A stretch of 64,000 nucleotides of DNA from Planctomycetia bacterium (lineage in GTDB: Bacteria; Planctomycetota; Phycisphaerae; Phycisphaerales; SM1A02). The DNA lies in NCBI GenBank assembly GCA_005790605.1, contig SXUI01000003.1:1-64000 (forward strand), given 5' to 3'. Below, piece after piece: positions 1-64,000 of this stretch. Position 1 is the first letter of the stretch, and the number at the start of each line of letters is the position of its first letter. Position numbers and translations under genes: made by a program. Under the pieces are notes generated by a model. It made no database searches. It worked only from the letters and a program-made list of their open reading frames with translations, and had not been told where the DNA came from.

Positions 1-1311
1 AATGCGCACGCCCACCGATCGTTCTTGCCGCACGATGCGCTCCGCGAGAATACGGACCGTCGTCGCAGAGGGCGAAAACTTGATCGCGTTGGAGAGAAAG
101 TTGTACAGGATCTGCTGGAGCTTTCCGGGATCGGTCTCCACCGATGGCAGGCCTTCCTCGACCGACGCTTCGAGCACGATCTCCTTCCGTAACGCTTGAG
201 GCCGCATGATCGCCTGCAAACCCTCAAGGAGATCGGAGACATCCGTCGGACCAATCGATAGCTCCACGCGCCCTGCCTCGATCTTCGCCATCTGCAAGAG
301 CTCATTGATCATCTCGAGCAAGCTGCGTCCGCTCGTCAAGATGTTTCCGATGTAGCGAAGTCGCTTTGGATCGGCGGTTGCGTCGTTACGCGCGAGTTCC
401 TCAAGCAATTCCGCAAATCCCACAATTGAGTTGAGCGGCGTTCGAAGTTCATGGGACACATTTGCGAGAAACTCACTCTTCAATCGAATCGACTCGAAGA
501 GACCAACATTCGCCTCCGCAAGTTCACCAAGCTTCAGATCAAGCCCCTCATTCACGGCGCGAAGTTGCCGCTGACCATCCTCGAGCCGCGCGAGCATGCC
601 GTCGAATGCCTTCGAAAGTCGCTCAAAGTCATCACCCGTCTGCAAACTACTTCGCAGCTCGAGATTGCCTTGCTCGACCTTCTCTGCGACGGAAGTAAGT
701 GCGCGCACTGGCCGAAAGATCACGCGCTTCAAGATGATGGTGAAGACCGCGATCGCCAAAATCCCCGCGCACACGCCTCCGACGAGAATCGCGAGGCGAT
801 TCTGAAGAATCTGCGCCTCAGCGAATTCACTCGTTCGGTCGATCAACAAGATGGCCACGAGATCATCCGGGCGACTGATCGCGGCAATGCGCGGCGACCA
901 GTCCATGAATCGTCCGTCCGTGATGCGCTGCGCGTCTGCCGCGCGGATCGCCCGGGCATAACGGTAGAAAATGCCATCGCGACCTGGCGCATTGCCAAAC
1001 AGCTCGACGATCTGAGGATTCGCTTCAAACTGTACGACCGCGTCCTTCGCAAACTGATCAGGCTCATCCTCAAACACGATCGCGTCAAGGCGGATGAACC
1101 GAATGGGAATGGACGTTCCTTCGCTTCTACCAATCGCGATGCCATCCTCAAACCAGGTGTCCGCGAGTTGGCGGCTCACCTCGAGCTGATTCTCCCGCAC
1201 CATCGTTGCAGTGCGCATCCACGGCACGCTCAACGCGCCCGCGATGATCGTAAAAACCGCCGCTCCGAAGAGCATCTGGCACTTCGTTGCGAGTGAGATC
1301 CCTTGCGCCAT
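1..1311 (-). CDS. Sensor histidine kinase, C-terminus cut by window edge
   Basis: The minus frame is open from an ATG at 1311 to base 1, giving 437 residues with no stop, so the protein continues outside the window. There is a first membrane helix at about residues 12-33, an extracytoplasmic sensor region of about 140 residues, and a second helix at about 173-195. A HAMP-like linker and a coiled stretch follow. The HisKA phosphoacceptor motif NVSHELRTPLN has its histidine at residue 287. The start of a HATPase_c domain is visible, with an N-box like YNFLSNAIKFS. The protein should autophosphorylate on His287 in response to an envelope or extracellular signal. Its partner regulator is not in the window, and it could be a hybrid kinase beyond the edge. 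Confidence 0.93.
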   Translation of the reverse strand, partial: MAQGISLATKCQMLFGAAVFTIIAGALSVPWMRTATMVRENQLEVSRQLADTWFEDGIAIGRSEGTSIPIRFIRLDAIVFEDEPDQFAKDAVVQFEANPQIVELFGNAPGRDGIFYRYARAIRAADAQRITDGRFMDWSPRIAAISRPDDLVAILLIDRTSEFAEAQILQNRLAILVGGVCAGILAIAVFTIILKRVIFRPVRALTSVAEKVEQGNLELRSSLQTGDDFERLSKAFDGMLARLEDGQRQLRAVNEGLDLKLGELAEANVGLFESIRLKSEFLANVSHELRTPLNSIVGFAELLEELARNDATADPKRLRYIGNILTSGRSLLEMINELLQMAKIEAGRVELSIGPTDVSDLLEGLQAIMRPQALRKEIVLEASVEEGLPSVETDPGKLQQILYNFLSNAIKFSPSATTVRILAERIVRQERSVGVRI

Positions 1312-1388
1312 GCGCTGCCGATTGTAAGTCCTGCGAGAAAGAGCGTCGATGCGCGCTTCCGTGCGGCACGCCGCAGTATCCTTCCGTC

Positions 1389-1736
1389 ATGTTTCGAGCA
1401 GGCACCGATGTCGACAATGTGCAGATGGAGGATGTGCGATGCGACTTCTGCCTCGGCGCATGGACTCTCGATCGAGCCTTCATGGAGGGACATCATGGCA
1501 GTCACATCTGTGGCGACTGCCTCACCTCTGCCTTCCGCACAACCGTGCTCTTTGCGAGTGATCCGCCCTACACGGACATGCCCGCGTGTTCCTGCACCAT
1601 GTGCCTTGAATCACGCAACGAACCGAGTTTCGACAGCGACAAACGAGCAGCCCACATCTGTCGGCGCTGCGTAAAAATGGCTGCTGTCGTCCTTGAACGC
1701 GACGCGGAACTTGGTTGGAAACGACCCGATCGGTAG
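1389..1736 (+). CDS. Tandem ClpX-type zinc-finger protein, function unknown
   Basis: A 115-residue protein read from the ATG at 1389; the frame is open upstream but has no better start. It carries eight cysteines in two similar modules: C18-x2-C21-x19-C41-x2-C44 and C69-x2-C72-x18-C91-x2-C94. The spacing and the surrounding residues resemble the N-terminal C4 zinc-binding domain of ClpX, but no AAA+ ATPase domain follows. ClpX fingers dimerise and bind adaptors or substrates, so an adaptor-like or protein-binding role is possible; that is inference. It is divergent from the histidine kinase, with 77 bp between the starts, and convergent with trmB. Confidence 0.72.
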   Translation: MFRAGTDVDNVQMEDVRCDFCLGAWTLDRAFMEGHHGSHICGDCLTSAFRTTVLFASDPPYTDMPACSCTMCLESRNEPSFDSDKRAAHICRRCVKMAAVVLERDAELGWKRPDR

Positions 1737-1742
1737 GTGCAC

Positions 1743-1759
1743 CGCCGCACGAAGCGGCG
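1743..1759. terminator. Short hairpin between convergent genes
   Basis: A 6-bp inverted repeat, CGCCGC and GCGGCG around the loop ACGAA, lies in the 31-bp gap between the zinc-finger gene and trmB. It lacks a clear T-tract on either strand, so termination is only suggested by position. Confidence 0.3.
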
Positions 1760-1767
1760 CATGGGAA

Positions 1768-2424
1768 TCAGCCGAGGCGGCGCAGCGTCATCGCGTGAAA
1801 GGGCCGTCCCTCGCGACGGAACTTCCTCTCGAAGTTGGTTCCGACAAGCTCACCTTCGCCAGCACTCTCTGGCGGCGAAAACGCTCCGCGCGCAAACAAG
1901 TGTGTCGCGCGCTCGACGCATTCGACATCCCACTGCCATAGCTCATCGTGATCTGTGACGATGCGGAGCTCTCCGGCGGGAGCAAGGACGCGATGGAAAT
2001 CGGCGAGCGTCTGATCCTGCACGACGCGCCGCTTGTGATGTCGAGTCTTCGGCCATGGATCGCTGAAGTACAAGTGCACCACTTGCGCAACTCCATCCTC
2101 AACCCAGTGTCGAATGAATTGGGTCGCGTCTCCTCGAAGGATGCGCACATTCGTCAACCCGCTGCGACGCACTCGATCCGCTGCGTACTTCCAAAACTCG
2201 CCAGTCCACTCGATCCCAAGAAAATTCGTCTCGGGTTGCAGACCAGCCTGCTGCAAGAGAAAAGTGCCCTTCCCTGAACCGATCTCGATCTCAAGTCGAG
2301 CGCTCGGGCGCGGAAAGAAGATGTTTGGATGGAGCCGACCGGCGTCAGCACGCGGGAGCGTCGAGATATCAAAGCCGGCTTCGCCGGCGTCGAGTGATCG
2401 ACCTTTACCAAGTCCGAATGACAT
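1768..2424 (-). CDS. trmB: tRNA (guanine-N7-)-methyltransferase TrmB
   Basis: This 218-residue Rossmann-fold methyltransferase should make m7G46 in the variable loop of tRNAs using S-adenosylmethionine. The SAM-binding motif EIGSGKGT is at about residues 47-54. The family signature FSDPWPK with a following basic HHKRR stretch is at about 120-133, and the C-terminal substrate motif T-NFE-KF is present. Length matches the family. It starts 20 bp after the stop of the upstream hydrolase gene on the same strand, so the two are probably co-transcribed. Confidence 0.95.
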   Translation of the reverse strand: MSFGLGKGRSLDAGEAGFDISTLPRADAGRLHPNIFFPRPSARLEIEIGSGKGTFLLQQAGLQPETNFLGIEWTGEFWKYAADRVRRSGLTNVRILRGDATQFIRHWVEDGVAQVVHLYFSDPWPKTRHHKRRVVQDQTLADFHRVLAPAGELRIVTDHDELWQWDVECVERATHLFARGAFSPPESAGEGELVGTNFERKFRREGRPFHAMTLRRLG

Positions 2425-2444
2425 CGCGTCGCGCGCTCCTTAAG

Positions 2445-4454
2445 TCAAAGACCGGATGGCTTTGGCAATGTTTGCTTTGCGTCCCGGGTTGCGGGTTGAA
2501 GTCCGACCGGCGGATCGCTCGGCGCCGTCGGTTGCGGCGCCGCGGCGCTTTCCTCAGGAATCGGAGGCGGAGTGCGTGCTGCGCGTGGTGGCAACTCGCC
2601 GCAAGTCTTGACAACCCACGCAACCATGTCGTTGAGCGCAGTCGCGTCAATCGTCACCTCAATCTCGCCATATTCGCTCACTGAGCCTGTCTTGCAAGGT
2701 TGGAAGAGATGATTCAATCCTGGATAGAGCCGCGTTTGCGCGGGAATGCCGCCCTTCTTCGCCGCTGCTGCGATCAAATCGAGATTCACGCGGCCGTCCA
2801 CTTGAAGGTCCTTCTCGCCGGCCATCGCGTAGACGGGAACTCGACAGCGCTCAAGCGCACCAATGGGGTCATACGCAATGAATGTGGACATCCACTTGTC
2901 TTGTATGCTCGCGACTGCGCCGTCGGTTGCACCTTGCAACGCCGCCGCGTCCATCGTCGCGCCAGAAGCAGCGACCTGCGCGCCGATGAGCGCTTCGACC
3001 GCGACCCGGAGTTCTTCCGGCCCCTTCTTGTCGATCACCGCGTTCATCACCTGCACATGGGCGAGCAGCACTGCAGTGACTGCGTCTTCACTCACTCCCT
3101 CTGCTCGCATGATTTCGCCTGTCTGCCACGTGAGCACTTCCGCACCGCGTTGGCCTGGCGCAGCAAGGAGCACGAGGAAAGAGATCGCCGCCATCTCCGG
3201 ATCCGTCGCGCCGACCCCTTGGTTCTGCCACATCGACACAAGTGGAGCGATCATGCCGCCCTCACTGTGACCGAGCATTCCAATCCGATCGCGATCGATC
3301 TCAGATTGCGCCTTGAGATACTCACTGGCGGCGTCCGCATCAGTTGCGAAGTCGAGCGTGTCGCAGCCGCCGAAGCTCCCTTTCGACCGACCTGTGCCGC
3401 GATCGTCATATCGAAGGACCGCAACACCCTTTCGAGCAAGTGCGTCAGCGATCACGGCAAACGGACGATGCCCGAGCAACTCTTCGTCTCGATTCTGCGG
3501 GCCCGAACCGCTCACGAGAACGACCGCTGGGAACTTTCCATCTCTTGCAAGTGCTGTGTTGGTTGGAATCGTGAGCGTTCCTGCGAGCGAGTGCCCAAAT
3601 GGATGCGCGATCGCCGCTTCTCGTTCCGTGTAAGGAAATGGAGGTTGCGGGTCTTGCGGACGACCTCTGCCGAGGACCTTGTATCCCGGTGCGGGTCGAA
3701 GCGTCAACGGCGCAGAGAACCCGCCCTGCGTCATGCCGCCAACAAGCGACCCATCCGCCGCGCGTTCGAACTCATAAACGGCGTTGACGCCTCCGGGCAA
3801 CACGAGGTGGTATCCCTTCGGAGTCTCGGTCACGATGAGGGGAATGCCGCGCGCGCCTTGCACCGGAATGTCAATTGCGCCAACGAGACCAAGGTCTGTC
3901 TTCCCAATCGCGATGGCGATCGCAATCTGTTGTCCGCCAACTTGGAGATCGCCGCGCCACGCCTCATACGCCAAGAGTTCACGCAAGTCGTAGGTTCGAC
4001 GCACGATCCACGCTTGCGGTTCACCTTCGACTTTCCCGCTCGCGCCGATGAAGCCCCACTTCCCTTCGAGCGCCGTGTTCGCAGCGTTGAGCGCTCCGTC
4101 GAATCGAAGCGCGGCACCACGCACATCCACTGAGAACGCGATGCTTGAGCCGATCCACCGCACATCACGCGCGAGCGCGTCAAAAGCGAGCAACTGCGGC
4201 GCGATGATGCGCACTGTCGTTCGGGCGTCTGATCCCTTCGTGATCCGAATGAATGTGAAGAGCTCTTGTCCCGGCGCGTTTGCGACGACGCCACTCCCGA
4301 TCCATGCGCCTTCAAGTGACGGCGCAGTTGCGGTCGGAACCGCGGGTGCGGCGGCTGGGCTCGCGGGAGCTTGAGCACGCAACATCGTGGGCATCAAGCC
4401 AAGCGTGAAGAGAAGCGCGAACGAACAAAGAGATCGAATGGAGCGTGGGCTCAT
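2445..4454 (-). CDS. Secreted alpha/beta hydrolase
   Basis: A 669-residue protein with an N-terminal signal peptide ending near the AQA in MLRAQA, so it probably acts outside the cytoplasm. Residues up to about 290 form an uncharacterised beta-rich region. The C-terminal half is an alpha/beta hydrolase with the nucleophile elbow GHSEGG (Ser397), an upstream VLVSGSGPQNRDE oxyanion region and a late LNHLFQ histidine. This matches the secreted dienelactone-hydrolase-like or acyl-peptidase-like esterases; the natural substrate cannot be inferred. The C-terminus is a low-complexity Pro/Ala tail. It is the first gene of a probable two-gene unit with trmB. Confidence 0.85.
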   Translation of the reverse strand: MSPRSIRSLCSFALLFTLGLMPTMLRAQAPASPAAAPAVPTATAPSLEGAWIGSGVVANAPGQELFTFIRITKGSDARTTVRIIAPQLLAFDALARDVRWIGSSIAFSVDVRGAALRFDGALNAANTALEGKWGFIGASGKVEGEPQAWIVRRTYDLRELLAYEAWRGDLQVGGQQIAIAIAIGKTDLGLVGAIDIPVQGARGIPLIVTETPKGYHLVLPGGVNAVYEFERAADGSLVGGMTQGGFSAPLTLRPAPGYKVLGRGRPQDPQPPFPYTEREAAIAHPFGHSLAGTLTIPTNTALARDGKFPAVVLVSGSGPQNRDEELLGHRPFAVIADALARKGVAVLRYDDRGTGRSKGSFGGCDTLDFATDADAASEYLKAQSEIDRDRIGMLGHSEGGMIAPLVSMWQNQGVGATDPEMAAISFLVLLAAPGQRGAEVLTWQTGEIMRAEGVSEDAVTAVLLAHVQVMNAVIDKKGPEELRVAVEALIGAQVAASGATMDAAALQGATDGAVASIQDKWMSTFIAYDPIGALERCRVPVYAMAGEKDLQVDGRVNLDLIAAAAKKGGIPAQTRLYPGLNHLFQPCKTGSVSEYGEIEVTIDATALNDMVAWVVKTCGELPPRAARTPPPIPEESAAAPQPTAPSDPPVGLQPATRDAKQTLPKPSGL

Positions 4455-4563
4455 AGCGAGAGTCTACCGAGCGACTTCCCCACGGACGCGCGAATCTTGA
4501 GCCCTCGCGACCGCCGCAATTCCAATGTCTTCGGACGAACTGAGCTCGCTCTCCGACCGTCGC

Positions 4564-4650
4564 GATTCATTCGCGCGGTCGGAGTCCAAAGCGAGTGCAG
4601 CGTTTTTGCCACGCGCCTTGGCGTGGCAAGAAACCTGCGCGAGCGCTCAA
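4564..4650. repeat. Intergenic hairpin repeat, copy A (87 nt)
   Basis: This 87-nt stretch recurs at 7308-7394 with roughly nine in ten positions identical by eye. Its core is a strong stem, TTGCCACGC with GCGTGGCAA around a GCCTTG loop, extended outwards by GTTT with AAAC and CAG with CTG. The flank CTCCGACCG just upstream (about 4550-4558) can pair with CGGTCGGAG inside the repeat. The upstream context (from about 4486, CGCGAATCTTGAGC) is also shared in weaker form with copy B. It lies between the start of the hydrolase gene and the 3' end of rsfS. Confidence 0.8.
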
Positions 4651-4716
4651 GGGACGCCGAGTGCAACGATTTCGCCCGCTGCGGGCGAGAATCTTGCACG
4701 AGCGCTCAAGGGACGC
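4640..4716. repeat. 18-nt direct repeat pair with further hairpins
   Basis: The 18-mer CGAGCGCTCAAGGGACGC occurs at 4640-4657 and 4699-4716. Between them is a hairpin, TCGCCCG and CGGGCGA around CTG-type bases (about 4672-4687). GTCGC-CAA-GCGAC follows the second copy. The array therefore looks like duplicated hairpin-plus-tag units extending from copy A. The stop codon of rsfS (4706-4708) lies inside the second 18-mer. Confidence 0.75.
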
Positions 4717-5083
4717 GTCGCCAAGCGACGCGCTTACTACCCGTGTAGAGCAACTCGAGGTCGTAGTACATGCGCTGTTCGGGTTCGAACAAGTGCACAA
4801 CCACTTCCACGAAGTCGACGACAACCCAAGTCGTGCCCGTATCCGCAGAGTTTCGATATGGCGCGTTGCTCTGGGACTTTCCCAAGTCCTCGCAACTCTG
4901 CGCTGTCGAACGCATCTGTCGTTGACTCGTTCCCGAAGCAATCAGAATGAAGTCCGTCTCTGGGCGGCGACCACGCACATCGAGCAAGGTGACATCCGTG
5001 CACTTGGAATCGTGCACCGTGCGCGCGAGCTCGATGGCGAACGCGAGAACTTGTTCTGGATCTGAGTTGGATCGTGAGCGCAT
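4706..5083 (-). CDS. rsfS: Ribosome silencing factor RsfS
   Basis: A 125-residue Iojap-family protein. RsfS binds ribosomal protein uL14 on the large subunit and blocks subunit joining under starvation. Visible family features are the ALAFAIELARTVHDSKC start, the core DFILIASGTSQRQMRS and the C-terminal VVVDFVEVVVHLFEPEQRMYYDLE stretch, split here as VVVDFVEVVVHLF then EPEQRMYYDLE. The last ten or so residues and the stop are read from the hairpin-repeat array, so the tail is probably not functional sequence. It follows rpsU on the same strand after a terminator. Confidence 0.94.
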   Translation of the reverse strand: MRSRSNSDPEQVLAFAIELARTVHDSKCTDVTLLDVRGRRPETDFILIASGTSQRQMRSTAQSCEDLGKSQSNAPYRNSADTGTTWVVVDFVEVVVHLFEPEQRMYYDLELLYTGSKRVAWRRVP

Positions 5084-5145
5084 AGTGAGGAAAGGGAGGC
5101 GTCGCGCGAGGCGTGGATGAGCAACGGAACCGCTGAGGAAGAAAA

Positions 5146-5179
5146 CGCGCGCCGCTCCAGTATTCGGGCGCGGCGCGCG
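5146..5179 (-). terminator. Rho-independent terminator of rpsU
   Basis: A perfect 10-bp GC stem, CGCGCGCCGC and GCGGCGCGCG, with a 14-nt loop. On the minus strand it is followed directly by TTTTCTTCC. It lies 40 bp past the rpsU stop and separates rpsU from rsfS. Confidence 0.85.
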
Positions 5180-5219
5180 ATGAGATCAAACAAACGCGAA
5201 CTCCAACGATCGCGAAAAC

Positions 5220-5528
5220 TTATCGCGACGAATTGGAGCTCCGCGAGGAGCCCTCTCGACCTGGTCCGCGACGACCGCGACCACCCGCCTTGGGTCCGCT
5301 CGCTGGCGCCGCAGGTGCGCCACCTCGCGCAGCGCGCAATGCTGCGCCGGGATTCACCGGTCGTGGTTCGAACCGACGGGCCTCGCGACGATTGCGCTCC
5401 GATGGCTTCTCATAGTGCGCGCGGCGCTTGAGTTCCTTCGTCAAACCTTCCTTCTCGCAGAGCTTCTTGAATCGACGGAGCATTTGCTCGACGGACTCGC
5501 CACCACGAGACTTCACACGAATAGCCAT
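5220..5528 (-). CDS. rpsU: 30S ribosomal protein bS21, extended C-terminus
   Basis: The first 65-70 residues match bS21: the MAIRVKSRGGESVEQMLRRF start, KKLCEKEGLTKELKRRAHYEKPSE and the basic RRREARR-type stretch (here ERNRREARRF). bS21 sits on the 30S platform near the anti-Shine-Dalgarno region and helps initiation. The protein is 102 residues against the usual 58-70. The extra 35 residues are a Gly/Ala/Pro/Arg-rich, probably disordered tail ending in a Ser/Arg run. The ATG start gives the canonical N-terminus. A promoter candidate lies about 95-125 bp upstream and a strong terminator follows. Confidence 0.95.
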   Translation of the reverse strand: MAIRVKSRGGESVEQMLRRFKKLCEKEGLTKELKRRAHYEKPSERNRREARRFEPRPVNPGAALRAARGGAPAAPASGPKAGGRGRRGPGREGSSRSSNSSR

Positions 5529-5622
5529 GAGAAAAATCCTTCAACAACAGACAGTGCCGCGCACCGCGCGGACTTCGAACGACTCGGTTCCTCCCCGACG
5601 CGGGGACGGAATGCCGAGTCGC

Positions 5623-5653
5623 CTATAAGAATCGCAAGTGCCGTTCGAGTCAA
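5623..5653 (-). promoter_or_regulatory. Candidate sigma-70 promoter for rpsU
   Basis: On the minus strand TTGACT (5653-5648) is followed after 17 bp by TCTTAT (5630-5625), with TTATAG overlapping two bases further on. Transcription would start near 5617, giving a leader of about 90 nt that holds a small CCCCG-CGT-CGGGG hairpin. It sits in the 240-bp divergent gap between rpsU and the NYN nuclease gene. Confidence 0.45.
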
Positions 5654-5768
5654 GCGATCCTTCGAAGATTCGGCGGGCTCCGAAAGAGGTTCCTGACCGG
5701 ATAACATCCCTTCTTCGACGCTAGACGGCTCGCATCTCGTCGAAACCCCGTTCTGGAAAGGTCCCCGC

Positions 5769-6500
5769 ATGCCCCTGCTCGTCGATGCCTCCAATGTCCT
5801 TCTTGCACAGGGCGCCCTTTCGCCCGAGTTTGCTGGGCCGAGCCTCGACGACCTCACCCGTTACATCGCGATCAGTCGATTCGGTCGCGACTTGGTCTGG
5901 ATCGTCTGCGACCACCACCTCTCCACCCTCCGCAGTGGAGGCATCGTCATCGAAGGACCAGGTGCTTGCGCGAATGCGGATGATCGCATCATGGAGATCC
6001 TGACGGAATCGAGCGTCGCGCGTCGGTTCACGGTGATTACGAGCGACCGCGCGCTCGCGACTCGCGCACGACGAGCGGACGCTCACACGCTCGCGAGCGA
6101 CGAGTTTCTTCGGTCGGTGGAGCGTGATCTTCGCGCGGCAGGAACGCGAACGCGGACTCCAGTCACTCCAACACCGCGCGCGCTCGTTCCACTCTCTGCA
6201 AACCAAGTCTCACGCTGGCTCAAAGCGTTTGCACTCTCCGACGAGATTCTCGCGCTGCAAAGCGCCGCGCAATCGCCTCGTGTCAACGATGCGGCAATTC
6301 CAACCCCGATCGCTGCGATGTTGGAAGTGACTCCCATCACCGACGATCCGTTCGCGTTTCTCGATGCTCCCATTGGAGACGAGATTCTCGACGCACTCGC
6401 GAGTCTTGATAGTGCGTCGATCGACGCGCTTATGGATCGATTTGAGCCGCCGTTACCTGCGTCATCAAAGCCAGCATCGAAACGACGGAGATACCGCTGA
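5769..6500 (+). CDS. YacP-like NYN-domain ribonuclease
   Basis: A 243-residue protein. The first 120 residues follow the NYN/PIN-like nuclease pattern of the YacP (Rae1) family. LLVDASNVLL carries the first metal-binding Asp. VWIVCDHH gives the second acidic site. ADDRIMEI supplies the D-D pair, and VITSDRAL ends the core. Rae1/YacP of Bacillus is a ribosome-associated endoribonuclease acting on mRNA; a similar role is inferred only from the family. The C-terminal half has no domain I recognise and ends in a basic KRRRYR tail. A GGAAAG element precedes the ATG. pdxH follows 28 bp downstream. Confidence 0.75.
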   Translation: MPLLVDASNVLLAQGALSPEFAGPSLDDLTRYIAISRFGRDLVWIVCDHHLSTLRSGGIVIEGPGACANADDRIMEILTESSVARRFTVITSDRALATRARRADAHTLASDEFLRSVERDLRAAGTRTRTPVTPTPRALVPLSANQVSRWLKAFALSDEILALQSAAQSPRVNDAAIPTPIAAMLEVTPITDDPFAFLDAPIGDEILDALASLDSASIDALMDRFEPPLPASSKPASKRRRYR

Positions 6501-6528
6501 CCAAGACAGTCCCTATCATCAGCGCGCA

Positions 6529-7167
6529 ATGACTCACGGGCCATCATCCTCCGCGGCGGCGTTCGACTTCGACAATCCGCCGAGCGACCCAGTCGCCTCA
6601 TGTCTCGCCTGGCTTGAGGAAGCGAAGCAGCAAGCGATTCCAAACCCCAACGCGATGACGCTCGCGACCATCGACGCCAATGGTCAACCGAGTGCGCGCA
6701 TCATGTTGATGCGAGGCTTCGACGCGCGAGGCGCGGTGTACTTCACCAACTTTGAGTCACGAAAGGGACTCGCGATGCGCTCCAACCCACGTGTATCGCT
6801 TCTCTTTTTCTGGGACATCATGAACCGACAGATTCGGATCGAAGGTGCCATCTCGCGCATCGATGACACTGAGAGCGACGCATACTTCGCGCAGCGACCT
6901 CGAGAGAGTCAGATCAATGCGTGGGCGAGTGCGCAGTCGCAACCGATCGCATCGCGTGCAGCACTTGAGGCGAGACAGGCCCAGTTCGCGGAGAAGTTCG
7001 CGAACGCGCCAGTGCCAAGGCCACCGCATTGGGGCGGCACGCGCGTTGCGCTTGAGCGCGTCGAGATCTGGCAAGGTCATCCATTTCGATTGCACGATCG
7101 GGTGCTCTATACACAAATCCCCGCAAGCACTCCCCCAAGTTGGCGCGTCGAGCGCCTTTGTCCGTAG
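6529..7167 (+). CDS. pdxH: Pyridoxamine/pyridoxine 5'-phosphate oxidase-like protein
   Basis: A 212-residue FMN-dependent oxidase that should convert pyridoxamine or pyridoxine 5'-phosphate to pyridoxal 5'-phosphate. Family features are AMTLATIDANGQPSARIMLM, the FMN-binding Y-FTNFESRKG, the LLFFW core, the RQIRIEG strand, and the C-terminal signature R-HDR-LY (RLHDRVLY). The PNPOx C-terminal domain is present, which separates it from generic FMN-binding proteins. I chose the ATG at 6529 because the longer frame runs back into the nuclease gene. PLP-dependent enzymes elsewhere in the window (GlyA, CBS, CGL) would use its product. Confidence 0.92.
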   Translation: MTHGPSSSAAAFDFDNPPSDPVASCLAWLEEAKQQAIPNPNAMTLATIDANGQPSARIMLMRGFDARGAVYFTNFESRKGLAMRSNPRVSLLFFWDIMNRQIRIEGAISRIDDTESDAYFAQRPRESQINAWASAQSQPIASRAALEARQAQFAEKFANAPVPRPPHWGGTRVALERVEIWQGHPFRLHDRVLYTQIPASTPPSWRVERLCP

Positions 7168-7307
7168 TTGAGCGGGAGCGCGCGATTCTTGAGCGCTCGC
7201 GACTTGCGCCGCGTTGGGTTCAACCCGTGCTTCATGTTGTAAGCGCGTCGCCTCGCTCGCTTTCGACTGCGCCATCCGCCGCACTGAGCCCGATCTCCGG
7301 CGGTGCC

Positions 7308-7394
7308 GATTCACTCGCGCGGTCGGAGTCCAAAGCGAGTGCAGGTTTTTGCCGCGCGCTCTGGTGCGGCAAGAAACCTGACACGAGCGCTCAA
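7308..7394. repeat. Intergenic hairpin repeat, copy B (87 nt)
   Basis: Second copy of the element at 4564-4650, in the same orientation. Its stem is TTGCCGC with GCGGCAA, extended by CAGGTTT with AAACCTG and one bulged G. Relative to copy A, an A-T pair has become G-C and a G-C pair has become G-T, so pairing is kept while sequence changes. The preceding DNA (about 7179-7307) is partly alignable with 4486-4563. It lies downstream of pdxH and of the convergent gene ending at 7434. Confidence 0.8.
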
Positions 7395-7404
7395 ACGATC
7401 GCAG

Positions 7405-7436
7405 TGATGGCGCTTGCGCGAGCGCAAGCGCCATCA
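7405..7436. terminator. Strong palindromic terminator between convergent genes
   Basis: A perfect 15-bp inverted repeat (TGATGGCGCTTGCGC and its complement) around GA, directly after repeat copy B. The right end overlaps the stop codon of the minus-strand gene ending at 7434. No long T-tract is present, but the position and symmetry suit a bidirectional terminator for pdxH and the opposing gene. Confidence 0.6.
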
Positions 7437-7955
7437 CGCATGCGCGTTTTCGAGAAACGCGGGCAGCGCGCGAACGATGAACCAATCGAGTGCGCCGCGC
7501 GTCGCGTTCGCGTCAACGCCCCACATCGCGACACTTGGGTCGAGGAACTGCAGGTCTGCGAGGACTTGCAACTGCCCATCGACAACATACGCCTTGGGAA
7601 GTCGTGTCGCGTAGTACGCGGTTGCAGCATTCGCGGTCGGATCGCCAATCGAAATCGTCGGCTGCAAGAGCAGCGCCTTATCGTTGAGATACCAGAGATC
7701 CGTCAGGACAATGGGGCGCAAGCGGCTGCTGGGATCCTCACAGTGTTCTCGCTGCCAGTGACGGATCACTTGCAGCAAACGCATCGCAAGGGGGCGATCA
7801 CGCATTTCACCGCGCGGATGTGCGCCTACGACAACGGGTAGCAAACCTTCGGGGTCGATATCCGCATCGGGAGGGCACACCGCCCACGCGGCGTCAATCG
7901 CAACATCCGACATGCTGTGCGTATGTGAAAGAGGAGGGAACTTGTCGTCGCTCAC
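7434..7955 (-). CDS. Conserved-looking hypothetical protein
   Basis: 173 residues, read from a GTG at 7955 that has a good AGGGGAG ribosome-binding site 5 bases upstream; the alternative ATG at 7913 has none. No signal peptide or membrane helix is visible, so it is probably cytoplasmic. The sequence has regular alpha/beta character (GLLPVVVGAHPRGEMRDRPL, KAYVVDGQLQVLADLQFLD) with several conserved-looking Asp, His and Trp residues, but I recognise no family. It is the third gene of the glyA unit, 42 bp after the membrane-protein gene. Confidence 0.7.
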   Translation of the reverse strand: MSDDKFPPLSHTHSMSDVAIDAAWAVCPPDADIDPEGLLPVVVGAHPRGEMRDRPLAMRLLQVIRHWQREHCEDPSSRLRPIVLTDLWYLNDKALLLQPTISIGDPTANAATAYYATRLPKAYVVDGQLQVLADLQFLDPSVAMWGVDANATRGALDWFIVRALPAFLENAHA

Positions 7956-7997
7956 GGAGACTCCCCTATCGGCGAGATGCCGCGTTCTCCTCGCGAT

Positions 7998-9095
7998 TCA
8001 CTCTCCCGCGCGCGGCGCGAGATCAACTCGGGGCTCAGGGTACGTCCAACCGGAGAGCAACAAGCGCAGCGGCTCAGCGTCGGTCGGCATTTCTGGCTTA
8101 GGTTGCTCGCTCTGGGCGCCCACGGCAACCCGAACTCCCTTCGCTGTGCGATCCATTGCGCGTGAAAGTCGCGATGAATACTTCGAGGACTGGAAGTTCT
8201 TCCTCGTCGAGTAGTACAAGATCGGGAGGAAGAAGGAATCGACCTTGTCCTTCCGGATGCATCGCACCTCAACGCTGCGACCCTCAAGCGTCATGAGCAC
8301 AATCGAATCCGCGACGGTGAAGAGATCGCCTCCCACGGTTCGAATCCAACCCGCTCCGATTTCAGCGTCGGGCGAGAGCAACTTTGGGAGACCAATTTTG
8401 CGGCGAAACCACGGGTCGGTGAAGACAATCACACCTGCAGTCGCAACCATAAAGAACCCGAGCGCACCTTGCCAAGTGAGGCCTGCGCCATTGATAACGC
8501 TCATGACGCCTTCGACTGTGAACCGAAGACCTTGGAACAAGAGGTACAGCGCACCGAGCGCTCCGCCCGGCCGCACACTGCTCGCAGCAAGAGGTTCGGG
8601 CTCAGGCAAGTGACCTTTCGGCGCAAGTGAGCCAACCATTTCGTCGGCGCTCGCAACGCGCGTCATTTCTTCATCGAAGAGCATGACGGGCCGAGGCGAG
8701 AGCTCGAAGAGCGCCTCGTACCGCGCAGGCTCGAGGATCTCCGCACGGCGCAGCCCTCGGTGCGGGAGCAGCCGAGTGATCGGATGTTCCATCGCGCGTT
8801 CAAAGCGTTTCTTCTGGTGCGCGCGTGCCTCTCGAATGGCGCCAAAGACGCCCCACGCAAAGATCGCAGCAACCCAGGCGACGATGCAGAAGACCATGAG
8901 TCCGATCCACCATCGCCCCGATGCGCGCCACAGCGCGTACCCCGCGCCAAGCGCGGCAAACATAAGGACCAGTGCAACGAAAGCGCGTACAACAAGTCCT
9001 CCAGACACAGGCGCCGGATTCGCCTTCGGGGGCGGCAACGGCGCGATCATGACGCGACGATCGGCAAACAGCGTTTCCCAAGAGGCGAGATGCAT
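7998..9095 (-). CDS. Integral membrane protein of unknown function
   Basis: 365 residues. Two membrane helices at about residues 33-54 and 61-86 form a hairpin. A soluble stretch with VMLFDEEMTRV follows, then one or two further hydrophobic segments around residues 190-235, and a C-terminal beta-rich domain (VGGDLFTVADSIVLMTLEGRSVEVRCI). No enzyme motif is visible. The start at 9095 leaves only 2 bp after the glyA stop, so the two are probably translationally coupled. An internal ATG at 9050 is the alternative start. Confidence 0.72.
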   Translation of the reverse strand: MHLASWETLFADRRVMIAPLPPPKANPAPVSGGLVVRAFVALVLMFAALGAGYALWRASGRWWIGLMVFCIVAWVAAIFAWGVFGAIREARAHQKKRFERAMEHPITRLLPHRGLRRAEILEPARYEALFELSPRPVMLFDEEMTRVASADEMVGSLAPKGHLPEPEPLAASSVRPGGALGALYLLFQGLRFTVEGVMSVINGAGLTWQGALGFFMVATAGVIVFTDPWFRRKIGLPKLLSPDAEIGAGWIRTVGGDLFTVADSIVLMTLEGRSVEVRCIRKDKVDSFFLPILYYSTRKNFQSSKYSSRLSRAMDRTAKGVRVAVGAQSEQPKPEMPTDAEPLRLLLSGWTYPEPRVDLAPRAGE

Positions 9096-9097
9096 GA

Positions 9098-10423
9098 TCA
9101 GTGAAACAACGGAAAGGCGCGGCAGAACTCGCGCACTTCCTCACGCACGGATGCCTGCACTGCTGCGTCGCCGGCAGACCCGAGCACTCGATCGATCCAT
9201 GCAGCAAGCTTCGTCATCTCAGGGGCCTTCAATCCGCGCGTCGTGACAGCTGGAGTTCCCAAGCGCAGCCCGCTCGTGACAACCGGCGAACGCGGGTCAT
9301 AAGGAATGCCATTCTTGTTCACGATGATGCCCGCGCGCTCAAGCCACTTTTCCGCGTCGGCGCCAGTGAGATCCGCTGATCGCGGGCGAAGATCAACAAG
9401 CATGAGGTGATTGTCTGTGCCTCCCGAGCAGATGCGATACCCGCGACTCTGCAGCGCACTCGCAAGCGCGCGCGCGTTCTGCACAACTTGTGCGCAGTAC
9501 TCCTTGAACGCGGGCTGTAGTGCTTCATGGAACGCGACGGCTTTCGCGCCAATCACATGCATGAGCGGGCCGCCCTGCGAGCCTGGGAAAACTTTCCGAT
9601 CCACCTTCTTCGCGATCTCTTCATCGTTGGTGAGAATGAGACCGCCGCGTGGACCTCGAAGTGTCTTATGTGTCGTCGTCGTCACAATGTGCGCATGTGG
9701 AAATGGAGATGGGTGCGCACCAGTGGCGACGAGACCAGCGATGTGCGCGATGTCCGCCATGAGTGAGGCGCCGACTTCATCTGCGATGGCGCGGAACCGC
9801 GCGAAGTCGATCACGCGCGAATACGCGGAGTAGCCGCAGATGATCATCTTGGGCTTGCACTCCCTCGCGATGCGCGCAATCTCGTCGTAGTTGAGTGTCT
9901 CGGTGGTTGGATCGAGGTCGTACTCCGCGATCTTGAAATAGGTCCCGCTGAAGTTCACCTTCAATCCGTGCGAGAGATGTCCGCCCGACTTAATAGGGAG
10001 CGAAAGAATCGTGTCACCGGGCTCGCACATCGCCATGAACGCGGCAAGATTTGCGTTGGCACCGCAGTGCGGCTGCACATTCGCGAATCGGCATCCGAAC
10101 AGTTGCTTCGCGCGATCGCGAGCGAGGTCCTCCACGCGATCATGAAACTCGCATCCGCCGTAGTACCGCTTTCCGGGATATCCCTCGGCGTACTTGTTCG
10201 TCAACCACGACCCCACCGTGTGCATCACCGTCGTCGAGACATGGTTCTCACTTGCGATGAGTTCGAGCGTGCTCGACTGACGATCCGCCTCAAGCGCGTA
10301 GCACTCCGCGATTTGCGGATCCGCTTGACGCAACAAGTTGAGCAGTTGCACTGACATTCCGTCGAGCGGCGAGGAGCAAGCGTTGGCACCGGATTGTGAA
10401 CAGGGCGAGGCAGCGAGCGTCAT
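9098..10423 (-). CDS. glyA: Serine hydroxymethyltransferase
   Basis: A PLP enzyme interconverting serine and glycine while charging tetrahydrofolate with a one-carbon unit. The family core is complete: [11 protein letters not shown] near the N-terminus, [28 protein letters not shown], the PLP-lysine motif [14 protein letters not shown], and the C-terminal [16 protein letters not shown] chose the ATG at 10423 (441 residues). The ATG at 10357 would give 419 residues, nearer the usual length, and is a serious alternative. It heads a unit with two uncharacterised genes and is divergent from the ogt-like gene, with only 43-109 bp for both promoters. Confidence 0.96.
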
Positions 10424-10466
10424 GACGCCGATGATAGTGCCCGTGCGATCGGGGTACGCTTCTTGG

Positions 10467-11000
10467 ATGTGCGCTGCACGCAAACCCCGCCAAGAAGCAG
10501 GTCCAACGCCACCGGTCGAGACTCCTTGGGGGCCTCTCTTTGCCTTTGAGAGATCCAACGGCAGTTTGAGCCTCGAGTGGGTGGTTCGCGGCGTCAAAGT
10601 CCCTCCGACTTGGAAACGCGCGAGTGGGAAGGACGCAGAAGGACTTCTTACTGCGGCGGCCGAGTACTTCGCGGGAAATGAGCGTGCAGCCTCGCGCATC
10701 CCGACTCCGAAGGGAACGCCATTCCAAATGGCTGTTTGGAACGCCTGTCGCGCCATTCCTCGCGGCGAGACTAGAACCTACAGCTGGATCGCGAAGACGA
10801 TTGGTAGGTCACCGATGGCATGTCGCGCGGTTGGTCAGGCAATGAAGCGAAACCCACTGCCGATGATCATCCCCTGTCATCGCGTGGTCGCAGCCGCCGG
10901 GCTTGGCGGCTTCGCTGGCGCCACTGAGGGCGCCCTTTGCAGGCTCAAACAGGGCCTCCTCGCGCATGAAGCGACGGCTCGCCCGCGCAAGAAGTCGTGA
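10467..11000 (+). CDS. ogt: Methylated-DNA-protein cysteine methyltransferase
   Basis: A 177-residue suicide repair protein that takes alkyl groups from O6-alkylguanine onto its own cysteine. The active-site motif is MIIPCHRVV with Cys137. Upstream is the helix-turn-helix arginine-finger region [31 protein letters not shown], given here in pieces: [10 protein letters not shown], then [30 protein letters not shown] follows. I chose the ATG at 10467; upstream in-frame starts at 10422 and earlier would run into the glyA start region. The tail is basic (ARPRKKS). Confidence 0.93.
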
Positions 11001-11170
11001 AGTTTGCATGTGAGATTGCCGATCTTCCCCCTCCCTTGCTTTACGCGTGAGGGGCTGTGTTCACCCGCGAGAAATCGCAGGCGCACACGGCGTCCATACG
11101 AGATGGGATACAGTCCCACCCCCTCAGCGCACCGCGCGCAACACCGTCTGCTCGATTGGAGATCTCCCGC

Positions 11171-12502
11171 ATGAAGCTCACGATGGTTGGTACCGGATAT
11201 GTAGGACTCGTCACTGGCGCATGCTTTGCGGAGACGGGAAATCATGTGCTGTGCCTCGATGTCGACGCCCGCAAGGTTGCCATGCTGAAACGCGGCGAGA
11301 GTCCTATCTATGAACCCGGTCTGTCGGAGATGATTCAGCGCAACGCAAGCGCTGGTCGTCTCCACTTCACCACCGACAAGCTTGAGGCATACCGCCACGC
11401 GGATGTCATCTTCATCTGCGTTGGTACGCCGAGCGATGAAGACGGTAGCGCCGATCTTCAGTATGTCCTCGCGGTCGCAAGCGACATCGCGGATGCACTC
11501 GAAACGCTCGGCGAATCCGCATCGCCGCGCACGATCGTCGTGAAGAGCACCGTGCCAGTCGGCACGAGCCACAAGGTTCGCGACCTCATTCGCTCGAAGA
11601 CGAAGGTTTCCTTCTCGATCGCCGACAACCCGGAGTTCCTCAAGGAAGGCGATGCAATCAACGACTTCATGAAGCCCGATCGCGTGGTCTGCGGTGTCGA
11701 GAGCGAGCACGCGAGTGAAACGATGCGCGCGCTGTACGAGCCGTTCGTCCGTCAGGGCAATCCCATCTTCCTCATGGATGTGCGCAGCGCAGAGATGGTG
11801 AAATACTCGTCCAACGCCATGCTCGCGTGCAAGATCTCCTTCATCAACGAGATGGCCAATCTCTGTGAGAAGTACGGCGCCGATGTCAACAGCGTCCGCG
11901 AAGGCATGTGCGCTGACAAGCGCATTGGCAATCAGTTCCTCTATCCTGGCCTCGGCTACGGCGGCTCCTGCTTCCCCCAGGACACCCTCGCGGTCGTCTC
12001 GATGGGTCGCGAGGTCGGATTTGACTGCGAATTGAACGCGTCCGTGCACCGCGTCAATCAGGCCCAGCGCGGCCACTTCTGGTCGAAGATTGAGGGTGCG
12101 TTTGGCGGGAAACTCGCGGGCAAGAAGCTGGCATTTTGGGGCGTCGCCTTCAAGCCTCGAACCGACGACATCCGCGAAGCCCCCGCGATCGCGCTCATGC
12201 AACGAGCCCTCAAGGCCGGGGCGATCGTGACTGCCTTCGACCCCGTCGCGCTCGAAAACCTCAGCAAGGAGATGCCCGAGGTGCACCATGCCGCGGACAT
12301 GTACGCCGCGCTCGAGGGCGCTGACGCGCTCGTGATCGCGACGGAGTGGGCCGAGTTCCGCTCGCCTGACTGGGAGTGGGTCGCCAAACTTCTCCCCTCC
12401 AAACTCATCTTTGATGGCCGAAACCTGTACCGTAGTAGCGCGATGGATCAACTCGGGTTCTCGTATTACTCCGTGGGTCGTGCGCCGGTCCGCCCACGCT
12501 AA
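11171..12502 (+). CDS. ugd: UDP-glucose 6-dehydrogenase
   Basis: A 443-residue NAD-dependent enzyme oxidising UDP-glucose to UDP-glucuronate, a precursor of acidic surface polysaccharides. Evidence: the N-terminal dinucleotide fold MVGTGYVGLVTGACFAETG, the VGTPSDEDGSADL region, the lysine helix NAMLACKISFINEMANLCE, and the active-site cysteine in GLGYGGSCFPQD. The C-terminal NAD/UDP-binding half includes AFKPRTDDIREAP. The ATG at 11171 gives the canonical N-terminus, although the frame is open to 11057. The neighbouring genes do not point to a polysaccharide cluster. Confidence 0.96.
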   Translation: MKLTMVGTGYVGLVTGACFAETGNHVLCLDVDARKVAMLKRGESPIYEPGLSEMIQRNASAGRLHFTTDKLEAYRHADVIFICVGTPSDEDGSADLQYVLAVASDIADALETLGESASPRTIVVKSTVPVGTSHKVRDLIRSKTKVSFSIADNPEFLKEGDAINDFMKPDRVVCGVESEHASETMRALYEPFVRQGNPIFLMDVRSAEMVKYSSNAMLACKISFINEMANLCEKYGADVNSVREGMCADKRIGNQFLYPGLGYGGSCFPQDTLAVVSMGREVGFDCELNASVHRVNQAQRGHFWSKIEGAFGGKLAGKKLAFWGVAFKPRTDDIREAPAIALMQRALKAGAIVTAFDPVALENLSKEMPEVHHAADMYAALEGADALVIATEWAEFRSPDWEWVAKLLPSKLIFDGRNLYRSSAMDQLGFSYYSVGRAPVRPR

Positions 12503-12534
12503 GTCGATCACAGCCGCCAACAGAAGGGTGCGTC

Positions 12535-13353
12535 GTGGCAGATTTACTCATCAGTGCGCCCGACGGAACGCTCCTGCATCAGTGCCGGATTGATCCCGCG
12601 CGGACCTATTGGATCGGGCGAAGCCCGAAGTGCGACATCGTGCTCAATGCGGCATCGATCAGCCGTCGGCACCTCGTCTTGTTCTGCCACCTCGGGGTTT
12701 GGCGCGCGCTCGATGCCGGTTCCCAAGACGGCCTGCATACGGAACAGGGGGACTGTCGTGTCGCGCAACTCTCTGTCTCGTCATGGGTTAGGATCGGCGG
12801 CGCGGTGCTTTGGCTCCAGCAGCCTGAACCGGAAATCGGTCAACTGGTCCGCGCGTCAGCACCGAAGACGCACGCCGCCCCACTGTTCAGCGGCGAGCAA
12901 GATGAACTCGCGCTTCCACGCGACACGCTGAGCGTCGAAGCAGCCGAACCGCCGGCGGCCCGACCGACGCTCGTGTTGACCAACATGGATGGAGGAGTGG
13001 AACTCGTCGTCGACCTCAGCGCGACAGCTGGCCGGCTCGTCATAGGGAGTGCATCGACTTGCGACATCGTGATCGCGCATGAGTCGATCGCACTGATCCA
13101 TGCCGTCCTCGTTCGAGGGAGCCGGAGTTGGTCATTGCTTGATGCCGGCGGCGGCGTCTTAGCGGCGGGAAAGAAGTGGCCGCGCAAGCGCCTTGATGAG
13201 GAGACGAGTGCCTCGGTCGGGTGCTTCGCGCTCGCGATCAGGACGCCGAAGATCCCATCATCGACCGTGCCGTTCGTGCCCCGTGCATCCGTCGTCGCCG
13301 AGACGAGCGCGTTCATCGATGGAAGCAACGACGACGATGACGAGTCCGACTGA
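12535..13353 (+). CDS. Double FHA-domain protein
   Basis: 272 residues starting at a GTG with an AGAAGGG ribosome-binding site about 7 bases upstream. The first FHA domain (about residues 5-95) has the phosphothreonine-binding signature: IGRSPKCDIVL, then SISRRHLVL, then ALDAGSQDG. A second FHA-like domain (about 150-240) is degenerate: IGSASTCDIVI lacks the arginine, and the SRxH motif is replaced by IALIH. The C-terminus ends in an acidic Asp run. FHA domains read Ser/Thr-kinase signalling; only the first looks competent. It lies 32 bp after ugd, so the two may share a transcript. Confidence 0.85.
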   Translation: MADLLISAPDGTLLHQCRIDPARTYWIGRSPKCDIVLNAASISRRHLVLFCHLGVWRALDAGSQDGLHTEQGDCRVAQLSVSSWVRIGGAVLWLQQPEPEIGQLVRASAPKTHAAPLFSGEQDELALPRDTLSVEAAEPPAARPTLVLTNMDGGVELVVDLSATAGRLVIGSASTCDIVIAHESIALIHAVLVRGSRSWSLLDAGGGVLAAGKKWPRKRLDEETSASVGCFALAIRTPKIPSSTVPFVPRASVVAETSAFIDGSNDDDDESD

Positions 13354-13554
13354 GTCGAGTCAACCGCATCTCGACTCGCCGCTCGGCTCCGATTTCTCCT
13401 CAATTTGAGCCGTTTTTGGAAGGTCGAAGAAAACATCAAAAAACTACGGGTTTCTTCGCATTCTCTTGCGCGAGTGTGTAGATATCGCTATTTTTCCCGT
13501 GTATTCGACAGGTATGGACCCTGTCACTTCGCCACTTGAAAGGACTCCCACTGT

Positions 13555-13887
13555 ATGGCCACGAAACTGAAAGTCACCCCAGCCACCAAGACTCGCACCA
13601 AGGGCTCGATCTATTCTGAGATCGCTGCGCACACCGGACTCACTCGCAAGCAAGTTGTTTCGGCGTTCGAGATCCTCACCACGATGATCACTTCGGATCT
13701 CGGCAAGAAGGGCTGCGGCACCTTCAACCTCTTCGGTCTCGCGAAGATGCGCACCGTTGCGAAGCCAGCGACCAAGGCACGCAAGGGCATCAACCCATTC
13801 ACCGGTCAAGAGCAAACCTTCAAGGCGAAGCCAGCAAGCCGCAAGGTTCGCATTCGCGCGATGAAGGGTCTCAACGAAGCCGTCTGA
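13555..13887 (+). CDS. HU-family nucleoid DNA-binding protein
   Basis: A 110-residue histone-like protein. After a basic N-terminal extension (residues 1-16), the HU helical dimerisation half follows (SIYSEIAAHTGLTRKQVVSAFEIL, shown in two parts: SIYSEIAAHTGL, TRKQVVSAFEIL). Next come the GTFNLFGLAKM strand, the KGINPFTGQEQTF beta-arm and the C-terminal KPASRKVRIRAMKGL. The basic N-terminus is longer than in E. coli HU. It binds and bends DNA non-specifically. It has its own 200-bp upstream gap and a strong terminator downstream, so it is probably monocistronic. Confidence 0.92.
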   Translation: MATKLKVTPATKTRTKGSIYSEIAAHTGLTRKQVVSAFEILTTMITSDLGKKGCGTFNLFGLAKMRTVAKPATKARKGINPFTGQEQTFKAKPASRKVRIRAMKGLNEAV

Positions 13888-13926
13888 TCGCACACGCGAT
13901 TCAGGCCTCCGCTGAAACAAACAAGC

Positions 13927-13962
13927 AAAGAGCCCCGCACGAGACTTCGTGCGGGGCTCTTT
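13927..13962. terminator. Bidirectional Rho-independent terminator
   Basis: A perfect 16-bp stem (AAAGAGCCCCGCACGA and its complement) with a GACT loop. The arms end in AAA and TTT. It serves the HU gene on the plus strand and murQ on the minus strand, where TTTGCTTGTTTG follows. A second imperfect 12-bp hairpin lies at 13973-14008. Confidence 0.9.
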
Positions 13963-14025
13963 CGTTTGGAACTCGTCGTGCTTCGCTCCGCGCTCAGAGC
14001 GACGACGATGCTGCATGCGCGCGTG

Positions 14026-14937
14026 CTAGGAGCGCTGCAAGCACGCCCGCAGTTGTCCGTGTGCCTCGCGCAATCGAGCATTCGCTTCATCGAGCGTGCA
14101 CGCGTGGGTTCGCATCACGATCGCAGTTTTGAGCGCGCCGTTTGCTTGCGAGAGCGCATGCATCGCTTCCGTAGCGGAATCCTGTGGAAAAAACTCGCGA
14201 TAGATTCGAATCGCGCGATCGACGAGTTTGTCGTTCGTCGCAGCGAGGTCAACCATCAAGTTCCCGAAGACCTTCCCGCGCTGCACGAACACAGCAGTGC
14301 TGATGGCATTGAGCGCGATCTTTGTCGCCGTTCCAGCCTTCAGCCTCGTCGAACCCGTCAGCACTTCGGCGCCTGTTTCGAGCACGAGCCAGTGATCGCA
14401 GTGCGCGGGGCGAGTGTGCGAAGAACATGTCAAGAACGCCGTCGTTGCGCCGCGCGACTTTGCGAGTTGCAACGCGCCTAAAACATACGGCGTCGTTCCG
14501 CCCGCGGCGATGCCGACAAACGCGTCCCGCTCGTTCACAGCAAGTCGCTCGAACTCAGCCGCGATGCCATTGGGGTCGTCCTCCATGCCCTCACTCGATC
14601 TGCGAAGCGCGGCGTCACCACCAGCCATGATGCCGACTACTTGCGAAGGATCGCTTCGAAATGTTGGCGGGCATTCGCTTGCATCGAGCACGCCAAGCCG
14701 GCCCGAAGTTCCGGCTCCCGCGTAGAGTAATCGCCCCCCGTTGGCGAGCTTCGCTGCTGCGGCATCAACGAAGTGCGCGATGTGAAGCGCACATGCTTCG
14801 ACTGCCGCAACGGCAGCGTGTTGATCCTGCGCGAGAAGCGTAACGATGGCGAGCGTGTCCATCGCATCAAGCGACGCGGATGCCGGATGCCGCGCTTCCG
14901 TCGCAATATGCGCGCGATTCGGAGGCAAGGTGCTCAT
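14026..14937 (-). CDS. murQ: N-acetylmuramic acid 6-phosphate etherase
   Basis: A 303-residue SIS-fold enzyme cleaving the lactyl ether of MurNAc-6-phosphate to GlcNAc-6-phosphate and lactate in cell-wall recycling. The SIS motif GGRLLYAGAGTSGRLGVLDASECPPTF is present, split here as GGRLLYAGAGTSGRLG and VLDASECPPTF. Also present are the catalytic-region MEDDPNG and the signature TGSTRLKAGTATKIALN. The ATG at 14937 overlaps the stop of the peptidase gene as ATGA, which favours this start over the longer frame and suggests translational coupling. A PfkB sugar kinase is in the same operon. Confidence 0.95.
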   Translation of the reverse strand: MSTLPPNRAHIATEARHPASASLDAMDTLAIVTLLAQDQHAAVAAVEACALHIAHFVDAAAAKLANGGRLLYAGAGTSGRLGVLDASECPPTFRSDPSQVVGIMAGGDAALRRSSEGMEDDPNGIAAEFERLAVNERDAFVGIAAGGTTPYVLGALQLAKSRGATTAFLTCSSHTRPAHCDHWLVLETGAEVLTGSTRLKAGTATKIALNAISTAVFVQRGKVFGNLMVDLAATNDKLVDRAIRIYREFFPQDSATEAMHALSQANGALKTAIVMRTHACTLDEANARLREAHGQLRACLQRS

Positions 14938-17201
14938 GTGCCGCCCGCTGCTGGCGCTTCGGATGTGGGCGCGGTTTCTTGTGATGGTTCCGCGCGCATC
15001 CATCCCGTTGGTTCTGGTTTCAACGCATCAACGAGAAAGCTCCACTTCACGCTTTCGACTGCAGGCGACCAGATGCCATGTTCCGAATTCGCGAAACACA
15101 TCATCGCAAAGGGGCGATTGATGGACTGCAACGCGTTCGCAAGTTCGAAGGTGTTTGCAGGATGCACATTGTCATCCACCATGCCATGGAGCAGGAGCAA
15201 CTTTCCTTTGAGGTTGTTGGCGTGTTTCACGCAACTTCCAAGGTCGTATCCGCTCTCATTCTCTTGAGGAAGGCGCATGTATCGCTCGGTGTAAATCGAG
15301 TCATAGTTGCGCCAGTCCGTCACTGGTGCACCGGCAACCGCGGCGGCGAAAACTTCAGGATGTCGAATGATGCAGATCGCGGACATGTAGCCGCCGTAAC
15401 TGTGCCCCGTGATTCCCATGCGCTTGCCATCGACATACTTCCGCTCCGTCGCAAGGTACGACGCCGCAGCCGCTTGATCGTCCGCGTCAGGACCGCCAAG
15501 CGCGAGGTAGGTTGCAGTCTCAAACGCCTTGCCTCGACCGGGCGTACCTCGGTTGTCCACGCGCGCGATCAAGAAACCCAGCGCAGTCTGCGGATTGCAC
15601 GGGCGCCACTCATCGTTCACCAACTGAATCGTTGGCCCGCCATAGGTATCGATCACCAGCGGATAGGACTTTGATTCGTCGAAGTTCGGCGGGAAATACA
15701 ATTCGCCGTAGAGATCCGTCACGCCATCGGCGGCCTTACAGGTGAAGAGTTCGCTCGGGCGAATCCCTTGCGCCGCCAGTCCTGCATCATCGCCAGTCGC
15801 GATCGTTGCGACGAGTCCAGCATGCGCGCCACTGCGTGCGTACACCAAAGTTCGTGGTGGAACCGAGTGCGACTCTGCGGTGGCGACCACAGACTCGCCA
15901 TCCGGCGCGATACGGAAGTCGCTGTGATGAAGTGGTTCCGTCGTCACTCGTGTCTCACCCCCGCCACTGAGTTTCGCAACATGCAATTGCCGCTGCACGG
16001 GGTTTGCTCCGCTCGCTGCGGTGTACCAGAGGTCGCCATGCTTCTCGTCAAGAAGCACAATCTCTTGTGCAGGAAACTCGTTGCGCGTCACTTCGACGAT
16101 CGTGTCATCCTTCAGCGATCGAAGCTCGTAGTTCTTGAATCCATTGGCCTCGGTCTCGAACAAGAAGTGCACACCGTCATCGAGAAACCGAACGAGCGGA
16201 CTGTTCTCTTGCCAAGTTGCCTGCGACGCACGCACGACAACACGCGTCGCCCCCGTCTCTGGATTCGCAGCGAGTAACTCGACCCAATCCTGCCTGCGCG
16301 GCGCGCGATTGATCAGCAACTCGCTGCCATCCGGCGACCAACGCACATTGAAAATGTACGCAGCGCCACCATCCGCCAGCGCAGTCTCGACTTTCGTCGT
16401 GCGCTCGGTCGCGATGTCGTAGATGAGAAGCTCCGCCGTCGGATTCGGCTCACCAGGCTTCGGATACGCCTCGGAAAGCAGGCTCGAACGCGTACTCGAC
16501 AATCCCCCAAGCAACCAGTAGTCCTTCACTTGAGATTCATCGAATCGGTAGAACGCGAGCTTGCTTGAGTCGGGCGACCACCACATCGCAGTCGTCTGAT
16601 CGAGTTCTTCACCGTACACCCAACTTGCTGTGCCATACTTGATGCGCGAAACGCCGCCATCCTGCGTGATACGTTTCGCCTTTGGCTCTGCTGCTGCGGC
16701 CGGAGCGCTCTCGTTCGACGAGGCCGCGCGAGGTCGATCACCTTTCGCACGATCTCGCTTGGGTTTCGCAGCCGCCCCTTCCGCAGGACGCAACACAACA
16801 TTTCCGTCCACCGTTGCCGCCACGAACTTTCCGTCAGGGGAAGGCTCTTCCGCAACTTGGCGACCGCGCGCGGCGCGCTTGCTTCCCGCAGGCGGATGAT
16901 CGACCAACGGACCGAACCCATCCTTCGGTGCGCCAGAGTCGGAGATTTCGCCCGTCGATAGATCACAGCCATGCCAGGCTCCATCCTTCTCAAAGAACAC
17001 CGACGGTCCCGCGACGGGCCAGAGGACCCTGCCGACCGTGCCACCCCCGCCTGCCCCGCTGGCAACCTGCGACATCCGACGCATGTCTTTCGCGCCAGCG
17101 AGTTGTTGCATCGGCGTATAGGTTTGCGCGTGAACGAGCGATGAAATCGCAAAGCTAAGCGCGGCGAGTGCAGTGTGTCCAAGCAGCAGTGAGCGACTCA
17201 T
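14934..17201 (-). CDS. Secreted S9 family (DPP4-like) peptidase
   Basis: 755 residues with a signal peptide (LGHTALAALSFAISSLVHA). A DPP4-type beta-propeller follows (DPPIV_N: WWSPDSSKLAFYRFDES, RWSPDGSELLINR), interrupted by a charged Lys/Arg/Pro-rich insert at about residues 150-180. The catalytic domain carries the triad Ser601 (TGHSYGGYMS), Asp676 (MVDDNVH) and His708 (SEHG); the spacing matches DPP4. Such enzymes cut dipeptides, usually after proline, from peptide N-termini in the periplasm or outside. The ATG at 17201 precedes the signal peptide. It is the third gene of a four-gene minus-strand operon. Confidence 0.93.
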   Translation of the reverse strand: MSRSLLLGHTALAALSFAISSLVHAQTYTPMQQLAGAKDMRRMSQVASGAGGGGTVGRVLWPVAGPSVFFEKDGAWHGCDLSTGEISDSGAPKDGFGPLVDHPPAGSKRAARGRQVAEEPSPDGKFVAATVDGNVVLRPAEGAAAKPKRDRAKGDRPRAASSNESAPAAAAEPKAKRITQDGGVSRIKYGTASWVYGEELDQTTAMWWSPDSSKLAFYRFDESQVKDYWLLGGLSSTRSSLLSEAYPKPGEPNPTAELLIYDIATERTTKVETALADGGAAYIFNVRWSPDGSELLINRAPRRQDWVELLAANPETGATRVVVRASQATWQENSPLVRFLDDGVHFLFETEANGFKNYELRSLKDDTIVEVTRNEFPAQEIVLLDEKHGDLWYTAASGANPVQRQLHVAKLSGGGETRVTTEPLHHSDFRIAPDGESVVATAESHSVPPRTLVYARSGAHAGLVATIATGDDAGLAAQGIRPSELFTCKAADGVTDLYGELYFPPNFDESKSYPLVIDTYGGPTIQLVNDEWRPCNPQTALGFLIARVDNRGTPGRGKAFETATYLALGGPDADDQAAAASYLATERKYVDGKRMGITGHSYGGYMSAICIIRHPEVFAAAVAGAPVTDWRNYDSIYTERYMRLPQENESGYDLGSCVKHANNLKGKLLLLHGMVDDNVHPANTFELANALQSINRPFAMMCFANSEHGIWSPAVESVKWSFLVDALKPEPTGWMRAEPSQETAPTSEAPAAGGT

Positions 17202-17223
17202 GCCCGCAAGCGTACCGCCTGAC

Positions 17224-18150
17224 TCACGCAATTCGCGCGGCGGCGCGGAATCGCGCGTGTCGCTGCGCGATCGCGTCAGGCGTAGCCGCGCGCAGCCCTT
17301 CAAGGCTGAATCCGCCGATGGTGAAGCTCGCCATCACGGTTCCCCAAGTGAGCGCGTCTTGCAAGATTGCGAACTCCGACGCGCCCGGCGTGAGACCTTC
17401 TCGCGTGATGTGCCCCATCATGCCGCCCGCGAAACTATCGCCAGCGCCAGTCGGATCGATGACCATCTCTTCTGTCGCAGGAAACGCAGGAACCGCCGCA
17501 ACGCCATCGCGATGCACAAGAACCGCGCCGTGCTCGCCCTTCTTCACCACAACAAATCGTGGACCGTATCCAAGAATCCGCTCGCCCGCGGTGACCGCAT
17601 TGCGAACTCCCGTCAAGAGACATGTTTCGCTGTCATTCAACACGAGTCCATCCACCTCAGCGAGCAACTTCATAAGTTCATCGTGCGCGATGTTGATCCA
17701 GAGATCCATCGTGTCAGCGATCGCAAGCTTGCGCTTGGGGAGTTGCGTCAGAAGACCGCGTTGCACGCTCGGGTGCGTATTGCCAAGAAAGACAAACGAG
17801 CTGTCTGCGAACACACTCGGCACCATTGGCGGTGCTTCCCCAACAACGCCGAGATCGGTGAAAAGCGTTTCGCGGACATTGAGATTTTCAAGGTACTTCC
17901 CACCCCATGCGAAGGTCTGGCCTTGCGCGCGCGTTTCAAGTCCTCGCAAGTCAGCGCCGCGCACCGCTTCAAGTATCGCGCGATGTTCCGCTGGCCAATC
18001 GCCGCCAACAACACCCACCACTCGAACAGGGGTGAACGGAGCGGCGGCCGCCGCGAAGTACGCCGCGCTTCCGCCAAGCACGCGCTCCCTCCGAGCGGAC
18101 GGAGTCTCAACCGTGTCAATACCGATAGTGCCTGTGACGATGAGCGACAT
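17224..18150 (-). CDS. PfkB-family sugar or nucleoside kinase
   Basis: A 308-residue ribokinase-fold protein. The N-terminal GTIGIDTV and GGSAAYFA regions match PfkB signature 1. The catalytic signature DPTGAGDSFAGGMMGH holds the anion hole and the base aspartate. The substrate lid ENLNVRETLF is unlike ribokinase itself, and the substrate cannot be told from sequence. It begins 24 bp after the membrane-protein gene and ends 22 bp before the peptidase gene. Presence with murQ makes an amino-sugar or cell-wall-recycling substrate conceivable, but this is weak inference. Confidence 0.88.
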   Translation of the reverse strand: MSLIVTGTIGIDTVETPSARRERVLGGSAAYFAAAAAPFTPVRVVGVVGGDWPAEHRAILEAVRGADLRGLETRAQGQTFAWGGKYLENLNVRETLFTDLGVVGEAPPMVPSVFADSSFVFLGNTHPSVQRGLLTQLPKRKLAIADTMDLWINIAHDELMKLLAEVDGLVLNDSETCLLTGVRNAVTAGERILGYGPRFVVVKKGEHGAVLVHRDGVAAVPAFPATEEMVIDPTGAGDSFAGGMMGHITREGLTPGASEFAILQDALTWGTVMASFTIGGFSLEGLRAATPDAIAQRHARFRAAARIA

Positions 18151-18174
18151 AAGTTTCCTGTGGACGCTTTCGCG

Positions 18175-19011
18175 CTAGTGCTCTTGCCGAACGAAAGACC
18201 GAGCCCATCCAAATCCGAGTGACACGCCCACGAGTGAGCCCACGGCCCAATCCATCGGCATCACGAAGAGAAGGCTCGGCAGTTTGCTCCCAACGAAGAG
18301 ATCTGCGGGAGCGTGCAACCCGTTGAAGACGAAAAATGCCTGACCGAGAGCAGCTGCGAAAAGAGGTGCCGCCACGAGCATGACAGGCTGCGTCTGCGGC
18401 GCGAGAACTCGCGCGATCACGCCAACAACAAGGCTCCCCACGATTGCAGCACCGATCGCCTGACCCTTCATGGCATTCGCCACGAGCAGCGACGCAAGCA
18501 CCGGTGCCGCGACTCCCGCAAACCAACTCTTCACCGCCGATCGACCCCATGGCGAATCGATGTCCTCCTCATGCGCGAGAGGGAAATCAGGAAGTCGTCC
18601 AGAGACGCGAAAGATGATGATCGATGCGAGCGCGAGCAGCACAGCCCACAACGCGGTTTCGAGCGGCATGAGCCGCATCGGACTTGGACCAAAGACGAAG
18701 TCCTCCACCGTTCCGCCGCGCATGGACAAGACGCCAAGACCCGCGCCAACAACGAATATTCCGACGAGTGCGTTGACGAGACGACCAACGATCGCGCCGA
18801 TGCCGACCATGACCGCAAAGGACACAAGCAGCGCGGCGATGCCAAGCAGCGGTCGCACACTGTCGCTCACGAGTGGGCCTGGAACGCCACGATCACTCAA
18901 TAGTGGCGAGACGGCAATCACGCTGACCACGCTCGCACCGATGATGCCCGCGATGAGCACCGCGACGCGGCGAGGTGCGGATTCAGCCTGAGGTTGTGCC
19001 TGAGGTTGCAT
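18175..19011 (-). CDS. Polytopic membrane protein of unknown function
   Basis: 278 residues with about seven hydrophobic segments, for example LIAGIIGASVVSVIAV, IVGRLVNALVGIFVVGAGLG and ALWAVLLALASIIIF. A Gln/Pro-rich N-terminal tail (PQAQPQAES) precedes the first. No transporter or enzyme signature is recognisable. It is first in the operon with the PfkB kinase, peptidase and murQ. It diverges from hutH with about 120 bp between starts. Confidence 0.75.
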   Translation of the reverse strand: MQPQAQPQAESAPRRVAVLIAGIIGASVVSVIAVSPLLSDRGVPGPLVSDSVRPLLGIAALLVSFAVMVGIGAIVGRLVNALVGIFVVGAGLGVLSMRGGTVEDFVFGPSPMRLMPLETALWAVLLALASIIIFRVSGRLPDFPLAHEEDIDSPWGRSAVKSWFAGVAAPVLASLLVANAMKGQAIGAAIVGSLVVGVIARVLAPQTQPVMLVAAPLFAAALGQAFFVFNGLHAPADLFVGSKLPSLLFVMPMDWAVGSLVGVSLGFGWARSFVRQEH

Positions 19012-19131
19012 GAAGGGCGAAGTGTAGCAATCAGCGTCGCGAGGATGATCCGTCGCATCGCGGCCCGCTTTCCGTTGGACGAGTCGCGAGAGCGAATGTG
19101 CTAGGCTTCATCCTCACGAGTGGAAATCCCC

Positions 19132-20664
19132 ATGCAAACCGCATCTACGACACCACTCATCCTCGACGGAAACGCACTGACGATCGACACCGTCGTTCAG
19201 GTTGCGCGCGAAGGTCGTGCTGTCGAACTCGGATCTGTCGCACGAACCGCCATCGAGCGCGCGCGCGCCGTGATCGAGCGCAAAGTTGCGACAGGCGAAG
19301 CGATCTATGGCCTCAACACCGGCTTTGGTTCGCTGAGCCATGTCCGCATCGAGAAGGATCAGATCAAGGCACTCCAAGCCAACATCGTGCGATCGCATGC
19401 AGCGGGCGTTGGCGAGCCCCTTCCCGTCGAAACAGTGCGCGCGATGCTGCTGTGCCTCGCGGCAAGTCTCGCGCGCGGCGCATCCGGCGTGCGGCTCGAG
19501 ACCGTGCAACGGATTATCGCGATGCTCAATGCGCGCATCACGCCGGTGATTCCCAGTCGTGGATCCGTAGGCGCGTCGGGAGATCTGGCGCCGCTCGCAC
19601 ACGCTGCACTCGCGCTCCTTGGCGAAGGTGAAGTGCACTTGGGCGGCGAGCGAATGCCGACAGCGCACGCGCTGACCAAGCTCTCCCTTGCACCACTCGC
19701 GCTCGAGGAAAAGGAAGGCCTCGCGCTGCTGAACGGCACGCACTTGATGGCGGGCATGGGCGCGCTCCTTGTTGCAGACCTTCGTCAACTCTTTGACGCT
19801 GCAATCGTCGCGGGCGCATTGGCATTCGATGCAGCCAAAGCGAGTGACTCGTTTCTTCATCCCGCGCTCCATGAACTTCGCAAGCAGCCTGGACAACTCG
19901 CCGTCGCCCAACGACTTCGCTCGCTCACCGAGGGAAGCGCAATTCTCAAGAGTCATCAGAACGCCGATGACTTCCGCGTCCAAGACCCGTACTGCTTGCG
20001 CTGCATGCCACAAGTTCTTGGCGCGGCGAAAGACGCGATCGACTACGCAGCGTGCGCAATCGAACGAGAACTCGGCGCAGTCACCGACAACCCGCTCGTC
20101 GTTGGAGAGCAACTCGTTTCAGGTGGAAACTTCCACGGCATGCCGCTCGCGATTCCACTCGATGTGCTCGCGATCGCGGTGTCGCACATCGCAGGCATCA
20201 GCGAGCGCCGCACCTTCTGGGTGCTCGCAGCACAAGATCGCTATGTCGCGCACACGCCGTACCTCGCGTCAACTCCAGGATTGCATTCCGGTCTCATGAT
20301 CGCGCAGTACACGGCTGCGGCATGCGTGAATGAAATCGTGACGCTGTGCAATCCTTCGAGCGTTGCGAATGTCGTGACGAGCGCAGGCATCGAGGACTAC
20401 AACAGCTTCGGGCCCGCGTCGGCGCACAAACTCAAGCAATGCATCGCACGGGCGACGAGCGTCATCGCGATCGAAGTGCTCACCATGTGCGAAGGCATTG
20501 ACGCGCATCGGCCACTGCGCTCTTCGCCTGCGTTGGAATCAATCCACGCGAAGGTCCGCGCGATCGTGCCGCGATTGACCGGCGACCGAAGCCCCGCGCC
20601 TGACATCGCAGCGATCGAAGCGATGATGCAACGCGGCGAGTGTTCATCCATCAGCAGACGCTGA
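19132..20664 (+). CDS. hutH: Histidine ammonia-lyase
   Basis: A 510-residue enzyme that deaminates histidine to trans-urocanate, the first step of histidine degradation. The MIO prosthetic group forms from Ala148-Ser149-Gly150 in GSVGASGDLAPLAH. YGLNTGFG near the N-terminus, QDPYCLRCMPQV and SGGNFHG are further signatures. I chose the ATG at 19132; a GTG four codons upstream is possible. The next pathway enzyme, HutU, is encoded 2.5 kb downstream on the same strand, with two secreted-protein genes between them, so they need separate or long transcripts. Confidence 0.96.
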   Translation: MQTASTTPLILDGNALTIDTVVQVAREGRAVELGSVARTAIERARAVIERKVATGEAIYGLNTGFGSLSHVRIEKDQIKALQANIVRSHAAGVGEPLPVETVRAMLLCLAASLARGASGVRLETVQRIIAMLNARITPVIPSRGSVGASGDLAPLAHAALALLGEGEVHLGGERMPTAHALTKLSLAPLALEEKEGLALLNGTHLMAGMGALLVADLRQLFDAAIVAGALAFDAAKASDSFLHPALHELRKQPGQLAVAQRLRSLTEGSAILKSHQNADDFRVQDPYCLRCMPQVLGAAKDAIDYAACAIERELGAVTDNPLVVGEQLVSGGNFHGMPLAIPLDVLAIAVSHIAGISERRTFWVLAAQDRYVAHTPYLASTPGLHSGLMIAQYTAAACVNEIVTLCNPSSVANVVTSAGIEDYNSFGPASAHKLKQCIARATSVIAIEVLTMCEGIDAHRPLRSSPALESIHAKVRAIVPRLTGDRSPAPDIAAIEAMMQRGECSSISRR

Positions 20665-20721
20665 TACGACTACATCAGTTGCGACTCGACGCTCAACTTG
20701 TTCCTTCGAACAGCCTCCGGC

Positions 20722-22185
20722 TCAGAACTTCGAGCCCGTGATGAAGCTTCGTTGTTCAACTTTGATAGACGCGGCATTCGAAGTGTTTTGAGCCCACTGA
20801 AGTTGAAGATCGCCGGCAGTTGCGCCGTTGACCACGATTCCTTGGAACTCAAACATGCCGATTTGGTTTGCGGTCACTGGCAACACAACAGTGGTGCCCG
20901 ACGCAACGATCACGCCTCCGCTGGCATAGGTGGACGTCGATTCGAAGTATTCGCCGTGCCAACGGATGGTTGCACCTGAGGGAACGGCCAATGTGAGCTT
21001 GATGTCTGGCGTCGCACTCGTGGAACTAATGATCAAGACCCCTCGGAACTCTACTGCGTCGCTCGCAACCAGCGGGAGTTTGATGACATCGTCGTTCTGA
21101 AGCGTTGTGCTTGACGACACACTCTCATCCTGCGTCTTACGAATTCGGTAATCGAGGATTGAGCCGGCAGGACCTGTTGCACCAACATCGCCCTGCGGAC
21201 CTTGAGCTCCAGTGAGACCAGTTGCGCCTTGAGCACCAGTTGCACCTGTCGCGCCAACTTCGCCTTGAGGACCTTGAGCTCCAGTCAGACCTGTTGCGCC
21301 TTGAGCGCCAGTTGCGCCAACGTCGCCCTGCGGACCCTGAGCTCCGGTTGCGCCTGTTGCGCCGACTTCACCTTGAGGACCCTGTGCGCCTGTCGCACCA
21401 GTTGCACCAGTGAGACCCGTCGCACCAACTTCACCTTGCGGACCTTGAGCTCCAGTAGCGCCTGTTGCACCAACTTCACCTTGCGGACCTTGAGCTCCGG
21501 TTGCACCAGTGAGACCTGTTGCACCGACTTCGCCCTGCGGACCTTGAGCTCCGGTTGCGCCTGTTGCGCCGACATCCCCTTGTGGGCCTTGGGCACCAGG
21601 GGCACCTTGAGCGCCTGGAGCACCAGGGGCGCCCTGACCGTTTGCGCCTTGAGGACCTTGCGCGCCCGTCGCACCAACTTCACCTTGAGTTCCCTGCGGG
21701 CCGACAGGGCCTGCCGCGCCTCGCGCTCCGGGTGCACCCGGAGCACCGTCAGCACCAGCCGGACCTGGAATACCTTGTGGTCCTGCGTTTCCTGAGAGCG
21801 CGAAGAGCGCCGTTGGAGTCGGCATCACGGCTTGACGCGGTGTAAGTGTAGTTCCGTTGACCTGCACTTCGAGCCAACGCTTGGTTGATCCGAACACTCC
21901 ACCGAAATCGAGATCAACCGAGAAGTTTCCATCAAGGATCTCATGCGCGATCGCCGTCATCTCGGGACCAACTCGCGCTCCACCGACCGCACTATCGAAC
22001 AGCCTGAATCTCAAATCAAAGTTGCCGTTCGCCGCCAATCCGTTCTGCTTCAGGAGCCCTTGATACGTGAAGGCGGTCCCGACGGGTGTTCCATCACCCG
22101 CCAACGCGCGCCCGACTGGTGCGAGCACGAGTGAGGCGATCAAGGTCACAACAATCTGAAATCGAAACTTGGTGCTGAACAACAT
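20722..22185 (-). CDS. Secreted collagen-like triple-helix protein
   Basis: 487 residues with a signal peptide ([18 protein letters not shown]). An N-terminal domain (about 32-130) begins [13 protein letters not shown], as in surface proteins of planctomycetes. Residues 132-340 are Gly-X-Y repeats, about 69 triplets, rich in [12 protein letters not shown] units. The register breaks once: a two-residue GQ follows GAN near residue 183. A beta-rich C-terminal domain of about 147 residues follows and could trimerise the helix. Prolines are in position X and there is no obvious hydroxylation need. A role in the outer surface or matrix is inference. Confidence 0.88.
21166..21792. repeat. Coding tandem repeats of the collagen-like region
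   Basis: Short 9-nt-multiple repeats encoding Gly-X-Y triplets, with larger units near 18-45 nt built from GAQ GPQ G(E/D)V GAT. Near-identical units suggest recombination-driven length change. The repeats are in frame throughout except for one 2-codon irregularity. Confidence 0.85.
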
Positions 22186-22467
22186 AGTACTTAGGTTCCA
22201 ACGGTTTTTTACAGGCGCACAACCTTACGCAGACACAGCATGAGCGCGCAATCGCAAAACTTAATCATGACTTAGCTTTGACGTCACGGACCGAGATGAT
22301 TAGGAATCACACCGCAATCGAACGGGGATTTGAGATGCACCAAAACTCAGCAATGTCAAACACTTCGGTTGACAAACGATGAGTTTGGCGAATCATTGGC
22401 TCGCATCGAATCGAAAGTTCTCCGATAAGTGTTCAGTCCGCGCGCCCTCTCTTCTAGAACGCACTCC
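22186..22467. other. Divergent intergenic region, 282 bp
   Basis: Gap between the collagen-like gene and the dockerin gene, which read away from each other. It is visibly more AT-rich than its surroundings (22240-22290 especially). TTGACG at about 22273 and TTGACA at about 22370 could be -35 elements, but I see no convincing -10 partner. No small gene or strong hairpin is apparent. Confidence 0.5.
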
Positions 22468-22941
22468 ATGCAACATTCCTTACAAACGATTAGCTCCCTT
22501 CACGCGATCATTACCATCCGACAGAGCCTTGCTAATGTCGGGCGCACAACGATTGGTGCGATCGCGATCGTCCTCCTTGTTGGCGGAACCACTTTCGCTC
22601 AAGACGCGGACCCTTTTGAGATTTCAAACTCCCCGACCTCTGGCGGAGGTGGGATCTCGTCCGGAGGCGAGTTCGTCATGGTCGGCAGTGTCGGGCAGGC
22701 TGTGACTGGACCAACCCACGGAGGCGAGTTCGAGTTCCACAGCGGCTACCTGGCCGCTGAGTGCATTTGTGATCAGGGCGATGCCAACTGCGACGGCAAT
22801 GTGGACGCGGAAGATCTCACTGCCGTGCTTTCGCATTGGGGTGCCTGCCCAGACCTAAACCCAGGATGCGAAGGCGACCTCACCAACGACGGAGTCGTCG
22901 ACGGGAGCGATCTCACATTCGTCCTCTCAAACTGGACTTGA
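22468..22941 (+). CDS. Small secreted protein with C-terminal dockerin-like repeats
   Basis: 157 residues. The signal peptide contains GAIAIVLLVGG and is probably cut after TTFA. A Gly/Ser-rich segment (residues about 50-95) with GGEFVMVGSVGQ and GGEFEFHSGY follows; it resembles the repeat often found ahead of planctomycete dockerins. The C-terminus holds two calcium-loop modules: DANCDGNVDAEDLTAVLSHWG and DLTNDGVVDGSDLTFVLSNW, each ending in the L--L--W pattern (first loop DANCDGNVD, second DLTNDGVVD). Cys residues probably form disulfides. In this class such ends may anchor or assemble surface proteins; no cohesin is visible here. Confidence 0.85.
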   Translation: MQHSLQTISSLHAIITIRQSLANVGRTTIGAIAIVLLVGGTTFAQDADPFEISNSPTSGGGGISSGGEFVMVGSVGQAVTGPTHGGEFEFHSGYLAAECICDQGDANCDGNVDAEDLTAVLSHWGACPDLNPGCEGDLTNDGVVDGSDLTFVLSNWT

Positions 22942-22976
22942 GTGTGACGCTGCGCTGCTCGACCTGCGAGTTGCGG

Positions 22977-22992
22977 GCGACTGCGGAGTCGC
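22977..22992 (+). terminator. Small hairpin after the dockerin gene
   Basis: GCGACT and AGTCGC around a GCGG tetraloop, 36 bp past the stop at 22941. No T-tract follows, so it is a weak terminator candidate. Confidence 0.35.
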
Positions 22993-23001
22993 ACGCGAAA
23001 T

Positions 23002-23119
23002 CCCCCGCAGGATGCCCCGCGCTGATTGACGCGGCCGATGCGATCTGGGGCGATGTTGGCCAACATCGCATGCCACCCATCAATCAACACAGAACCATCG
23101 CGCGGGGCTTTCGCGGGGG
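23002..23119. other. Nested inverted-repeat structure upstream of hutU
   Basis: Three collinear paired segments enclose a central palindrome. CCCCCGC (23002-23008) pairs with GCGGGGG (23113-23119). GCCCCGCGC (23014-23022) pairs with GCGCGGGGC (23100-23108). TGATTGA (23023-23029) pairs with TCAATCA (23080-23086). The apex contains a perfect 20-bp palindrome, GCGATGTTGG-CCAACATCGC, at 23050-23069. The whole folds into one long hairpin of about 118 nt ending 86 bp before hutU. No T-tract follows on the plus strand. Confidence 0.7.
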
Positions 23120-23205
23120 CCATGACTTCTCCAATATTGCGAACAGTCTCCTCTCGTGGCTCGGGTGATCCACTCAAAGGCGACGCCTCCTTTGGGTTTA
23201 CAATC

Positions 23206-24879
23206 ATGCGAATGACGACTGCAACGGCAACCGCGCGCGAAGTTCGCGCTCCTCGTGGAAACGACCGAGTGTGCTCATCGTGGGCCGCCGAAGCAGCGAT
23301 GCGCATGCTGATGAACAACCTCGACGCAGAAGTCGCGGAGCGACCTGGAGACTTGGTTGTCTATGGCGGTCGCGGCCAAGCCGCGAGAAGCTGGGAAGCA
23401 TTTGATGCGATTGTCCATTCGCTGCGCGGCCTCGCCATGGATGAAACACTCCTCGTGCAGAGCGGGAAGCCGGTCGGCATCGCGAGGACAACTCCCGACT
23501 CGCCCCGCGTCCTCATCGCCAACTCGAATCTCGTTCCACATTGGGCCACGCAGCGACACTTCGATGAGCTCGCGCAGAAGGGGCTGATCATGTTCGGCCA
23601 GATGACTGCGGGGAGTTGGATTTACATCGGCACGCAAGGCATCGTGCAAGGGACCTACGAAACCTATGCCGAGTGCGCGCGTCAGCACTTTGGCGGCTCG
23701 CTAAGAGGCACGCTGAATGTGACTGGTGGCTGCGGTGGGATGGGCGGCGCGCAACCGCTCGCAATCACCATGAATCAAGGCGTTTGCCTCATTGCAGACA
23801 TCGCCCGCGAACGACTCGAGAAGCGCGTGCATGATCGATACCTCGACGAGGTTGTGCTCGATCTTGATGGCGCGATTGATCGCGCACTTGAACTCAAGGC
23901 GAAGGGGCAAGGCGTGTCTGTCGGCTGGCTCGGCAACATCATCGATCTCTTGCGCCGCTTGTCCGAGCGCGGCATCACGCCCGACACCCTCACGGATCAA
24001 ACGAGCGCGCACGATCCGCTGCACGGCTATTACCCCGAATCGATGACGCGCGAAGCCGCCGATGCACTCCGCGCGAGCGATCCTAAGGAGTACACCGCGC
24101 GGTCGATGCAATCCATGGCCGAACATGTGCGACTGATGGTCGCGCTCATGCGCAAGGGCGCAAAGACATTCGATTACGGCAACAACATCCGCCAGCGCGC
24201 ATTCGATGCTGGATACGCCGATGCATTCGAGTTCCCTGGCTTCGTGCCCGCCTACATTCGCCCGCAGTTCTGCGTCGGTCGCGGACCATTCCGTTGGGTC
24301 GCACTGAGTGGAGACCCACAAGACATCAAGACGACCGACGATGCACTGCTCCAACTTTTTCCGCAGGACAAATCGCTGCATCAGTGGATCACGATGGCAC
24401 AAGAACGCATCGCGTTCCAAGGCCTCCCCGCCCGCATCTGCTGGCTTGGCTACGGCGAACGGCACAAGGCTGGCCTTCTCTTCAACGAACTCGTGCGCAC
24501 AAAGAAGGTCAAAGCACCCATCGTGATCGGACGAGATCATCTTGATTGCGGATCCGTTGCGAGTCCGAATCGAGAAACAGAAGGTATGCTCGACGGAAGT
24601 GATGCCATCAGCGATTGGGCGATTCTCAACTTCGCGCTCGCGACGGCGTCAGGCGCGAGTTGGACGAGTTTCCATCACGGCGGCGGCGTTGGCATCGGAT
24701 ATTCGCAGCATGCAGGACAGGTCATCGTTGCGGACGGCACGGATGAAGCGGCGCGCCGACTCGAACGCGTGCTCACAAACGATCCCTTGATGGGCGTGCT
24801 TCGACATGCTGACGCCGGATACAAGATCGCACGAGATTGCGCGGATCGCCACGGCATCCAAATCCCCTGCGCACGCTGA
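23206..24879 (+). CDS. hutU: Urocanate hydratase
   Basis: A 557-residue NAD-dependent enzyme converting urocanate to imidazolone propionate, step two of histidine degradation. Matching features: [18 protein letters not shown] near the N-terminus, [36 protein letters not shown] (split: [22 protein letters not shown]), [25 protein letters not shown], the catalytic region [11 protein letters not shown] and the C-terminal [17 protein letters not shown]. The ATG at 23206 gives a usual-length protein; 23212 is an alternative. hutI, hutG or hutF are not in the window. Confidence 0.96.
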
Positions 24880-24890
24880 TTTCGAGCGGT

Positions 24891-25856
24891 TCACGCGCTC
24901 GCGCGGCGAATGCGGTCGTGCAGCGCAACCCACAATCCACCTCGCTCCTGTGGAATGACGATGAACACTGCGCTCGCGCCGGATCGTTCGGCCTCGCGAA
25001 GCGCTGCGTAGAACCGCTGCGCGTACGCCTGCGCCTCACATGGCATCTCCACCTTGATATGCGGTGCGGACACTTCATCCGTCGCAAAGCCGATCACTAC
25101 GGTTCGAACCGTTTGGTTGAAGAGTCGTCGCGTGAGTGTGTCTGCCTTCACGCTTTCGCAGGGCAAACTCGGCGCGTAGTGCTTGGCCATTGTCCCCGGA
25201 CTTGCGTCTTGCTTCGTGAGATGCGGCATGGTGACCGCGCCAATGATCGGCGAGAGATCATGCTCGCCGATTGCGCCTGGACGCAGCACCATCGGTCGCG
25301 CGCGGCTGAGATCAAGCACCGTTGACTCGATGCCGAAGCTGCACGCGCCACCGTCAAGAATCAGCAGATCGTCGATGTCCTTGAACTCCTCCGCGACATG
25401 CTGCGGAGTCGTGGGAGAGATGTGTCCTGATCGGTTTGCACTCGGCGCACTCAGTGCAGAACCAAACGCTTCGAGCACCGCAAGGGCAACCGGGTGCGCA
25501 GGTGCGCGAACGGCAACTGTGCCGCGTCCACCCACGCCAACCGCTGCGATCTCGGGTCGCCGAGGAAGCACGATGGCGAGCGGGCCAGGCCAGAACTTTG
25601 CCGCGAGTTTTTCCGCGCGGGCGTCGAAGCCAAAGGTCGTCCGCTTCGCCATGGCAACATCAAGTACATGCGCAATGAGCGGATTTGATGCGGGCCGACC
25701 CTTCATCGCATAGACGGCAGCGAGCGCTTGCTCGTTGCCGGAATCACAGAAGAGACCGTACACCGTTTCGGTTGGCATCGCCACGCACTTGCCAGTCTTG
25801 AGCAGGCGCGCTGCTTCTTCGATCACAGCCGGCGTTGGCGTTTCAATTCGCGGCAA
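24891..25856 (-). CDS. L-threonylcarbamoyladenylate synthase (Sua5 type)
   Basis: 321 residues. It makes threonylcarbamoyl-AMP, the precursor of t6A37 in ANN-decoding tRNAs. The N-terminal YrdC domain has PTETVYGLFCD, KGRPASNPLI and SAPSANRSGHISPT. A linker SPGTMAKHYAP leads to a C-terminal Sua5 domain of about 100 residues, so this is the two-domain type rather than short TsaC. The start codon is TTG at 25856, which directly abuts the TGA of the TolC-family gene. No ATG or GTG lies before the conserved core, so TTG is the best choice. Confidence 0.94.
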   Translation of the reverse strand: MPRIETPTPAVIEEAARLLKTGKCVAMPTETVYGLFCDSGNEQALAAVYAMKGRPASNPLIAHVLDVAMAKRTTFGFDARAEKLAAKFWPGPLAIVLPRRPEIAAVGVGGRGTVAVRAPAHPVALAVLEAFGSALSAPSANRSGHISPTTPQHVAEEFKDIDDLLILDGGACSFGIESTVLDLSRARPMVLRPGAIGEHDLSPIIGAVTMPHLTKQDASPGTMAKHYAPSLPCESVKADTLTRRLFNQTVRTVVIGFATDEVSAPHIKVEMPCEAQAYAQRFYAALREAERSGASAVFIVIPQERGGLWVALHDRIRRASA

Positions 25857-27725
25857 TCAGGGGTGACTCGCAGAAGAGGTGGAAGAAGGCAACTCGCCAA
25901 AGCTCGACGAGGTTCGCGTGGCATGCTCCGACAACTCAAGCACTTCGATGTGGTGCATCTCAAGGCCATCACCCATCGCTTCGTGGAGGCGCGCGACGCT
26001 GATCTGATACGCCGCAAGTGCACCGACGAAAACATTCTGACTCTGCGCCAACGCATGCTGCGTCTGAAACTTCAGTTGCAGGAACTCTGGCGTCAACGCG
26101 GCAAGCGTGCTCTCATCGACGAGCAACGCCCGAAGATTCTCCGCCTGCGCAAGGCGCGTCTGCCGATTCTGTTCCACAAGTTGGCGGTAGCTCACGCAAT
26201 CCACGAGCGCGTTTTTCACTGCGAGCGTCGCCTGTTGCACTGCAGTTCGATACTGAATGACCGCTTGCGATCGCTGGAGTCGCGCCTGCCGATACGCACT
26301 TTCTGCAGCGCGATTGCCAATTGCTTGGCTGAACTGCAGTCCCGCTGCGTAGTCGACGAAGTCGCCTCCAACAACCTGATCGAATGAACTCGCGATGCCG
26401 CCGTCAAGACCGAACCATTGCACCTGTGTCGCGAGATCGAGTTGCGGCAGCCGCCCGTTGTCCGTCACAACCACGCCGATGCTGGCCGTGTCAACGCCGA
26501 TCAACGCAGCCTCCACAGTCGGGTTGCGCTCGAGCGCAGTCGTCATCGACGCACGAAGATCTGCTTGAAACGGCGTGGCGAGTGGGAAGTCACTCGGCAC
26601 GATGTTCGCGTCGCCACCCACTGGAAGTTCGTCGGCATGCATCAAGGCCTTCAGCGCATTGGATGCGACTTGCACCGCGCGCTTGGCATCGAGGACCGCG
26701 GCCTTCCGCTGTTCAACCGTCGCCACCGCGTTCGCGTACTCCGACAGCGTCGCGTCAAAGGCTCGGCGCTTCGCGAGAACATCACGCACCTCCGTGCCAA
26801 CCTCCACCAACCACTGTGCGGTGACAAGCTGGTTGCGCGCCTGGACGAGTGCCCAATAGGTGCTCTCAGTATCAAACGCAATCTTCAGCAGTTGAGCACG
26901 CAAACTCTGATATGAGGCTCGATCCTGATTCTGCGCAACATGCACTTGCGCGAGATTGACTTCACTCCCAAAACCGCGCATAAGAGGCTGCGTAAAGCCA
27001 AGCGTGACCGCCGATTGGTACGCGGGATCGGGCGTGTAGTACGCCGTGTCGAGGTTGTCGACGAAGTTCTCCGACGCACCGACCGTGAAGGTCCCACCGC
27101 CCTCAAGTTGCTTCTGGAGATTTGTCGACAGTTGCCAGTCATTCTGATTCGTGACGGATGGAATGACGGTGCCCGAAAGCCCTGGGAAAATGATCCCCAC
27201 CGAAGGCTGCTCGATCCGCTGGTACCCCGTCGCCGCACCAAGTACCCAGTCAAACGCCGCCTCAGCTTGGACGATCTGCGCGACCGAGACCGCTTTCTGC
27301 AACTGAGCGTTCTGCACGGAGAGATTGTTCGCGACAGCTGTCTGAATCGCGGTCGCAAGTGACAGCATGACCTGCTCACAGGGCTCCGAGCTCGTCCCAT
27401 GGAGCGGTATCCCAACATCGAGACTCGGCCCGATTTCGCTCAACTTAGGGCCAAGGGCATCAAGCTCGTCCTTCCGCGCGGCGAGCATGGATGCAACCTC
27501 TCCCCCAGTGGCATCGAGGATTGGGCCGCCACCAGGCGGGATGAGGGCGATCTGCGTATCGGCGGATCGGTCGAGGGCGAGTCTCAACTGTTCAGACGCG
27601 AGGTCGGGGTCGGTTCCTTCGAGGGGGGATCGGCACCCGAAAATCAAGGCGCCGAGCAGCACAGCGCTCGCGATGTTTCGAACCGAGCCGCGGGGGAAAG
27701 AGAGGTCTTCAGATGATCGGTACAT
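25857..27725 (-). CDS. TolC-family outer-membrane efflux lipoprotein
   Basis: 622 residues. The N-terminus has a lipobox-like VLLGALIFGC, suggesting lipidation at that cysteine. Two outer-membrane-efflux repeats follow, with long heptad helices (QVHVAQNQDRASYQSLRAQL, shown as 20 residues) and the strand-forming GFTQPLMRGFGSEVNLAQ. The second repeat has NPTVEAALIGVDTA and QLDLATQVQWFGLDGG. It would form the outer-membrane exit duct of an RND, ABC or type I secretion system. No inner-membrane or adaptor partner is adjacent. Sua5 follows with no gap. Confidence 0.9.
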   Translation of the reverse strand: MYRSSEDLSFPRGSVRNIASAVLLGALIFGCRSPLEGTDPDLASEQLRLALDRSADTQIALIPPGGGPILDATGGEVASMLAARKDELDALGPKLSEIGPSLDVGIPLHGTSSEPCEQVMLSLATAIQTAVANNLSVQNAQLQKAVSVAQIVQAEAAFDWVLGAATGYQRIEQPSVGIIFPGLSGTVIPSVTNQNDWQLSTNLQKQLEGGGTFTVGASENFVDNLDTAYYTPDPAYQSAVTLGFTQPLMRGFGSEVNLAQVHVAQNQDRASYQSLRAQLLKIAFDTESTYWALVQARNQLVTAQWLVEVGTEVRDVLAKRRAFDATLSEYANAVATVEQRKAAVLDAKRAVQVASNALKALMHADELPVGGDANIVPSDFPLATPFQADLRASMTTALERNPTVEAALIGVDTASIGVVVTDNGRLPQLDLATQVQWFGLDGGIASSFDQVVGGDFVDYAAGLQFSQAIGNRAAESAYRQARLQRSQAVIQYRTAVQQATLAVKNALVDCVSYRQLVEQNRQTRLAQAENLRALLVDESTLAALTPEFLQLKFQTQHALAQSQNVFVGALAAYQISVARLHEAMGDGLEMHHIEVLELSEHATRTSSSFGELPSSTSSASHP

Positions 27726-27822
27726 GAGGGAGAAGTCCGGACGATATCACCTCGGAACTCACCGCGACTCTCCGTCCAAAAGTGCCTTCCGCACGGAGCG
27801 GAGCGCGACTACACTGCGGGCT

Positions 27823-29292
27823 ATGAAGATCAGGACGATCCTCTCGGCAATTCTTGCGCTCGCAAGCGCCTCGCCTTTGTTCGTCGTCTGCACGGATGCA
27901 CACGCACTCCCGCAGGCTCCGAGCGCAACCACAAAGGCGCCCGCGAAAGAACCCTATGTGGCGATCGTGACGCAAAGCGACACACTCGTGCGTTCAGGCC
28001 CAAGCGTCGAGAGCGCGTACCCCTTTGGCAAACTCCCGCAAGGCGCAGTGTTGTTCGTGAGCGAAGAGAGCCTCGGTTGGGCGCGTGTCGCGCTCACGGG
28101 CGACACGTTCACTGGCTGGTTCGGATATGTGCCTGCGTCAGCTGCCGCAGTTGCGAATGACGATGGGTCCATGCTTTCGATCACGGGTCGCAGCGAAGTT
28201 CGCGCACCTAACTTCGAAGCCAACGGCGATCCTGAGAAGAGTTTCAAGATGATCGCTCCGCTCGGCGATGGTGATGTGCTTGAGATTCTCGAAGTCGTGA
28301 AGGGCGAACGCGGCAACTTCTATGCAGTGAAGCTCCCTGCGAAGGCAACGGGTTGGGTCAACGCGAGCGCCTTGCGTCCGGCAACTCCCGCAGAGTCAGC
28401 AAGCGCAACTCCAGCCGCGCCGTCACCACGACCCATCGCGACTCCAACGACCACGCCAGCTGCAGCGATGCCAGCAACGGAGACAACTCCGTCAACCACG
28501 ACGACACCGGATCTGAGTGGTCCTCGACCGATCACCGATCCACCGACAACGATCGTTCCGACGCCTGCCGAAACAATCACGCTCACGCCCCCGGATGATG
28601 CTTCGACTCCAGCGCCCTCGACAGCAGTGGACAGCACGACTGCGCGCAATCTTGCAGCAGCGAAGGCGCGAGCAGCAACCTACGAAGACCTCGAAAAGCT
28701 CTGGGCCAAACTGCGCAAAGCACCCGTGGAGTCTGCGGAGCTGACCCAATTGCGTGAGCGCTACCTCGCGTTTGCAGAAGATCCAGCAACTTCGTCGATT
28801 CGCGCGAGTCTCGCGCAAACTCGCGCGTCGCAGATCGCGCTGCGCATGGAAGTTCAAGACTCGATTCTGGAACTCGCAAAGCTCAAAGCCAAGTCGAACG
28901 CGAGCGTTGATGGCATCGCGAATCTCGAGCTCGCGCTCCTGAATCGCAAGGGATATGACGCGGTCGGTCGACTCAATGCGTCGCTGGTCTACGACGGTGA
29001 GCGACTCCCCTTGCTCTATCGTTTGATGGACAATGTCACCGGTCAAACGATCGCGTACATCGTCCCAGCGTCGGCCTTTGACCTCTCATCGATGCTCGGC
29101 TTACTGGTTGGAATCAAGGGCCCCATCGAGTACGACGGGGCGCTGCGCCTTAACACGCTCTCGCCAAGCGCGATCGATGTGCTTGCCAGCACACAGACGC
29201 CGCCGCAGACCTCAACAACTCCCCCGGCGCCAGCGGTCACCGCGACAGGCGAGACGACGACCACCACGACCGATACTGATGAAAACAAGTGA
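27823..29292 (+). CDS. Secreted protein with two SH3-like domains and coiled coil
   Basis: 489 residues. A signal peptide (IRTILSAILALASASPLFVV) leads to a first bacterial SH3 domain (about 45-110: TLVRSGPSVESAYPFGKLPQG) and a second (about 120-190, ending GWVNASALRPA). A 75-residue Pro/Thr-rich linker follows. An alpha-helical, probably coiled-coil segment (about 265-385) precedes a small C-terminal beta domain (LYRLMDNVTGQTIAYIVPA). SH3b domains often bind peptidoglycan, so a wall-associated role is plausible. It diverges from the TolC-family gene with 97 bp between starts. Confidence 0.82.
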   Translation: MKIRTILSAILALASASPLFVVCTDAHALPQAPSATTKAPAKEPYVAIVTQSDTLVRSGPSVESAYPFGKLPQGAVLFVSEESLGWARVALTGDTFTGWFGYVPASAAAVANDDGSMLSITGRSEVRAPNFEANGDPEKSFKMIAPLGDGDVLEILEVVKGERGNFYAVKLPAKATGWVNASALRPATPAESASATPAAPSPRPIATPTTTPAAAMPATETTPSTTTTPDLSGPRPITDPPTTIVPTPAETITLTPPDDASTPAPSTAVDSTTARNLAAAKARAATYEDLEKLWAKLRKAPVESAELTQLRERYLAFAEDPATSSIRASLAQTRASQIALRMEVQDSILELAKLKAKSNASVDGIANLELALLNRKGYDAVGRLNASLVYDGERLPLLYRLMDNVTGQTIAYIVPASAFDLSSMLGLLVGIKGPIEYDGALRLNTLSPSAIDVLASTQTPPQTSTTPPAPAVTATGETTTTTTDTDENK

Positions 29293-29340
29293 GTCCTCGC
29301 GAACGCGCATGCTCTGCGCTATGATTCGCGCCCGTCATTC

Positions 29341-29413
29341 GGGGCGTTAGCTCAATTGGCAGAGCGATGCCTTTGCAAGGCATAGGTTAGCGGTTCGACT
29401 CCGCTACGCTCCA
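29341..29413 (+). tRNA. tRNA-Ala (anticodon UGC)
   Basis: 73 nt forming a full cloverleaf. The acceptor GGGGCGT pairs with ACGCTCC and includes the G3-U70 wobble that identifies tRNA-Ala. The anticodon stem ATGCC/GGCAT encloses the loop TTTGCAA, giving anticodon UGC. The T-arm is AGCGG-TTCGACT-CCGCT. The discriminator is A and the 3' CCA is not encoded. It lies 48 bp after the SH3-domain gene. Confidence 0.97.
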
Positions 29414-29416
29414 CTC

Positions 29417-29461
29417 CGAAACGATCCGACCTCGCACCTCGTGCGAGGTCGGATCGTTTCG
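29417..29461 (+). terminator. Perfect 21-bp hairpin after tRNA-Ala
   Basis: A 21-bp perfect inverted repeat with a CTC loop begins 3 bp after the tRNA. The arms begin CGAAACGATC and end GATCGTTTCG. The T-run lies within the 3' arm rather than after it. It should end the tRNA transcript and also insulate the Toprim gene. Confidence 0.8.
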
Positions 29462-29509
29462 TGTCAGCCGATTTCCGCTCGAATCACTCCAGCAAACACA
29501 CGCGCTCCC

Positions 29510-30130
29510 ATGCGCAGAGCAAAGCGAAACGCATTCCTCAGTCCGGCACAAACGCTCCGCGTGGAAACGCACTTGTCGGCGCGTGCTGCAGAGGGCGGCC
29601 TCCAGCTGAGCGACGCGCTCGCGGTGATCTTTGTTGAAGGCGAAACGGAGCGAATCGTGCTTCGCACACAGACGGCCGTCGAGCAAGAAGGGATTTGCGT
29701 TCTCGACTTCGGACAGATTGGCCTCGAGTCCCTTCTGCGCTCGGCGGACGCTCACGATTGCCCGTGGCATGTTCTTGTGGACGGTGACGAAGCTGGAGCG
29801 CACTACGCCAATACTGCCCGCCGTTCGCTTCGAAGGCGCTCCCCTGCCTCTCACATCACCGTCTCGGACCACTCGACTTTCGAACATGCGTTGTGGGAGA
29901 GTGGGTACCGAGAGGCACTTCTCGCCGTCGCTCGTGAGCACGGCGTGGAGTTGCAGAATGACTCACTCGACGCAATGCTCCGCGCTGCTCGCCTCAAGTT
30001 GCCCAAGCCACTACTTGTCGAGACGGCGATTCGCCGCGCCCGCGCGTGCGACGCGAATCTGGAACTCCCCTCCAAGATGCGTGCCGCGATCCTCGCGGTG
30101 CGGAAGCTCGCAACGCAATCGTCGGGCTAA
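29510..30130 (+). CDS. Stand-alone Toprim protein related to OLD-family nucleases
   Basis: 206 residues. The Toprim signature is clear: Glu43 in VIFVEGETE, then VLDFGQIGLESLLRSA, then the DxD motif in VLVDGDEAGAHY (Asp91, Asp93, Gly96). This order and spacing match the C-terminal Toprim half of OLD (overcoming lysogenization defect) nucleases. The ABC-type ATPase half is absent; the reading frame upstream is occupied by tRNA-Ala and its terminator. It could be a decayed remnant or a compact single-domain enzyme. The C-terminal 100 residues are helical and basic. I chose the ATG at 29510; the earlier GTG at 29441 lies in the terminator. Confidence 0.7.
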   Translation: MRRAKRNAFLSPAQTLRVETHLSARAAEGGLQLSDALAVIFVEGETERIVLRTQTAVEQEGICVLDFGQIGLESLLRSADAHDCPWHVLVDGDEAGAHYANTARRSLRRRSPASHITVSDHSTFEHALWESGYREALLAVAREHGVELQNDSLDAMLRAARLKLPKPLLVETAIRRARACDANLELPSKMRAAILAVRKLATQSSG

Positions 30131-30870
30131 CCTCTCGCGTCCGCGTAGATACTCGCCGTTGCGATGACGGCCGTCTCGATACGGAGAATGTGCGCCCCGA
30201 GCGAGGCGATGTCAGTCCCGAGTGCGCGGAGTGCATCCACTTCGTATGGCGAGAACCCACCTTCTGGCCCTATCCACACCGTGACACCGGCATCGGAAGT
30301 CTTCTCTCGCGCCGCACGCAACGCCGTGCCCATTGGCTTTGCCTCGGCATCGGTGTGCGCCATGATGCTGTAGGCCCCGCGCGCCTGCTCACGCAACGCT
30401 ACTGCATCGAGCGCTCCTCCCTGAGCGAGTTCGGGTGCCCATGTTCGCTTCGATTGCTTGCACGCCTCAAGAAGAATGCGGTTCCAGCGCTCCGTGCGCG
30501 CAAGTTTTTCTTCATCGACGACGCTTCGCTCACAATCGATTGGAAGGAATCGATCGACTCCCGCTTGCGTTCCCATGTCCAGAAGCGTTGCGAGGCGATC
30601 ACCTTTGGGAACGGCAAACGCGATGGTCAACGGTCGGGTTGAGCGCGGCGTCAACGCACTCGAAATCACGCGCGCACATCGCTCTCCGTGTCGCGAGCGG
30701 CCATCGATGATTTCCGCGACCGCCGTGGCGCCTGCGCCATCCATGAAAGTCACGATGTCACCCGTGCCGAGTCGCCGCGAGCCAATCGCGTGCTTGGCTT
30801 CGCTCGCGGGAATGTCGATCAAACTTCCAACCGCGCCGAGTATCGGCGAGTAGATCCACACATCAGCCAT
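30127..30870 (-). CDS. rsmE: 16S rRNA (uracil1498-N3)-methyltransferase
   Basis: A 247-residue SPOUT methyltransferase that methylates U1498 in the decoding region of 16S rRNA. The N-terminal PUA-like part contains EAKHAIGSRRLGTGD. The SPOUT core has FAVPKGDRLATLLDMGTQAGVDRF (shown as FAVPKGDRLA and TQAGVDRFLPI), EACKQSKRTWAPEL, WIGPEGGFSPYEVDALRALG and the knot-forming LGAHILRIETAVIA. The start at 30870 overlaps rsmJ by 8 bp. The 3' end overlaps the convergent Toprim gene by 3-4 bp. Confidence 0.95.
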   Translation of the reverse strand: MADVWIYSPILGAVGSLIDIPASEAKHAIGSRRLGTGDIVTFMDGAGATAVAEIIDGRSRHGERCARVISSALTPRSTRPLTIAFAVPKGDRLATLLDMGTQAGVDRFLPIDCERSVVDEEKLARTERWNRILLEACKQSKRTWAPELAQGGALDAVALREQARGAYSIMAHTDAEAKPMGTALRAAREKTSDAGVTVWIGPEGGFSPYEVDALRALGTDIASLGAHILRIETAVIATASIYADARG

Positions 30871-31633
30871 GCGTCCCTGCTCCTTCCTGCGAAGCGTACA
30901 CATCAAATCGAACGAGTGTTCCATGCGTCGACCATGATGGGAGAACGCCCGCAAAGTCTCCTGCATGATCAGGTCGCTTCACGATGACTCGCGCGACGCC
31001 CGTGGCGCGCGCGGATGCGAGGAGCGTGCGCTCCGAGTCCACGCGCACCTCGAGGGTTGGCATCCCGAGAAGCTCCTTCAACACTTGCATCTCCTTGGGC
31101 GGAAGCGCGCTCTTCTTGCGTTTGGGGGGAAACATGGGGTCGAGCAAAATGGCGGTCGACGGCGTCGTGAAACCACGCGCGCGAAGTGATGCAAATGCGA
31201 CTTCGGCGTCCATCGCGTGTAACTCGATTCGACTTGCGATCGCGCGAAGCGCATCGTCGCGCAAGGCTCTCGTCAGACCATCATGTGCGAGCGCATGGAC
31301 GAACGGATCGCGTTCGACTGCGAACACCTGACGACCGGAAGCCGCAATCAACCACGCGTCGCCAAGAAGTCCCGCCGTCGCATCGACCACATGCGCGGCA
31401 TCGCCAAGCGCCCGCAACATCGGTTGACGCCGCAACGCAAGGGCCGAGCCAAGCGCGATCGCGCCGAGATCCACTCGGATTCCGAGCCCCAGTCGATCTT
31501 GGACGCGCCGAAGTTCAAGTCGATCCGCAGCATCGCGCGCGAGCACATGGGTCGCAGACCCCACGCATGAGGCCGGGAGCGCCGCGAAGAGCGGGTCGGA
31601 GCGAGGAATCTCGATGGAAACGGCAGCGGGCAT
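30863..31633 (-). CDS. rsmJ: 16S rRNA (guanine1516-N2)-methyltransferase, RsmJ family
   Basis: 256 residues. RsmJ methylates G1516 of 16S rRNA. Features matching E. coli YhiQ are VVDATAGLLGDAWLIA (SAM site), VFAVERDPFVHALAHDGLTRA (split: VFAVERDPFVHAL, AHDGLTRA), the catalytic-type ILLDPMFPPKRKKSALPPKEM (ILLDPMFPPKRKKSALP), VIVKRPDHA and the terminal VRFDVYA. The ATG at 31633 is preferred; the frame extends to a TTG at 31696 beside the start of the divergent cbs gene. It is translationally coupled to rsmE. Confidence 0.92.
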   Translation of the reverse strand: MPAAVSIEIPRSDPLFAALPASCVGSATHVLARDAADRLELRRVQDRLGLGIRVDLGAIALGSALALRRQPMLRALGDAAHVVDATAGLLGDAWLIAASGRQVFAVERDPFVHALAHDGLTRALRDDALRAIASRIELHAMDAEVAFASLRARGFTTPSTAILLDPMFPPKRKKSALPPKEMQVLKELLGMPTLEVRVDSERTLLASARATGVARVIVKRPDHAGDFAGVLPSWSTHGTLVRFDVYASQEGAGTHG

Positions 31634-31697
31634 GGTGTCGCGAGAGGGACGGCAATCGGGAAAGTAGTCGACAAAGGCACTTTGTACACTCGCCAAA

Positions 31698-33086
31698 ATG
31701 CCAGCGACCGTCTCTCCATCGCCCGTCTACAGCAACATCCTCGAGATGATCGGCAACACCCCGATGCTTGAGTTGAAGCGATTCGACATCGGCCCCTGCC
31801 GACTCTTCGTGAAAATGGAATGCCTCAACCCAGGGAATTCCATCAAGGATCGCATCGCGGTCACGATGATCGAAGCGGCGGAGCAGTCCGGCAAACTCCG
31901 ACCCGGCGGGCGCATTGTTGAAGCCACGGCTGGGAACACTGGGCTTGCGCTCGCGCTCGTCTCGAGCCAGAAGAACTATCGCTTGACGGTAGTCATGCCG
32001 GACAAGATGAGCGACGAAAAGATTTCACATCTGCGCGCGATGGGCGCGGAAGTGATTCTTACAAGATCCGATGTTGCGAAGGGGCATCCGGAGTATTACC
32101 AAGACATTGCAGAGCGCATTGCGCGAGAGGATCCCGATGCATTCTTCGTGAATCAGTTTGCGAACCCCGCAAACGCGCAAGCGCATTACGAATCAACCGC
32201 GCCAGAGATTTGGGCGCAGATGGATGGACGCGTCGACGCCTTCATCGCGGGCGTTGGCTCGGGCGGAACCGTGAGCGGCATGGGGCGCTACTTCAAGGAG
32301 CGAAATCCCGCGTGCGAGATTGTCTTGGCGGACCCTGTCGGTTCCATTCTCGCGCCACTCGTGCGCGAAAAGAAAACTGTTGCACCAGGCGCTTGGCTTG
32401 TAGAAGGGATCGGCGAGGACTTCATTCCATCGATTCTCGACATGACGCTCATCGACAAGGCGTACGCGATCACCGATGCCGAGTCGTTTCAAGTTGCGCG
32501 CGATCTTCTCCGCCTTGAGGGCGTGTTGGCAGGCTCGAGCGTCGGCACCCTGCTCGCCGCAGCATTGAAGTACTGCCGCGAACAAACCACCCCAAAATGC
32601 GTCGTCACCCTCATCTGCGACAACGGCGCGAAGTACCTGTCCAAGATGTTCAACGACTTCTGGATGGTCGACAACGGATTCATTGAACGACCGACCTATG
32701 GGGATATCCGTGATCTCATCGCGCGACGGCACTTGAATCACGAAGACTTCTGCCTCACTCCGGAAGTCCCTATCGCCCAAGCAATCAAGCGCATGCGCAT
32801 GTACTCCGTCTCACAGATGGCCGTCCTCGACGCACACGACCGCGTCGTCGGCATTCTCGATGAGAGCGATGTGCTGCTCGCACTCGTGCGCGACCGTGAT
32901 TGCTCGGCGAGCCCCGTCCGCGACTTCATGTCGAGTCGCGTGGAGACCATCAAGCCGACCTCGAGCGTGAATGATCTCATTCCGATCTTCCGAGCCGATC
33001 GCGTGGCGGTTGTCGCCGACAACAAGCATTTCTACGGTCTCATTACCAAGATCGATCTCATCAACTACCTCCGCAAGCAACTCTGA
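31698..33086 (+). CDS. Cystathionine beta-synthase with C-terminal CBS domains
   Basis: 462 residues. A fold-type II PLP enzyme domain (about 1-330) joins serine (or O-acetylserine) and homocysteine to cystathionine. Seen are IGNTPMLELKRF, the PLP lysine in NPGNSIKDRIA, ATAGNTGLALA and the phosphate loop GVGSGGTVSGMGR. Two CBS domains (about 345-462: MYSVSQMAVLDAHDRVVGILDESD, in parts MYSVSQMAVLD and VVGILDESD) probably bind adenosyl ligands for regulation. The cystathionine gamma-lyase gene follows 9 bp downstream, so the pair would run reverse transsulfuration. A cysteine-synthase role is the alternative. Confidence 0.92.
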   Translation: MPATVSPSPVYSNILEMIGNTPMLELKRFDIGPCRLFVKMECLNPGNSIKDRIAVTMIEAAEQSGKLRPGGRIVEATAGNTGLALALVSSQKNYRLTVVMPDKMSDEKISHLRAMGAEVILTRSDVAKGHPEYYQDIAERIAREDPDAFFVNQFANPANAQAHYESTAPEIWAQMDGRVDAFIAGVGSGGTVSGMGRYFKERNPACEIVLADPVGSILAPLVREKKTVAPGAWLVEGIGEDFIPSILDMTLIDKAYAITDAESFQVARDLLRLEGVLAGSSVGTLLAAALKYCREQTTPKCVVTLICDNGAKYLSKMFNDFWMVDNGFIERPTYGDIRDLIARRHLNHEDFCLTPEVPIAQAIKRMRMYSVSQMAVLDAHDRVVGILDESDVLLALVRDRDCSASPVRDFMSSRVETIKPTSSVNDLIPIFRADRVAVVADNKHFYGLITKIDLINYLRKQL

Positions 33087-33095
33087 GTTTCTCCT

Positions 33096-34301
33096 ATGGC
33101 TACTGGTTCACATCATCCTGCGACCGACTGCATTCACGGTGGACAGCACCCCGATCCATCCACCGGCGCGGTCATGCCGCCGATTTTTACGAGCTCGACC
33201 TTCATCCAAGAGTCGCCGGGCGTTCACAAGGGGTTTGAGTACTCACGAAGTCACAATGTCACGCGGTTTGCGTTTGAGCGTTGTCTCGCGAGTCTTGAGT
33301 GCTCGGGCCTGAGTGAGTCCGATGAGCGCACGATGGGCGGATTCGCCTTTGCCTCCGGCCTCGCGGCGATCGCCACCGCGCTCGAGCTTGTCGATGCTGG
33401 CAGCACAATCGTTTGCATGGACGATGTCTACGGCGGGACGAACCGCCTGTTGAATCGGGTTCGCGCGCGGAGTGCGGGTTACAAAGTCGTGCACGCAGAC
33501 CTGAGTGACACCAAGAGCGCGACGGCGATCATCAGCCAACATCGACCGAAGATGGTTTGGCTTGAAACGCCCACGAATCCGACGCTCAAGCTTGTTGATG
33601 TGCGCAGCGTGTGCGAAGCGGCCAAGTCGGTTGGTGCGATTTCTGTCGTCGACAACACCTTCGCGACGCCCATGTTGACGCGGCCACTGCAACACGGCGC
33701 GGACATCGTGATGCATTCCACGACGAAGTACATCGGCGGACACTCCGACACCGTAGGCGGCGCACTCGTCACTTCGTCTAAGCCAATCGCTGAACAACTG
33801 CGATTCCTACAAAATGCAATCGGCAGCGTCATGGGGCCCTTCGATGCGTACCTCTCGCTTCGCGGACTCAAGACACTGCACTTGCGCATGGAGCGCCACT
33901 GCGCAAGCGCACTCTCGATCGCAACGAGGCTCGAAGCGCACCCCAAGGTTGCAAAGGTTGTGTATCCGGGACTCTCGAGTCATCCACAGCACGCGCTCGC
34001 GTCTACGCAAATGCGTCTCGATGGAACCCCGGCGTTCGGAGGCATGATCACCATCTTCCTCAAGGGCGGCATCGCAGAGAGCCGTCGCTTTCTCGAGGCG
34101 GTCCACTTGTTCGCGCTTGCCGAAAGCCTTGGCGGCGTCGAGAGTCTCATCGAACACCCTGCGATCATGACACATGCGAGCGTGCCCACCGCGATGCGAG
34201 AGCAACTCGGCATCAGCGATGCACTCGTACGCCTCAGTGTCGGTATTGAGCATGTTGAGGATCTGTGGAATGACCTCAACCACGCGCTTGCGAAGGTCTA
34301 A
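33096..34301 (+). CDS. Cystathionine gamma-lyase-like PLP enzyme
   Basis: 401 residues of the Cys/Met metabolism PLP family. Seen are AFASGLAAIATALELVDAG, the substrate loop DDVYGGTNRLLN, WLETPTNPTLKLVDV, VDNTFATPMLTRPLQHGADIV (cut as VDNTFATPMLTRPL) and the PLP lysine in HSTTKYIGGHSD. The C-terminal ESLGGVESLIEHPAIMTHAS is typical of gamma-lyases and gamma-synthases (ESLGGVESLIEHPAIMTH). Next to cystathionine beta-synthase, a gamma-lyase making cysteine from cystathionine is most likely; cystathionine gamma-synthase cannot be excluded from sequence. Confidence 0.92.
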   Translation: MATGSHHPATDCIHGGQHPDPSTGAVMPPIFTSSTFIQESPGVHKGFEYSRSHNVTRFAFERCLASLECSGLSESDERTMGGFAFASGLAAIATALELVDAGSTIVCMDDVYGGTNRLLNRVRARSAGYKVVHADLSDTKSATAIISQHRPKMVWLETPTNPTLKLVDVRSVCEAAKSVGAISVVDNTFATPMLTRPLQHGADIVMHSTTKYIGGHSDTVGGALVTSSKPIAEQLRFLQNAIGSVMGPFDAYLSLRGLKTLHLRMERHCASALSIATRLEAHPKVAKVVYPGLSSHPQHALASTQMRLDGTPAFGGMITIFLKGGIAESRRFLEAVHLFALAESLGGVESLIEHPAIMTHASVPTAMREQLGISDALVRLSVGIEHVEDLWNDLNHALAKV

Positions 34302-34321
34302 CTCCGCGTTACCTTGAGATC

Positions 34322-35233
34322 ATGCGTCTCTTCTGCTGCGTCACGGCCTGCTTGCTTGCGTCCGCCTCCCAAGTCGCACGCGCGGACGATCCACCAGTTT
34401 CGCCGCCCGCGACGCTGCTCGCTGGTCCCGCTGCAGGCGAGATGCAACGGAGTGATCCCACGCTTCTCACGCTTGACTTCGACGGCCACCTTGAGCACAT
34501 CGTCGGAGAACCTGGATTTGAAGCGATGCGCCGGATTGGTCTCACGCCCGAGCAGCAGGCGGCGCTCTCGAAAGTAGACCAAGAACGAACCACGCAGTTC
34601 AACGCGATCGCGACGCGGGCGCTTCCACAGTTGATTGCCCTCGAGGGCATCGAAGCGAGATTGCAAGGGTCCTTCCGAACTCGCAGCGGGGCGCTCATTG
34701 ATTTGGCCCGCGCGTACCTCGCAACCCGCAAGATCGTGCACCGCGCCAGCGCGCTCGATGCTCTTGCAGCGACAGGCGCCTTTGACGCGTCGCAACTTGC
34801 CACTGCTCGCAGCATGGTCGCCGCATACGAGAAAGCGCTTCGCCTCGAGATCGCGAACGCCACACCAAACCTCTCGGAACAGGAACTAGAGCGACGCGCA
34901 CACATCGCGATGTTGCTCGAGCTCCTCCAAGAAGGCATCGCGACACGAGCGAAGGCAGGCGAAGAGGAGTTTGATCGGCTCAGCGAGGCCGTGCAACTCA
35001 CACCCGCGCAAGCGGAGCGCGTCAAATCGATCTTCGCTCCGATCGCGGTGCAGGAGTACCTTGGGAATCGAGTTGGACTTCTCGATCGAGTGCATGCCAT
35101 GCTTGAAGCGAGCCGCGAATTGACCGCGGTACAACGCGAACGCGCGTGGAAGTACATCAAGGACGAAGCTCGCGCGGTCGAGCCATCGCCGTCAGGGAAC
35201 CCCGCTCGGGGTTTGCCCACGTTGCGCGACTGA
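34322..35233 (+). CDS. Secreted helical protein of unknown function
   Basis: 303 residues with a short signal peptide (LFCCVTACLLASASQVARA). The mature part is almost wholly helical, with two similar segments, IGLTPEQQAALSKVDQERTT and VQLTPAQAERVKSIFAPIA. These resemble the LTxxQ motif of Spy/CpxP-like periplasmic proteins, but the match is loose. It starts 20 bp after the gamma-lyase gene. Its last 42 bp overlap the 3' end of the convergent gene at 35192. Confidence 0.75.
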   Translation: MRLFCCVTACLLASASQVARADDPPVSPPATLLAGPAAGEMQRSDPTLLTLDFDGHLEHIVGEPGFEAMRRIGLTPEQQAALSKVDQERTTQFNAIATRALPQLIALEGIEARLQGSFRTRSGALIDLARAYLATRKIVHRASALDALAATGAFDASQLATARSMVAAYEKALRLEIANATPNLSEQELERRAHIAMLLELLQEGIATRAKAGEEEFDRLSEAVQLTPAQAERVKSIFAPIAVQEYLGNRVGLLDRVHAMLEASRELTAVQRERAWKYIKDEARAVEPSPSGNPARGLPTLRD

Positions 35234-36043
35234 GGCATTCCAGCGACCATCGCGCCAAGTGGCTAATGTTGGATCCACTCGGAAGAGCGTCCCGAGGTTT
35301 GAAACATCAATCTCGATGAGAGGTGCCCCTTGTGTCACGGCGACATCGACGGACACCGCCCGTGGAGAAGGTGTAATGAGCGCCGCCTCAAGCAGCAACA
35401 TGCGACGGAGTGTTGCATTGTCGAGCGTCGGTCGAACACCGCCGCGTAGGGTTCGGCATTCACGCAAGAACCCCTCAGCTCCGCCGGGAATCATCGCGTC
35501 GTGTTCTTCAAGGAGCGGCTCGGCGTCAGCGGCGCGCAACGTGGCAAGAGCCTGCTGGCCCTTGCCAAGTCGATACAACGAAAGCGCGCGAACAAGAGCC
35601 AGTGATTTCGTCTCGTCGGCCGCGGCGGATGCGCGCTCATATCGCACGCCACCAAGAAGTGCTGCGGCGGCCTGCATTCGGCGAGCCTCGAGTGGCGTCG
35701 ATGCGATCGCTGCACGCGCGAGCGCGGCACTGCGACCGAGTCGGTCACGATCGAGGGCGCCTGCGAGTCCGAAGAGTTCACGCGCAAGCTGACGCTCCGC
35801 GTCCGTCGTCGCAGCGTCAACGACCTCCTCTCCGAGCAAGAAGTACTCCATCGGTCGAAGAGGATTCAACGCGATGAGTCGAGGCTCCCACTTCGCGGTC
35901 GGTCGTGCGGAAATCGGCGCGGGCGCGATCGGCGCGGTTTGACCGTACAGCGACGCTGACGCGAAGTGCAGGAAGCAGACCGCAGAGCCAACACACAACG
36001 GATTCGTCACGAACGGGCGTAGGTTGAACATCCTTCGACTCAT
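35192..36043 (-). CDS. Operon gene 8: secreted helical-repeat protein
   Basis: 283 residues with a probable signal peptide (PLCVGSAVCFLHFASASLYG) and a mature domain of TPR-like helices (SAALARAAIASTPLEARRMQ, ALVRALSLYRLGKGQQALATL in part). A C-terminal segment contains a beta-strand pattern (LIEIDVSNLGTLFRVDP). I recognise no family. The ATG at 36043 overlaps the stop of the 999-residue gene as ATGA. It is the last gene of the ExbBD/VWA operon and ends tail-to-tail over the neighbouring gene. Confidence 0.75.
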   Translation of the reverse strand: MSRRMFNLRPFVTNPLCVGSAVCFLHFASASLYGQTAPIAPAPISARPTAKWEPRLIALNPLRPMEYFLLGEEVVDAATTDAERQLARELFGLAGALDRDRLGRSAALARAAIASTPLEARRMQAAAALLGGVRYERASAAADETKSLALVRALSLYRLGKGQQALATLRAADAEPLLEEHDAMIPGGAEGFLRECRTLRGGVRPTLDNATLRRMLLLEAALITPSPRAVSVDVAVTQGAPLIEIDVSNLGTLFRVDPTLATWRDGRWNASVAQRGQTPSGVP

Positions 36044-39039
36044 GCTGCATCCTCTCGATCGACCGCTTCCGCTTCGACATTCACGATTGCCATTCGCGCG
36101 AAAGCGGTGAGCGTGACCGCAAGCTGCGCGGCTGCGCTCTGCGCGGTGCTGCGGGCAAGTGCCGCCTCGGTCAATATCTCTCGCGCTGCAGAGATGCATT
36201 GCGGACGCCGAGCGGCTTCGACCGCCGCAGCTTGCTCAAGCAAGGAGGCGGCGTCGGCAACCGCGCGTTGCATGGAGCCATCGGCCAGTCCGCGACGCGC
36301 AACTCGCAACCTCTCAAGTTCCTGACTTGATGCGGGGAACGGCTCGGAGAGGAACCGTTCCTCCGCCGCGACGCGAAGCGCGGACGCAAGCATCGCCATA
36401 GAAACATCGAGCGCTGGAGCGAAGTCGAAGGCGGCGGAGTTGGGGGCGTAACGCACAGTTAGATTGGTCGCGCTTGCGGCAACGCGCGCTGCAAGGCGAT
36501 CGATTGCAGCCTCTCGGCTCGCTTCGAGCGAGAGCACGCGATCGAGAAGTGCCGCGCGCGCGGGCACGGCCCAGTCTCGGCCTGTGAACTCCCGGTGGAG
36601 CAGCGCCGCGAGAAAACCTGCAAACTCCTCGCGCGGCTTCGACTCCGTCAACGCGTCGAGCACCGCGAGAAGCACAGTCCGCCCGTTCGCAAACTTGTCA
36701 GCAATCGCTCCCTGCGCTTCTCGGCGAATGTCTGCTGCGCCGCCTGCGAATGCCTCTCGCGCGAGCACTTCCGCATCGCGAGGACCAAGATCTCCCGTCG
36801 CTGGAAGTGCACGCAGCGCAGCAATGAGCCGAGCGCGTGACTCCATGTTCAAGCCAGGCTGCGTGAATTCGGTCGCCCAATCTCCATCATTCACGCCCGA
36901 CGGACGAAGTCCGCTCTCGCCCGCAAACGGCGCTTCCAGTGCACCGCGATCAAACTTCAGCGCGGTGCTCGCATCCTGCATGGCGACCTCAGCTTCTCTC
37001 GACTTTCCAGACTCAAGCAATCGCACGGCAAGCACGCATTGCAACGCACCATCCGCGATCGCAAGTGCCTCGACATCATCCTGCGGACGAACAGCGCGCG
37101 CTGCAAGCTCCGCGACTGTGTTGCGAAGGAGATCAAGCGTGCCGCGAGGAAACGCGAGCCTCTCCCCTTCTTCGCCTTCAACCGACTTCGGCCACGCGGC
37201 GAGAATGCGCTGGAGCGCAGCATCTCGTCGGTTCGCATTCGCGTCCACAGGCAGCACCATCTCCGGCGAAAACCAAGCGATGCGATGATGACGGTCAAGC
37301 ATGCTCGTCAAGACCCAAAGCCTCGTTGCGAGAATCGACGGGTTCGCAAACCACGAACCAAAGGCGGTGCGTGCTTGATCGCCTGAGACGCCGCGATTTG
37401 ACCAATCGATATCTGCGATGAGACGACCGAGCACATCGCTCGCTCCACTCTGCAAGTCGATTGGCGCAGCCCCTTGCAGAATCGCCTCGATTGCGCGAAG
37501 TCGCGCCGACTCCCCAAGCTTCACATTGGTCGCCGCGGCGTCGACTGCCTCGAACCATCGCGACCAATCATCAAGAGTAATGTTCGCGCTCCCCGCATCC
37601 GTCGCATCGGCGAATCCACTCGCGTCGCGCGTCAGACTCGCGATTGCCGTCACTCCGAATCGGTTGCTTCCAGCACCCGATGCGATCGCAATCCCCTCGC
37701 GGCGCAATGACTCGCGCGCGGCCACCGCGACTTCACCTGGCACTTCTGGATCACCGAGCAATTCGGCGGTCATCCCCGCTGCGAATGCGGCCTGCCACAC
37801 AACCTTCCAAGGAGTGACACTTGAGCCGCTCGTCGATTGCAGTGGAAGCCCGCGCAACGCGAGCAAGAGGGCGTGCGCGCTCTCGTCGCCGTGCGTCGCC
37901 CTTGCGACTTGGATCATGCCCGTGATGAACTCTGCGCGAAACGCGCCAGAAACCGCCCACGATTCACCTGCAAGTCGACAGCACTCGGCGAGATTCGATG
38001 CGTTCACTCCATCGAGCCGGCCGCGATTCGTTTTCAACTTCCGCGTGAGTTCATCGAGCGTCGTTAAGAAGTCTGGCCATTGATTCGCAAGCAAGAGCGT
38101 TGATGGCGGAGTTGCGCTTGACGCGAATCCCGGCGCACGCGCGTACTTCGCTGGAGACGCAAGCGCCTCAATATTCGTATCTGGTGGCGCAAACTTCTGC
38201 GCGAGTGCTGCAGCGGCCCGCTCACGCTGCGTCGATGCATCCTCGACCGCAATCGCGGGCAACGGAACGACATGAGTTTTTTCTGGGGGCTCCGCGCCGC
38301 GGACGATCATCCACACAATCGCGAGCGTGACGCTCACGGCGACGGTACCGAAGAACGCCGTCAACCGCAAAGCCGACCACGGCGAGTTCGCTCGCATTTC
38401 TTCGCCAATCGAGCTCGCGATGCGATCGACCGCAGCCTCAGCCACATTCGGCTTCTTCACGGGACGCGCGTGCAGTTGTTCCGCAGACACGCCGACGGAA
38501 GACAGATCTTTGCGAAGCACCGCGGCGCCGCCATCTCGCATGAACTTCGCGAGCCCAGCGACGACAAGTTGCAACCCCTCATTACTCACTCCATGTTCGG
38601 CGCTCAGTGCGGCTAACTGCGCGGCCGTCTTGGGGTTCCACCCTCCACCGGCAACCAAGATCGTCAACACGACGCGATCGAACTCCGTCAGATGTTCCTC
38701 GGTCACACCGCCCTTGGGGCGAATCGGTGGGTTCCCTTGCGACCCTTGCACTGATCGCTCCATGCGCTGCTTTGCAAGAGGATGCATCGGCATCGTGCGC
38801 GGTTCACGCACGAGTGAGATTTCAAGTTCAATCTCGCGCGCAAGCGCCTCGAGCTGCGCGATCGCGCGCGCGGCATCGGGAGAATCGCTCATCGGATGAC
38901 TTCGCACTTGTGCGATTCGCCGCGCGAGCGCCTCTTCAACGAGTCCACTGGTAAGCCCGTCAGCGCTCAGGCCAAGGATGCCTCGCGCGCTGCGGTCCTT
39001 GCCAATGGCAATGAATCGATCCATCGCCGAGAGGCTCAT
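36040..39039 (-). CDS. Operon gene 7: large single-span membrane protein
   Basis: 999 residues. Residues 1-222 are predicted cytoplasmic. One membrane helix follows at about 223-247 (LTAFFGTVAVSVTLAIVWMI). About 750 residues of periplasmic alpha-helical repeats, rich in Ala and Glu, make up the rest. Residues about 20-72 (ILGLSADGLTSGLVEEALARR, shortened to ILGLSADGLTSGLVEEA, then SHPMSDSPDAARAIAQLE) have the length and helix pattern of a J-domain, with HPM in place of HPD. That resemblance is only suggestive. The start at 39039 overlaps the previous stop as ATGA and has a GGAGG ribosome-binding site. Confidence 0.8.
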   Translation of the reverse strand: MSLSAMDRFIAIGKDRSARGILGLSADGLTSGLVEEALARRIAQVRSHPMSDSPDAARAIAQLEALAREIELEISLVREPRTMPMHPLAKQRMERSVQGSQGNPPIRPKGGVTEEHLTEFDRVVLTILVAGGGWNPKTAAQLAALSAEHGVSNEGLQLVVAGLAKFMRDGGAAVLRKDLSSVGVSAEQLHARPVKKPNVAEAAVDRIASSIGEEMRANSPWSALRLTAFFGTVAVSVTLAIVWMIVRGAEPPEKTHVVPLPAIAVEDASTQRERAAAALAQKFAPPDTNIEALASPAKYARAPGFASSATPPSTLLLANQWPDFLTTLDELTRKLKTNRGRLDGVNASNLAECCRLAGESWAVSGAFRAEFITGMIQVARATHGDESAHALLLALRGLPLQSTSGSSVTPWKVVWQAAFAAGMTAELLGDPEVPGEVAVAARESLRREGIAIASGAGSNRFGVTAIASLTRDASGFADATDAGSANITLDDWSRWFEAVDAAATNVKLGESARLRAIEAILQGAAPIDLQSGASDVLGRLIADIDWSNRGVSGDQARTAFGSWFANPSILATRLWVLTSMLDRHHRIAWFSPEMVLPVDANANRRDAALQRILAAWPKSVEGEEGERLAFPRGTLDLLRNTVAELAARAVRPQDDVEALAIADGALQCVLAVRLLESGKSREAEVAMQDASTALKFDRGALEAPFAGESGLRPSGVNDGDWATEFTQPGLNMESRARLIAALRALPATGDLGPRDAEVLAREAFAGGAADIRREAQGAIADKFANGRTVLLAVLDALTESKPREEFAGFLAALLHREFTGRDWAVPARAALLDRVLSLEASREAAIDRLAARVAASATNLTVRYAPNSAAFDFAPALDVSMAMLASALRVAAEERFLSEPFPASSQELERLRVARRGLADGSMQRAVADAASLLEQAAAVEAARRPQCISAAREILTEAALARSTAQSAAAQLAVTLTAFARMAIVNVEAEAVDREDAA

Positions 39040-41714
39040 GGCGCGCCTCCAGTCTGTGGCGCTTGTTTGCTGCGCGCTTCCGTTTCTAATGCTTCGAACT
39101 TCGCCTTCCACTCGCCTGGCCCAAGGTCTGGGTGCAGCTTGCGATGCTGCTCGAGCACCGCGATGCTCCGAGCGGCGTCGATGCGAAGGAGGACGCGAGC
39201 AAGATCATATTTCGCGCGAAACCATGGGTCGGTTCGCGTTGGGACTCCTGACACAAGCGCCTTGAGTTGCTCGACGGCGACTTCGAGTTGGCCACAAGAC
39301 TCCGCGAAGAATGCGGCGTTCTGAAGCACCCCTGCTTCGCGCGTTCCAGCGGCGAGCACTGCTTGCGCGATCAACAGTCCTTGCTTGGCTTCATCCGGTG
39401 ACGCACTCGCGAGCACCAGTTCCTTTCGCGCGTCAAGCAGCGTCCGAAGCACGGCCATGTGTGATGCAGACTTGACTGCTTTCTCCACGCCACCTTCACG
39501 CGCGATAAGCGCATCGCCTGCGCGAACGCTCGTCGCAACAAACGCACTGCGCCGTGGGTCATCCTTCGCAGTCGCGCGTCGAGCGAGTTCCGCTCCACGC
39601 AGTGCCAATCGAAGCGCTGCATCGGCCCAAATCGGAGTCGCTTGAGGCGACTCAAACTGGGCAAGACCACTCTCCACAAGTTCCCATTGGTTCTGCGAGA
39701 TCGCGAGCTGCAGTCGCCGATACGCCAGTTCTTCGCGAGCTTCTGAGAGTTCAAACTCCCCGCGCGTCACTGCGGCATCAATCGCGACGAGCAGTTGTGC
39801 CGCGAAAGAGGTATCTGCCACTTCTGGCGCGAGAGCAACTTCAAGCGCCTGACGCGCGATACCAACGCTGCCTGCAGGAAGTCCTGGAGCGGAAGGGACA
39901 TCTCGAAGCGTCAACAGTACGCCGATGTATCGCCGTCCAAGTGTTGTTCGCTCCGCGACATCACGGGAGGCGCGGAAGCAACGGTAGAGTCCGCCAATCG
40001 CGGCGCGGCGTGAAGTATCAAACGATGGTTCGGTGCTTGGCACCGACAACAACTTCTCGATGTCTGCTGCATCCGGAAGCGGATCTGCTTGGACGCGACG
40101 CACGAAGAGTTCAATCACACGCATCGATGCTGGGAATCGACGGAGAAATGCATCGCTGCGCGCGGTCAACTGCGCTTCGAGCGCGGTGCGCTCCGAACCT
40201 TGCAGCGTGCGCGCCAACGCATCGAGACACGCGATCGCTGCCCACGCCGCATCTTCGCCCCGTTCTCCGGTCAACACGCTCGCGAGTTGATCGAACGCTT
40301 CCGCGGCGTCGCGATACTCGTGCGCGCCTCGAAGACAATGCGCACGCATGAGCCGACAACCATCGCGCGCATCGGGGTACGCATCGGCGTCGGTCGCAGC
40401 GAGCGCGGCGTCGAGCCCCTGCAGTGCTTCGCGATTTGCGCGCATCGCATGCTCGGTCATCGCGGTATCAATGCTCGCCCCGTCGGCACGCGCGTTCTCT
40501 TCTGCAGCCTGCAACGTCTCATCAGCAACCCGCGCCGCGTCGTAGCGCGCGAGCGACGCCACATAACGGGCGACGAAGGTGTCTCCTTCAAGTCCGCGAC
40601 CGCCGAACTGATCGACGATGTCGCGAACCTGCGCGAGTTCCCGCCGCGTCGCGAGCTGCGCGATTGCATCTTGTGCGAGAGCGAGCGCCTCCCCGCCGTC
40701 GGTGCCTTGTGTCACCGCCCGAAGCCCACCTGCGGCTGCAACTCTGAACCACGCCGTTTCAACTGTGCTCTGCGCCGCGAGCGCGCGGAGGAGCTTCTTT
40801 GCCGCGGTCCAATCCTTCGCGCGAATCGCCGCTGCCAAACGCCATCCATCGAGTCGTGTACGAATTCCTTCGAAGGCAGAAGAGACTTCAAGCAATTGCA
40901 GCCATCGCGACGCCTCGCCATACCCTTGCGTTTCAGCCTTCGCCAACCCAAGTCCTAAGATCGCTGACGCAAATGCCTCCTCGGTTCTGAGGTCGAGGGA
41001 AACCTCCGCTGGATCCATATGACCGTTCCGCGCGCCGGCGATATCGAGGAAGAGTTGCGCCGCGGCCCCGGAATCCTCGACGGACTCGCTCAAGAGCCCC
41101 TTGTAAAGCAAACCCCACGCTCGCAAGAATCGGCACTCCGTCGCAATCGCTTCTGCACGCTGAATGTCCGCTCGCGCGAGATCTTGGGTGAGCCCGACGA
41201 GCGAATCGATGCGGCGGTCGAGGTCCTGCGCGCGCTTCAACGATTGCGCTTGCAGCTGCTCCAATGCTGGAAGCACGACGCCGAGTTCTGCGAGCGCTCG
41301 CGCGTTCGCCTCGCTCGGCACACGAACCGCCGCTCGCGTGTCTTCTGCGATTTCCGCGGCCACTCGGTATCGCGCTCGCGAGATCGCAAGACCAAGCACA
41401 TCAGCAGCGAATCCCGCGCTCTCAGTCAACGCTCGCTCGGCTCGTTCAAGGAGCGCGTCGCGCTCAACACCGCGCGCGGAAAGATCAAGCAACCGCGCGT
41501 ACGTCGTCGCGAGTCGCTCCCGCACGCGCTTGAGTTCATCACCATTCGAGTCTCGTGCGACAAGTTCAAGCCTTGTGGCGAGAAGCCCGTCAAGTCCACG
41601 CGCCTCGAGCCAATCCGCGAGTTCATCCGCGCGCACGGGTGATGCGCAAAGTCCAACCACAACGCCAGCAAGGGCGAAGGAGTGTCGAAGCATTGCGCGC
41701 GGATGAAAGTACAT
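39036..41714 (-). CDS. Operon gene 6: large secreted TPR-like protein
   Basis: 892 residues. A signal peptide (LAGVVVGLCASPVRA) precedes an almost continuous array of helical hairpins, for example YRDAAEAFDQLASVL, GYGEASRWLQLLEVS and CGQLEVAVEQLKALV. Spacing is TPR-like but irregular. No catalytic motif is seen. It should lie in the periplasm and could be a scaffold for the machine. It starts 10 bp after the second exbD and overlaps gene 7 as ATGA. An alternative ATG at 41693 would shorten the N-terminus by 7 residues. Confidence 0.82.
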   Translation of the reverse strand: MYFHPRAMLRHSFALAGVVVGLCASPVRADELADWLEARGLDGLLATRLELVARDSNGDELKRVRERLATTYARLLDLSARGVERDALLERAERALTESAGFAADVLGLAISRARYRVAAEIAEDTRAAVRVPSEANARALAELGVVLPALEQLQAQSLKRAQDLDRRIDSLVGLTQDLARADIQRAEAIATECRFLRAWGLLYKGLLSESVEDSGAAAQLFLDIAGARNGHMDPAEVSLDLRTEEAFASAILGLGLAKAETQGYGEASRWLQLLEVSSAFEGIRTRLDGWRLAAAIRAKDWTAAKKLLRALAAQSTVETAWFRVAAAGGLRAVTQGTDGGEALALAQDAIAQLATRRELAQVRDIVDQFGGRGLEGDTFVARYVASLARYDAARVADETLQAAEENARADGASIDTAMTEHAMRANREALQGLDAALAATDADAYPDARDGCRLMRAHCLRGAHEYRDAAEAFDQLASVLTGERGEDAAWAAIACLDALARTLQGSERTALEAQLTARSDAFLRRFPASMRVIELFVRRVQADPLPDAADIEKLLSVPSTEPSFDTSRRAAIGGLYRCFRASRDVAERTTLGRRYIGVLLTLRDVPSAPGLPAGSVGIARQALEVALAPEVADTSFAAQLLVAIDAAVTRGEFELSEAREELAYRRLQLAISQNQWELVESGLAQFESPQATPIWADAALRLALRGAELARRATAKDDPRRSAFVATSVRAGDALIAREGGVEKAVKSASHMAVLRTLLDARKELVLASASPDEAKQGLLIAQAVLAAGTREAGVLQNAAFFAESCGQLEVAVEQLKALVSGVPTRTDPWFRAKYDLARVLLRIDAARSIAVLEQHRKLHPDLGPGEWKAKFEALETEARSKQAPQTGGAP

Positions 41715-41724
41715 CAGGTGTTAC

Positions 41725-42138
41725 TCACCGAAACGGAACATAGGTGACACTCTTGTAACCAGCGTCATGGGCAGCTTGCATCGCTGCAGCTGCAAACCCG
41801 AAGTCAACGCCATCCCGAACTCGCACGAAAAGACTGTCCTCTGGGTTCAATGCACGAAGGGCTTCGGTGAGCGAAGATTTGTCTGCGTAGGTCGCTCCGC
41901 CGACGCGGTACAGGCGCACGCCGCCCTCTTCGAGCACATCCACATTCTGAGGTTCGAGATCGGTGCGCTTGTCGCTTCCTCGTTGCGTGGCCAGTTGTGG
42001 ATCGAGTTGCGCTTCACGCGACGCAGCCGACTGCGTAAACAGGAAGTAGCCAAGCAAGAGAAATGTTGCGTCGATCATCGCCGCGAGATTGATCTCTGGC
42101 TTTCGGTCGCGTTCACTTCCTGCTCGTCGGAATCTCAT
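41725..42138 (-). CDS. Operon gene 5: ExbD/TolR-family protein (second copy)
   Basis: 137 residues. After a short basic cytoplasmic tail, one membrane helix (INLAAMIDATFLLLGYFLF) carries the aspartate used for proton conduction by the family (in MIDATF). A periplasmic domain of about 95 residues follows, ending KSVTYVPFR. Compared with the first copy, the TP before the helix is replaced by AA and Gly-Tyr follow the core. The ATG overlaps the stop of the first exbD as ATGA. It should form the stator core with ExbB. Confidence 0.9.
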   Translation of the reverse strand: MRFRRAGSERDRKPEINLAAMIDATFLLLGYFLFTQSAASREAQLDPQLATQRGSDKRTDLEPQNVDVLEEGGVRLYRVGGATYADKSSLTEALRALNPEDSLFVRVRDGVDFGFAAAAMQAAHDAGYKSVTYVPFR

Positions 42139-42563
42139 TTCGAGGCTCCCTCCGTCGCAACTCGGACCGCCACCACGCCAGCCTGCGAGAGACGCTCAAG
42201 GACACCATTGAGGACATCGGTTCGAGCAGCGCGGTCGGCCCGCACGAGCGGTCGTAACTTCGTCACGCCACCTTCGTTCTGCGCAGCTGCTTCGGCGACG
42301 AGTTCGCCAATGCGATCGAGTGAAACCGCCTGCTCATTCACAATGATGCTTCCGTCGGCGAGCACATTGAGGACCACACCCGCCTGCTCTGCGGTCTTCA
42401 CTTCTTGACCCGGTTCCTTCGGCAACGCCATTTCTGTTCGCGCCTGCTGCGCCGCTTGTCCGGTGACGAGGAAGAAGATGAGCAATTGAAACACAATGTC
42501 GATCAGCGGCGTCATGTCGACGACGGCGGCGCGGGAAGAGCTATTGCGGGGAGCGAATCGCAT
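42135..42563 (-). CDS. Operon gene 4: ExbD/TolR-family protein (first copy)
   Basis: 142 residues. The N-terminal tail MRFAPRNSSSRAAV leads to the canonical ExbD helix VDMTPLIDIVFQLLIFFLV with the proton-carrying Asp in LIDIVF. The periplasmic domain has the ALPKE and VVLNVLADGSIIVN pattern of TolR/ExbD. The start at 42563 gives a family-length protein; the open frame continues upstream but into exbB. It lies 25 bp after the exbB stop, the largest gap in the operon. Confidence 0.93.
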   Translation of the reverse strand: MRFAPRNSSSRAAVVDMTPLIDIVFQLLIFFLVTGQAAQQARTEMALPKEPGQEVKTAEQAGVVLNVLADGSIIVNEQAVSLDRIGELVAEAAAQNEGGVTKLRPLVRADRAARTDVLNGVLERLSQAGVVAVRVATEGASK

Positions 42564-42588
42564 ACTGGAATGACTACAAACTTCGCGG

Positions 42589-43302
42589 TTATGCGCGCGC
42601 GACCTTCGTCTTGCTACTGCTCTCGATAATGGCAACCACTTCTTCCATCTCCGCGGCGGCGTCGCCTGCGAGACGATCCACGCGATTGCGGAAGAAGCTG
42701 TAGAGCGACACGCACGGGATGGCAACGACAAGACCTTGGAAGGTCGTGATGAGCGCGATCGCGATGTTGTAGGCCAGCGCCTCGTAGTAGGTGGAATCAT
42801 GGGCCGCGCTCGACGCGACCGTTTCAAACGCGCCGATCATGCCCTGAACCGTTCCAAGAAGTCCGAGCAGAGGTCCGACCGAACCAATGACGCCGATCAC
42901 ATCCATGGTGCGGTAGAGCCGCGCGGTCTGCTCAACCCCACTCTCCTCAAGAGCGCTCTTCATTTCAAACGCGCCGAAGGGCGAAGCGATGAATCGCTTG
43001 AGACCCGGCGCAAGCGTCCGCAGGAAGTAACAGTCGTTCGCCGGCAGTTGCGCATACTGCAACGCCTGCTCGAACTGTCCGCGAGCAAGCAGTTCTTTCA
43101 CTGCATTGATTCGATCTCGCGGGAGCTGGACACTCGCTCGGATCTGCACAAAGTGAATGATCACGAATGCGAGAGCCACGATCGACAACAGCACGATGAT
43201 GTAGCCAATCACACCGCCGCCCGTGATGAACTTGAGGGCAGAACTGCCCGTGCTCGTTGGACTCGCGGTATCAGCGGCTGCTTGAAGAAGAAGGTGCGTC
43301 AT
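42589..43302 (-). CDS. Operon gene 3: MotA/TolQ/ExbB-family proton channel protein
   Basis: 237 residues with three membrane helices at about residues 32-56 (GYIIVLLSIVALAFVIIHF), 138-160 (IGSVGPLLGLLGTVQGMIGA) and 185-205 (ALITTFQGLVVAIPCVSLY). The family signature GPLLGLLGTVQGMI is complete. A cytoplasmic loop between helices 1 and 2 has the usual length. It would form a pentameric channel around ExbD dimers and use the proton-motive force. The start overlaps the previous stop as ATGA. Confidence 0.94.
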   Translation of the reverse strand: MTHLLLQAAADTASPTSTGSSALKFITGGGVIGYIIVLLSIVALAFVIIHFVQIRASVQLPRDRINAVKELLARGQFEQALQYAQLPANDCYFLRTLAPGLKRFIASPFGAFEMKSALEESGVEQTARLYRTMDVIGVIGSVGPLLGLLGTVQGMIGAFETVASSAAHDSTYYEALAYNIAIALITTFQGLVVAIPCVSLYSFFRNRVDRLAGDAAAEMEEVVAIIESSSKTKVARA

Positions 43303-44519
43303 GGAGTTTCGTTGCCTTTCAAATCTATCTCTGCGTCTCGCGTGGCAATCACGCGGGGCGCTGTATCTTTCATCGTTGTCTGCAGCGGCGTTCTCGCCGC
43401 ATCCGACTCAATCGCGTCAAGCGCATCGTCTTGCATCAATCGCTCAAGAAGCTGCGCACTCTTGACATCGCCCCGCGCGCGACACGCACTTGCGGCCTCT
43501 CGAAGTGCGAGTCGACCGAGCGCGGTCTCGCCTTCGATGACGGCGGCGCTGAGCAGTTCGAGCACGCCCATTTCCTGTGATTCGGCGGACGCGCTTCCAA
43601 CGAGCGCTCGACCGAGCACCATGGATTTCCACGCCAGCAGGAATCGAGGTGCTTCGCCTCCACCTGCGTTGCGCGCGAGCGCGAGGAATCCCTCGGCGAG
43701 TCTTGCGCGATCTCGGTCACTCTGTGCCAAGGCGAGTTCTTCGAGCGTCGCAAGCAACTGCTCCGCTACCGACGCGCCAGCGCGAGGCTCAACATGTTTG
43801 GGCGCGTTGCGCAGCAAACGCGCGAACCGCTCATCCATCGACGAACCTCCCGTCGAATGCCCCGCGCGGACTTCGAGGACCTGCGCGGCGCGCGCCGCAG
43901 TCTCCGAGGTCGCGAATGGCGTGATTTCACTTGAAAAGAGCGTTGCTGGATCAAGCATGGGTGGCAGCGAAGCGAAGACTGAGTCAGCAGGCGCGTGCTG
44001 CCCTGCCTTCATCGCAGCAACATGCATCCATGGTTCAAGCGCGCTCACCGAATCACCTCGCGCGAGCGCGCATCGCAGCAACCCTTCCGCGGTGATGTAC
44101 CCAAGGTCACACTGGGGATTACGCAGGGAACTCCACACTTCTCGCAAGAGCGGCTCCGCGAACTCGTAGTCTCCTCGCACGACACGCGTCCGCGCTCGCC
44201 AAAGTGTTTCGCCCAGCTGCAAACCAGCATCGATACCCGCAGGAACGGTCGAACCAGTCACTGCGCGCACTTCGTCCCACCGCGCAAACTGTTCGATTCC
44301 CCCGACTCCCTTCAACCGGATACCTGATTCTTCGACGCTTGCGCTTGCGGCCTCGAGTGTGCTCGCGCCACCTCGCAACTCAACCCGGACATCCGCGCGC
44401 GCTGCCGATACGCAAAAAACTCCCGGCAAGGCGAGAAAAACGAATGCAAGGCTGGTCGGACGATCTGGACGCATGGGCTGTGGAATCTGAAACATCATTC
44501 GTACTGCATGCTCGATCAT
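43299..44519 (-). CDS. Operon gene 2: secreted helical protein
   Basis: 406 residues with a signal peptide (SLAFVFLALPGVFCVSAARA). A small beta-rich N-terminal part (VRVELRGGASTLEAASASV) resembles the start of planctomycete proteins whose genes sit beside ExbB. TPR-like helices follow (ETLWRARTRVVRGDYEFAE, LGRLALREAASACRARGDV). No enzyme motif is seen. It overlaps the VWA gene and exbB by ATGA at both ends, so it is tightly coupled and probably part of the same assembly. Confidence 0.78.
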   Translation of the reverse strand: MIEHAVRMMFQIPQPMRPDRPTSLAFVFLALPGVFCVSAARADVRVELRGGASTLEAASASVEESGIRLKGVGGIEQFARWDEVRAVTGSTVPAGIDAGLQLGETLWRARTRVVRGDYEFAEPLLREVWSSLRNPQCDLGYITAEGLLRCALARGDSVSALEPWMHVAAMKAGQHAPADSVFASLPPMLDPATLFSSEITPFATSETAARAAQVLEVRAGHSTGGSSMDERFARLLRNAPKHVEPRAGASVAEQLLATLEELALAQSDRDRARLAEGFLALARNAGGGEAPRFLLAWKSMVLGRALVGSASAESQEMGVLELLSAAVIEGETALGRLALREAASACRARGDVKSAQLLERLMQDDALDAIESDAARTPLQTTMKDTAPRVIATRDAEIDLKGNETP

Positions 44520-45556
44520 GGGGACGCGGGAATCGTGATGCGAACTCCACCGGTCACGGGGACGAACCGAAACACGCCCTCATTTTCACGCGCGATCTGT
44601 TCAAGTCCCGCGCGCCCCGCTTCCGAGCCGAAGCAGATGGTGTTGATGATCGACGCGCGACGCTGCTTGTGATTGAGTCGAGTCACTTCATCGGGACCCT
44701 CGCCGGGGATCTCACCATCAGTGAGGAAAAAGATGACATCCGGTGATGCGGGAAGTTCATACACGCGCTCGAAGGAAGTCATTGGATAGGTGCCTCCACC
44801 CGGGGATTGCTCCTCGATCCACTTCTTCATGCGCAAGATGTTCCCTTTCGATGCTCGGACCCAACTCTCCTCCCAGTCTGGGATTCGGCGGTCATCCGAA
44901 AAGAGCACCACATAGAAACTCGCGAAGTCAGGAAGCGCCGCGATCGAACGCTTCAACTCATTCATCGCGACCGTGAATCGATCATCCATCTGCATCGAAC
45001 CGGAAATGTCCACGATGAACGCGAATCGAGTGCCTCTTCCCCCCACTCCGAAGAAGCTCGTTCCTCCGCCACCGCGTCCAGAACCAATCCCGATCCCTTG
45101 TCCAGCGCCACCCGGCCCCACGATGCCTCCGGGCCCGGGCGCTTGCAACATGCCGAAACTGTTCTGCGTTGGATCATCGCTTGCGAGGTCTGCGCTGAGT
45201 GCCGGAATCTCATCGGGGTCCGGCATGATCTCGCCCGCCGCGAGCGGCGATGGATCTGGCAGTTCTACTTGCTCATCGGGAGCCACTTGCTCTTGCGCAT
45301 CGGCAAGATTGACTTCAACGGGCGCGTCATAACTTCGCGCGTCAACTGCCGGCTGGCGGTACCACCAGAGTGACAACATGACGGAGATGTGGACGACAAG
45401 CGAAAGCGCAAAGGCGAAGAGGAGGAGATGAACCCAGTACTCGCGGCTGTACCGCCGCTGATCCCCGAGCGCGCGAATGCCCTTTGCCAATGCGCGCCCC
45501 TGCTCCTTCACGGGAGCAGCAGCAAGATCGCGAGTTGGACTTGCCGGATTTTGCAT
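44516..45556 (-). CDS. Operon gene 1: VWA-domain protein with TonB-like membrane anchor
   Basis: 346 residues. A 40-residue cytoplasmic N-terminus precedes one membrane helix (about 43-65). The helix carries Ser52-x3-His56 (ALSLVVHISV), the SxxxH pattern that couples TonB to ExbB-ExbD. A VEVNLAD strand and an acidic Pro-rich stretch follow, as in TonB. A Gly-rich linker (138-175) leads to a von Willebrand A domain with a full MIDAS: Asp183-x-Ser185-x-Ser187 (DISGS), Thr256 and Asp280 (LTDGE). The usual TonB C-terminal domain is absent. I chose the ATG at 45556; the frame is open far upstream only as antisense of pyrH and frr. Confidence 0.9.
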   Translation of the reverse strand: MQNPASPTRDLAAAPVKEQGRALAKGIRALGDQRRYSREYWVHLLLFAFALSLVVHISVMLSLWWYRQPAVDARSYDAPVEVNLADAQEQVAPDEQVELPDPSPLAAGEIMPDPDEIPALSADLASDDPTQNSFGMLQAPGPGGIVGPGGAGQGIGIGSGRGGGGTSFFGVGGRGTRFAFIVDISGSMQMDDRFTVAMNELKRSIAALPDFASFYVVLFSDDRRIPDWEESWVRASKGNILRMKKWIEEQSPGGGTYPMTSFERVYELPASPDVIFFLTDGEIPGEGPDEVTRLNHKQRRASIINTICFGSEAGRAGLEQIARENEGVFRFVPVTGGVRITIPASP

Positions 45557-45715
45557 GCAATCCCTGTTCAGACCGCGCGACAACAAGACAGAGTGCGCAC
45601 TCCCATCAGTTTCTACGAGATTGCGCGCGCTGTGCGCGCAGTCGCCCTGCAAAAATCCTAGATTTCGCAGAGAATGCGCGCGCGTCGATCCACCTCGCCC
45701 TGACGAGTCCTCACC

Positions 45716-46441
45716 ATGCCAATGAGTCGCCCCAAGAACCGAATTCTCCTCAAGATCTCTGGCGAGAGCCTCGCGCAGCCTGGCCACTTGGGCATCAGTA
45801 CGGAAGAGTTGCGGATCATCGCAAAAGAAATCGCTAGTGCCGCCGAACTCGGCGGCGAGATCGCGGTGGTTGTCGGCGGCGGGAACATCGTGCGCGGCGC
45901 AACCCTCGCCGCAAGCGGGATCATCCATCAGTCCACCGCGGACTACATGGGAATGCTCGCGACCGTCATGAACGGGATGGCGCTCAAGGAAGTTCTCGAA
46001 GAACTCGGCCGGCCCGCTCGCATCATGAGCGCGATCAATGTGCCCGCCGTTGCGGAGCCCTTCATTCGCGCTCGCGCCGTCCGACACCTCGAAAAGGGCC
46101 GCGTGGTCGTCCTCGTCGCCGGAACGGGGAATCCCTTCTTCACGACAGACACCTGCGCGTCCCTCCGCGCGATCGAGCTCAACGCCAGCATGCTCCTGAA
46201 GGCTACGAAGGTTGACGGCATCTACTCCGCCGACCCCAAGATACACCCCGACGCGACCCGCTTCGACCGCCTTACTTTCGCGTCCGCGATCGAAAAGAAA
46301 CTTGGCGTGATGGACCTCACCGCGCTCACGATGTGCATGGAACACGACCTGCCAGTCTGTGTCTTTGATTACCGAGTCGCAGGCAATATCAAGCGAGTCG
46401 TCAGCGGCGAACGCATTGGAACCCTTGTGACGAAGTCCTGA
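45716..46441 (+). CDS. pyrH: UMP kinase
   Basis: A 241-residue amino-acid-kinase-fold enzyme that phosphorylates UMP to UDP. Features: ILLKISGESLAQPG, the nucleotide loop VVVGGGNIVRGA, MNGMALKEVLEELG, AGTGNPFFTTDTCASLRA and KATKVDGIYSADPK, all typical of bacterial PyrH. It forms a hexamer in the cytoplasm. The start at 45716 has a second in-frame ATG two codons on. pyrH-frr order, 57 bp apart, is the conserved bacterial arrangement, here without tsf and rpsB upstream. Confidence 0.97.
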   Translation: MPMSRPKNRILLKISGESLAQPGHLGISTEELRIIAKEIASAAELGGEIAVVVGGGNIVRGATLAASGIIHQSTADYMGMLATVMNGMALKEVLEELGRPARIMSAINVPAVAEPFIRARAVRHLEKGRVVVLVAGTGNPFFTTDTCASLRAIELNASMLLKATKVDGIYSADPKIHPDATRFDRLTFASAIEKKLGVMDLTALTMCMEHDLPVCVFDYRVAGNIKRVVSGERIGTLVTKS

Positions 46442-46498
46442 CCGAGCCCCTGCTTCCTGCAACAAGCGCGACCCCTGCGCGGTATCCTCTTCTGCCCT

Positions 46499-47065
46499 AT
46501 GGACATCGACACGCTCATCCTTGAAACCGACGACCGCATGCAGAAAACGACGGACTACCTGCAAAAGGAACTCCGCGGCATGAGGACCGGTCGGGCAACG
46601 GTGGCCTTGCTTGAGTATGTGAAGGTCGACTACTACGGATCCCACACCGATCTGCGCGAACTCGCCATGATCAATGTGGCGGACGCAACACAACTCTTGG
46701 TGAAACCCTTCGATCCAGGATGCAAGAGCGAAGTTGTCAAGGCGATCGAAGCCGCAGGCGTTGGCGCGCGCGCACAGGTCGAAGGGAATGCGATTCGAGT
46801 GAGCGTCCCTGCGCCTTCTTCCGACCGTCGCAAGCAACTCGTGGTGCAAGTCAAGAAACTTGCCGAGGATTCGAAAGTCGCGATCCGAAACGAGCGCCGC
46901 GATTGCAACAAAGCCATCGAACATCTTGTCGCAGACAAGAAGAACGCGATCCCCGAAGACGCTGCAAAGAAGTCCAAGGAAGAGATCGATGAGATGACGA
47001 AGAAGTACTGCGAACGCGTGGACGAACTCGCAGAGAAAAAAGTGACCGAGATTGAGGAAGTCTGA
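46499..47065 (+). CDS. frr: Ribosome recycling factor
   Basis: A 188-residue protein that splits post-termination ribosomes with EF-G. The three-helix bundle is evident: an N-terminal helix with LQKELRGMRTGRA, the small domain VDYYGSHTDLRELAMINVADA (cut as VDYYGSHTDLREL) with LLVKPFDP, and the long helices with SSDRRKQLVVQVKKLAED and IRNERRDCNKAIE. Length matches the family. The short hairpin at 47108-47122 may end the pyrH-frr transcript. Confidence 0.97.
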   Translation: MDIDTLILETDDRMQKTTDYLQKELRGMRTGRATVALLEYVKVDYYGSHTDLRELAMINVADATQLLVKPFDPGCKSEVVKAIEAAGVGARAQVEGNAIRVSVPAPSSDRRKQLVVQVKKLAEDSKVAIRNERRDCNKAIEHLVADKKNAIPEDAAKKSKEEIDEMTKKYCERVDELAEKKVTEIEEV

Positions 47066-47107
47066 GCCAACGCCCGCAATCGCGACCGCCCTCATCTTTC
47101 GCTGCAC

Positions 47108-47122
47108 CGACGCGTTGCGTCG
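47108..47122 (+). terminator. Weak hairpin after frr
   Basis: CGACGC and GCGTCG around GTT, then CGTTTCCC. It is 42 bp past the frr stop. The stem is short and the T-tract poor. Confidence 0.35.
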
Positions 47123-47160
47123 CGTTTCCCGAAACTAAACCACGCGCTCGCCGAGCCGCG

Positions 47161-49551
47161 ATGGTGTCCGGAGTACCTATGTTGCACGAACTGACCCGAT
47201 CACTCAGCGCCCGCCACAGCACACTCTCGACGCACGTGCGCCACCGATCGCACGCCATCGGGCGGGCTTTCCGACTCGGTCTTTGGACCGTCGCCCTCGG
47301 GCTCGGTACATCGACAAGCTTTGCCCAAACCGCAGCCCCCAAGGGGATGCTGATCGAAGCGGACAACACTGTCATCTCGCAATCCTGCACCGCGACACCC
47401 ATCGTCGGAGTGCTCCTCGATGCGGATGGCAACGGCGTTGTGCACATTCAAGGCGACGCCGATGGCAAGCCCATCACTGTCGACTTCGGCGGCGGGCTTC
47501 TGCTTGGAAGCGCACTCTCCCCAGAGCGCCTCAGCGGTGTCGGCATCGTCGTCACCGGAAAGAATGTCACGCTCCGGAACGGGAAGGTGAAGGGATTCAA
47601 AGTCGGCATCCGCGGAGAGGGATGCGACGGACTTGTGCTCGAGGACTTCGATACCAGCGACAACTACGCGCAGCTCCTGCAATCCAAACCGTGGAAGGAA
47701 AACGGCGCCGACTGGCTCTTCCCTCATCAGAATGACGCCGGAGAGTGGGCGGGTTCGCACGGCGCAGGAGTTTCAATCTCCAACGCGAAGGGCGTGACGA
47801 TTCGGCGCGTCACGAGCCTCCGAACCCAAAACGGCGTGCTGTTGTCAGGCGTCAACGACTCGAAGATCTACGACAACGACTGCTCGTTTCTCTCAGGCTG
47901 GGGACTCGCCCTTTGGCGGTCGAATCGCAATGAGATCGCGCGCAACAACTTCGACTTCTGCATTCGCGGGTATTCGAATGGGGTCTACGCGCGCGGTCAA
48001 GATTCCGCGGGCATCCTGATGTTTGAGCAATGCTCAGACAATCTCATCGCGCTCAATAGTTGCACGCATTCCGGTGATGGCATCTTTGCCTTCGCCGGTC
48101 GCGAAGCACTCGGCGAGGCTCCGCCTCCCGCGTCTGCCCCTGGCGGAAGCGAACCGAGCGCGTGGTACCGTGGGCGTGGATGTAACAACAACCGGTTCAT
48201 TGGCAATGACCTTTCATTCTCCTCTGCGCATGGCCTTGAATTGACGTTCAGTTTCGGCAATCAAGTGCTTCGGAATCGCTTCGAGGGCAATGGTTTCTGC
48301 GGAGTTTGGGGCGGATACTCGCGCGATACCCTCATCGCCTCGAACACCTTTGAGGGCAACGGCGGCGCGGGTCACGGGCGTGAACGCGGCGGCATCGCGA
48401 TGGAGCACGCACAAGGAACGCGCATCGAAGACAACCAGTTCTCATTGCATCCGCAAGGCGTGGCGATTTGGATGGATGAGGATGCGTCACTCGCGAAGCT
48501 GCCTTGGAGCATCGCCAACGGGAGTGAAGCCAAGAACAATCGAATTCAATCGAACTCGTTCACCAAAGACGATGTCGCCATTGCGCTGATCGGAACGCAA
48601 GCAACTTCATTGGATCACAATCAATTCACGGAGTGCGCGACGGAACTTCTTGCCGAAGGCGCGACAGACACCAAGCAGTCCGATGAGGGGCACGCGTCAA
48701 GCGCGCCCACAGCCGAGTCCATCGAAACGCTGCTCGCGGCATTGCCCGGCACTCGAAAGGCAGTCGGCTTTCGCGATGCGCTACGCGGGCGCGATCGCAT
48801 CGTGATGCTCGAGCGTGGCCCATACGAATGGAATCGACCGATCATTGTGCGGCTCAATCAATCACAGAGCCGCGCACAGTATGGGTTACATGGATTCCCG
48901 AAGATGGTTGGCGCGGATGTCCTCGGTCGAGGACCCCTCTTCATTGGTATGGCGAGGGATGATCGAGGCGCTGAAGTTGCCGCGGATCCCGCAGGGTTCG
49001 TGACGCCATATCTCGTGCAGATTCGCGCAATCAACAAGGTCAAAGTGCGCTACCTCGACATTCTCGCACCTGCAGAGTGGCGTACTCGGTTCTTCGCCCT
49101 GCAAGGCCCCAACGGGACAGTCGATCCAACCAAGGATTCGGCAGGTTTTGACGCACTGGCCGCCGCTGGCGAACTGGAATTCGTTTTGCGGGAGCTCGCG
49201 TTTGAATACGGCGCCCGCGCTCCCCAGCAGACGGTGAATGATCCCGACGTCCAGAAGCTCACGCTCCCGAGCGATGGGTTTGGGATGGTTGCCGAGACGA
49301 CGCTGCACTTCATTCCCGGGAAGTACCGGATCCATCTTGAATCCTGCGATGCTGCGCGTGTTCGGTTCGATGGTCGGGTCGTGCTTGACCGATTCAATCG
49401 CGTCGGCGAAAGTGCGATCACCGACGACGCGTTCGCGTTCGAAATCACTGAGGAACGCGAAGTACCCATCAAAGTTGAGCACTTTGATAGCGCCGGTGAA
49501 GCACACCTACGAATCTACTTCGAAGCCATTGATCCGATCATCAAGGGATAG
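47161..49551 (+). CDS. Secreted right-handed beta-helix protein with PA14-like C-terminus
   Basis: 796 residues. A long signal peptide (n-region rich in His/Arg, core LGLWTVALGLGTSTSFA) precedes a parallel beta-helix at about residues 115-490. Repeated turns include NVTLRNGKVKGFKVGI, GVTIRRVTSLRTQNGVLLSG, DNDCSFLSGWGLALWRSNRNE in part, and GTRIEDNQFSLHPQGVAIW, like NosD/pectate-lyase-type folds. A region at about 690-796 (PGKYRIHLESCDAARVRFDG, RVVLDRFNRVG) looks like a PA14 carbohydrate-binding module. A polysaccharide-processing or -binding role outside the cell is likely. Catalytic residues cannot be assigned. Confidence 0.85.
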   Translation: MVSGVPMLHELTRSLSARHSTLSTHVRHRSHAIGRAFRLGLWTVALGLGTSTSFAQTAAPKGMLIEADNTVISQSCTATPIVGVLLDADGNGVVHIQGDADGKPITVDFGGGLLLGSALSPERLSGVGIVVTGKNVTLRNGKVKGFKVGIRGEGCDGLVLEDFDTSDNYAQLLQSKPWKENGADWLFPHQNDAGEWAGSHGAGVSISNAKGVTIRRVTSLRTQNGVLLSGVNDSKIYDNDCSFLSGWGLALWRSNRNEIARNNFDFCIRGYSNGVYARGQDSAGILMFEQCSDNLIALNSCTHSGDGIFAFAGREALGEAPPPASAPGGSEPSAWYRGRGCNNNRFIGNDLSFSSAHGLELTFSFGNQVLRNRFEGNGFCGVWGGYSRDTLIASNTFEGNGGAGHGRERGGIAMEHAQGTRIEDNQFSLHPQGVAIWMDEDASLAKLPWSIANGSEAKNNRIQSNSFTKDDVAIALIGTQATSLDHNQFTECATELLAEGATDTKQSDEGHASSAPTAESIETLLAALPGTRKAVGFRDALRGRDRIVMLERGPYEWNRPIIVRLNQSQSRAQYGLHGFPKMVGADVLGRGPLFIGMARDDRGAEVAADPAGFVTPYLVQIRAINKVKVRYLDILAPAEWRTRFFALQGPNGTVDPTKDSAGFDALAAAGELEFVLRELAFEYGARAPQQTVNDPDVQKLTLPSDGFGMVAETTLHFIPGKYRIHLESCDAARVRFDGRVVLDRFNRVGESAITDDAFAFEITEEREVPIKVEHFDSAGEAHLRIYFEAIDPIIKG

Positions 49552-49574
49552 CGCAGACGACACGAGGTTCCATC

Positions 49575-50063
49575 ATGCAATGTCCGGCATGTAAGGAAGA
49601 CGACGACAAGGTCATCGACAGTCGCCCGTCCGACGACGGGGCGGCAGTGCGTCGGCGTCGTGAATGCAATCGGTGCGCGAAACGCTTTACGACATACGAG
49701 CGACTCGAGCGCACCGCGCGACTCATGGTGGTGAAACGAGACGGAGCATGTGTTCCCTTCGAAATCGAAAACATCATGCGCGGCATTCAGGCGGCTTGCG
49801 GGAAGCGCCCTGTCTCTGAGGCGGCCAAGTTGCATCTCGCGCAGGAAGTGGATGATGAGTTACACGCTGAGTTCGATCGCGAAGTCCGAAGCGACGAAGT
49901 AGGCAAACGCGTCGCGCTGAAGCTCCGAGCGCTCGACAAGATCGCCTATGTTCGGTTCGCCAGTGAGTACCACGGGTTTCGCAGCCTCGAAGAATTTGCC
50001 GACGAAATAAGGCATTTGCTCGACGAACCGCCGGAGTTCCCGAATCAGCGGCCTTTGTTCTAG
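49575..50063 (+). CDS. nrdR: Ribonucleotide reductase regulator NrdR
   Basis: A 162-residue repressor. An N-terminal zinc ribbon has Cys3, Cys6, Cys31 and Cys34 (MQCPACKEDDDKVIDSR; ECNRCAKRFTTYER). An ATP-cone (about 48-138: MVVKRDGACVPFEIENIMRGI, cut as VVKRDGACVPFEIENI) senses ATP/dATP. NrdR binds NrdR boxes ahead of ribonucleotide reductase genes; none of those genes is in the window. It lies 23 bp after the beta-helix gene and 46 bp before thrS, so it may share a transcript with thrS. Confidence 0.96.
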   Translation: MQCPACKEDDDKVIDSRPSDDGAAVRRRRECNRCAKRFTTYERLERTARLMVVKRDGACVPFEIENIMRGIQAACGKRPVSEAAKLHLAQEVDDELHAEFDREVRSDEVGKRVALKLRALDKIAYVRFASEYHGFRSLEEFADEIRHLLDEPPEFPNQRPLF

Positions 50064-50109
50064 CCGCATCCGCCGACCGTGTGGGCACGCCGATACACTT
50101 GCCCACCCC

Positions 50110-52203
50110 ATGGTGCGCATCACTCTCAAAGACGGAACCTGCAAGGAATTCGAAGCTGCTCCAACCGCTGGCGAGGTTGCGGCATCGATCGGCGCAGGAC
50201 TCGCGAAAGCGGCACTTGGCGCGAAGGTGAATGGTGAACTCGTTGATCTCGCGCACCGCATTCCAACCGACAGCACGCTGGAGATCGTGACGGCAAAGAA
50301 TCGTGATGGAACCGTGAGCGCGGAGTCGCTCTACCTGCTTCGCCACTCTTGCGCCCATGTCATGGCCGAGGCGATCACTCGGCTTTTCCCGGGCGTCCAA
50401 CTGGTCTACGGACCACCTCTTGAAACAAATTTTTATTACGACATGTCCTTCCCGCCTGGCAGCGTAATGTCGACTGACGACTTCGCTCGCGTCGAGGCGG
50501 AGATGGGGAAAATCATCGAGGAAAACAGAGCGTTTACACGATTCAACTTGCCCGTTGAAGAAGGCATGGAGAAGCTGACGCGCGAGGGGTCGAAGTACAA
50601 ACTCGACAACGCTCGACGCGCCGTCGAAGCGGGCTCGAATGAACTTTCTTGGTACGCAACGGGAACACCCGGGCGCGACTGGGAAGATCTCTGCCGCGGA
50701 CCACATGTGCCGTCGACTGGAAAGATCGGCGCGTTCAAAGTGCTCTCCCTCGCATCAAGTTATTGGAAAGGCGACGAGAAGTCCGACAGACTCACGCGCG
50801 TGTATGGAACCGCCTTCGCGACGAAGGAAGAACTCGCGCAGTTCACCAAGCAGTCAGAGGAAGCCAAGAAGCGCGATCACCGCGTGCTCGGCAAACAACT
50901 GAAGCTGTTTCACATCGATGAAATGGTTGGGCAAGGCTTGGTGCTCTGGACGCCCAACGGCGGCATCGTGCGCAGTGAATTGCAGAACTTCATCGGAACC
51001 GAATTACGCCGACAGGGCTACTTTCAGGTGTTTACGCCACACATCGGCAAACTAGAACTCTATCGAACGAGCGGGCACTTCCCGTACTACCGTGAGAGCC
51101 AGTACCCGCCCATCATCGAACACGACGCGATGGCGAAGCTCGCGGACGAGGGCTGCACCTGTGGCGAACTCTCCAATCGCATGGCAGCAGGCGAGGTCGA
51201 TGGGTACATGCTCAAGCCCATGAATTGCCCGCATCACATTCGCATCTTTGCGAGTGAGCCTCGGAGCTATCGCGATCTTCCCGTGCGACTCGCGGAGTTC
51301 GGCACGGTCTACCGCTGGGAGCAGTCTGGTGAAATCGGCGGCATGACGCGCGTGCGCGGCTTCACCCAAGACGACGCGCACTTGTTTGTTCGCGAAGATC
51401 AGATTGCGGAAGAAGTGCTCGGCTGTCTCTCGATCGTGAAGCTCATCTTTGGAACGCTCGGCATCGAGGACTATCGAGTGCGAGTTGGTCTGCGCGACCC
51501 GGACAGTCAAAAGTATGTCGGCGACAGCGAGAACTGGGACAAGGCGGAAGCGGCGTGTCGCAACGCGGTCGCAACGCTTGGAGTGCCCTTCAGCGAGGAA
51601 CCTGGCGAAGCTGCGTTCTACGGTCCGAAGATCGACTTCGTGGTGAAGGATGTCATCGGGCGCAGCTGGCAACTCGGCACCGTGCAGGTGGATTACAACC
51701 TCCCGATTCGATTCGACCTCAGTTATGTAGGCGCCGACAACAAGTCCCATCGCCCGGTCATGATCCATCGTGCGCCCTTCGGTTCCATGGAGCGATTTGT
51801 CGGCGTGCTCATCGAACACTTCGCAGGCGCGTTTCCACTTTGGCTTTCGCCTGAACAAGTTCGGGTGCTCCCAATCTCGGAAAAGAGTGCGGAGTACGCG
51901 AATGAACTCCTTGCTGCCCTCAAGGCGCGTGGCATTCGCGCGAGTGTTGACCATGCCAACGATCGTGTGCAAGCGAAAATCAAGGTCGCCGCAGAAGCGA
52001 AGATCCCTTACATGGCAGTGGTGGGTCCTCGCGACGCGGAACAGCGGGCGGTCAGTGTTCGAGCTCGAGGCGTCGAGGCCAACCTCGGAGAGATGTCGTT
52101 TGACGCATTCGTCGACGGCATCGCTGCGGAGTTCGAGCAGCGATTACTCAGCGGCGCGCCTGGAACCGTACAAGCCACACTCGGAAGCGCGTCCAAGGCA
52201 TAA
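50110..52203 (+). CDS. thrS: Threonyl-tRNA synthetase
   Basis: A 697-residue class II synthetase charging tRNA-Thr. The domains are complete: an N-terminal TGS domain (1-62), the editing domain with LLRHSCAHVMAEAI and the GPHVPSTGKI region, and the catalytic core with zinc-binding MLKPMNCPHHI, motif 2 FGTVYRWEQSGEIGGMTRVRG (FGTVYRWEQSGEIGGMTR) and motif 3 MIHRAPFGSMERFVG. The anticodon-binding domain (LSPEQVRVLPISEKS) ends it. Length is slightly above the usual 640-650. A 414-bp leader region separates it from infC. Confidence 0.97.
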   Translation: MVRITLKDGTCKEFEAAPTAGEVAASIGAGLAKAALGAKVNGELVDLAHRIPTDSTLEIVTAKNRDGTVSAESLYLLRHSCAHVMAEAITRLFPGVQLVYGPPLETNFYYDMSFPPGSVMSTDDFARVEAEMGKIIEENRAFTRFNLPVEEGMEKLTREGSKYKLDNARRAVEAGSNELSWYATGTPGRDWEDLCRGPHVPSTGKIGAFKVLSLASSYWKGDEKSDRLTRVYGTAFATKEELAQFTKQSEEAKKRDHRVLGKQLKLFHIDEMVGQGLVLWTPNGGIVRSELQNFIGTELRRQGYFQVFTPHIGKLELYRTSGHFPYYRESQYPPIIEHDAMAKLADEGCTCGELSNRMAAGEVDGYMLKPMNCPHHIRIFASEPRSYRDLPVRLAEFGTVYRWEQSGEIGGMTRVRGFTQDDAHLFVREDQIAEEVLGCLSIVKLIFGTLGIEDYRVRVGLRDPDSQKYVGDSENWDKAEAACRNAVATLGVPFSEEPGEAAFYGPKIDFVVKDVIGRSWQLGTVQVDYNLPIRFDLSYVGADNKSHRPVMIHRAPFGSMERFVGVLIEHFAGAFPLWLSPEQVRVLPISEKSAEYANELLAALKARGIRASVDHANDRVQAKIKVAAEAKIPYMAVVGPRDAEQRAVSVRARGVEANLGEMSFDAFVDGIAAEFEQRLLSGAPGTVQATLGSASKA

Positions 52204-52617
52204 CGCGGCTGAGAACCCCCTCTTCCCCGCGAACATGCTGCCCTGCGATGAAGCGCCGCACGGGTAAAAACCCCCGCGCGATGCGCTGGCGCGGGATCCC
52301 ACGCAAAAACAGCGCGCGGATCGGGCGACTCTCGCTTCCCCCGCCCGCTGTTTGATGCTATGTTTAGGGCAGATGTTGAACTTCACCGCGCGCCACCCTT
52401 CATGAGCACTGTCCCTTCAGGACGAGTCCTCATGGTTGCCATGGGTATGGAACGCGCGCAGCGCCCAGAAGGGTTGCGAGTTCAGCTCCAACCACCTGCA
52501 GTCTCTCGTCGCGTGAAGAGTCGGATCGCGATTGGTTCGCGCATTCTTCTTCGCTCTTCCACGCATTCACTTCCCGCCTAACGCACGCCTGCTCACTCTT
52601 ACAGAAGGAACGGACTT
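52204..52617 (+). promoter_or_regulatory. infC leader region, 414 bp without a gene
   Basis: This gap between thrS and infC holds two structured elements. A 7-bp hairpin, CCCGCGC/GCGCGGG, lies at 52273-52295. A 12-bp stem in two blocks, AAACAG/CTGTTT and CGGGCG/CGCCCG, lies at 52307-52353 with a 9-nt bulge. Just after it, TGCTATGTT (52356-52364) resembles an extended -10 box, which would give an infC leader of roughly 245 nt. A 73-codon open frame at 52360-52581 looks like noise. Leader-based control of infC is an inference. Confidence 0.45.
52603..52610 (+). promoter_or_regulatory. Ribosome-binding site fixing the AUC start of infC
   Basis: AGAAGGAA lies 8 bases (counted from AAGGA) before ATC at 52618. 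It is one of the best Shine-Dalgarno matches in the window. No ATG, GTG or TTG lies within reach in frame, so it supports initiation at AUC. Confidence 0.75.
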
Positions 52618-53286
52618 ATCTTTCCGCCACGCAGACCATCCGGAGGACAGCGCACAGATTCGCGCGATTACGGTCCTCGAGTCAACGACCGCATTCGCAT
52701 CACTCCCATTCGCCTCATCGATGCCGAAGGCGAGATGATCGGCGTGATCGAGCTCGACGAAGCTCGCCGACTTGCGCACGAAAAGGGTCTCGACCTCGTC
52801 GAGATCGCTGCGGACAGTCGACCTCCCGTCGTGAAAATGATGGACTTCGGTCGATTCAAGTACGAGAGTTCCAAGAAGGAACGCGCGAACAAAGCGCGCA
52901 ACAAAGTCTCGGAAATGAAAGAAGTTCGTCTCGGTCGATCGATGAAAATCGATCCACACGATGTCGAGATTCGCATTGCACAAGCTCGGCGGTTCCTGAT
53001 CGAAGGCCACCGTGTGCAAATCGTCCAGAACTTCCGCGGCCGAGAGATGGCGCATCGACATCGCGGCGAAGACCGCATGGATGACATCATCACCGCGCTC
53101 TCCGACCTCGCAAAAGTCGAGATGTCGCCGCGCCTCAACGGTCGCCGCTTGACCATGGTGATGGTCCCCGAGCGACAGAAGATCGAGGCGTGGAAGCGCA
53201 AGATGATCGCTGAAGGAAAGCCGATCCTGCCAAGCGTCCCTGACATGATCGAGGAAATGGATCACGACGACGAAGACGACGAGTGA
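52618..53286 (+). CDS. infC: Translation initiation factor IF-3, probable AUC start
   Basis: 222 residues. The first ATG in frame (52735) would remove the conserved N-terminal domain strand. Upstream in the same frame the conserved RVNDRIRITPIRLIDAEGEM is encoded, and the frame is closed by TAA at 52579. Between that stop and the conserved region the only start-like codon is ATC at 52618, with a strong ribosome-binding site. IF-3 genes in several bacteria start at AUU, AUC or AUA, which IF-3 itself discriminates against. The rest is standard: EIAADSRPPVVKMMDFGRFKYE (cut as RPPVVKMMDFGRFKYE), RIAQARRFLIEGH and an acidic tail. Confidence 0.93.
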   Translation: MFPPRRPSGGQRTDSRDYGPRVNDRIRITPIRLIDAEGEMIGVIELDEARRLAHEKGLDLVEIAADSRPPVVKMMDFGRFKYESSKKERANKARNKVSEMKEVRLGRSMKIDPHDVEIRIAQARRFLIEGHRVQIVQNFRGREMAHRHRGEDRMDDIITALSDLAKVEMSPRLNGRRLTMVMVPERQKIEAWKRKMIAEGKPILPSVPDMIEEMDHDDEDDE

Positions 53287-53325
53287 TGGCGGCCTGACGC
53301 GCACACGCAGTCGCACGACAACAAG

Positions 53326-53369
53326 AAGGCTCCACCTCGCGTTGCGAAGTGGAGCCTTCCTTCTTTTTT
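53326..53369 (+). terminator. Rho-independent terminator of infC
   Basis: A 10-bp stem, AAGGCTCCAC and GTGGAGCCTT, capped by CGC-GTT-GCG, then CCTTCTTTTTT. It lies 40 bp past the infC stop, so rpmI and rplT, which often follow infC, are not co-transcribed here. Confidence 0.92.
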
Positions 53370-53388
53370 GCCGTGCACGCTGGTTGAC

Positions 53389-53715
53389 TCAGTCGGCAGA
53401 GTCCGTCTCGCCTTCCTGCCACGCTGTGTACATGGTGCGAATGATCTCCTGCATCGTGTGAGACCACATGATCGGCAGAGGATTCTTCATGAGATAGTCC
53501 ATCACGACCTGCTCCTGCGGAGTCGCGTTGTCCTTCATCACAAGCCATGTCTTGAAGACCTTGAAGTCGGGCGGACACCATGTGCCTTCGGCGTGCGCGC
53601 GTGCAGCGAGCACTAAGGAAAGCGTCATTGCCGCGAGGGTACTCATCACAAGACTCACGCGCCGCGCGCGGACTCGACTCAGACCGAACCCATGTTGCAT
53701 TCTTTGAGTTGTCAT
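53389..53715 (-). CDS. Small secreted protein of unknown function
   Basis: 108 residues with a signal peptide (VMSTLAAMTLSLVLAARAHA). The mature part of about 65 residues has one cysteine (GTWCPPDFKVF) and helices with IMWSHTMQEIIRTMYTAW, ending in an acidic tail. I recognise no family. The gene has its own 100-bp gaps on both sides. Confidence 0.6.
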   Translation of the reverse strand: MTTQRMQHGFGLSRVRARRVSLVMSTLAAMTLSLVLAARAHAEGTWCPPDFKVFKTWLVMKDNATPQEQVVMDYLMKNPLPIMWSHTMQEIIRTMYTAWQEGETDSAD

Positions 53716-53817
53716 TTGGAAACTGTCCTCTCAGTTGAGTAGTTCAAGTAGTTCGAACTCCATTCGCTCGCGCGATGGCGCAGACACCAAGCACTCGCGA
53801 GCAGAACGGCATTCGAC

Positions 53818-55062
53818 TCATGCATCCGCGGTCAATGCTCCAGCTCGCTCGAGAATCGCCCATCCGGTGGGACGGAAGAGCGGGAATCGACCCATAGCGC
53901 CGGCCAACACTCGAATGTCCTCTGGATCGAGGGTCATCGCGTCGGAGGCGAGTCCTTCTTCACTCGCGCGCTCGCGACGGAAATGCTCCATCGTGAAAGC
54001 GCGCTCTCGCATCGCCCAGTTGTCGAGTCGCTCGGCGATCTCAGCGGCCTTGTTGGTGAGGATCGCCAACTCTCGCTGGAAACTAACGGTGTTCGCCGAT
54101 CGAAGCGCGATGTTGCATCCGTAGATGGACCACCAGCCCCAACTTTCTAGCAAATCACCCTTCGGGAAATCTTCGACATCCACCACTTGATCGAGCCCAC
54201 TCAGGATCTCCGCGATCGCCGCGTCCTCATCGAGCCGACCCGAAGCGGCATCGAGTTCGAAGAGCGCGCCTCGACAGGTGTTGGCGATCGCTTGATACTG
54301 CGCGTCGCCAAACTCAACCGCCAAACTCTCATATTCACGCTGCGCCTTTCGAAGATCGGCGCTTGCCGCGTCGACGGAGAACTCAAACGGTTCATCCGCG
54401 TTCCAGAGCAATCTGCGCTGCGCATTGCCGCGGACGCTGCGGGCGAATGCTCGCGCGACACGCTGCAATCGGCCCATCGGTGCAAAGTGCTCAAATCGAT
54501 CGAGAATGTCCGCAGCGATCGCGCGCGCCTCGTGCAGATTCCAAAGCGAGTAATGCGCGTTGGCGAGATTCACGAGCAACATCAGACGAAGATCTCGCGG
54601 AAGCGCTGACTCCGCGAGTCCTTCCTGGACGCACGCCAGCGTTCGCACATACCGACCAAGCCCGTCGTACGCGCCCGCAAGACGATTGGCAACAATGGCA
54701 CGCTCCGTCGAGGACCTCGCGCTCTTGCGCATGCGAGACCCAAGACTCAACAGCTTCTGATACTCACCAAGGCGGTGCAATGACTGCGCCTCTTGATCCA
54801 GTTCGGAGAATGGTCGCGAGGATTCAGGGACGGAAACGGGTTCCGCCTGCCACACGCTCTCAGCCACATCGCCGACGCCCCAATCAAGAGCGTCCGCCAA
54901 TCGAGCAACCAGGTCGAGCTTTGGATTCCCGCTCTCGGGAGTAACCTTGCCAGACTCGCGTCCAAGCGCTTCAAAAGTCTCTGACTTGTTCCAGCCCCGA
55001 TACACGCGAGCGAGATCGACAAACCGATCGATTCGCTGCTTCCGGCGGATCACACTGGCCAT
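53818..55062 (-). CDS. HTH-type regulator with TPR-like C-terminal domain
   Basis: 414 residues. The first 75 residues fit a helix-turn-helix of the XRE type (DRFVDLARVYRGWNKSETFE, then NPKLDLVARLADALDWGVGD), but the recognition part is atypical. The remainder (about 85-410) is helical and TPR-like, for example AIVANRLAGAYDGLGRYVRT and LMLLVNLANAHYSLWNLHE. Such layouts are used by regulators that sense peptides or proteins. The ATG at 55062 is chosen; the frame continues to 55245. It diverges from argR, 330 bp away, but a link to arginine is not shown. Confidence 0.72.
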   Translation of the reverse strand: MASVIRRKQRIDRFVDLARVYRGWNKSETFEALGRESGKVTPESGNPKLDLVARLADALDWGVGDVAESVWQAEPVSVPESSRPFSELDQEAQSLHRLGEYQKLLSLGSRMRKSARSSTERAIVANRLAGAYDGLGRYVRTLACVQEGLAESALPRDLRLMLLVNLANAHYSLWNLHEARAIAADILDRFEHFAPMGRLQRVARAFARSVRGNAQRRLLWNADEPFEFSVDAASADLRKAQREYESLAVEFGDAQYQAIANTCRGALFELDAASGRLDEDAAIAEILSGLDQVVDVEDFPKGDLLESWGWWSIYGCNIALRSANTVSFQRELAILTNKAAEIAERLDNWAMRERAFTMEHFRRERASEEGLASDAMTLDPEDIRVLAGAMGRFPLFRPTGWAILERAGALTADA

Positions 55063-55278
55063 CTCAACACTCCGAGCCGACGATTTCTGATACGTCGATT
55101 CAGGCACTACCCCTGTGCCACCTCCACTTCTACTCCGCTTCCGGGGTGAAGCAACGAAACGCCTCCTTTTTTCCTCCCGAAAAGTGGTGAAAATCACGCC
55201 CTCCCCCTTCCCGCGATCGCTGGTTTCGCCGTGCTCGGACGGCACAGGCTGTCAACAACTCCATTTTGTCGCGCCGAC

Positions 55279-55306
55279 TTGACATTTATGCAATCCATTG
55301 CATAAT
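55279..55306 (+). promoter_or_regulatory. Sigma-70-like promoter of the arg operon
   Basis: TTGACA (55279-55284, consensus) and CATAAT (55301-55306, five of six) are separated by 16 bp. Transcription would start near 55313, giving a leader of about 80 nt before argR. The spacer is filled by the ARG-box-like palindrome. Confidence 0.8.
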
Positions 55307-55313
55307 AATGCAT
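55286..55313 (+). promoter_or_regulatory. ARG-box-like operator
   Basis: A perfect inverted repeat TTATGCAAT-CC-ATTGCATAA (55286-55305) lies between the -35 and overlaps the -10. A third half-site, AATGCAT, follows at 55307-55313. The TATGCAAT/ATTGCATA arms resemble ArgR boxes (TNTGAAT-type and CATGAAT-type arms) in size and symmetry. It should let ArgR with arginine repress its own operon. Confidence 0.75.
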
Positions 55314-55392
55314 CACGTCGCAAGTTCGCGAACGCGCCACCCCAACAGCGTGTTGTCTGAAAGACTGCTCCACTGGTTCTGTCACCATTTCG

Positions 55393-55839
55393 ATGAAAGT
55401 TCGTCGCCAATCCATCATTCGAAAACTCGTCGCTGGAGATGAGCTTCGCAACCAGCAAGAGTTGCAAGTTCGCCTTCGAGACGAGGGCATCGAAGCAACT
55501 CAGTCCACGCTCTCGCGCGACTTGCGCGAACTCGGGGTCTTGCGTGGGCGCGATGGATATCAGCTTCCGAACACCGAAGGAAACGGCCCAAGCGACGGCT
55601 CGCGCCTCCACGCAGCCATTCGGCGCGAACTGGTTGGCGTCGATGTGGGCGGGACTCTCGTTGTTCTGCACACGCCGAGTGGCCATGGCAACGCGCTCGC
55701 GATCGAAATCGATGCGGGCCAGCTCGAAGGCGCGCTCGGCACGATCGCGGGAGACGACACGGTCTTCATCGCCGCACGATCTGAGTCTGCGGCCATCCGC
55801 ATCGCGAAGCGATTGCGGTCGATCGCAGAAATCAGCTAG
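55393..55839 (+). CDS. argR: Arginine repressor ArgR
   Basis: A 148-residue regulator. The N-terminal winged helix (1-60) has RRQSIIRKLVAGDELRNQQE and ATQSTLSRDLRELGVLR, which is the ArgR recognition pattern. The C-terminal hexamerisation and arginine-binding domain has TPSGHGNALAIEIDA and the GTIAGDDTVFIA motif with the paired Asp residues that bind arginine. It heads the arginine operon and should repress it via the palindrome in its own promoter. argC follows 17 bp downstream. Confidence 0.95.
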   Translation: MKVRRQSIIRKLVAGDELRNQQELQVRLRDEGIEATQSTLSRDLRELGVLRGRDGYQLPNTEGNGPSDGSRLHAAIRRELVGVDVGGTLVVLHTPSGHGNALAIEIDAGQLEGALGTIAGDDTVFIAARSESAAIRIAKRLRSIAEIS

Positions 55840-55856
55840 TTCGCACCTTTTCTTCC

Positions 55857-56957
55857 ATGCACACCTCCACTCTCATTGCTGAGCTCCCCACTTCTGCCTT
55901 GCCGCAGCGCGCCATCCGCGTTGCTGTTGTCGGAGCGACCGGATACGCAGGCTGCGAGCTGTGCGACCTCCTCCTCGCACACCCGCGCGTCGAGCTCTGC
56001 GCGGTGTATGGATCGGCCCGTCGAGCGGACGAACCGACACAACGCTTAACCGATCTTTTCCCGCGCCTCGCGGGTCGAACCGCGCTCGTGGTGCAGCCAC
56101 TCGATGCGGCTGCGCTCGCGACGAGTGGGTTCGACGCGATTTTCCTTGCAACGCCGCATGAAACAAGCCACGCGATCGTGCCGTCGCTTCTCGCAAGCGG
56201 CATGTTGGTCCTCGACCTCAGTGCCGCGTTCCGACTCAGCGACCCTAGCGTGTTCGCGCAGGCCTACGGATTCACGCACGAGCACCCTCACTTGCTTGAA
56301 GAAGCCGTCTACGCGCTTCCTGAAATCGCCGCAACTGAAATCACGCAATCCAATCTCCTCGCGATTCCAGGTTGCTATCCCACTTCGGTGATTCTTCCAA
56401 CTCGTCCACTCGTTGATGCGGGGCTCATCGACCTTGATCGCGGCGCGATCGTCGATAGCACCTCCGGCGTTTCCGGCGCGGGACGCAAAGCAGAACTCAA
56501 GACGCTCTTCTGCGAAGTGAGTTTACAAGCGTATGGAGTTTGGAAGCATCGACACCGACCTGAGATGAGCGAACACGCTCGTATCCCAACCGTGTTCACG
56601 CCGCACCTCGGAAGTTTTGATCGCGGAATCCTTTCGACGGTTCACCTTTTCCTGCGCGAGGGCGTCGCGGAGTCCGAGGCGCGCGAGTGCCTCACGCAGG
56701 CATACGGATCAAGCGCGTTCGTTCGCGTATTGCGTGCTGGGCAATGGCCAGCGATCTCTTCTGTGGAACGCACGAACTACTGCGACATCGGACTTGCGGC
56801 GGAGGGGCGTCACATCATCATCGAGAGCGCGATTGACAACTTGCTCAAGGGCGCCGCAGGGCAAGCCGTCCAAACGTTCAATGTCCGCCATGGGTTCGAG
56901 CAAACCCTCGGCATCCTCGCACCTTCTGCTTCGAGGGAGGCCGCATGTCTCGCGTGA
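55857..56957 (+). CDS. argC: N-acetyl-gamma-glutamyl-phosphate reductase
   Basis: 366 residues. It reduces N-acetylglutamyl phosphate to the semialdehyde with NADPH. Seen are RVAVVGATGYAGCELCDLL, VLDLSAAFRL, the active-site cysteine in AIPGCYPTSVILP, and HRHRPEMSEH with the later histidine motif VFTPHLGSFDRGI. An N-terminal extension of about 18 residues precedes the dinucleotide fold. The last 13 bp overlap argB, suggesting coupling. Confidence 0.96.
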   Translation: MHTSTLIAELPTSALPQRAIRVAVVGATGYAGCELCDLLLAHPRVELCAVYGSARRADEPTQRLTDLFPRLAGRTALVVQPLDAAALATSGFDAIFLATPHETSHAIVPSLLASGMLVLDLSAAFRLSDPSVFAQAYGFTHEHPHLLEEAVYALPEIAATEITQSNLLAIPGCYPTSVILPTRPLVDAGLIDLDRGAIVDSTSGVSGAGRKAELKTLFCEVSLQAYGVWKHRHRPEMSEHARIPTVFTPHLGSFDRGILSTVHLFLREGVAESEARECLTQAYGSSAFVRVLRAGQWPAISSVERTNYCDIGLAAEGRHIIIESAIDNLLKGAAGQAVQTFNVRHGFEQTLGILAPSASREAACLA

Positions 56958-57760
56958 TGAACTCATTGACCATCGTCAAAGTAGGCGGCGCGCTGCTGGA
57001 CAACGCGAGCGCATACGCAAGCACCTTCTCTGCGATCATCGCCTTGCACGAGGAAATCCGCGCTTCTGGCGGATTTGGAGTGGTCCTCGTGCATGGCGGT
57101 GGCGCGGCAGTCGATCGGCAGTTCGCGCGACTAGGCGTTGAGAGCGAGAAGCGAGACGGCATTCGGATCACCCCCGCCGAGCACATCGACGACCTCGTCA
57201 GCGTGCTTGCCGGAAGCGTGCACCAGCGACTGCTTGGGCTGCTCCATGCACTCGGCGCGCGTCCCGTTGGACTCTCCCTCGCCGACGGCGGCCTGTGCGA
57301 TTGTCGCGTCACGACACGATTTCCATTCGATGCCGGTCTCGTCGGCGAAGTGGTCGACGGCGACGCGAGCGTTCTTCGGACGCTTCTGCACGCCGGATTT
57401 CTTCCGGTACTCAATAGCATTGGGCTCGACCGCGACGGGACGCCGCTCAATGTCAATGCGGATGATGCAGCCAGTGCGATCGCGCGCATCGCGCAAGCAA
57501 CTGAGGTGCTCTTGCTGACGGATGTCGCTGGTGTGCTCGATGCATCGCATGCCGTCATCCCTCAACTCGATGGTCGATTGATCGAGGAGCTCATTGCGAA
57601 TGGAACGGTGCGCGGAGGAATGACGGCGAAGTTGCGCGCGGCCCATGAAGCAGCCGTCGCCGCTGGTTGTCCTGTGCGCATCGCGAGTTGGAAGGCGCAC
57701 GGTCCACTTTCGTCCTGCGCGGGTACGAGCATCACACCGGGCGTCGCGCTCATCGCCTAA
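56945..57760 (+). CDS. argB: Acetylglutamate kinase
   Basis: A 271-residue amino-acid kinase phosphorylating N-acetylglutamate. Evidence: the IVKVGGALLDN P-loop-like start, VLVHGGGAAVDRQ, LNVNADDAASAIARIAQA and LLLTDVAGVLD, with the terminal GTSITPGVALIA. It is a little shorter than arginine-sensitive hexameric enzymes and lacks their N-terminal helix, so feedback inhibition by arginine is not expected. It overlaps argC, and argF is 36 bp downstream. The ATG at 56957 is an alternative start. Confidence 0.94.
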   Translation: MSRVMNSLTIVKVGGALLDNASAYASTFSAIIALHEEIRASGGFGVVLVHGGGAAVDRQFARLGVESEKRDGIRITPAEHIDDLVSVLAGSVHQRLLGLLHALGARPVGLSLADGGLCDCRVTTRFPFDAGLVGEVVDGDASVLRTLLHAGFLPVLNSIGLDRDGTPLNVNADDAASAIARIAQATEVLLLTDVAGVLDASHAVIPQLDGRLIEELIANGTVRGGMTAKLRAAHEAAVAAGCPVRIASWKAHGPLSSCAGTSITPGVALIA

Positions 57761-57796
57761 GCCCCGTTTCCATTCCCAGACACGAAACCCTATTTC

Positions 57797-58747
57797 ATGC
57801 GCACGCTTTCCGTTTCCAATCCAGTCTCGCTCGCACGCCGCAGCGTCCTCACGCTTGCCGATCTCTCGCGCGCGGAGATTCGCGGAACACTTGATCTCGC
57901 GAAGGAACTGAAGCGCGACTATGCCCCATTCGCGCACGCGCTTCAGCAACGCGCAATCGTGCTCTTGTTCGAGAAGCCCTCGCTTCGCACGCGCGTGTCG
58001 CTCGAAGTTGGCATCGCGAAACTTGGCGGTACTTGTGTGTACCTCGATCATCAGGCGTCGCCGATCGGGCAGCGCGAGACAATCGCGGACTATGGCCGCA
58101 ACCTAGAGCGATGGGCCGACGCCTTGATTGGTCGCGTACTGCAACACGCGACACTCACAGAATTGCATCGATGGACCAAAGTGCCCATCGTGAACGCGCT
58201 GTGCGAAGCACATCACCCATGCCAAATCCTTGCGGATGCCCTCACGCTTGAAGAGCATGGACTTGACCTCAGCTCCATGCGTCTCGCATGGCTCGGTGAC
58301 GGCAACAATGTGTGCCACAGCCTCATGCAACTCACCGCGATCTTCGGGGGTCAGATGGTCGTCGTCACCCCTGACGATTGCCGTCCGGCAAGCGCATGGA
58401 TGACGCGCACAAGCGAACTCGCACTCGCGACAGGCGCGCGCATCGAATACACCAACGACATCAGCCGAATCGCTGGCGCCGATGCGGTCTACACCGATGC
58501 GTGGATTTCGATGGGTCAGTCCGACAGCGCGAGTAAGCGCGCGGCGATGCTCCCGTATCAAGTGAACGAAGCCGCCATGCAACTCGCCGGCAAGGATGCG
58601 CTCTTCATGCACTGCCTTCCGGCGCCTCGCGGCGAAGAAGTTCTTGATGCCGTGATGGACTCGCCCGCTTCTGTCGCCTTCGATCAGGCCGAAAACCGCA
58701 TGCATGCGCAGAATGCACTGCTGCTCCAGTTACTCGGCGTCCGTTGA
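57797..58747 (+). CDS. argF: Ornithine carbamoyltransferase
   Basis: 316 residues. It makes citrulline from ornithine and carbamoyl phosphate. The carbamoyl-phosphate site is FEKPSLRTRVS instead of the more common STRTR form, a variant known in several phyla. Also seen are the HPCQILADALTLEEH motif, WLGDGNNVCHSLM, DAWISMGQ for ornithine binding and the catalytic HCLPAPRGEEV. These separate it from aspartate or succinylornithine carbamoyltransferases. argG follows after 77 bp. Confidence 0.94.
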   Translation: MRTLSVSNPVSLARRSVLTLADLSRAEIRGTLDLAKELKRDYAPFAHALQQRAIVLLFEKPSLRTRVSLEVGIAKLGGTCVYLDHQASPIGQRETIADYGRNLERWADALIGRVLQHATLTELHRWTKVPIVNALCEAHHPCQILADALTLEEHGLDLSSMRLAWLGDGNNVCHSLMQLTAIFGGQMVVVTPDDCRPASAWMTRTSELALATGARIEYTNDISRIAGADAVYTDAWISMGQSDSASKRAAMLPYQVNEAAMQLAGKDALFMHCLPAPRGEEVLDAVMDSPASVAFDQAENRMHAQNALLLQLLGVR

Positions 58748-58824
58748 TTCAAACATCCAATCCTCTCCTCCCTTCTCGACTCCACGATTCCCCTGCCTCG
58801 CCTGAAACCTAGAAAGTGCTCCCC

Positions 58825-60054
58825 GTGACCAACCCTCAAAAAATTTGCATCGCGTACTCCGGCGGCCTCGACACCTCTTGCATCATCCCATGGCTCCGAG
58901 AGAACTATGACTGCGAGGTTGTGGCAGCCGTAGCTGATGTCGGTCAAGGCGATCGCGAACTCGAAGGGATTGAGGAGAAGGCGAAAAACTCCGGTGCTTC
59001 AAGTTGCATCGTCGTCGATCTCAAGCGCGAGTTCCTCGAAGCCTTTGCCTTTCCGATGGCGCTCTCCGGCGCGGTCTACGAAGGGCGCTATCTGATGGGC
59101 ACAAGCATCGCTCGACCGATCATCGCGAAGGCGCAGGTGGAAGCCGCGCTCACGACGGGCTGCGACGCCCTTGCCCATGGCTGCACCGGCAAGGGAAACG
59201 ATCAAGTTCGATTTGAATCGACCTACGCCGCGCTGGCTCCGCAGCTTTCAGTGATTGCGCCTTGGCGCCTTCCGAACTTCGAACTCAAGAGCCGCGAGGC
59301 GATGCTCGGCTACCTCAAAACGCGCAACATCCCGTGCGCTGCGAGCGCCGAGAAGATTTACTCTCGTGACGCAAACATCTGGCACATTTCGCATGAGGGC
59401 GGAGCACTTGAAGATCCTTGGAACGCCCCGCCAGAGGATGTGTGGATGCTCACGGTTTCTCCTCAACAGGCACCGGACCAGTACCAAGATGTGATGGTGT
59501 CGTTCGAGAAGGGTCGCCCCATTGCAGTCGATGGGAAATCCCTCGGCAGCGTTGCGCTGATGAACACGCTCAATGCGATTGGCGGTCGGCATGGCGTGGG
59601 TCGCGTCGACATCTGTGAGAATCGCCTCGTCGGCATGAAGAGTCGAGGCGTCTACGAGACACCAGGCGGCACGATCCTCACGGAAGCGTTCCGCGGCTTG
59701 GAGCAGCTCGTGTACGACCGTGAGACTCTGCACTACCGAGAGAAACTTGCCCTCGATTTCGCGAAGATCATCTATAACGGCACTTGGTATTCACCACTCC
59801 GTGAGGCGATGTGGGCAGCGTTTGTCTCCATGGCAGAGGTCATGACAGGCGATGTTGTCGTGCGTGTATTCAAGGGCAGCGCGCAAACCGCGCGACGCCG
59901 AAGTCCACACTCCCTCTTCAGCCACTCCTTCGCAACATTCGGAACTGATGTGGTCTACGACCACGCCGACGCGACAGGATTCATTCGCCTCTTCGCACTC
60001 CCAAGCCGCATCCGTGCGCTGCAAGCCATGCAGGCTATCGACACAGCCCACTGA
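58825..60054 (+). CDS. argG: Argininosuccinate synthase
   Basis: 409 residues. It joins citrulline and aspartate with ATP. Features: the PP-loop IAYSGGLDTSCIIPWLREN, ADVGQG, the GTSIARPIIAKAQVE helix, HGCTGKGNDQVRFE and FEKGRPIAVDG. No ATG is available near the conserved N-terminus, so it starts at GTG. I prefer the GTG at 58825 (MTNPQKICIAY), with AGAAAG 8-9 bases upstream; the GTG at 58816 adds three residues. It lies between argF and argH. Confidence 0.95.
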   Translation: MTNPQKICIAYSGGLDTSCIIPWLRENYDCEVVAAVADVGQGDRELEGIEEKAKNSGASSCIVVDLKREFLEAFAFPMALSGAVYEGRYLMGTSIARPIIAKAQVEAALTTGCDALAHGCTGKGNDQVRFESTYAALAPQLSVIAPWRLPNFELKSREAMLGYLKTRNIPCAASAEKIYSRDANIWHISHEGGALEDPWNAPPEDVWMLTVSPQQAPDQYQDVMVSFEKGRPIAVDGKSLGSVALMNTLNAIGGRHGVGRVDICENRLVGMKSRGVYETPGGTILTEAFRGLEQLVYDRETLHYREKLALDFAKIIYNGTWYSPLREAMWAAFVSMAEVMTGDVVVRVFKGSAQTARRRSPHSLFSHSFATFGTDVVYDHADATGFIRLFALPSRIRALQAMQAIDTAH

Positions 60055-60100
60055 GCATCGCAACACCAGACGCATAGAGACACGCCTTCAGAGACGCACG

Positions 60101-61981
60101 ATGAGCACGCTTTACGCCGGACGATTCCTCGCTGAACAAGATCCGCTCTTTCGCCGCTTCAACGACTCGCTCCCGTTCGATCGAGTCTTAGTCACCGACG
60201 ACATCGCGGGATCGGTTGGCTGGGCCAAAGCACTTACGAAGGTTGGCGTCCTCAGCAATGAGGAACTCGCCCGCGTGCTCACGGCACTCGAAGAGGTGCG
60301 TCTCTATGCGCTTGAGCAGCCCGACGCGCTCGTGGGCGCGGATGATGAGGATGTGCATTCATGGGTCGAACGAGAACTCGTCGCGCGACTCGGAGATCTT
60401 GGCAAGAAGTTGCATACAGGACGGTCTCGCAACGATCAGGTCGCAACGGATCTTCGGCTTTGGACCGTTCGTGCGCTGCAAACTCGCCGCGCGGAGATCG
60501 AAGGAGCGATCGATGCGTTGCTCCGAGTTGCAGAGCGTGAGAAGGCGACTCCATTTCCGGGCTACACGCATATGCAGCGTGCGCAGCCCATTCTGTTTGC
60601 GCACTGGTGTTTGGCGTATGTCGAGATGCTCACACGGGACGCAGATCGCTTCGCGGATGCTGAGCGCCGGACGCTCGTCTGTCCACTCGGATCTGGCGCA
60701 CTCGCAGGGACCGCGTACCCCATCGATCGCGTGGCGCTCGCAGAGAGTCTTGGTTTTCACTCTGCAAGTTCCAACTCGCTCGATGCCGTCAGCGATCGCG
60801 ACTTTGTCGTCGAAAGTCTCTCGGCATGTGCACTCTGCGCTGTGCATCTCTCACGCCTTGCAGAGGATCTCATCTTCTACACGACGAGCGAGGCGGGGTT
60901 CATCGAGCTCAGCGACGAAGTCACGAGCGGTTCGAGTCTCATGCCGCAAAAGAAAAATCCTGATGCGCTTGAACTCATTCGTGGCAAGACCGGTCGTCAC
61001 ATCGGAAACCTCGTCGCAATGCTCACGACGATCAAGGGTTTGCCACTTGCGTACAACAAGGATCTCCAAGAAGACAAGGAGCCCTTGTTTGATGCGATGG
61101 AGCACCTCTCGATCTCGTTGCAGATGCTCGTGCGCGTCGTTGACGGCATGACCGTTCATCACGAGCGCGCACTTGCTGCTGCGATCGGCGGGTACTCCAA
61201 CGCAACTGAACTCGCCGACTATCTCGTCAGCAAGGGCGTTCCATTCCGAGATGCGCATCACGCGGCCGGCCGTATCGTGCGCGACGCGATCGAGGAATCG
61301 AAGCCGCTCGAAGGAATGACCGTCGAACAGATGCTGAAGAGCAACCCGAACATCGGAAGCGATGTCTATGCGTCACTGACGGTGGATAGTGCGCTGCGAA
61401 AGCGCGATGTCGCGGGCGGCACAGCGCCCAATCGCGTCGCAGAGATTCTCGGCGGGCGCTCGGCGCGCATGGGCATGCGCCGATTGAACACGCCCGCGGG
61501 CGGAGTTCGTGTGCGTGGAGCGCGCGTAGACGATCTCGACGGCATCGTTGCGCTCGTCGAGCACTGGGCGGATGAAGGCGAAAATCTCCCGCGCTCACGC
61601 GAAGATATTCTTGAGTGCATCAACGAGTTCGGCGTCGCAGTACGTGATGGGAAAGTCGTCGGTTGCGGCGCGCTGTGGGTCTACACGCCACAACTCGCGG
61701 AGATTCGCTCGCTCGGGGTCTCGCCGGATGCGATGGGTCATGGCATCGGCCAGAAGTTGATGGCCTTCTTCATCGACTGGACGAGTCGACTCCACATTCC
61801 CAAGGTCTTCGTCCTCACGCGCGCACCCAAGTTCTTTGAGAAGTCCGGCTTCAGGCAGGTCAGCGTGAATAGTCTTCCCGAGAAGGTGCTGAAGGACTGC
61901 GCGAAGTGCCCCAAGAACCACGCGTGCGATGAGATCGCGATGGTGCTTGATGTTGCCCCTTCGAAAGAGACTGGAAAGTGA
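60101..61981 (+). CDS. argH: Argininosuccinate lyase fused to N-acetylglutamate synthase-type GNAT
   Basis: 626 residues, about 160 longer than a plain ArgH. Residues 1-465 are the lyase: HTGRSRNDQVATDLRLW, TPFPGYTHMQRAQPILF and the signature SGSSLMPQKKNPDALE. Residues about 470-620 are a GNAT acetyltransferase: GVRVRGARVDDLDGIVALVE, LGVSPDAMGHGIGQKLMAFF for acetyl-CoA binding, FVLTRAPKFFEKSGFR, and the C-terminal CAKCPKNHACDE typical of short ArgA enzymes. The fusion thus covers first and last steps of the pathway, as in the ArgH(A) proteins of some marine bacteria. Its stop overlaps the argJ start as GTGA. Confidence 0.94.
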   Translation: MSTLYAGRFLAEQDPLFRRFNDSLPFDRVLVTDDIAGSVGWAKALTKVGVLSNEELARVLTALEEVRLYALEQPDALVGADDEDVHSWVERELVARLGDLGKKLHTGRSRNDQVATDLRLWTVRALQTRRAEIEGAIDALLRVAEREKATPFPGYTHMQRAQPILFAHWCLAYVEMLTRDADRFADAERRTLVCPLGSGALAGTAYPIDRVALAESLGFHSASSNSLDAVSDRDFVVESLSACALCAVHLSRLAEDLIFYTTSEAGFIELSDEVTSGSSLMPQKKNPDALELIRGKTGRHIGNLVAMLTTIKGLPLAYNKDLQEDKEPLFDAMEHLSISLQMLVRVVDGMTVHHERALAAAIGGYSNATELADYLVSKGVPFRDAHHAAGRIVRDAIEESKPLEGMTVEQMLKSNPNIGSDVYASLTVDSALRKRDVAGGTAPNRVAEILGGRSARMGMRRLNTPAGGVRVRGARVDDLDGIVALVEHWADEGENLPRSREDILECINEFGVAVRDGKVVGCGALWVYTPQLAEIRSLGVSPDAMGHGIGQKLMAFFIDWTSRLHIPKVFVLTRAPKFFEKSGFRQVSVNSLPEKVLKDCAKCPKNHACDEIAMVLDVAPSKETGK

Positions 61982-63183
61982 CAGAGCTCTGCTTCCCACT
62001 TGGTTTTCGGTCGGCAACCGCAGGTGCGTCCATCAAGAAGGCTGGTCGAGATGACCTCGCGCTGCTCCTCATGCCTGAAGGGGCGACCGCAGCGGCCCTC
62101 TTTACGACGAACTTGTTTTGCGCGGCACCGATTCATCTTTCTCGGCAACACTTGAAGGACTCTCGCGGGCATGCGAGTGCGCTGCTCTTGAATTCCGGCT
62201 GCGCGAATGCGGCGACCGGATCCATCGGCGCCAACAATGCATCCGCGTGCGTCGAAGGCGTCGCACAAGCGCTCGGTGTTGATGCGCAAAGCGTTCTGGT
62301 GAATTCCACCGGCGTCATTGGAACCCAGCTGCCAATGGATCGCATTCTTCCGCTCCTCGCGCCACTCGCAGCGGAGGCATCGAATGCTCACGCGCAGGCG
62401 AGCCTCGAGCCATATGCGCGGGCGATCATGACGACCGATACGCGACCAAAGATGGCGGCTCGTGAGATCCGCGTTGGCGACGCATCTGTTCGCGTGAGTG
62501 GTGTCGCCAAGGGTGCGGGCATGATTCACCCGAACATGGCCACCATGATCGCGGTCGTCATGACGGACGCACAACTCACTGCCAGTGAGCTCGATCAAGT
62601 CCTTCGCGTTGCGGCCGATCAGTCCTTCCATCGAATCAGCGTGGATGGCGACACTTCGACGAACGACTCCCTGTTTGCCTTCGCGTCAGGGCAAGGACCG
62701 CGGGTTGAGCTCGCTACCTTGCAAGAGGCAGTGACGGCGGTGTGCGAAGAACTCGCGCGCATGATCGTGACTGACGGCGAGGGATTCACACGGTCGATGT
62801 CAGTGCGCGTCCGTGGCGCGCGAACTCGTTCCGATGCGACGACGGTTGCCAAGACTGTCGCACAGAGTCTCCTTGTGCGCTGCGCTGTGACGGGAGGCGA
62901 TCCAAACTGGGGGCGCATCGTTGCGGCAGCGGGTCGAGCGGGCATCACATTCGATCCGTCCGAACTTCGCCTTTATGTCGGCGGTACCGAGATCTTCGCA
63001 CAAGGGCAGCCACTCCTTTGCAACCCAGACACGGTGCGCGCTGCGTTCAATGGACCACATGTGGACATGGTCATCGACCTCGGAGCAACCATTGGCGTGG
63101 AGGCGGAGCTCAACGCTGATGGGTTTCTCACATCCGGCCTCACGGAAGAGTATGTTCGGCTCAACGCTGACTACACGACTTAG
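61978..63183 (+). CDS. argJ: Glutamate N-acetyltransferase/ornithine acetyltransferase
   Basis: A 401-residue self-processing enzyme recycling the acetyl group from N-acetylornithine to glutamate. The autocleavage site lies in MIHPNMATMIAVVMTDA, with the nucleophile Thr189 after Ala188. Also seen are LNSGCANAATG, the NSTGVIG motif, SVDGDTSTNDS and GGDPNWGRIVAAAGRAG. It starts at GTG overlapping the argH stop. With ArgJ present a separate ArgE is unnecessary. Whether it also uses acetyl-CoA (bifunctional) cannot be told by eye. Confidence 0.95.
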   Translation: MTELCFPLGFRSATAGASIKKAGRDDLALLLMPEGATAAALFTTNLFCAAPIHLSRQHLKDSRGHASALLLNSGCANAATGSIGANNASACVEGVAQALGVDAQSVLVNSTGVIGTQLPMDRILPLLAPLAAEASNAHAQASLEPYARAIMTTDTRPKMAAREIRVGDASVRVSGVAKGAGMIHPNMATMIAVVMTDAQLTASELDQVLRVAADQSFHRISVDGDTSTNDSLFAFASGQGPRVELATLQEAVTAVCEELARMIVTDGEGFTRSMSVRVRGARTRSDATTVAKTVAQSLLVRCAVTGGDPNWGRIVAAAGRAGITFDPSELRLYVGGTEIFAQGQPLLCNPDTVRAAFNGPHVDMVIDLGATIGVEAELNADGFLTSGLTEEYVRLNADYTT

Positions 63184-63228
63184 GCATCTGCATCAACAGT
63201 CGCCGCGGGCGCGTGACAAGAACAAGAA

Positions 63229-63265
63229 CAGCGGGACGAGCAATGTGAGATTGCGCGCCCCGCTG
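63229..63265. terminator. Bidirectional terminator after argJ
   Basis: CAGCGGG and CCCGCTG form the outer stem, and GCAAT and ATTGC around GTGAG form the inner one. GTTGATTTCTTT follows on the plus strand and TTCTTGTTCTTG on the minus strand, so it can serve both argJ and the convergent chemotaxis gene. Confidence 0.75.
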
Positions 63266-63290
63266 GTTGATTTCTTTGAGATCGGCTGTC

Positions 63291-64000
63291 TTATCCAGAG
63301 AATCTCGCGAGCGCTTGTCGAAGTTGCTGCACTTCACTCGCCGCTTGTTGAGCGCCCGCCGCAACTTCCTGTGACTGACCCGCGGCCTGCTGCGTGCGAT
63401 TGCTGATGTCAGTGATAGCACGGTCGATCTGCTGAATGCCACATGCTTGTTCGCGCTGCTCGCTCGCCATTGTGTCGACGGTCTTCGCGACATCTTTCGC
63501 TGCCGACACGATCTGCTCAAGCGCTGTGCCAACTTCGGCGCCGATGCCAACGCCGCGCTTCACTCGCTCATTGCTGGCCTCCACAAGATCTGCGGTCTTG
63601 CGGGCCGCTTCACCGGAGCGCGTCGCGAGCGCGCGAACCTCCTGTGCAACGACAGCGAAACCACGGCCGGCATCACCTGCGCGAGCGGCTTCCACAGCTG
63701 CATTGAGCGCGAGAAGATTCGTTTGAAACGCGATCTCGTCGATCGCTCGAATGATCTGGCTGATCTCCTTGGAGCTCTTCTCGATCTCCCCGAGCGCTTC
63801 GCTCATACGAGACATAGACGCCCCGGCACCTTCAGCTGCCTCAAGCCCCTGCCCTGCCATGCGCGCAGCATGTTCTGATCGCTTTGCGCCGTCTTGCGTC
63901 CGCTGACTGAGTTCCGTCACGGAAGCAGTCATCTCCTCAAGCGTTGCAGCTTGGCCTGAAGCGACATCGGCGAGTCCTTGGCTTGTTGTGGTGAGACCAC
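63291..64000 (-). CDS. Methyl-accepting chemotaxis protein, N-terminus outside window
   Basis: About 236 C-terminal residues are visible, with the frame open to the right edge. The highly conserved hairpin tip is present: [23 protein letters not shown] (cut as [21 protein letters not shown] minus the last residues) followed by [18 protein letters not shown]. Flanking helices carry methylation-type Glu/Gln pairs ([10 protein letters not shown]). The protein ends in [13 protein letters not shown] with no CheR-binding pentapeptide. It should signal to CheA/CheW. The sensor domain and any membrane helices lie beyond the window. Confidence 0.95.

Follow-up and report, generated by a model that had tools for sequence, protein, structure and literature searches.

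The window, a stretch of 64,000 nucleotides from a planctomycete of the order Phycisphaerales, carries eight genes on its minus strand between positions 45556 and 35192 (Table 1). An open reading frame check confirmed these positions to the base: five junctions are four-base overlaps (44519/44516, 43302/43299, 42138/42135, 39039/39036 and 36043/36040), and the remaining two are gaps of 25 and 10 bases. The genes encode a VWA protein, an ExbB, two ExbDs and four large proteins (G2, G6, G7 and G8). The initial annotation had drawn the same frames and made the same assignments, and both stand: Pfam recognizes ExbB and the two ExbDs, and the VWA protein combines a match below the cut-off with the MIDAS residues. 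The four large window proteins matched no Pfam family. No receptor, transporter or outer-membrane barrel was recognized by Pfam among the eight proteins. The five flanking genes that were scanned encode a cystathionine beta-synthase-type protein, a cystathionine gamma-synthase-type protein, PyrH, Frr and a parallel beta-helix protein. A defense system was discarded after PADLOC gave zero matches for all eight proteins. Likewise, a MoxR-VWA or Bat identity was rejected, as domain scans of the eight found no MoxR AAA+ ATPase; the part of the MoxR-vWA literature consulted names no TolQ or ExbB in those systems (PMC7159879).

Table 1. Genes and features of the eight-gene cluster, in gene order
Feature	Position	Strand	Basis
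Candidate VWA force transducer (346 aa) with a membrane helix near its N-terminus, a linker rich in Gly and Pro, and a VWA head	44516..45556	-	Domain scans, conservation, hydropathy
VWA protein, predicted membrane helix, residues 44-62	45371..45427	-	Hydropathy
S-x3-H signature of TonB/TolA-type anchors, S52 and H56	45389..45403	-	S 37/38, H 38/38
VWA domain, residues 179-328; MIDAS D183, S185, S187, T256, D280	44573..45022	-	Pfam VWA, TIGR03788, conservation
G2, 406 aa, predicted secreted: small beta-barrel and TPR-like repeat array	43299..44519	-	AlphaFold2 model, fold lists
G2 modeled small beta-barrel, residues 44-89	44253..44390	-	AlphaFold2 model
G2 modeled TPR-like array, residues 96-375	43395..44234	-	AlphaFold2 model, fold search
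ExbB/TolQ-type proton-channel subunit, 237 aa; T151 and T187	42589..43302	-	Pfam 7.3e-25; both Thr 37/37
ExbD1, 142 aa; membrane-helix Asp22	42135..42563	-	Pfam 7.3e-21; Asp 37/37
ExbD2, 137 aa; membrane-helix Asp23	41725..42138	-	Pfam 4.2e-10; Asp 36/36
G6, 892 aa, putative periplasmic TPR scaffold	39036..41714	-	TPR-type Pfam in relatives; profile matches
G7, 999 aa: degenerate J-like domain, one membrane helix, putative periplasmic alpha-solenoid	36040..39039	-	Fold search, hydropathy, profile comparison
J-like domain of G7 (residues 17-76), with HPM in place of HPD	38812..38991	-	hhalign
G7 predicted membrane helix, residues 228-246	38302..38358	-	Hydropathy
G8, 283 aa, predicted secreted	35192..36043	-	Pfam scan, locus comparison

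A C-terminal vWA fold is predicted from sequence for the gene 1 protein. Its Pfam VWA match (5.3e-4, 20.7 bits) lies below the curated cut-off of 23.8, and TIGR03788 matches at 5.2e-6; the weak Pfam score is upheld because the D, S, S and D of the MIDAS are invariant in 38/38 VWA proteins. The linker is rich in Gly and Pro. In the membrane helix, the Ser (37/38 proteins) and the His (38/38), families f5 and f6 included, form an S-x3-H pattern that we take to be the TonB signature. Positions 63 and 67 are presumably the L and final S of the longer SHLS motif; L63 is present in 25/38 proteins, and the window protein has R67 where Ser is expected. A TonB model aligned with residues 47-121 (E 0.006), a weak match, with 1/35 members matching. 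In the published account, an S...H motif in the membrane helix is a feature of TonB/TolA-type anchors, and the L and last S of SHLS are present in "many" members (PMC12204202). Moreover, by sequence comparison, an E-x-A-x-L-type stretch is conserved past the helix, at the position of the published "motor box" (PMC12204202). Most likely, this protein transduces force in the manner of TonB and TolA, with the VWA domain as its head.

The large proteins had been read as TPR-like scaffolds of 283-999 residues, a description that suits G2 and G6, whereas G7 leans elsewhere and G8 is not so assigned. In the fold lists for the AlphaFold2 model of G2 (mean pLDDT 85.9), TPR chains rank first (best Z 12.4; best Foldseek E 0.0079). 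Helical repeats can reach such scores through their arrangement alone, and the modeled protein is best described as TPR-like. TPR-type Pfam families match part of the 30 G6 members, the window G6 itself being unmatched. Pfam scans of G2 and G7 members returned only single-member weak matches, and G8 members had no Pfam match at all. The N-terminus of G7 aligned with J-domains from seven genomes at an hhalign probability of 94.3, compared with 1.6 for the best of 100 column shuffles. Pfam DnaJ matched 2/17 G7 members (best 0.0027), and PDB DnaJ chains matched the J-like region at E 0.13-1, with other rows scoring better. The HPD motif reads HPM in the window protein and is kept in only 3/17 aligned members. 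An internal hydrophobic helix is found in 29/29 G7 relatives, and the J-like domain would lie on its cytosolic side. For the alpha-solenoid, "HEAT/ARM-like" is a lean only, because the best Z is 8.0 and no Foldseek E is below 0.001.

Mapping gene order in planctomycete genomes, a check proposed in the initial annotation, placed all eight parts in order at 28 of 39 chosen relative loci; at two of these, in two genomes, the G7 and G8 profiles fall on a single frame. Across the 121 genomes of the order, the G6 and G7 profiles each match in 74; the 73 genomes with both have them adjacent without exception (73/73). The cassette is not universal, since 47/121 genomes lack G6 at E 1e-20. The pyrH gene adjoins the VWA gene in 30/30 loci of families f1-f4, and because it too is kept, cassette order inside the Phycisphaerales order is partly vertical synteny. 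Two genomes outside the order (L163 and L164) retain the cassette, with G7 marginal in L163 (6e-3); the stretches examined around the two cassettes showed no pyrH. A phylum search with G6 matched 96/294 genomes, mostly by short or generic TPR matches. Among 20 places examined from that search, 11 have ExbB/ExbD near the G6-like frame (L163, L164, L167, L168, L170, L171 and L173-L177, the G6 score of L174 being only 3e-4), and nine do not (L158-L162, L165, L166, L169 and L172). Scattered homologues with no shared neighborhood were not seen across the loci and genomes compared: the eight-gene arrangement is a conserved unit, far beyond chance.

Four loci (L062, L088, L096 and L100) have no ExbB/ExbD between G2 and G6 and still hold VWA, G2 and G6, together with G7 and G8 where the contig permits; this speaks against a motor-driven reading. 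One of these motor-less genomes has two other ExbB-ExbD-ExbD trios, which could serve as stator. Such loci, like the J-like domain of G7, would suit a periplasmic chaperone or quality-control assembly of VWA, TPR/HEAT scaffolds and J-like G7, with ExbBD only loosely connected. We consider this very unlikely: ExbB, ExbD1 and ExbD2 lie inside the unit at the 28 full loci, a non-energized chaperone would not need the S-x3-H that is so strictly kept in the VWA protein, and the HPD motif is lost in the window G7 and most aligned members.

On the basis of domain scans of the eight proteins and genome searches, a classical Tol, Ton or flagellar identity was rejected. The cluster shares with Tol-Pal an ExbB/TolQ and ExbD/TolR motor, a membrane-anchored periplasmic arm and a TPR partner, which in Tol-Pal is CpoB (PMC12204202). 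It differs in that a VWA head replaces the C-terminal domain of TolA, that its two ExbDs are unlike each other, and that TolB_N was found in 0/61 genomes, while three control genomes gave matches. With TonB-ExbB-ExbD it has the motor type and anchor signature in common, but its arm lacks a TonB_C domain and the unit lacks a receptor. The Myxococcus Agl-Glt gliding motor also includes a VWA protein, the adhesin CglB. CglB is an outer-membrane lipoprotein, whereas the VWA here is fused to a putative motor-binding anchor helix, TonB-like and presumably in the inner membrane. To our knowledge, gliding is not known in these bacteria, and no outer-membrane barrel is recognized in the unit. A surface-adhesion or gliding machine of the Agl-Glt kind is thus improbable, even though the stator make-up equals that of AglR-AglQ-AglS, one TolQ-like and two TolR-like subunits, with TPR partners as well (PMC3169522).

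The closest likeness is to a published proposal. Williams-Jones et al. (2025) described a vWA arm with one TolQ-like protein, two different TolR-like proteins and a TPR protein, gave no function, modeled the complex, and named planctomycetes among the hosts of vWA transducers (PMC12204202). Common to both are the S...H helix, the vWA head, the TPR gene and genes for one TolQ-like and two different TolR-like proteins; the Gly/Pro-rich linker here may correspond to the flexible linker of the published arms. Here the VWA gene is first and the TPR gene sixth, whereas in the published systems the TPR gene, tolQ and the two tolR genes often precede vWA, an order given as frequent rather than defining (PMC12204202). 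The published order occurs at L177, a family f5 locus of the same taxonomic order. The text of PMC12204202 consulted, figures and supplements aside, does not mention G2, G7 or G8, and the co-conservation of these three, in a setting without TolB_N, goes beyond the published core. The earlier statement that the whole set matches no named system therefore holds insofar as no tested Tol, Ton or gliding system fits, but its core had been published in 2025.

The window genome gave no TonB_C, TonB_2 or Plug match. Among the 61 genomes, TonB_C occurs in 27 and Plug in 28, so the VWA system does not depend on their being absent; 12 of the 28 G6-bearing genomes in this set lack both. This patchiness, together with the TonB-class VWA anchor, leaves room for another transducer in transport, such that the VWA arm would open a novel outer-membrane channel for a substrate. 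Such an importer or exporter seems unlikely, as the eight-gene unit holds no recognized receptor or transporter gene, the window genome has no TonB-dependent receptor plug, and the five scanned neighbors are of other kinds. A Tol-Pal-like job in outer-envelope maintenance or remodeling is favored because the cassette is present in genomes without detected TolB, TonB or TonB-dependent receptors; we propose it tentatively and give it less than an even chance. Planctomycetes have been reported to carry Tol-Pal in a largely reduced form (PMC8871954). It is more doubtful that, in Phycisphaerales and related planctomycetes, the eight-protein machine replaces Tol-Pal, providing outer-envelope attachment and constriction without TolB through a proton-driven VWA arm, with TPR and solenoid scaffolds that would span the inner membrane and periplasm.

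TonB and TolA were long the only known stator-driven force transducers. The present cluster is probably a proton-motive-force-driven envelope machine of that class with a VWA arm. ExbB, ExbD1 and ExbD2 would form its stator, presumably five ExbB around one ExbD1/ExbD2 pair, and proton flow through it would move the VWA protein, whose membrane helix may dock on ExbB via its S-x3-H face. The flexible Gly/Pro linker would bring the head into the periplasm, where its MIDAS could grip a partner, probably a scaffold from the same cluster, by a peptide or an acidic ligand. Candidate partners are TPR-like G2, TPR G6 and membrane-anchored G7 with G8, which might relay force to the wall or outer membrane. 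The dedicated energized machine with a VWA moving part suggested in the initial annotation gains from the S-x3-H anchor and the linkage, although its core was overtaken by the 2025 proposal. The VWA-headed transducer type now has a fixed partner set in one bacterial order, and with His56, ExbD Asp22/Asp23 and the MIDAS residues named, the system is testable. It bears on how the outer membrane is energized in planctomycetes, whose envelope and division are unusual.

The window genome holds a second VWA-ExbB-ExbD-ExbD unit (L155), which shares the VWA with S-x3-H, the ExbB and the two ExbDs. There the VWA gene directly adjoins ExbB, G2 is missing from that position, an 841-aa protein follows the ExbDs, and none of G6, G7 and G8 has a same-strand match beside the unit. 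In Rhodopirellula, exbB and exbD are reported to be induced by salt (PMC2754498). Besides the second VWA unit (C14), the further ExbB-family loci of the window genome are an ExbB alone (C48), with no ExbD in the frames listed around it, and a pair that we read from its sequence as MotA/MotB-like (C49).

The eight genes of the unit, with their overlaps and gaps, were borne out exactly as the initial annotation had described them when we returned to the window sequence. Read 5' to 3' on the minus strand, they are VWA, G2, ExbB, ExbD1, ExbD2, G6, G7, and G8. Pfam clearly identifies ExbB and both ExbD proteins and weakly identifies VWA; no Pfam family matched the window's G2, G6, G7, or G8. Genes pyrH and frr lie upstream of the unit and are divergent from it, and past its other end are a 303-aa frame and two genes of the cystathionine gamma-synthase and cystathionine beta-synthase types. 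Downstream of frr is a gene for a 796-aa protein of the parallel beta-helix type, with a para_beta_helix repeat match at 9e-12.

Coordinates of the features discussed
Feature	Location	Strand
Eight-gene unit	window 35192-45556	-
G7	window 36040-39039	-
Parallel beta-helix protein	window 47161-49551	+
Shorter second unit: VWA, ExbB, two ExbD, then an 841-aa protein	L155:8492-13791, G000 (window genome) contig C14	
ExbB-family gene, no ExbD among the frames listed around it	G000 contig C48 (L156)	
MotA/MotB-like pair, fourth MotA_ExbB locus of the window genome		
Extra ExbB-ExbD-ExbD trio	L041:3-1312, in the orientation of the profile map	

The eight-gene unit is real and conserved. A search with the VWA protein gave some match in 116 of 121 genomes, any VWA paralogue being counted. 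Forty regions were fetched by choice and mapped with profiles that combine the eight proteins with relatives of each, and 39 were tabulated (L074 was left out). In 26 of these, the eight genes are separate frames in order. Two more (L051 and L054) carry the G7 and G8 profiles on one continuous frame, with overlapping matches and hence no clean border, which suggests that the two proteins act together. One contig ends after G6 (L059), one locus lacks the three motor genes (L062), two have VWA alone (L056 and L069), and seven (L066-L068, L070-L073) have VWA, ExbB, and ExbD with no match to G2, G7, or G8. Profile mapping found a second VWA at L067, L068, and L073, and a weak G6 at L067. Two VWA genes precede the motor genes at L067, L068, L073, and L126; L067 and L068 also have a third ExbD-like gene.

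In a scan of named genomes, all eight parts were present in 20 of the 80 loci listed, out of 184 confirmed; 13 of the 20 are labeled Phycisphaerales, three Phycisphaerae or Phycisphaeraceae, and four less specifically. The printed ExbB/ExbD1 order of L086 is swapped as a result of stop-to-stop frame sorting. Since this set and the chosen set share contigs (e.g., L094 and G003:C126), their counts are not additive. Genome-wide profile searches of the 121 genomes of the order found G6 in 74 of them and G7 likewise in 74. In all 73 genomes with both, the G7 match is just 3' of G6 on the same strand, with gaps between matched stretches of -69 to 2064 bases. The cassette is not universal, as 47 of the 121 lack G6 at E 1e-20; among the 20 of these listed, four belong to family f1 and 16 to f5 or f6, and every genome positive for G6 or G7 falls in families f1 to f4.

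Gene order within f1 to f4 is in part plain vertical synteny, because pyrH is kept beside VWA in all 30 loci with the cassette or a remnant of it (L035-L055, L057-L065); pyrH was not found in the seven f5/f6 loci. The cassette is also present in two genomes elsewhere in the phylum (L163 and L164); their fetched stretches showed no pyrH, and G7 is weak in them (6e-3 and 3e-20, respectively). These two loci are stronger evidence of linkage than order within f1 to f4. At L041, pyrH separates the VWA gene from an extra motor trio upstream, placing two motors close together.

The eight-gene unit is probably an energised envelope machine. Its VWA protein has one membrane helix (residues 44-62). Of 38 proteins (the window and 37 loci), this helix carries S52 in 37 and H56 in all; L63 is kept in 25, and the last Ser of the SHLS motif is not found at its expected place. 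S-x3-H forms the heart of SHLS. According to the text of PMC12204202, that motif couples TonB and TolA to their motor, and section 7 places the motor-box strand after the helix, the location of a conserved E-x-A-x-L-type stretch here. The NCBIfam TonB model matches residues 47-121 of the window protein (E 0.006), but just one of 35 VWA members gives such a match. In the head, the MIDAS residues D183, S185, S187, and D280 are invariant (38/38), and T256 is present in 35 of 38. ExbB T151 and T187 are invariant (37/37), and so are the proton-binding Asp residues of the two unlike ExbD proteins (ExbD1 D22, 37/37; ExbD2 D23, 36/36), so that these likely form a heterodimer with two working sites.

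Against the energised reading, four loci (L062, L088, L096, and L100) have no ExbB, ExbD1, or ExbD2 between G2 and G6 and retain everything else that their contigs are long enough to show. The L062 cassette could possibly use a borrowed stator, since its genome (G090) has two further ExbB-ExbD-ExbD trios, neither of which has a VWA detected next to it.

For an energised envelope machine, a Tol-like role is our leading guess. We surveyed the window genome and 60 relatives with the TolB_N, TonB_C, TonB_2, and Plug profiles. TolB_N was found in none of the 61, TonB_C in 27, TonB_2 in eight, and Plug in 28. In the window genome (80 contigs, 99.0% complete), profile search picked up none of the four, so that the unit stands there with no detectable Tol or Ton partner. 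A miss in a profile search does not prove absence, but the result speaks more for a housekeeping role in the envelope than for receptor-driven uptake; that about half of the 61 have TonB_C or Plug counts against this. Neither of those two occurs in 12 of the 28 G6-bearing genomes within the survey (G000, G004, G008, G009, G018, G021, G035, G073, G078, G082, G086, and G094, the last with a sub-threshold TonB_2 match). Tol-Pal is described as largely reduced in Planctomycetes in the text of a 2022 paper (PMC8871954).

The window genome has four MotA_ExbB loci, one being the eight-gene unit. In the second VWA unit, the VWA protein also has S-x3-H, and its gene is not separated from ExbB by a G2. 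The C48 ExbB-family gene adjoins a frame that reads as TraB/GumN-like from its sequence.

In Agl-Glt, the VWA protein and anchor are unlike those of the planctomycete unit. Shared features, from the text of PMC3169522, are the one-plus-two stator and TPR proteins. The counterpart of the unit's core is the vWA force-transducer family proposed in 2025 by Williams-Jones et al., whose text states it to be without known function (PMC12204202). Common to both are a vWA arm with an S...H helix, a TolQ-like protein, two unlike TolR-like proteins, and TPR; the unit works like these proposed transducers and, by its core, belongs among them. It is a variant: its gene order departs from what that text describes, and G2, G7, and G8 are co-conserved with it as three additional proteins, of which we found no mention there, figures and supplements aside.

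The G2 model (mean pLDDT 85.9) has a small beta-barrel (44-89) and a TPR-like array (96-375). For G6, each TPR-type Pfam family matches at most 7 of 30 members, the window protein not among them. G8 is presumably secreted, judging by its N-terminus; the Pfam scan found no family for its members, and 15 columns are invariant among 17 sequences. G7 has a membrane helix inside the chain, a feature shared by 29/29 relatives; the helix is followed by a predicted helical solenoid of ~730 residues (mean pLDDT 78.7, pTM 0.45) with weak HEAT/ARM-type matches in a fold search. Preceding the helix is an N-terminal J-like domain, in which HPD is kept in three of 17 members and reads HPM in the window. Aligned with J-domains of the window's own genome and six related ones, it gave an hhalign probability of 94.3, against ≤1.6 in 100 column shuffles.
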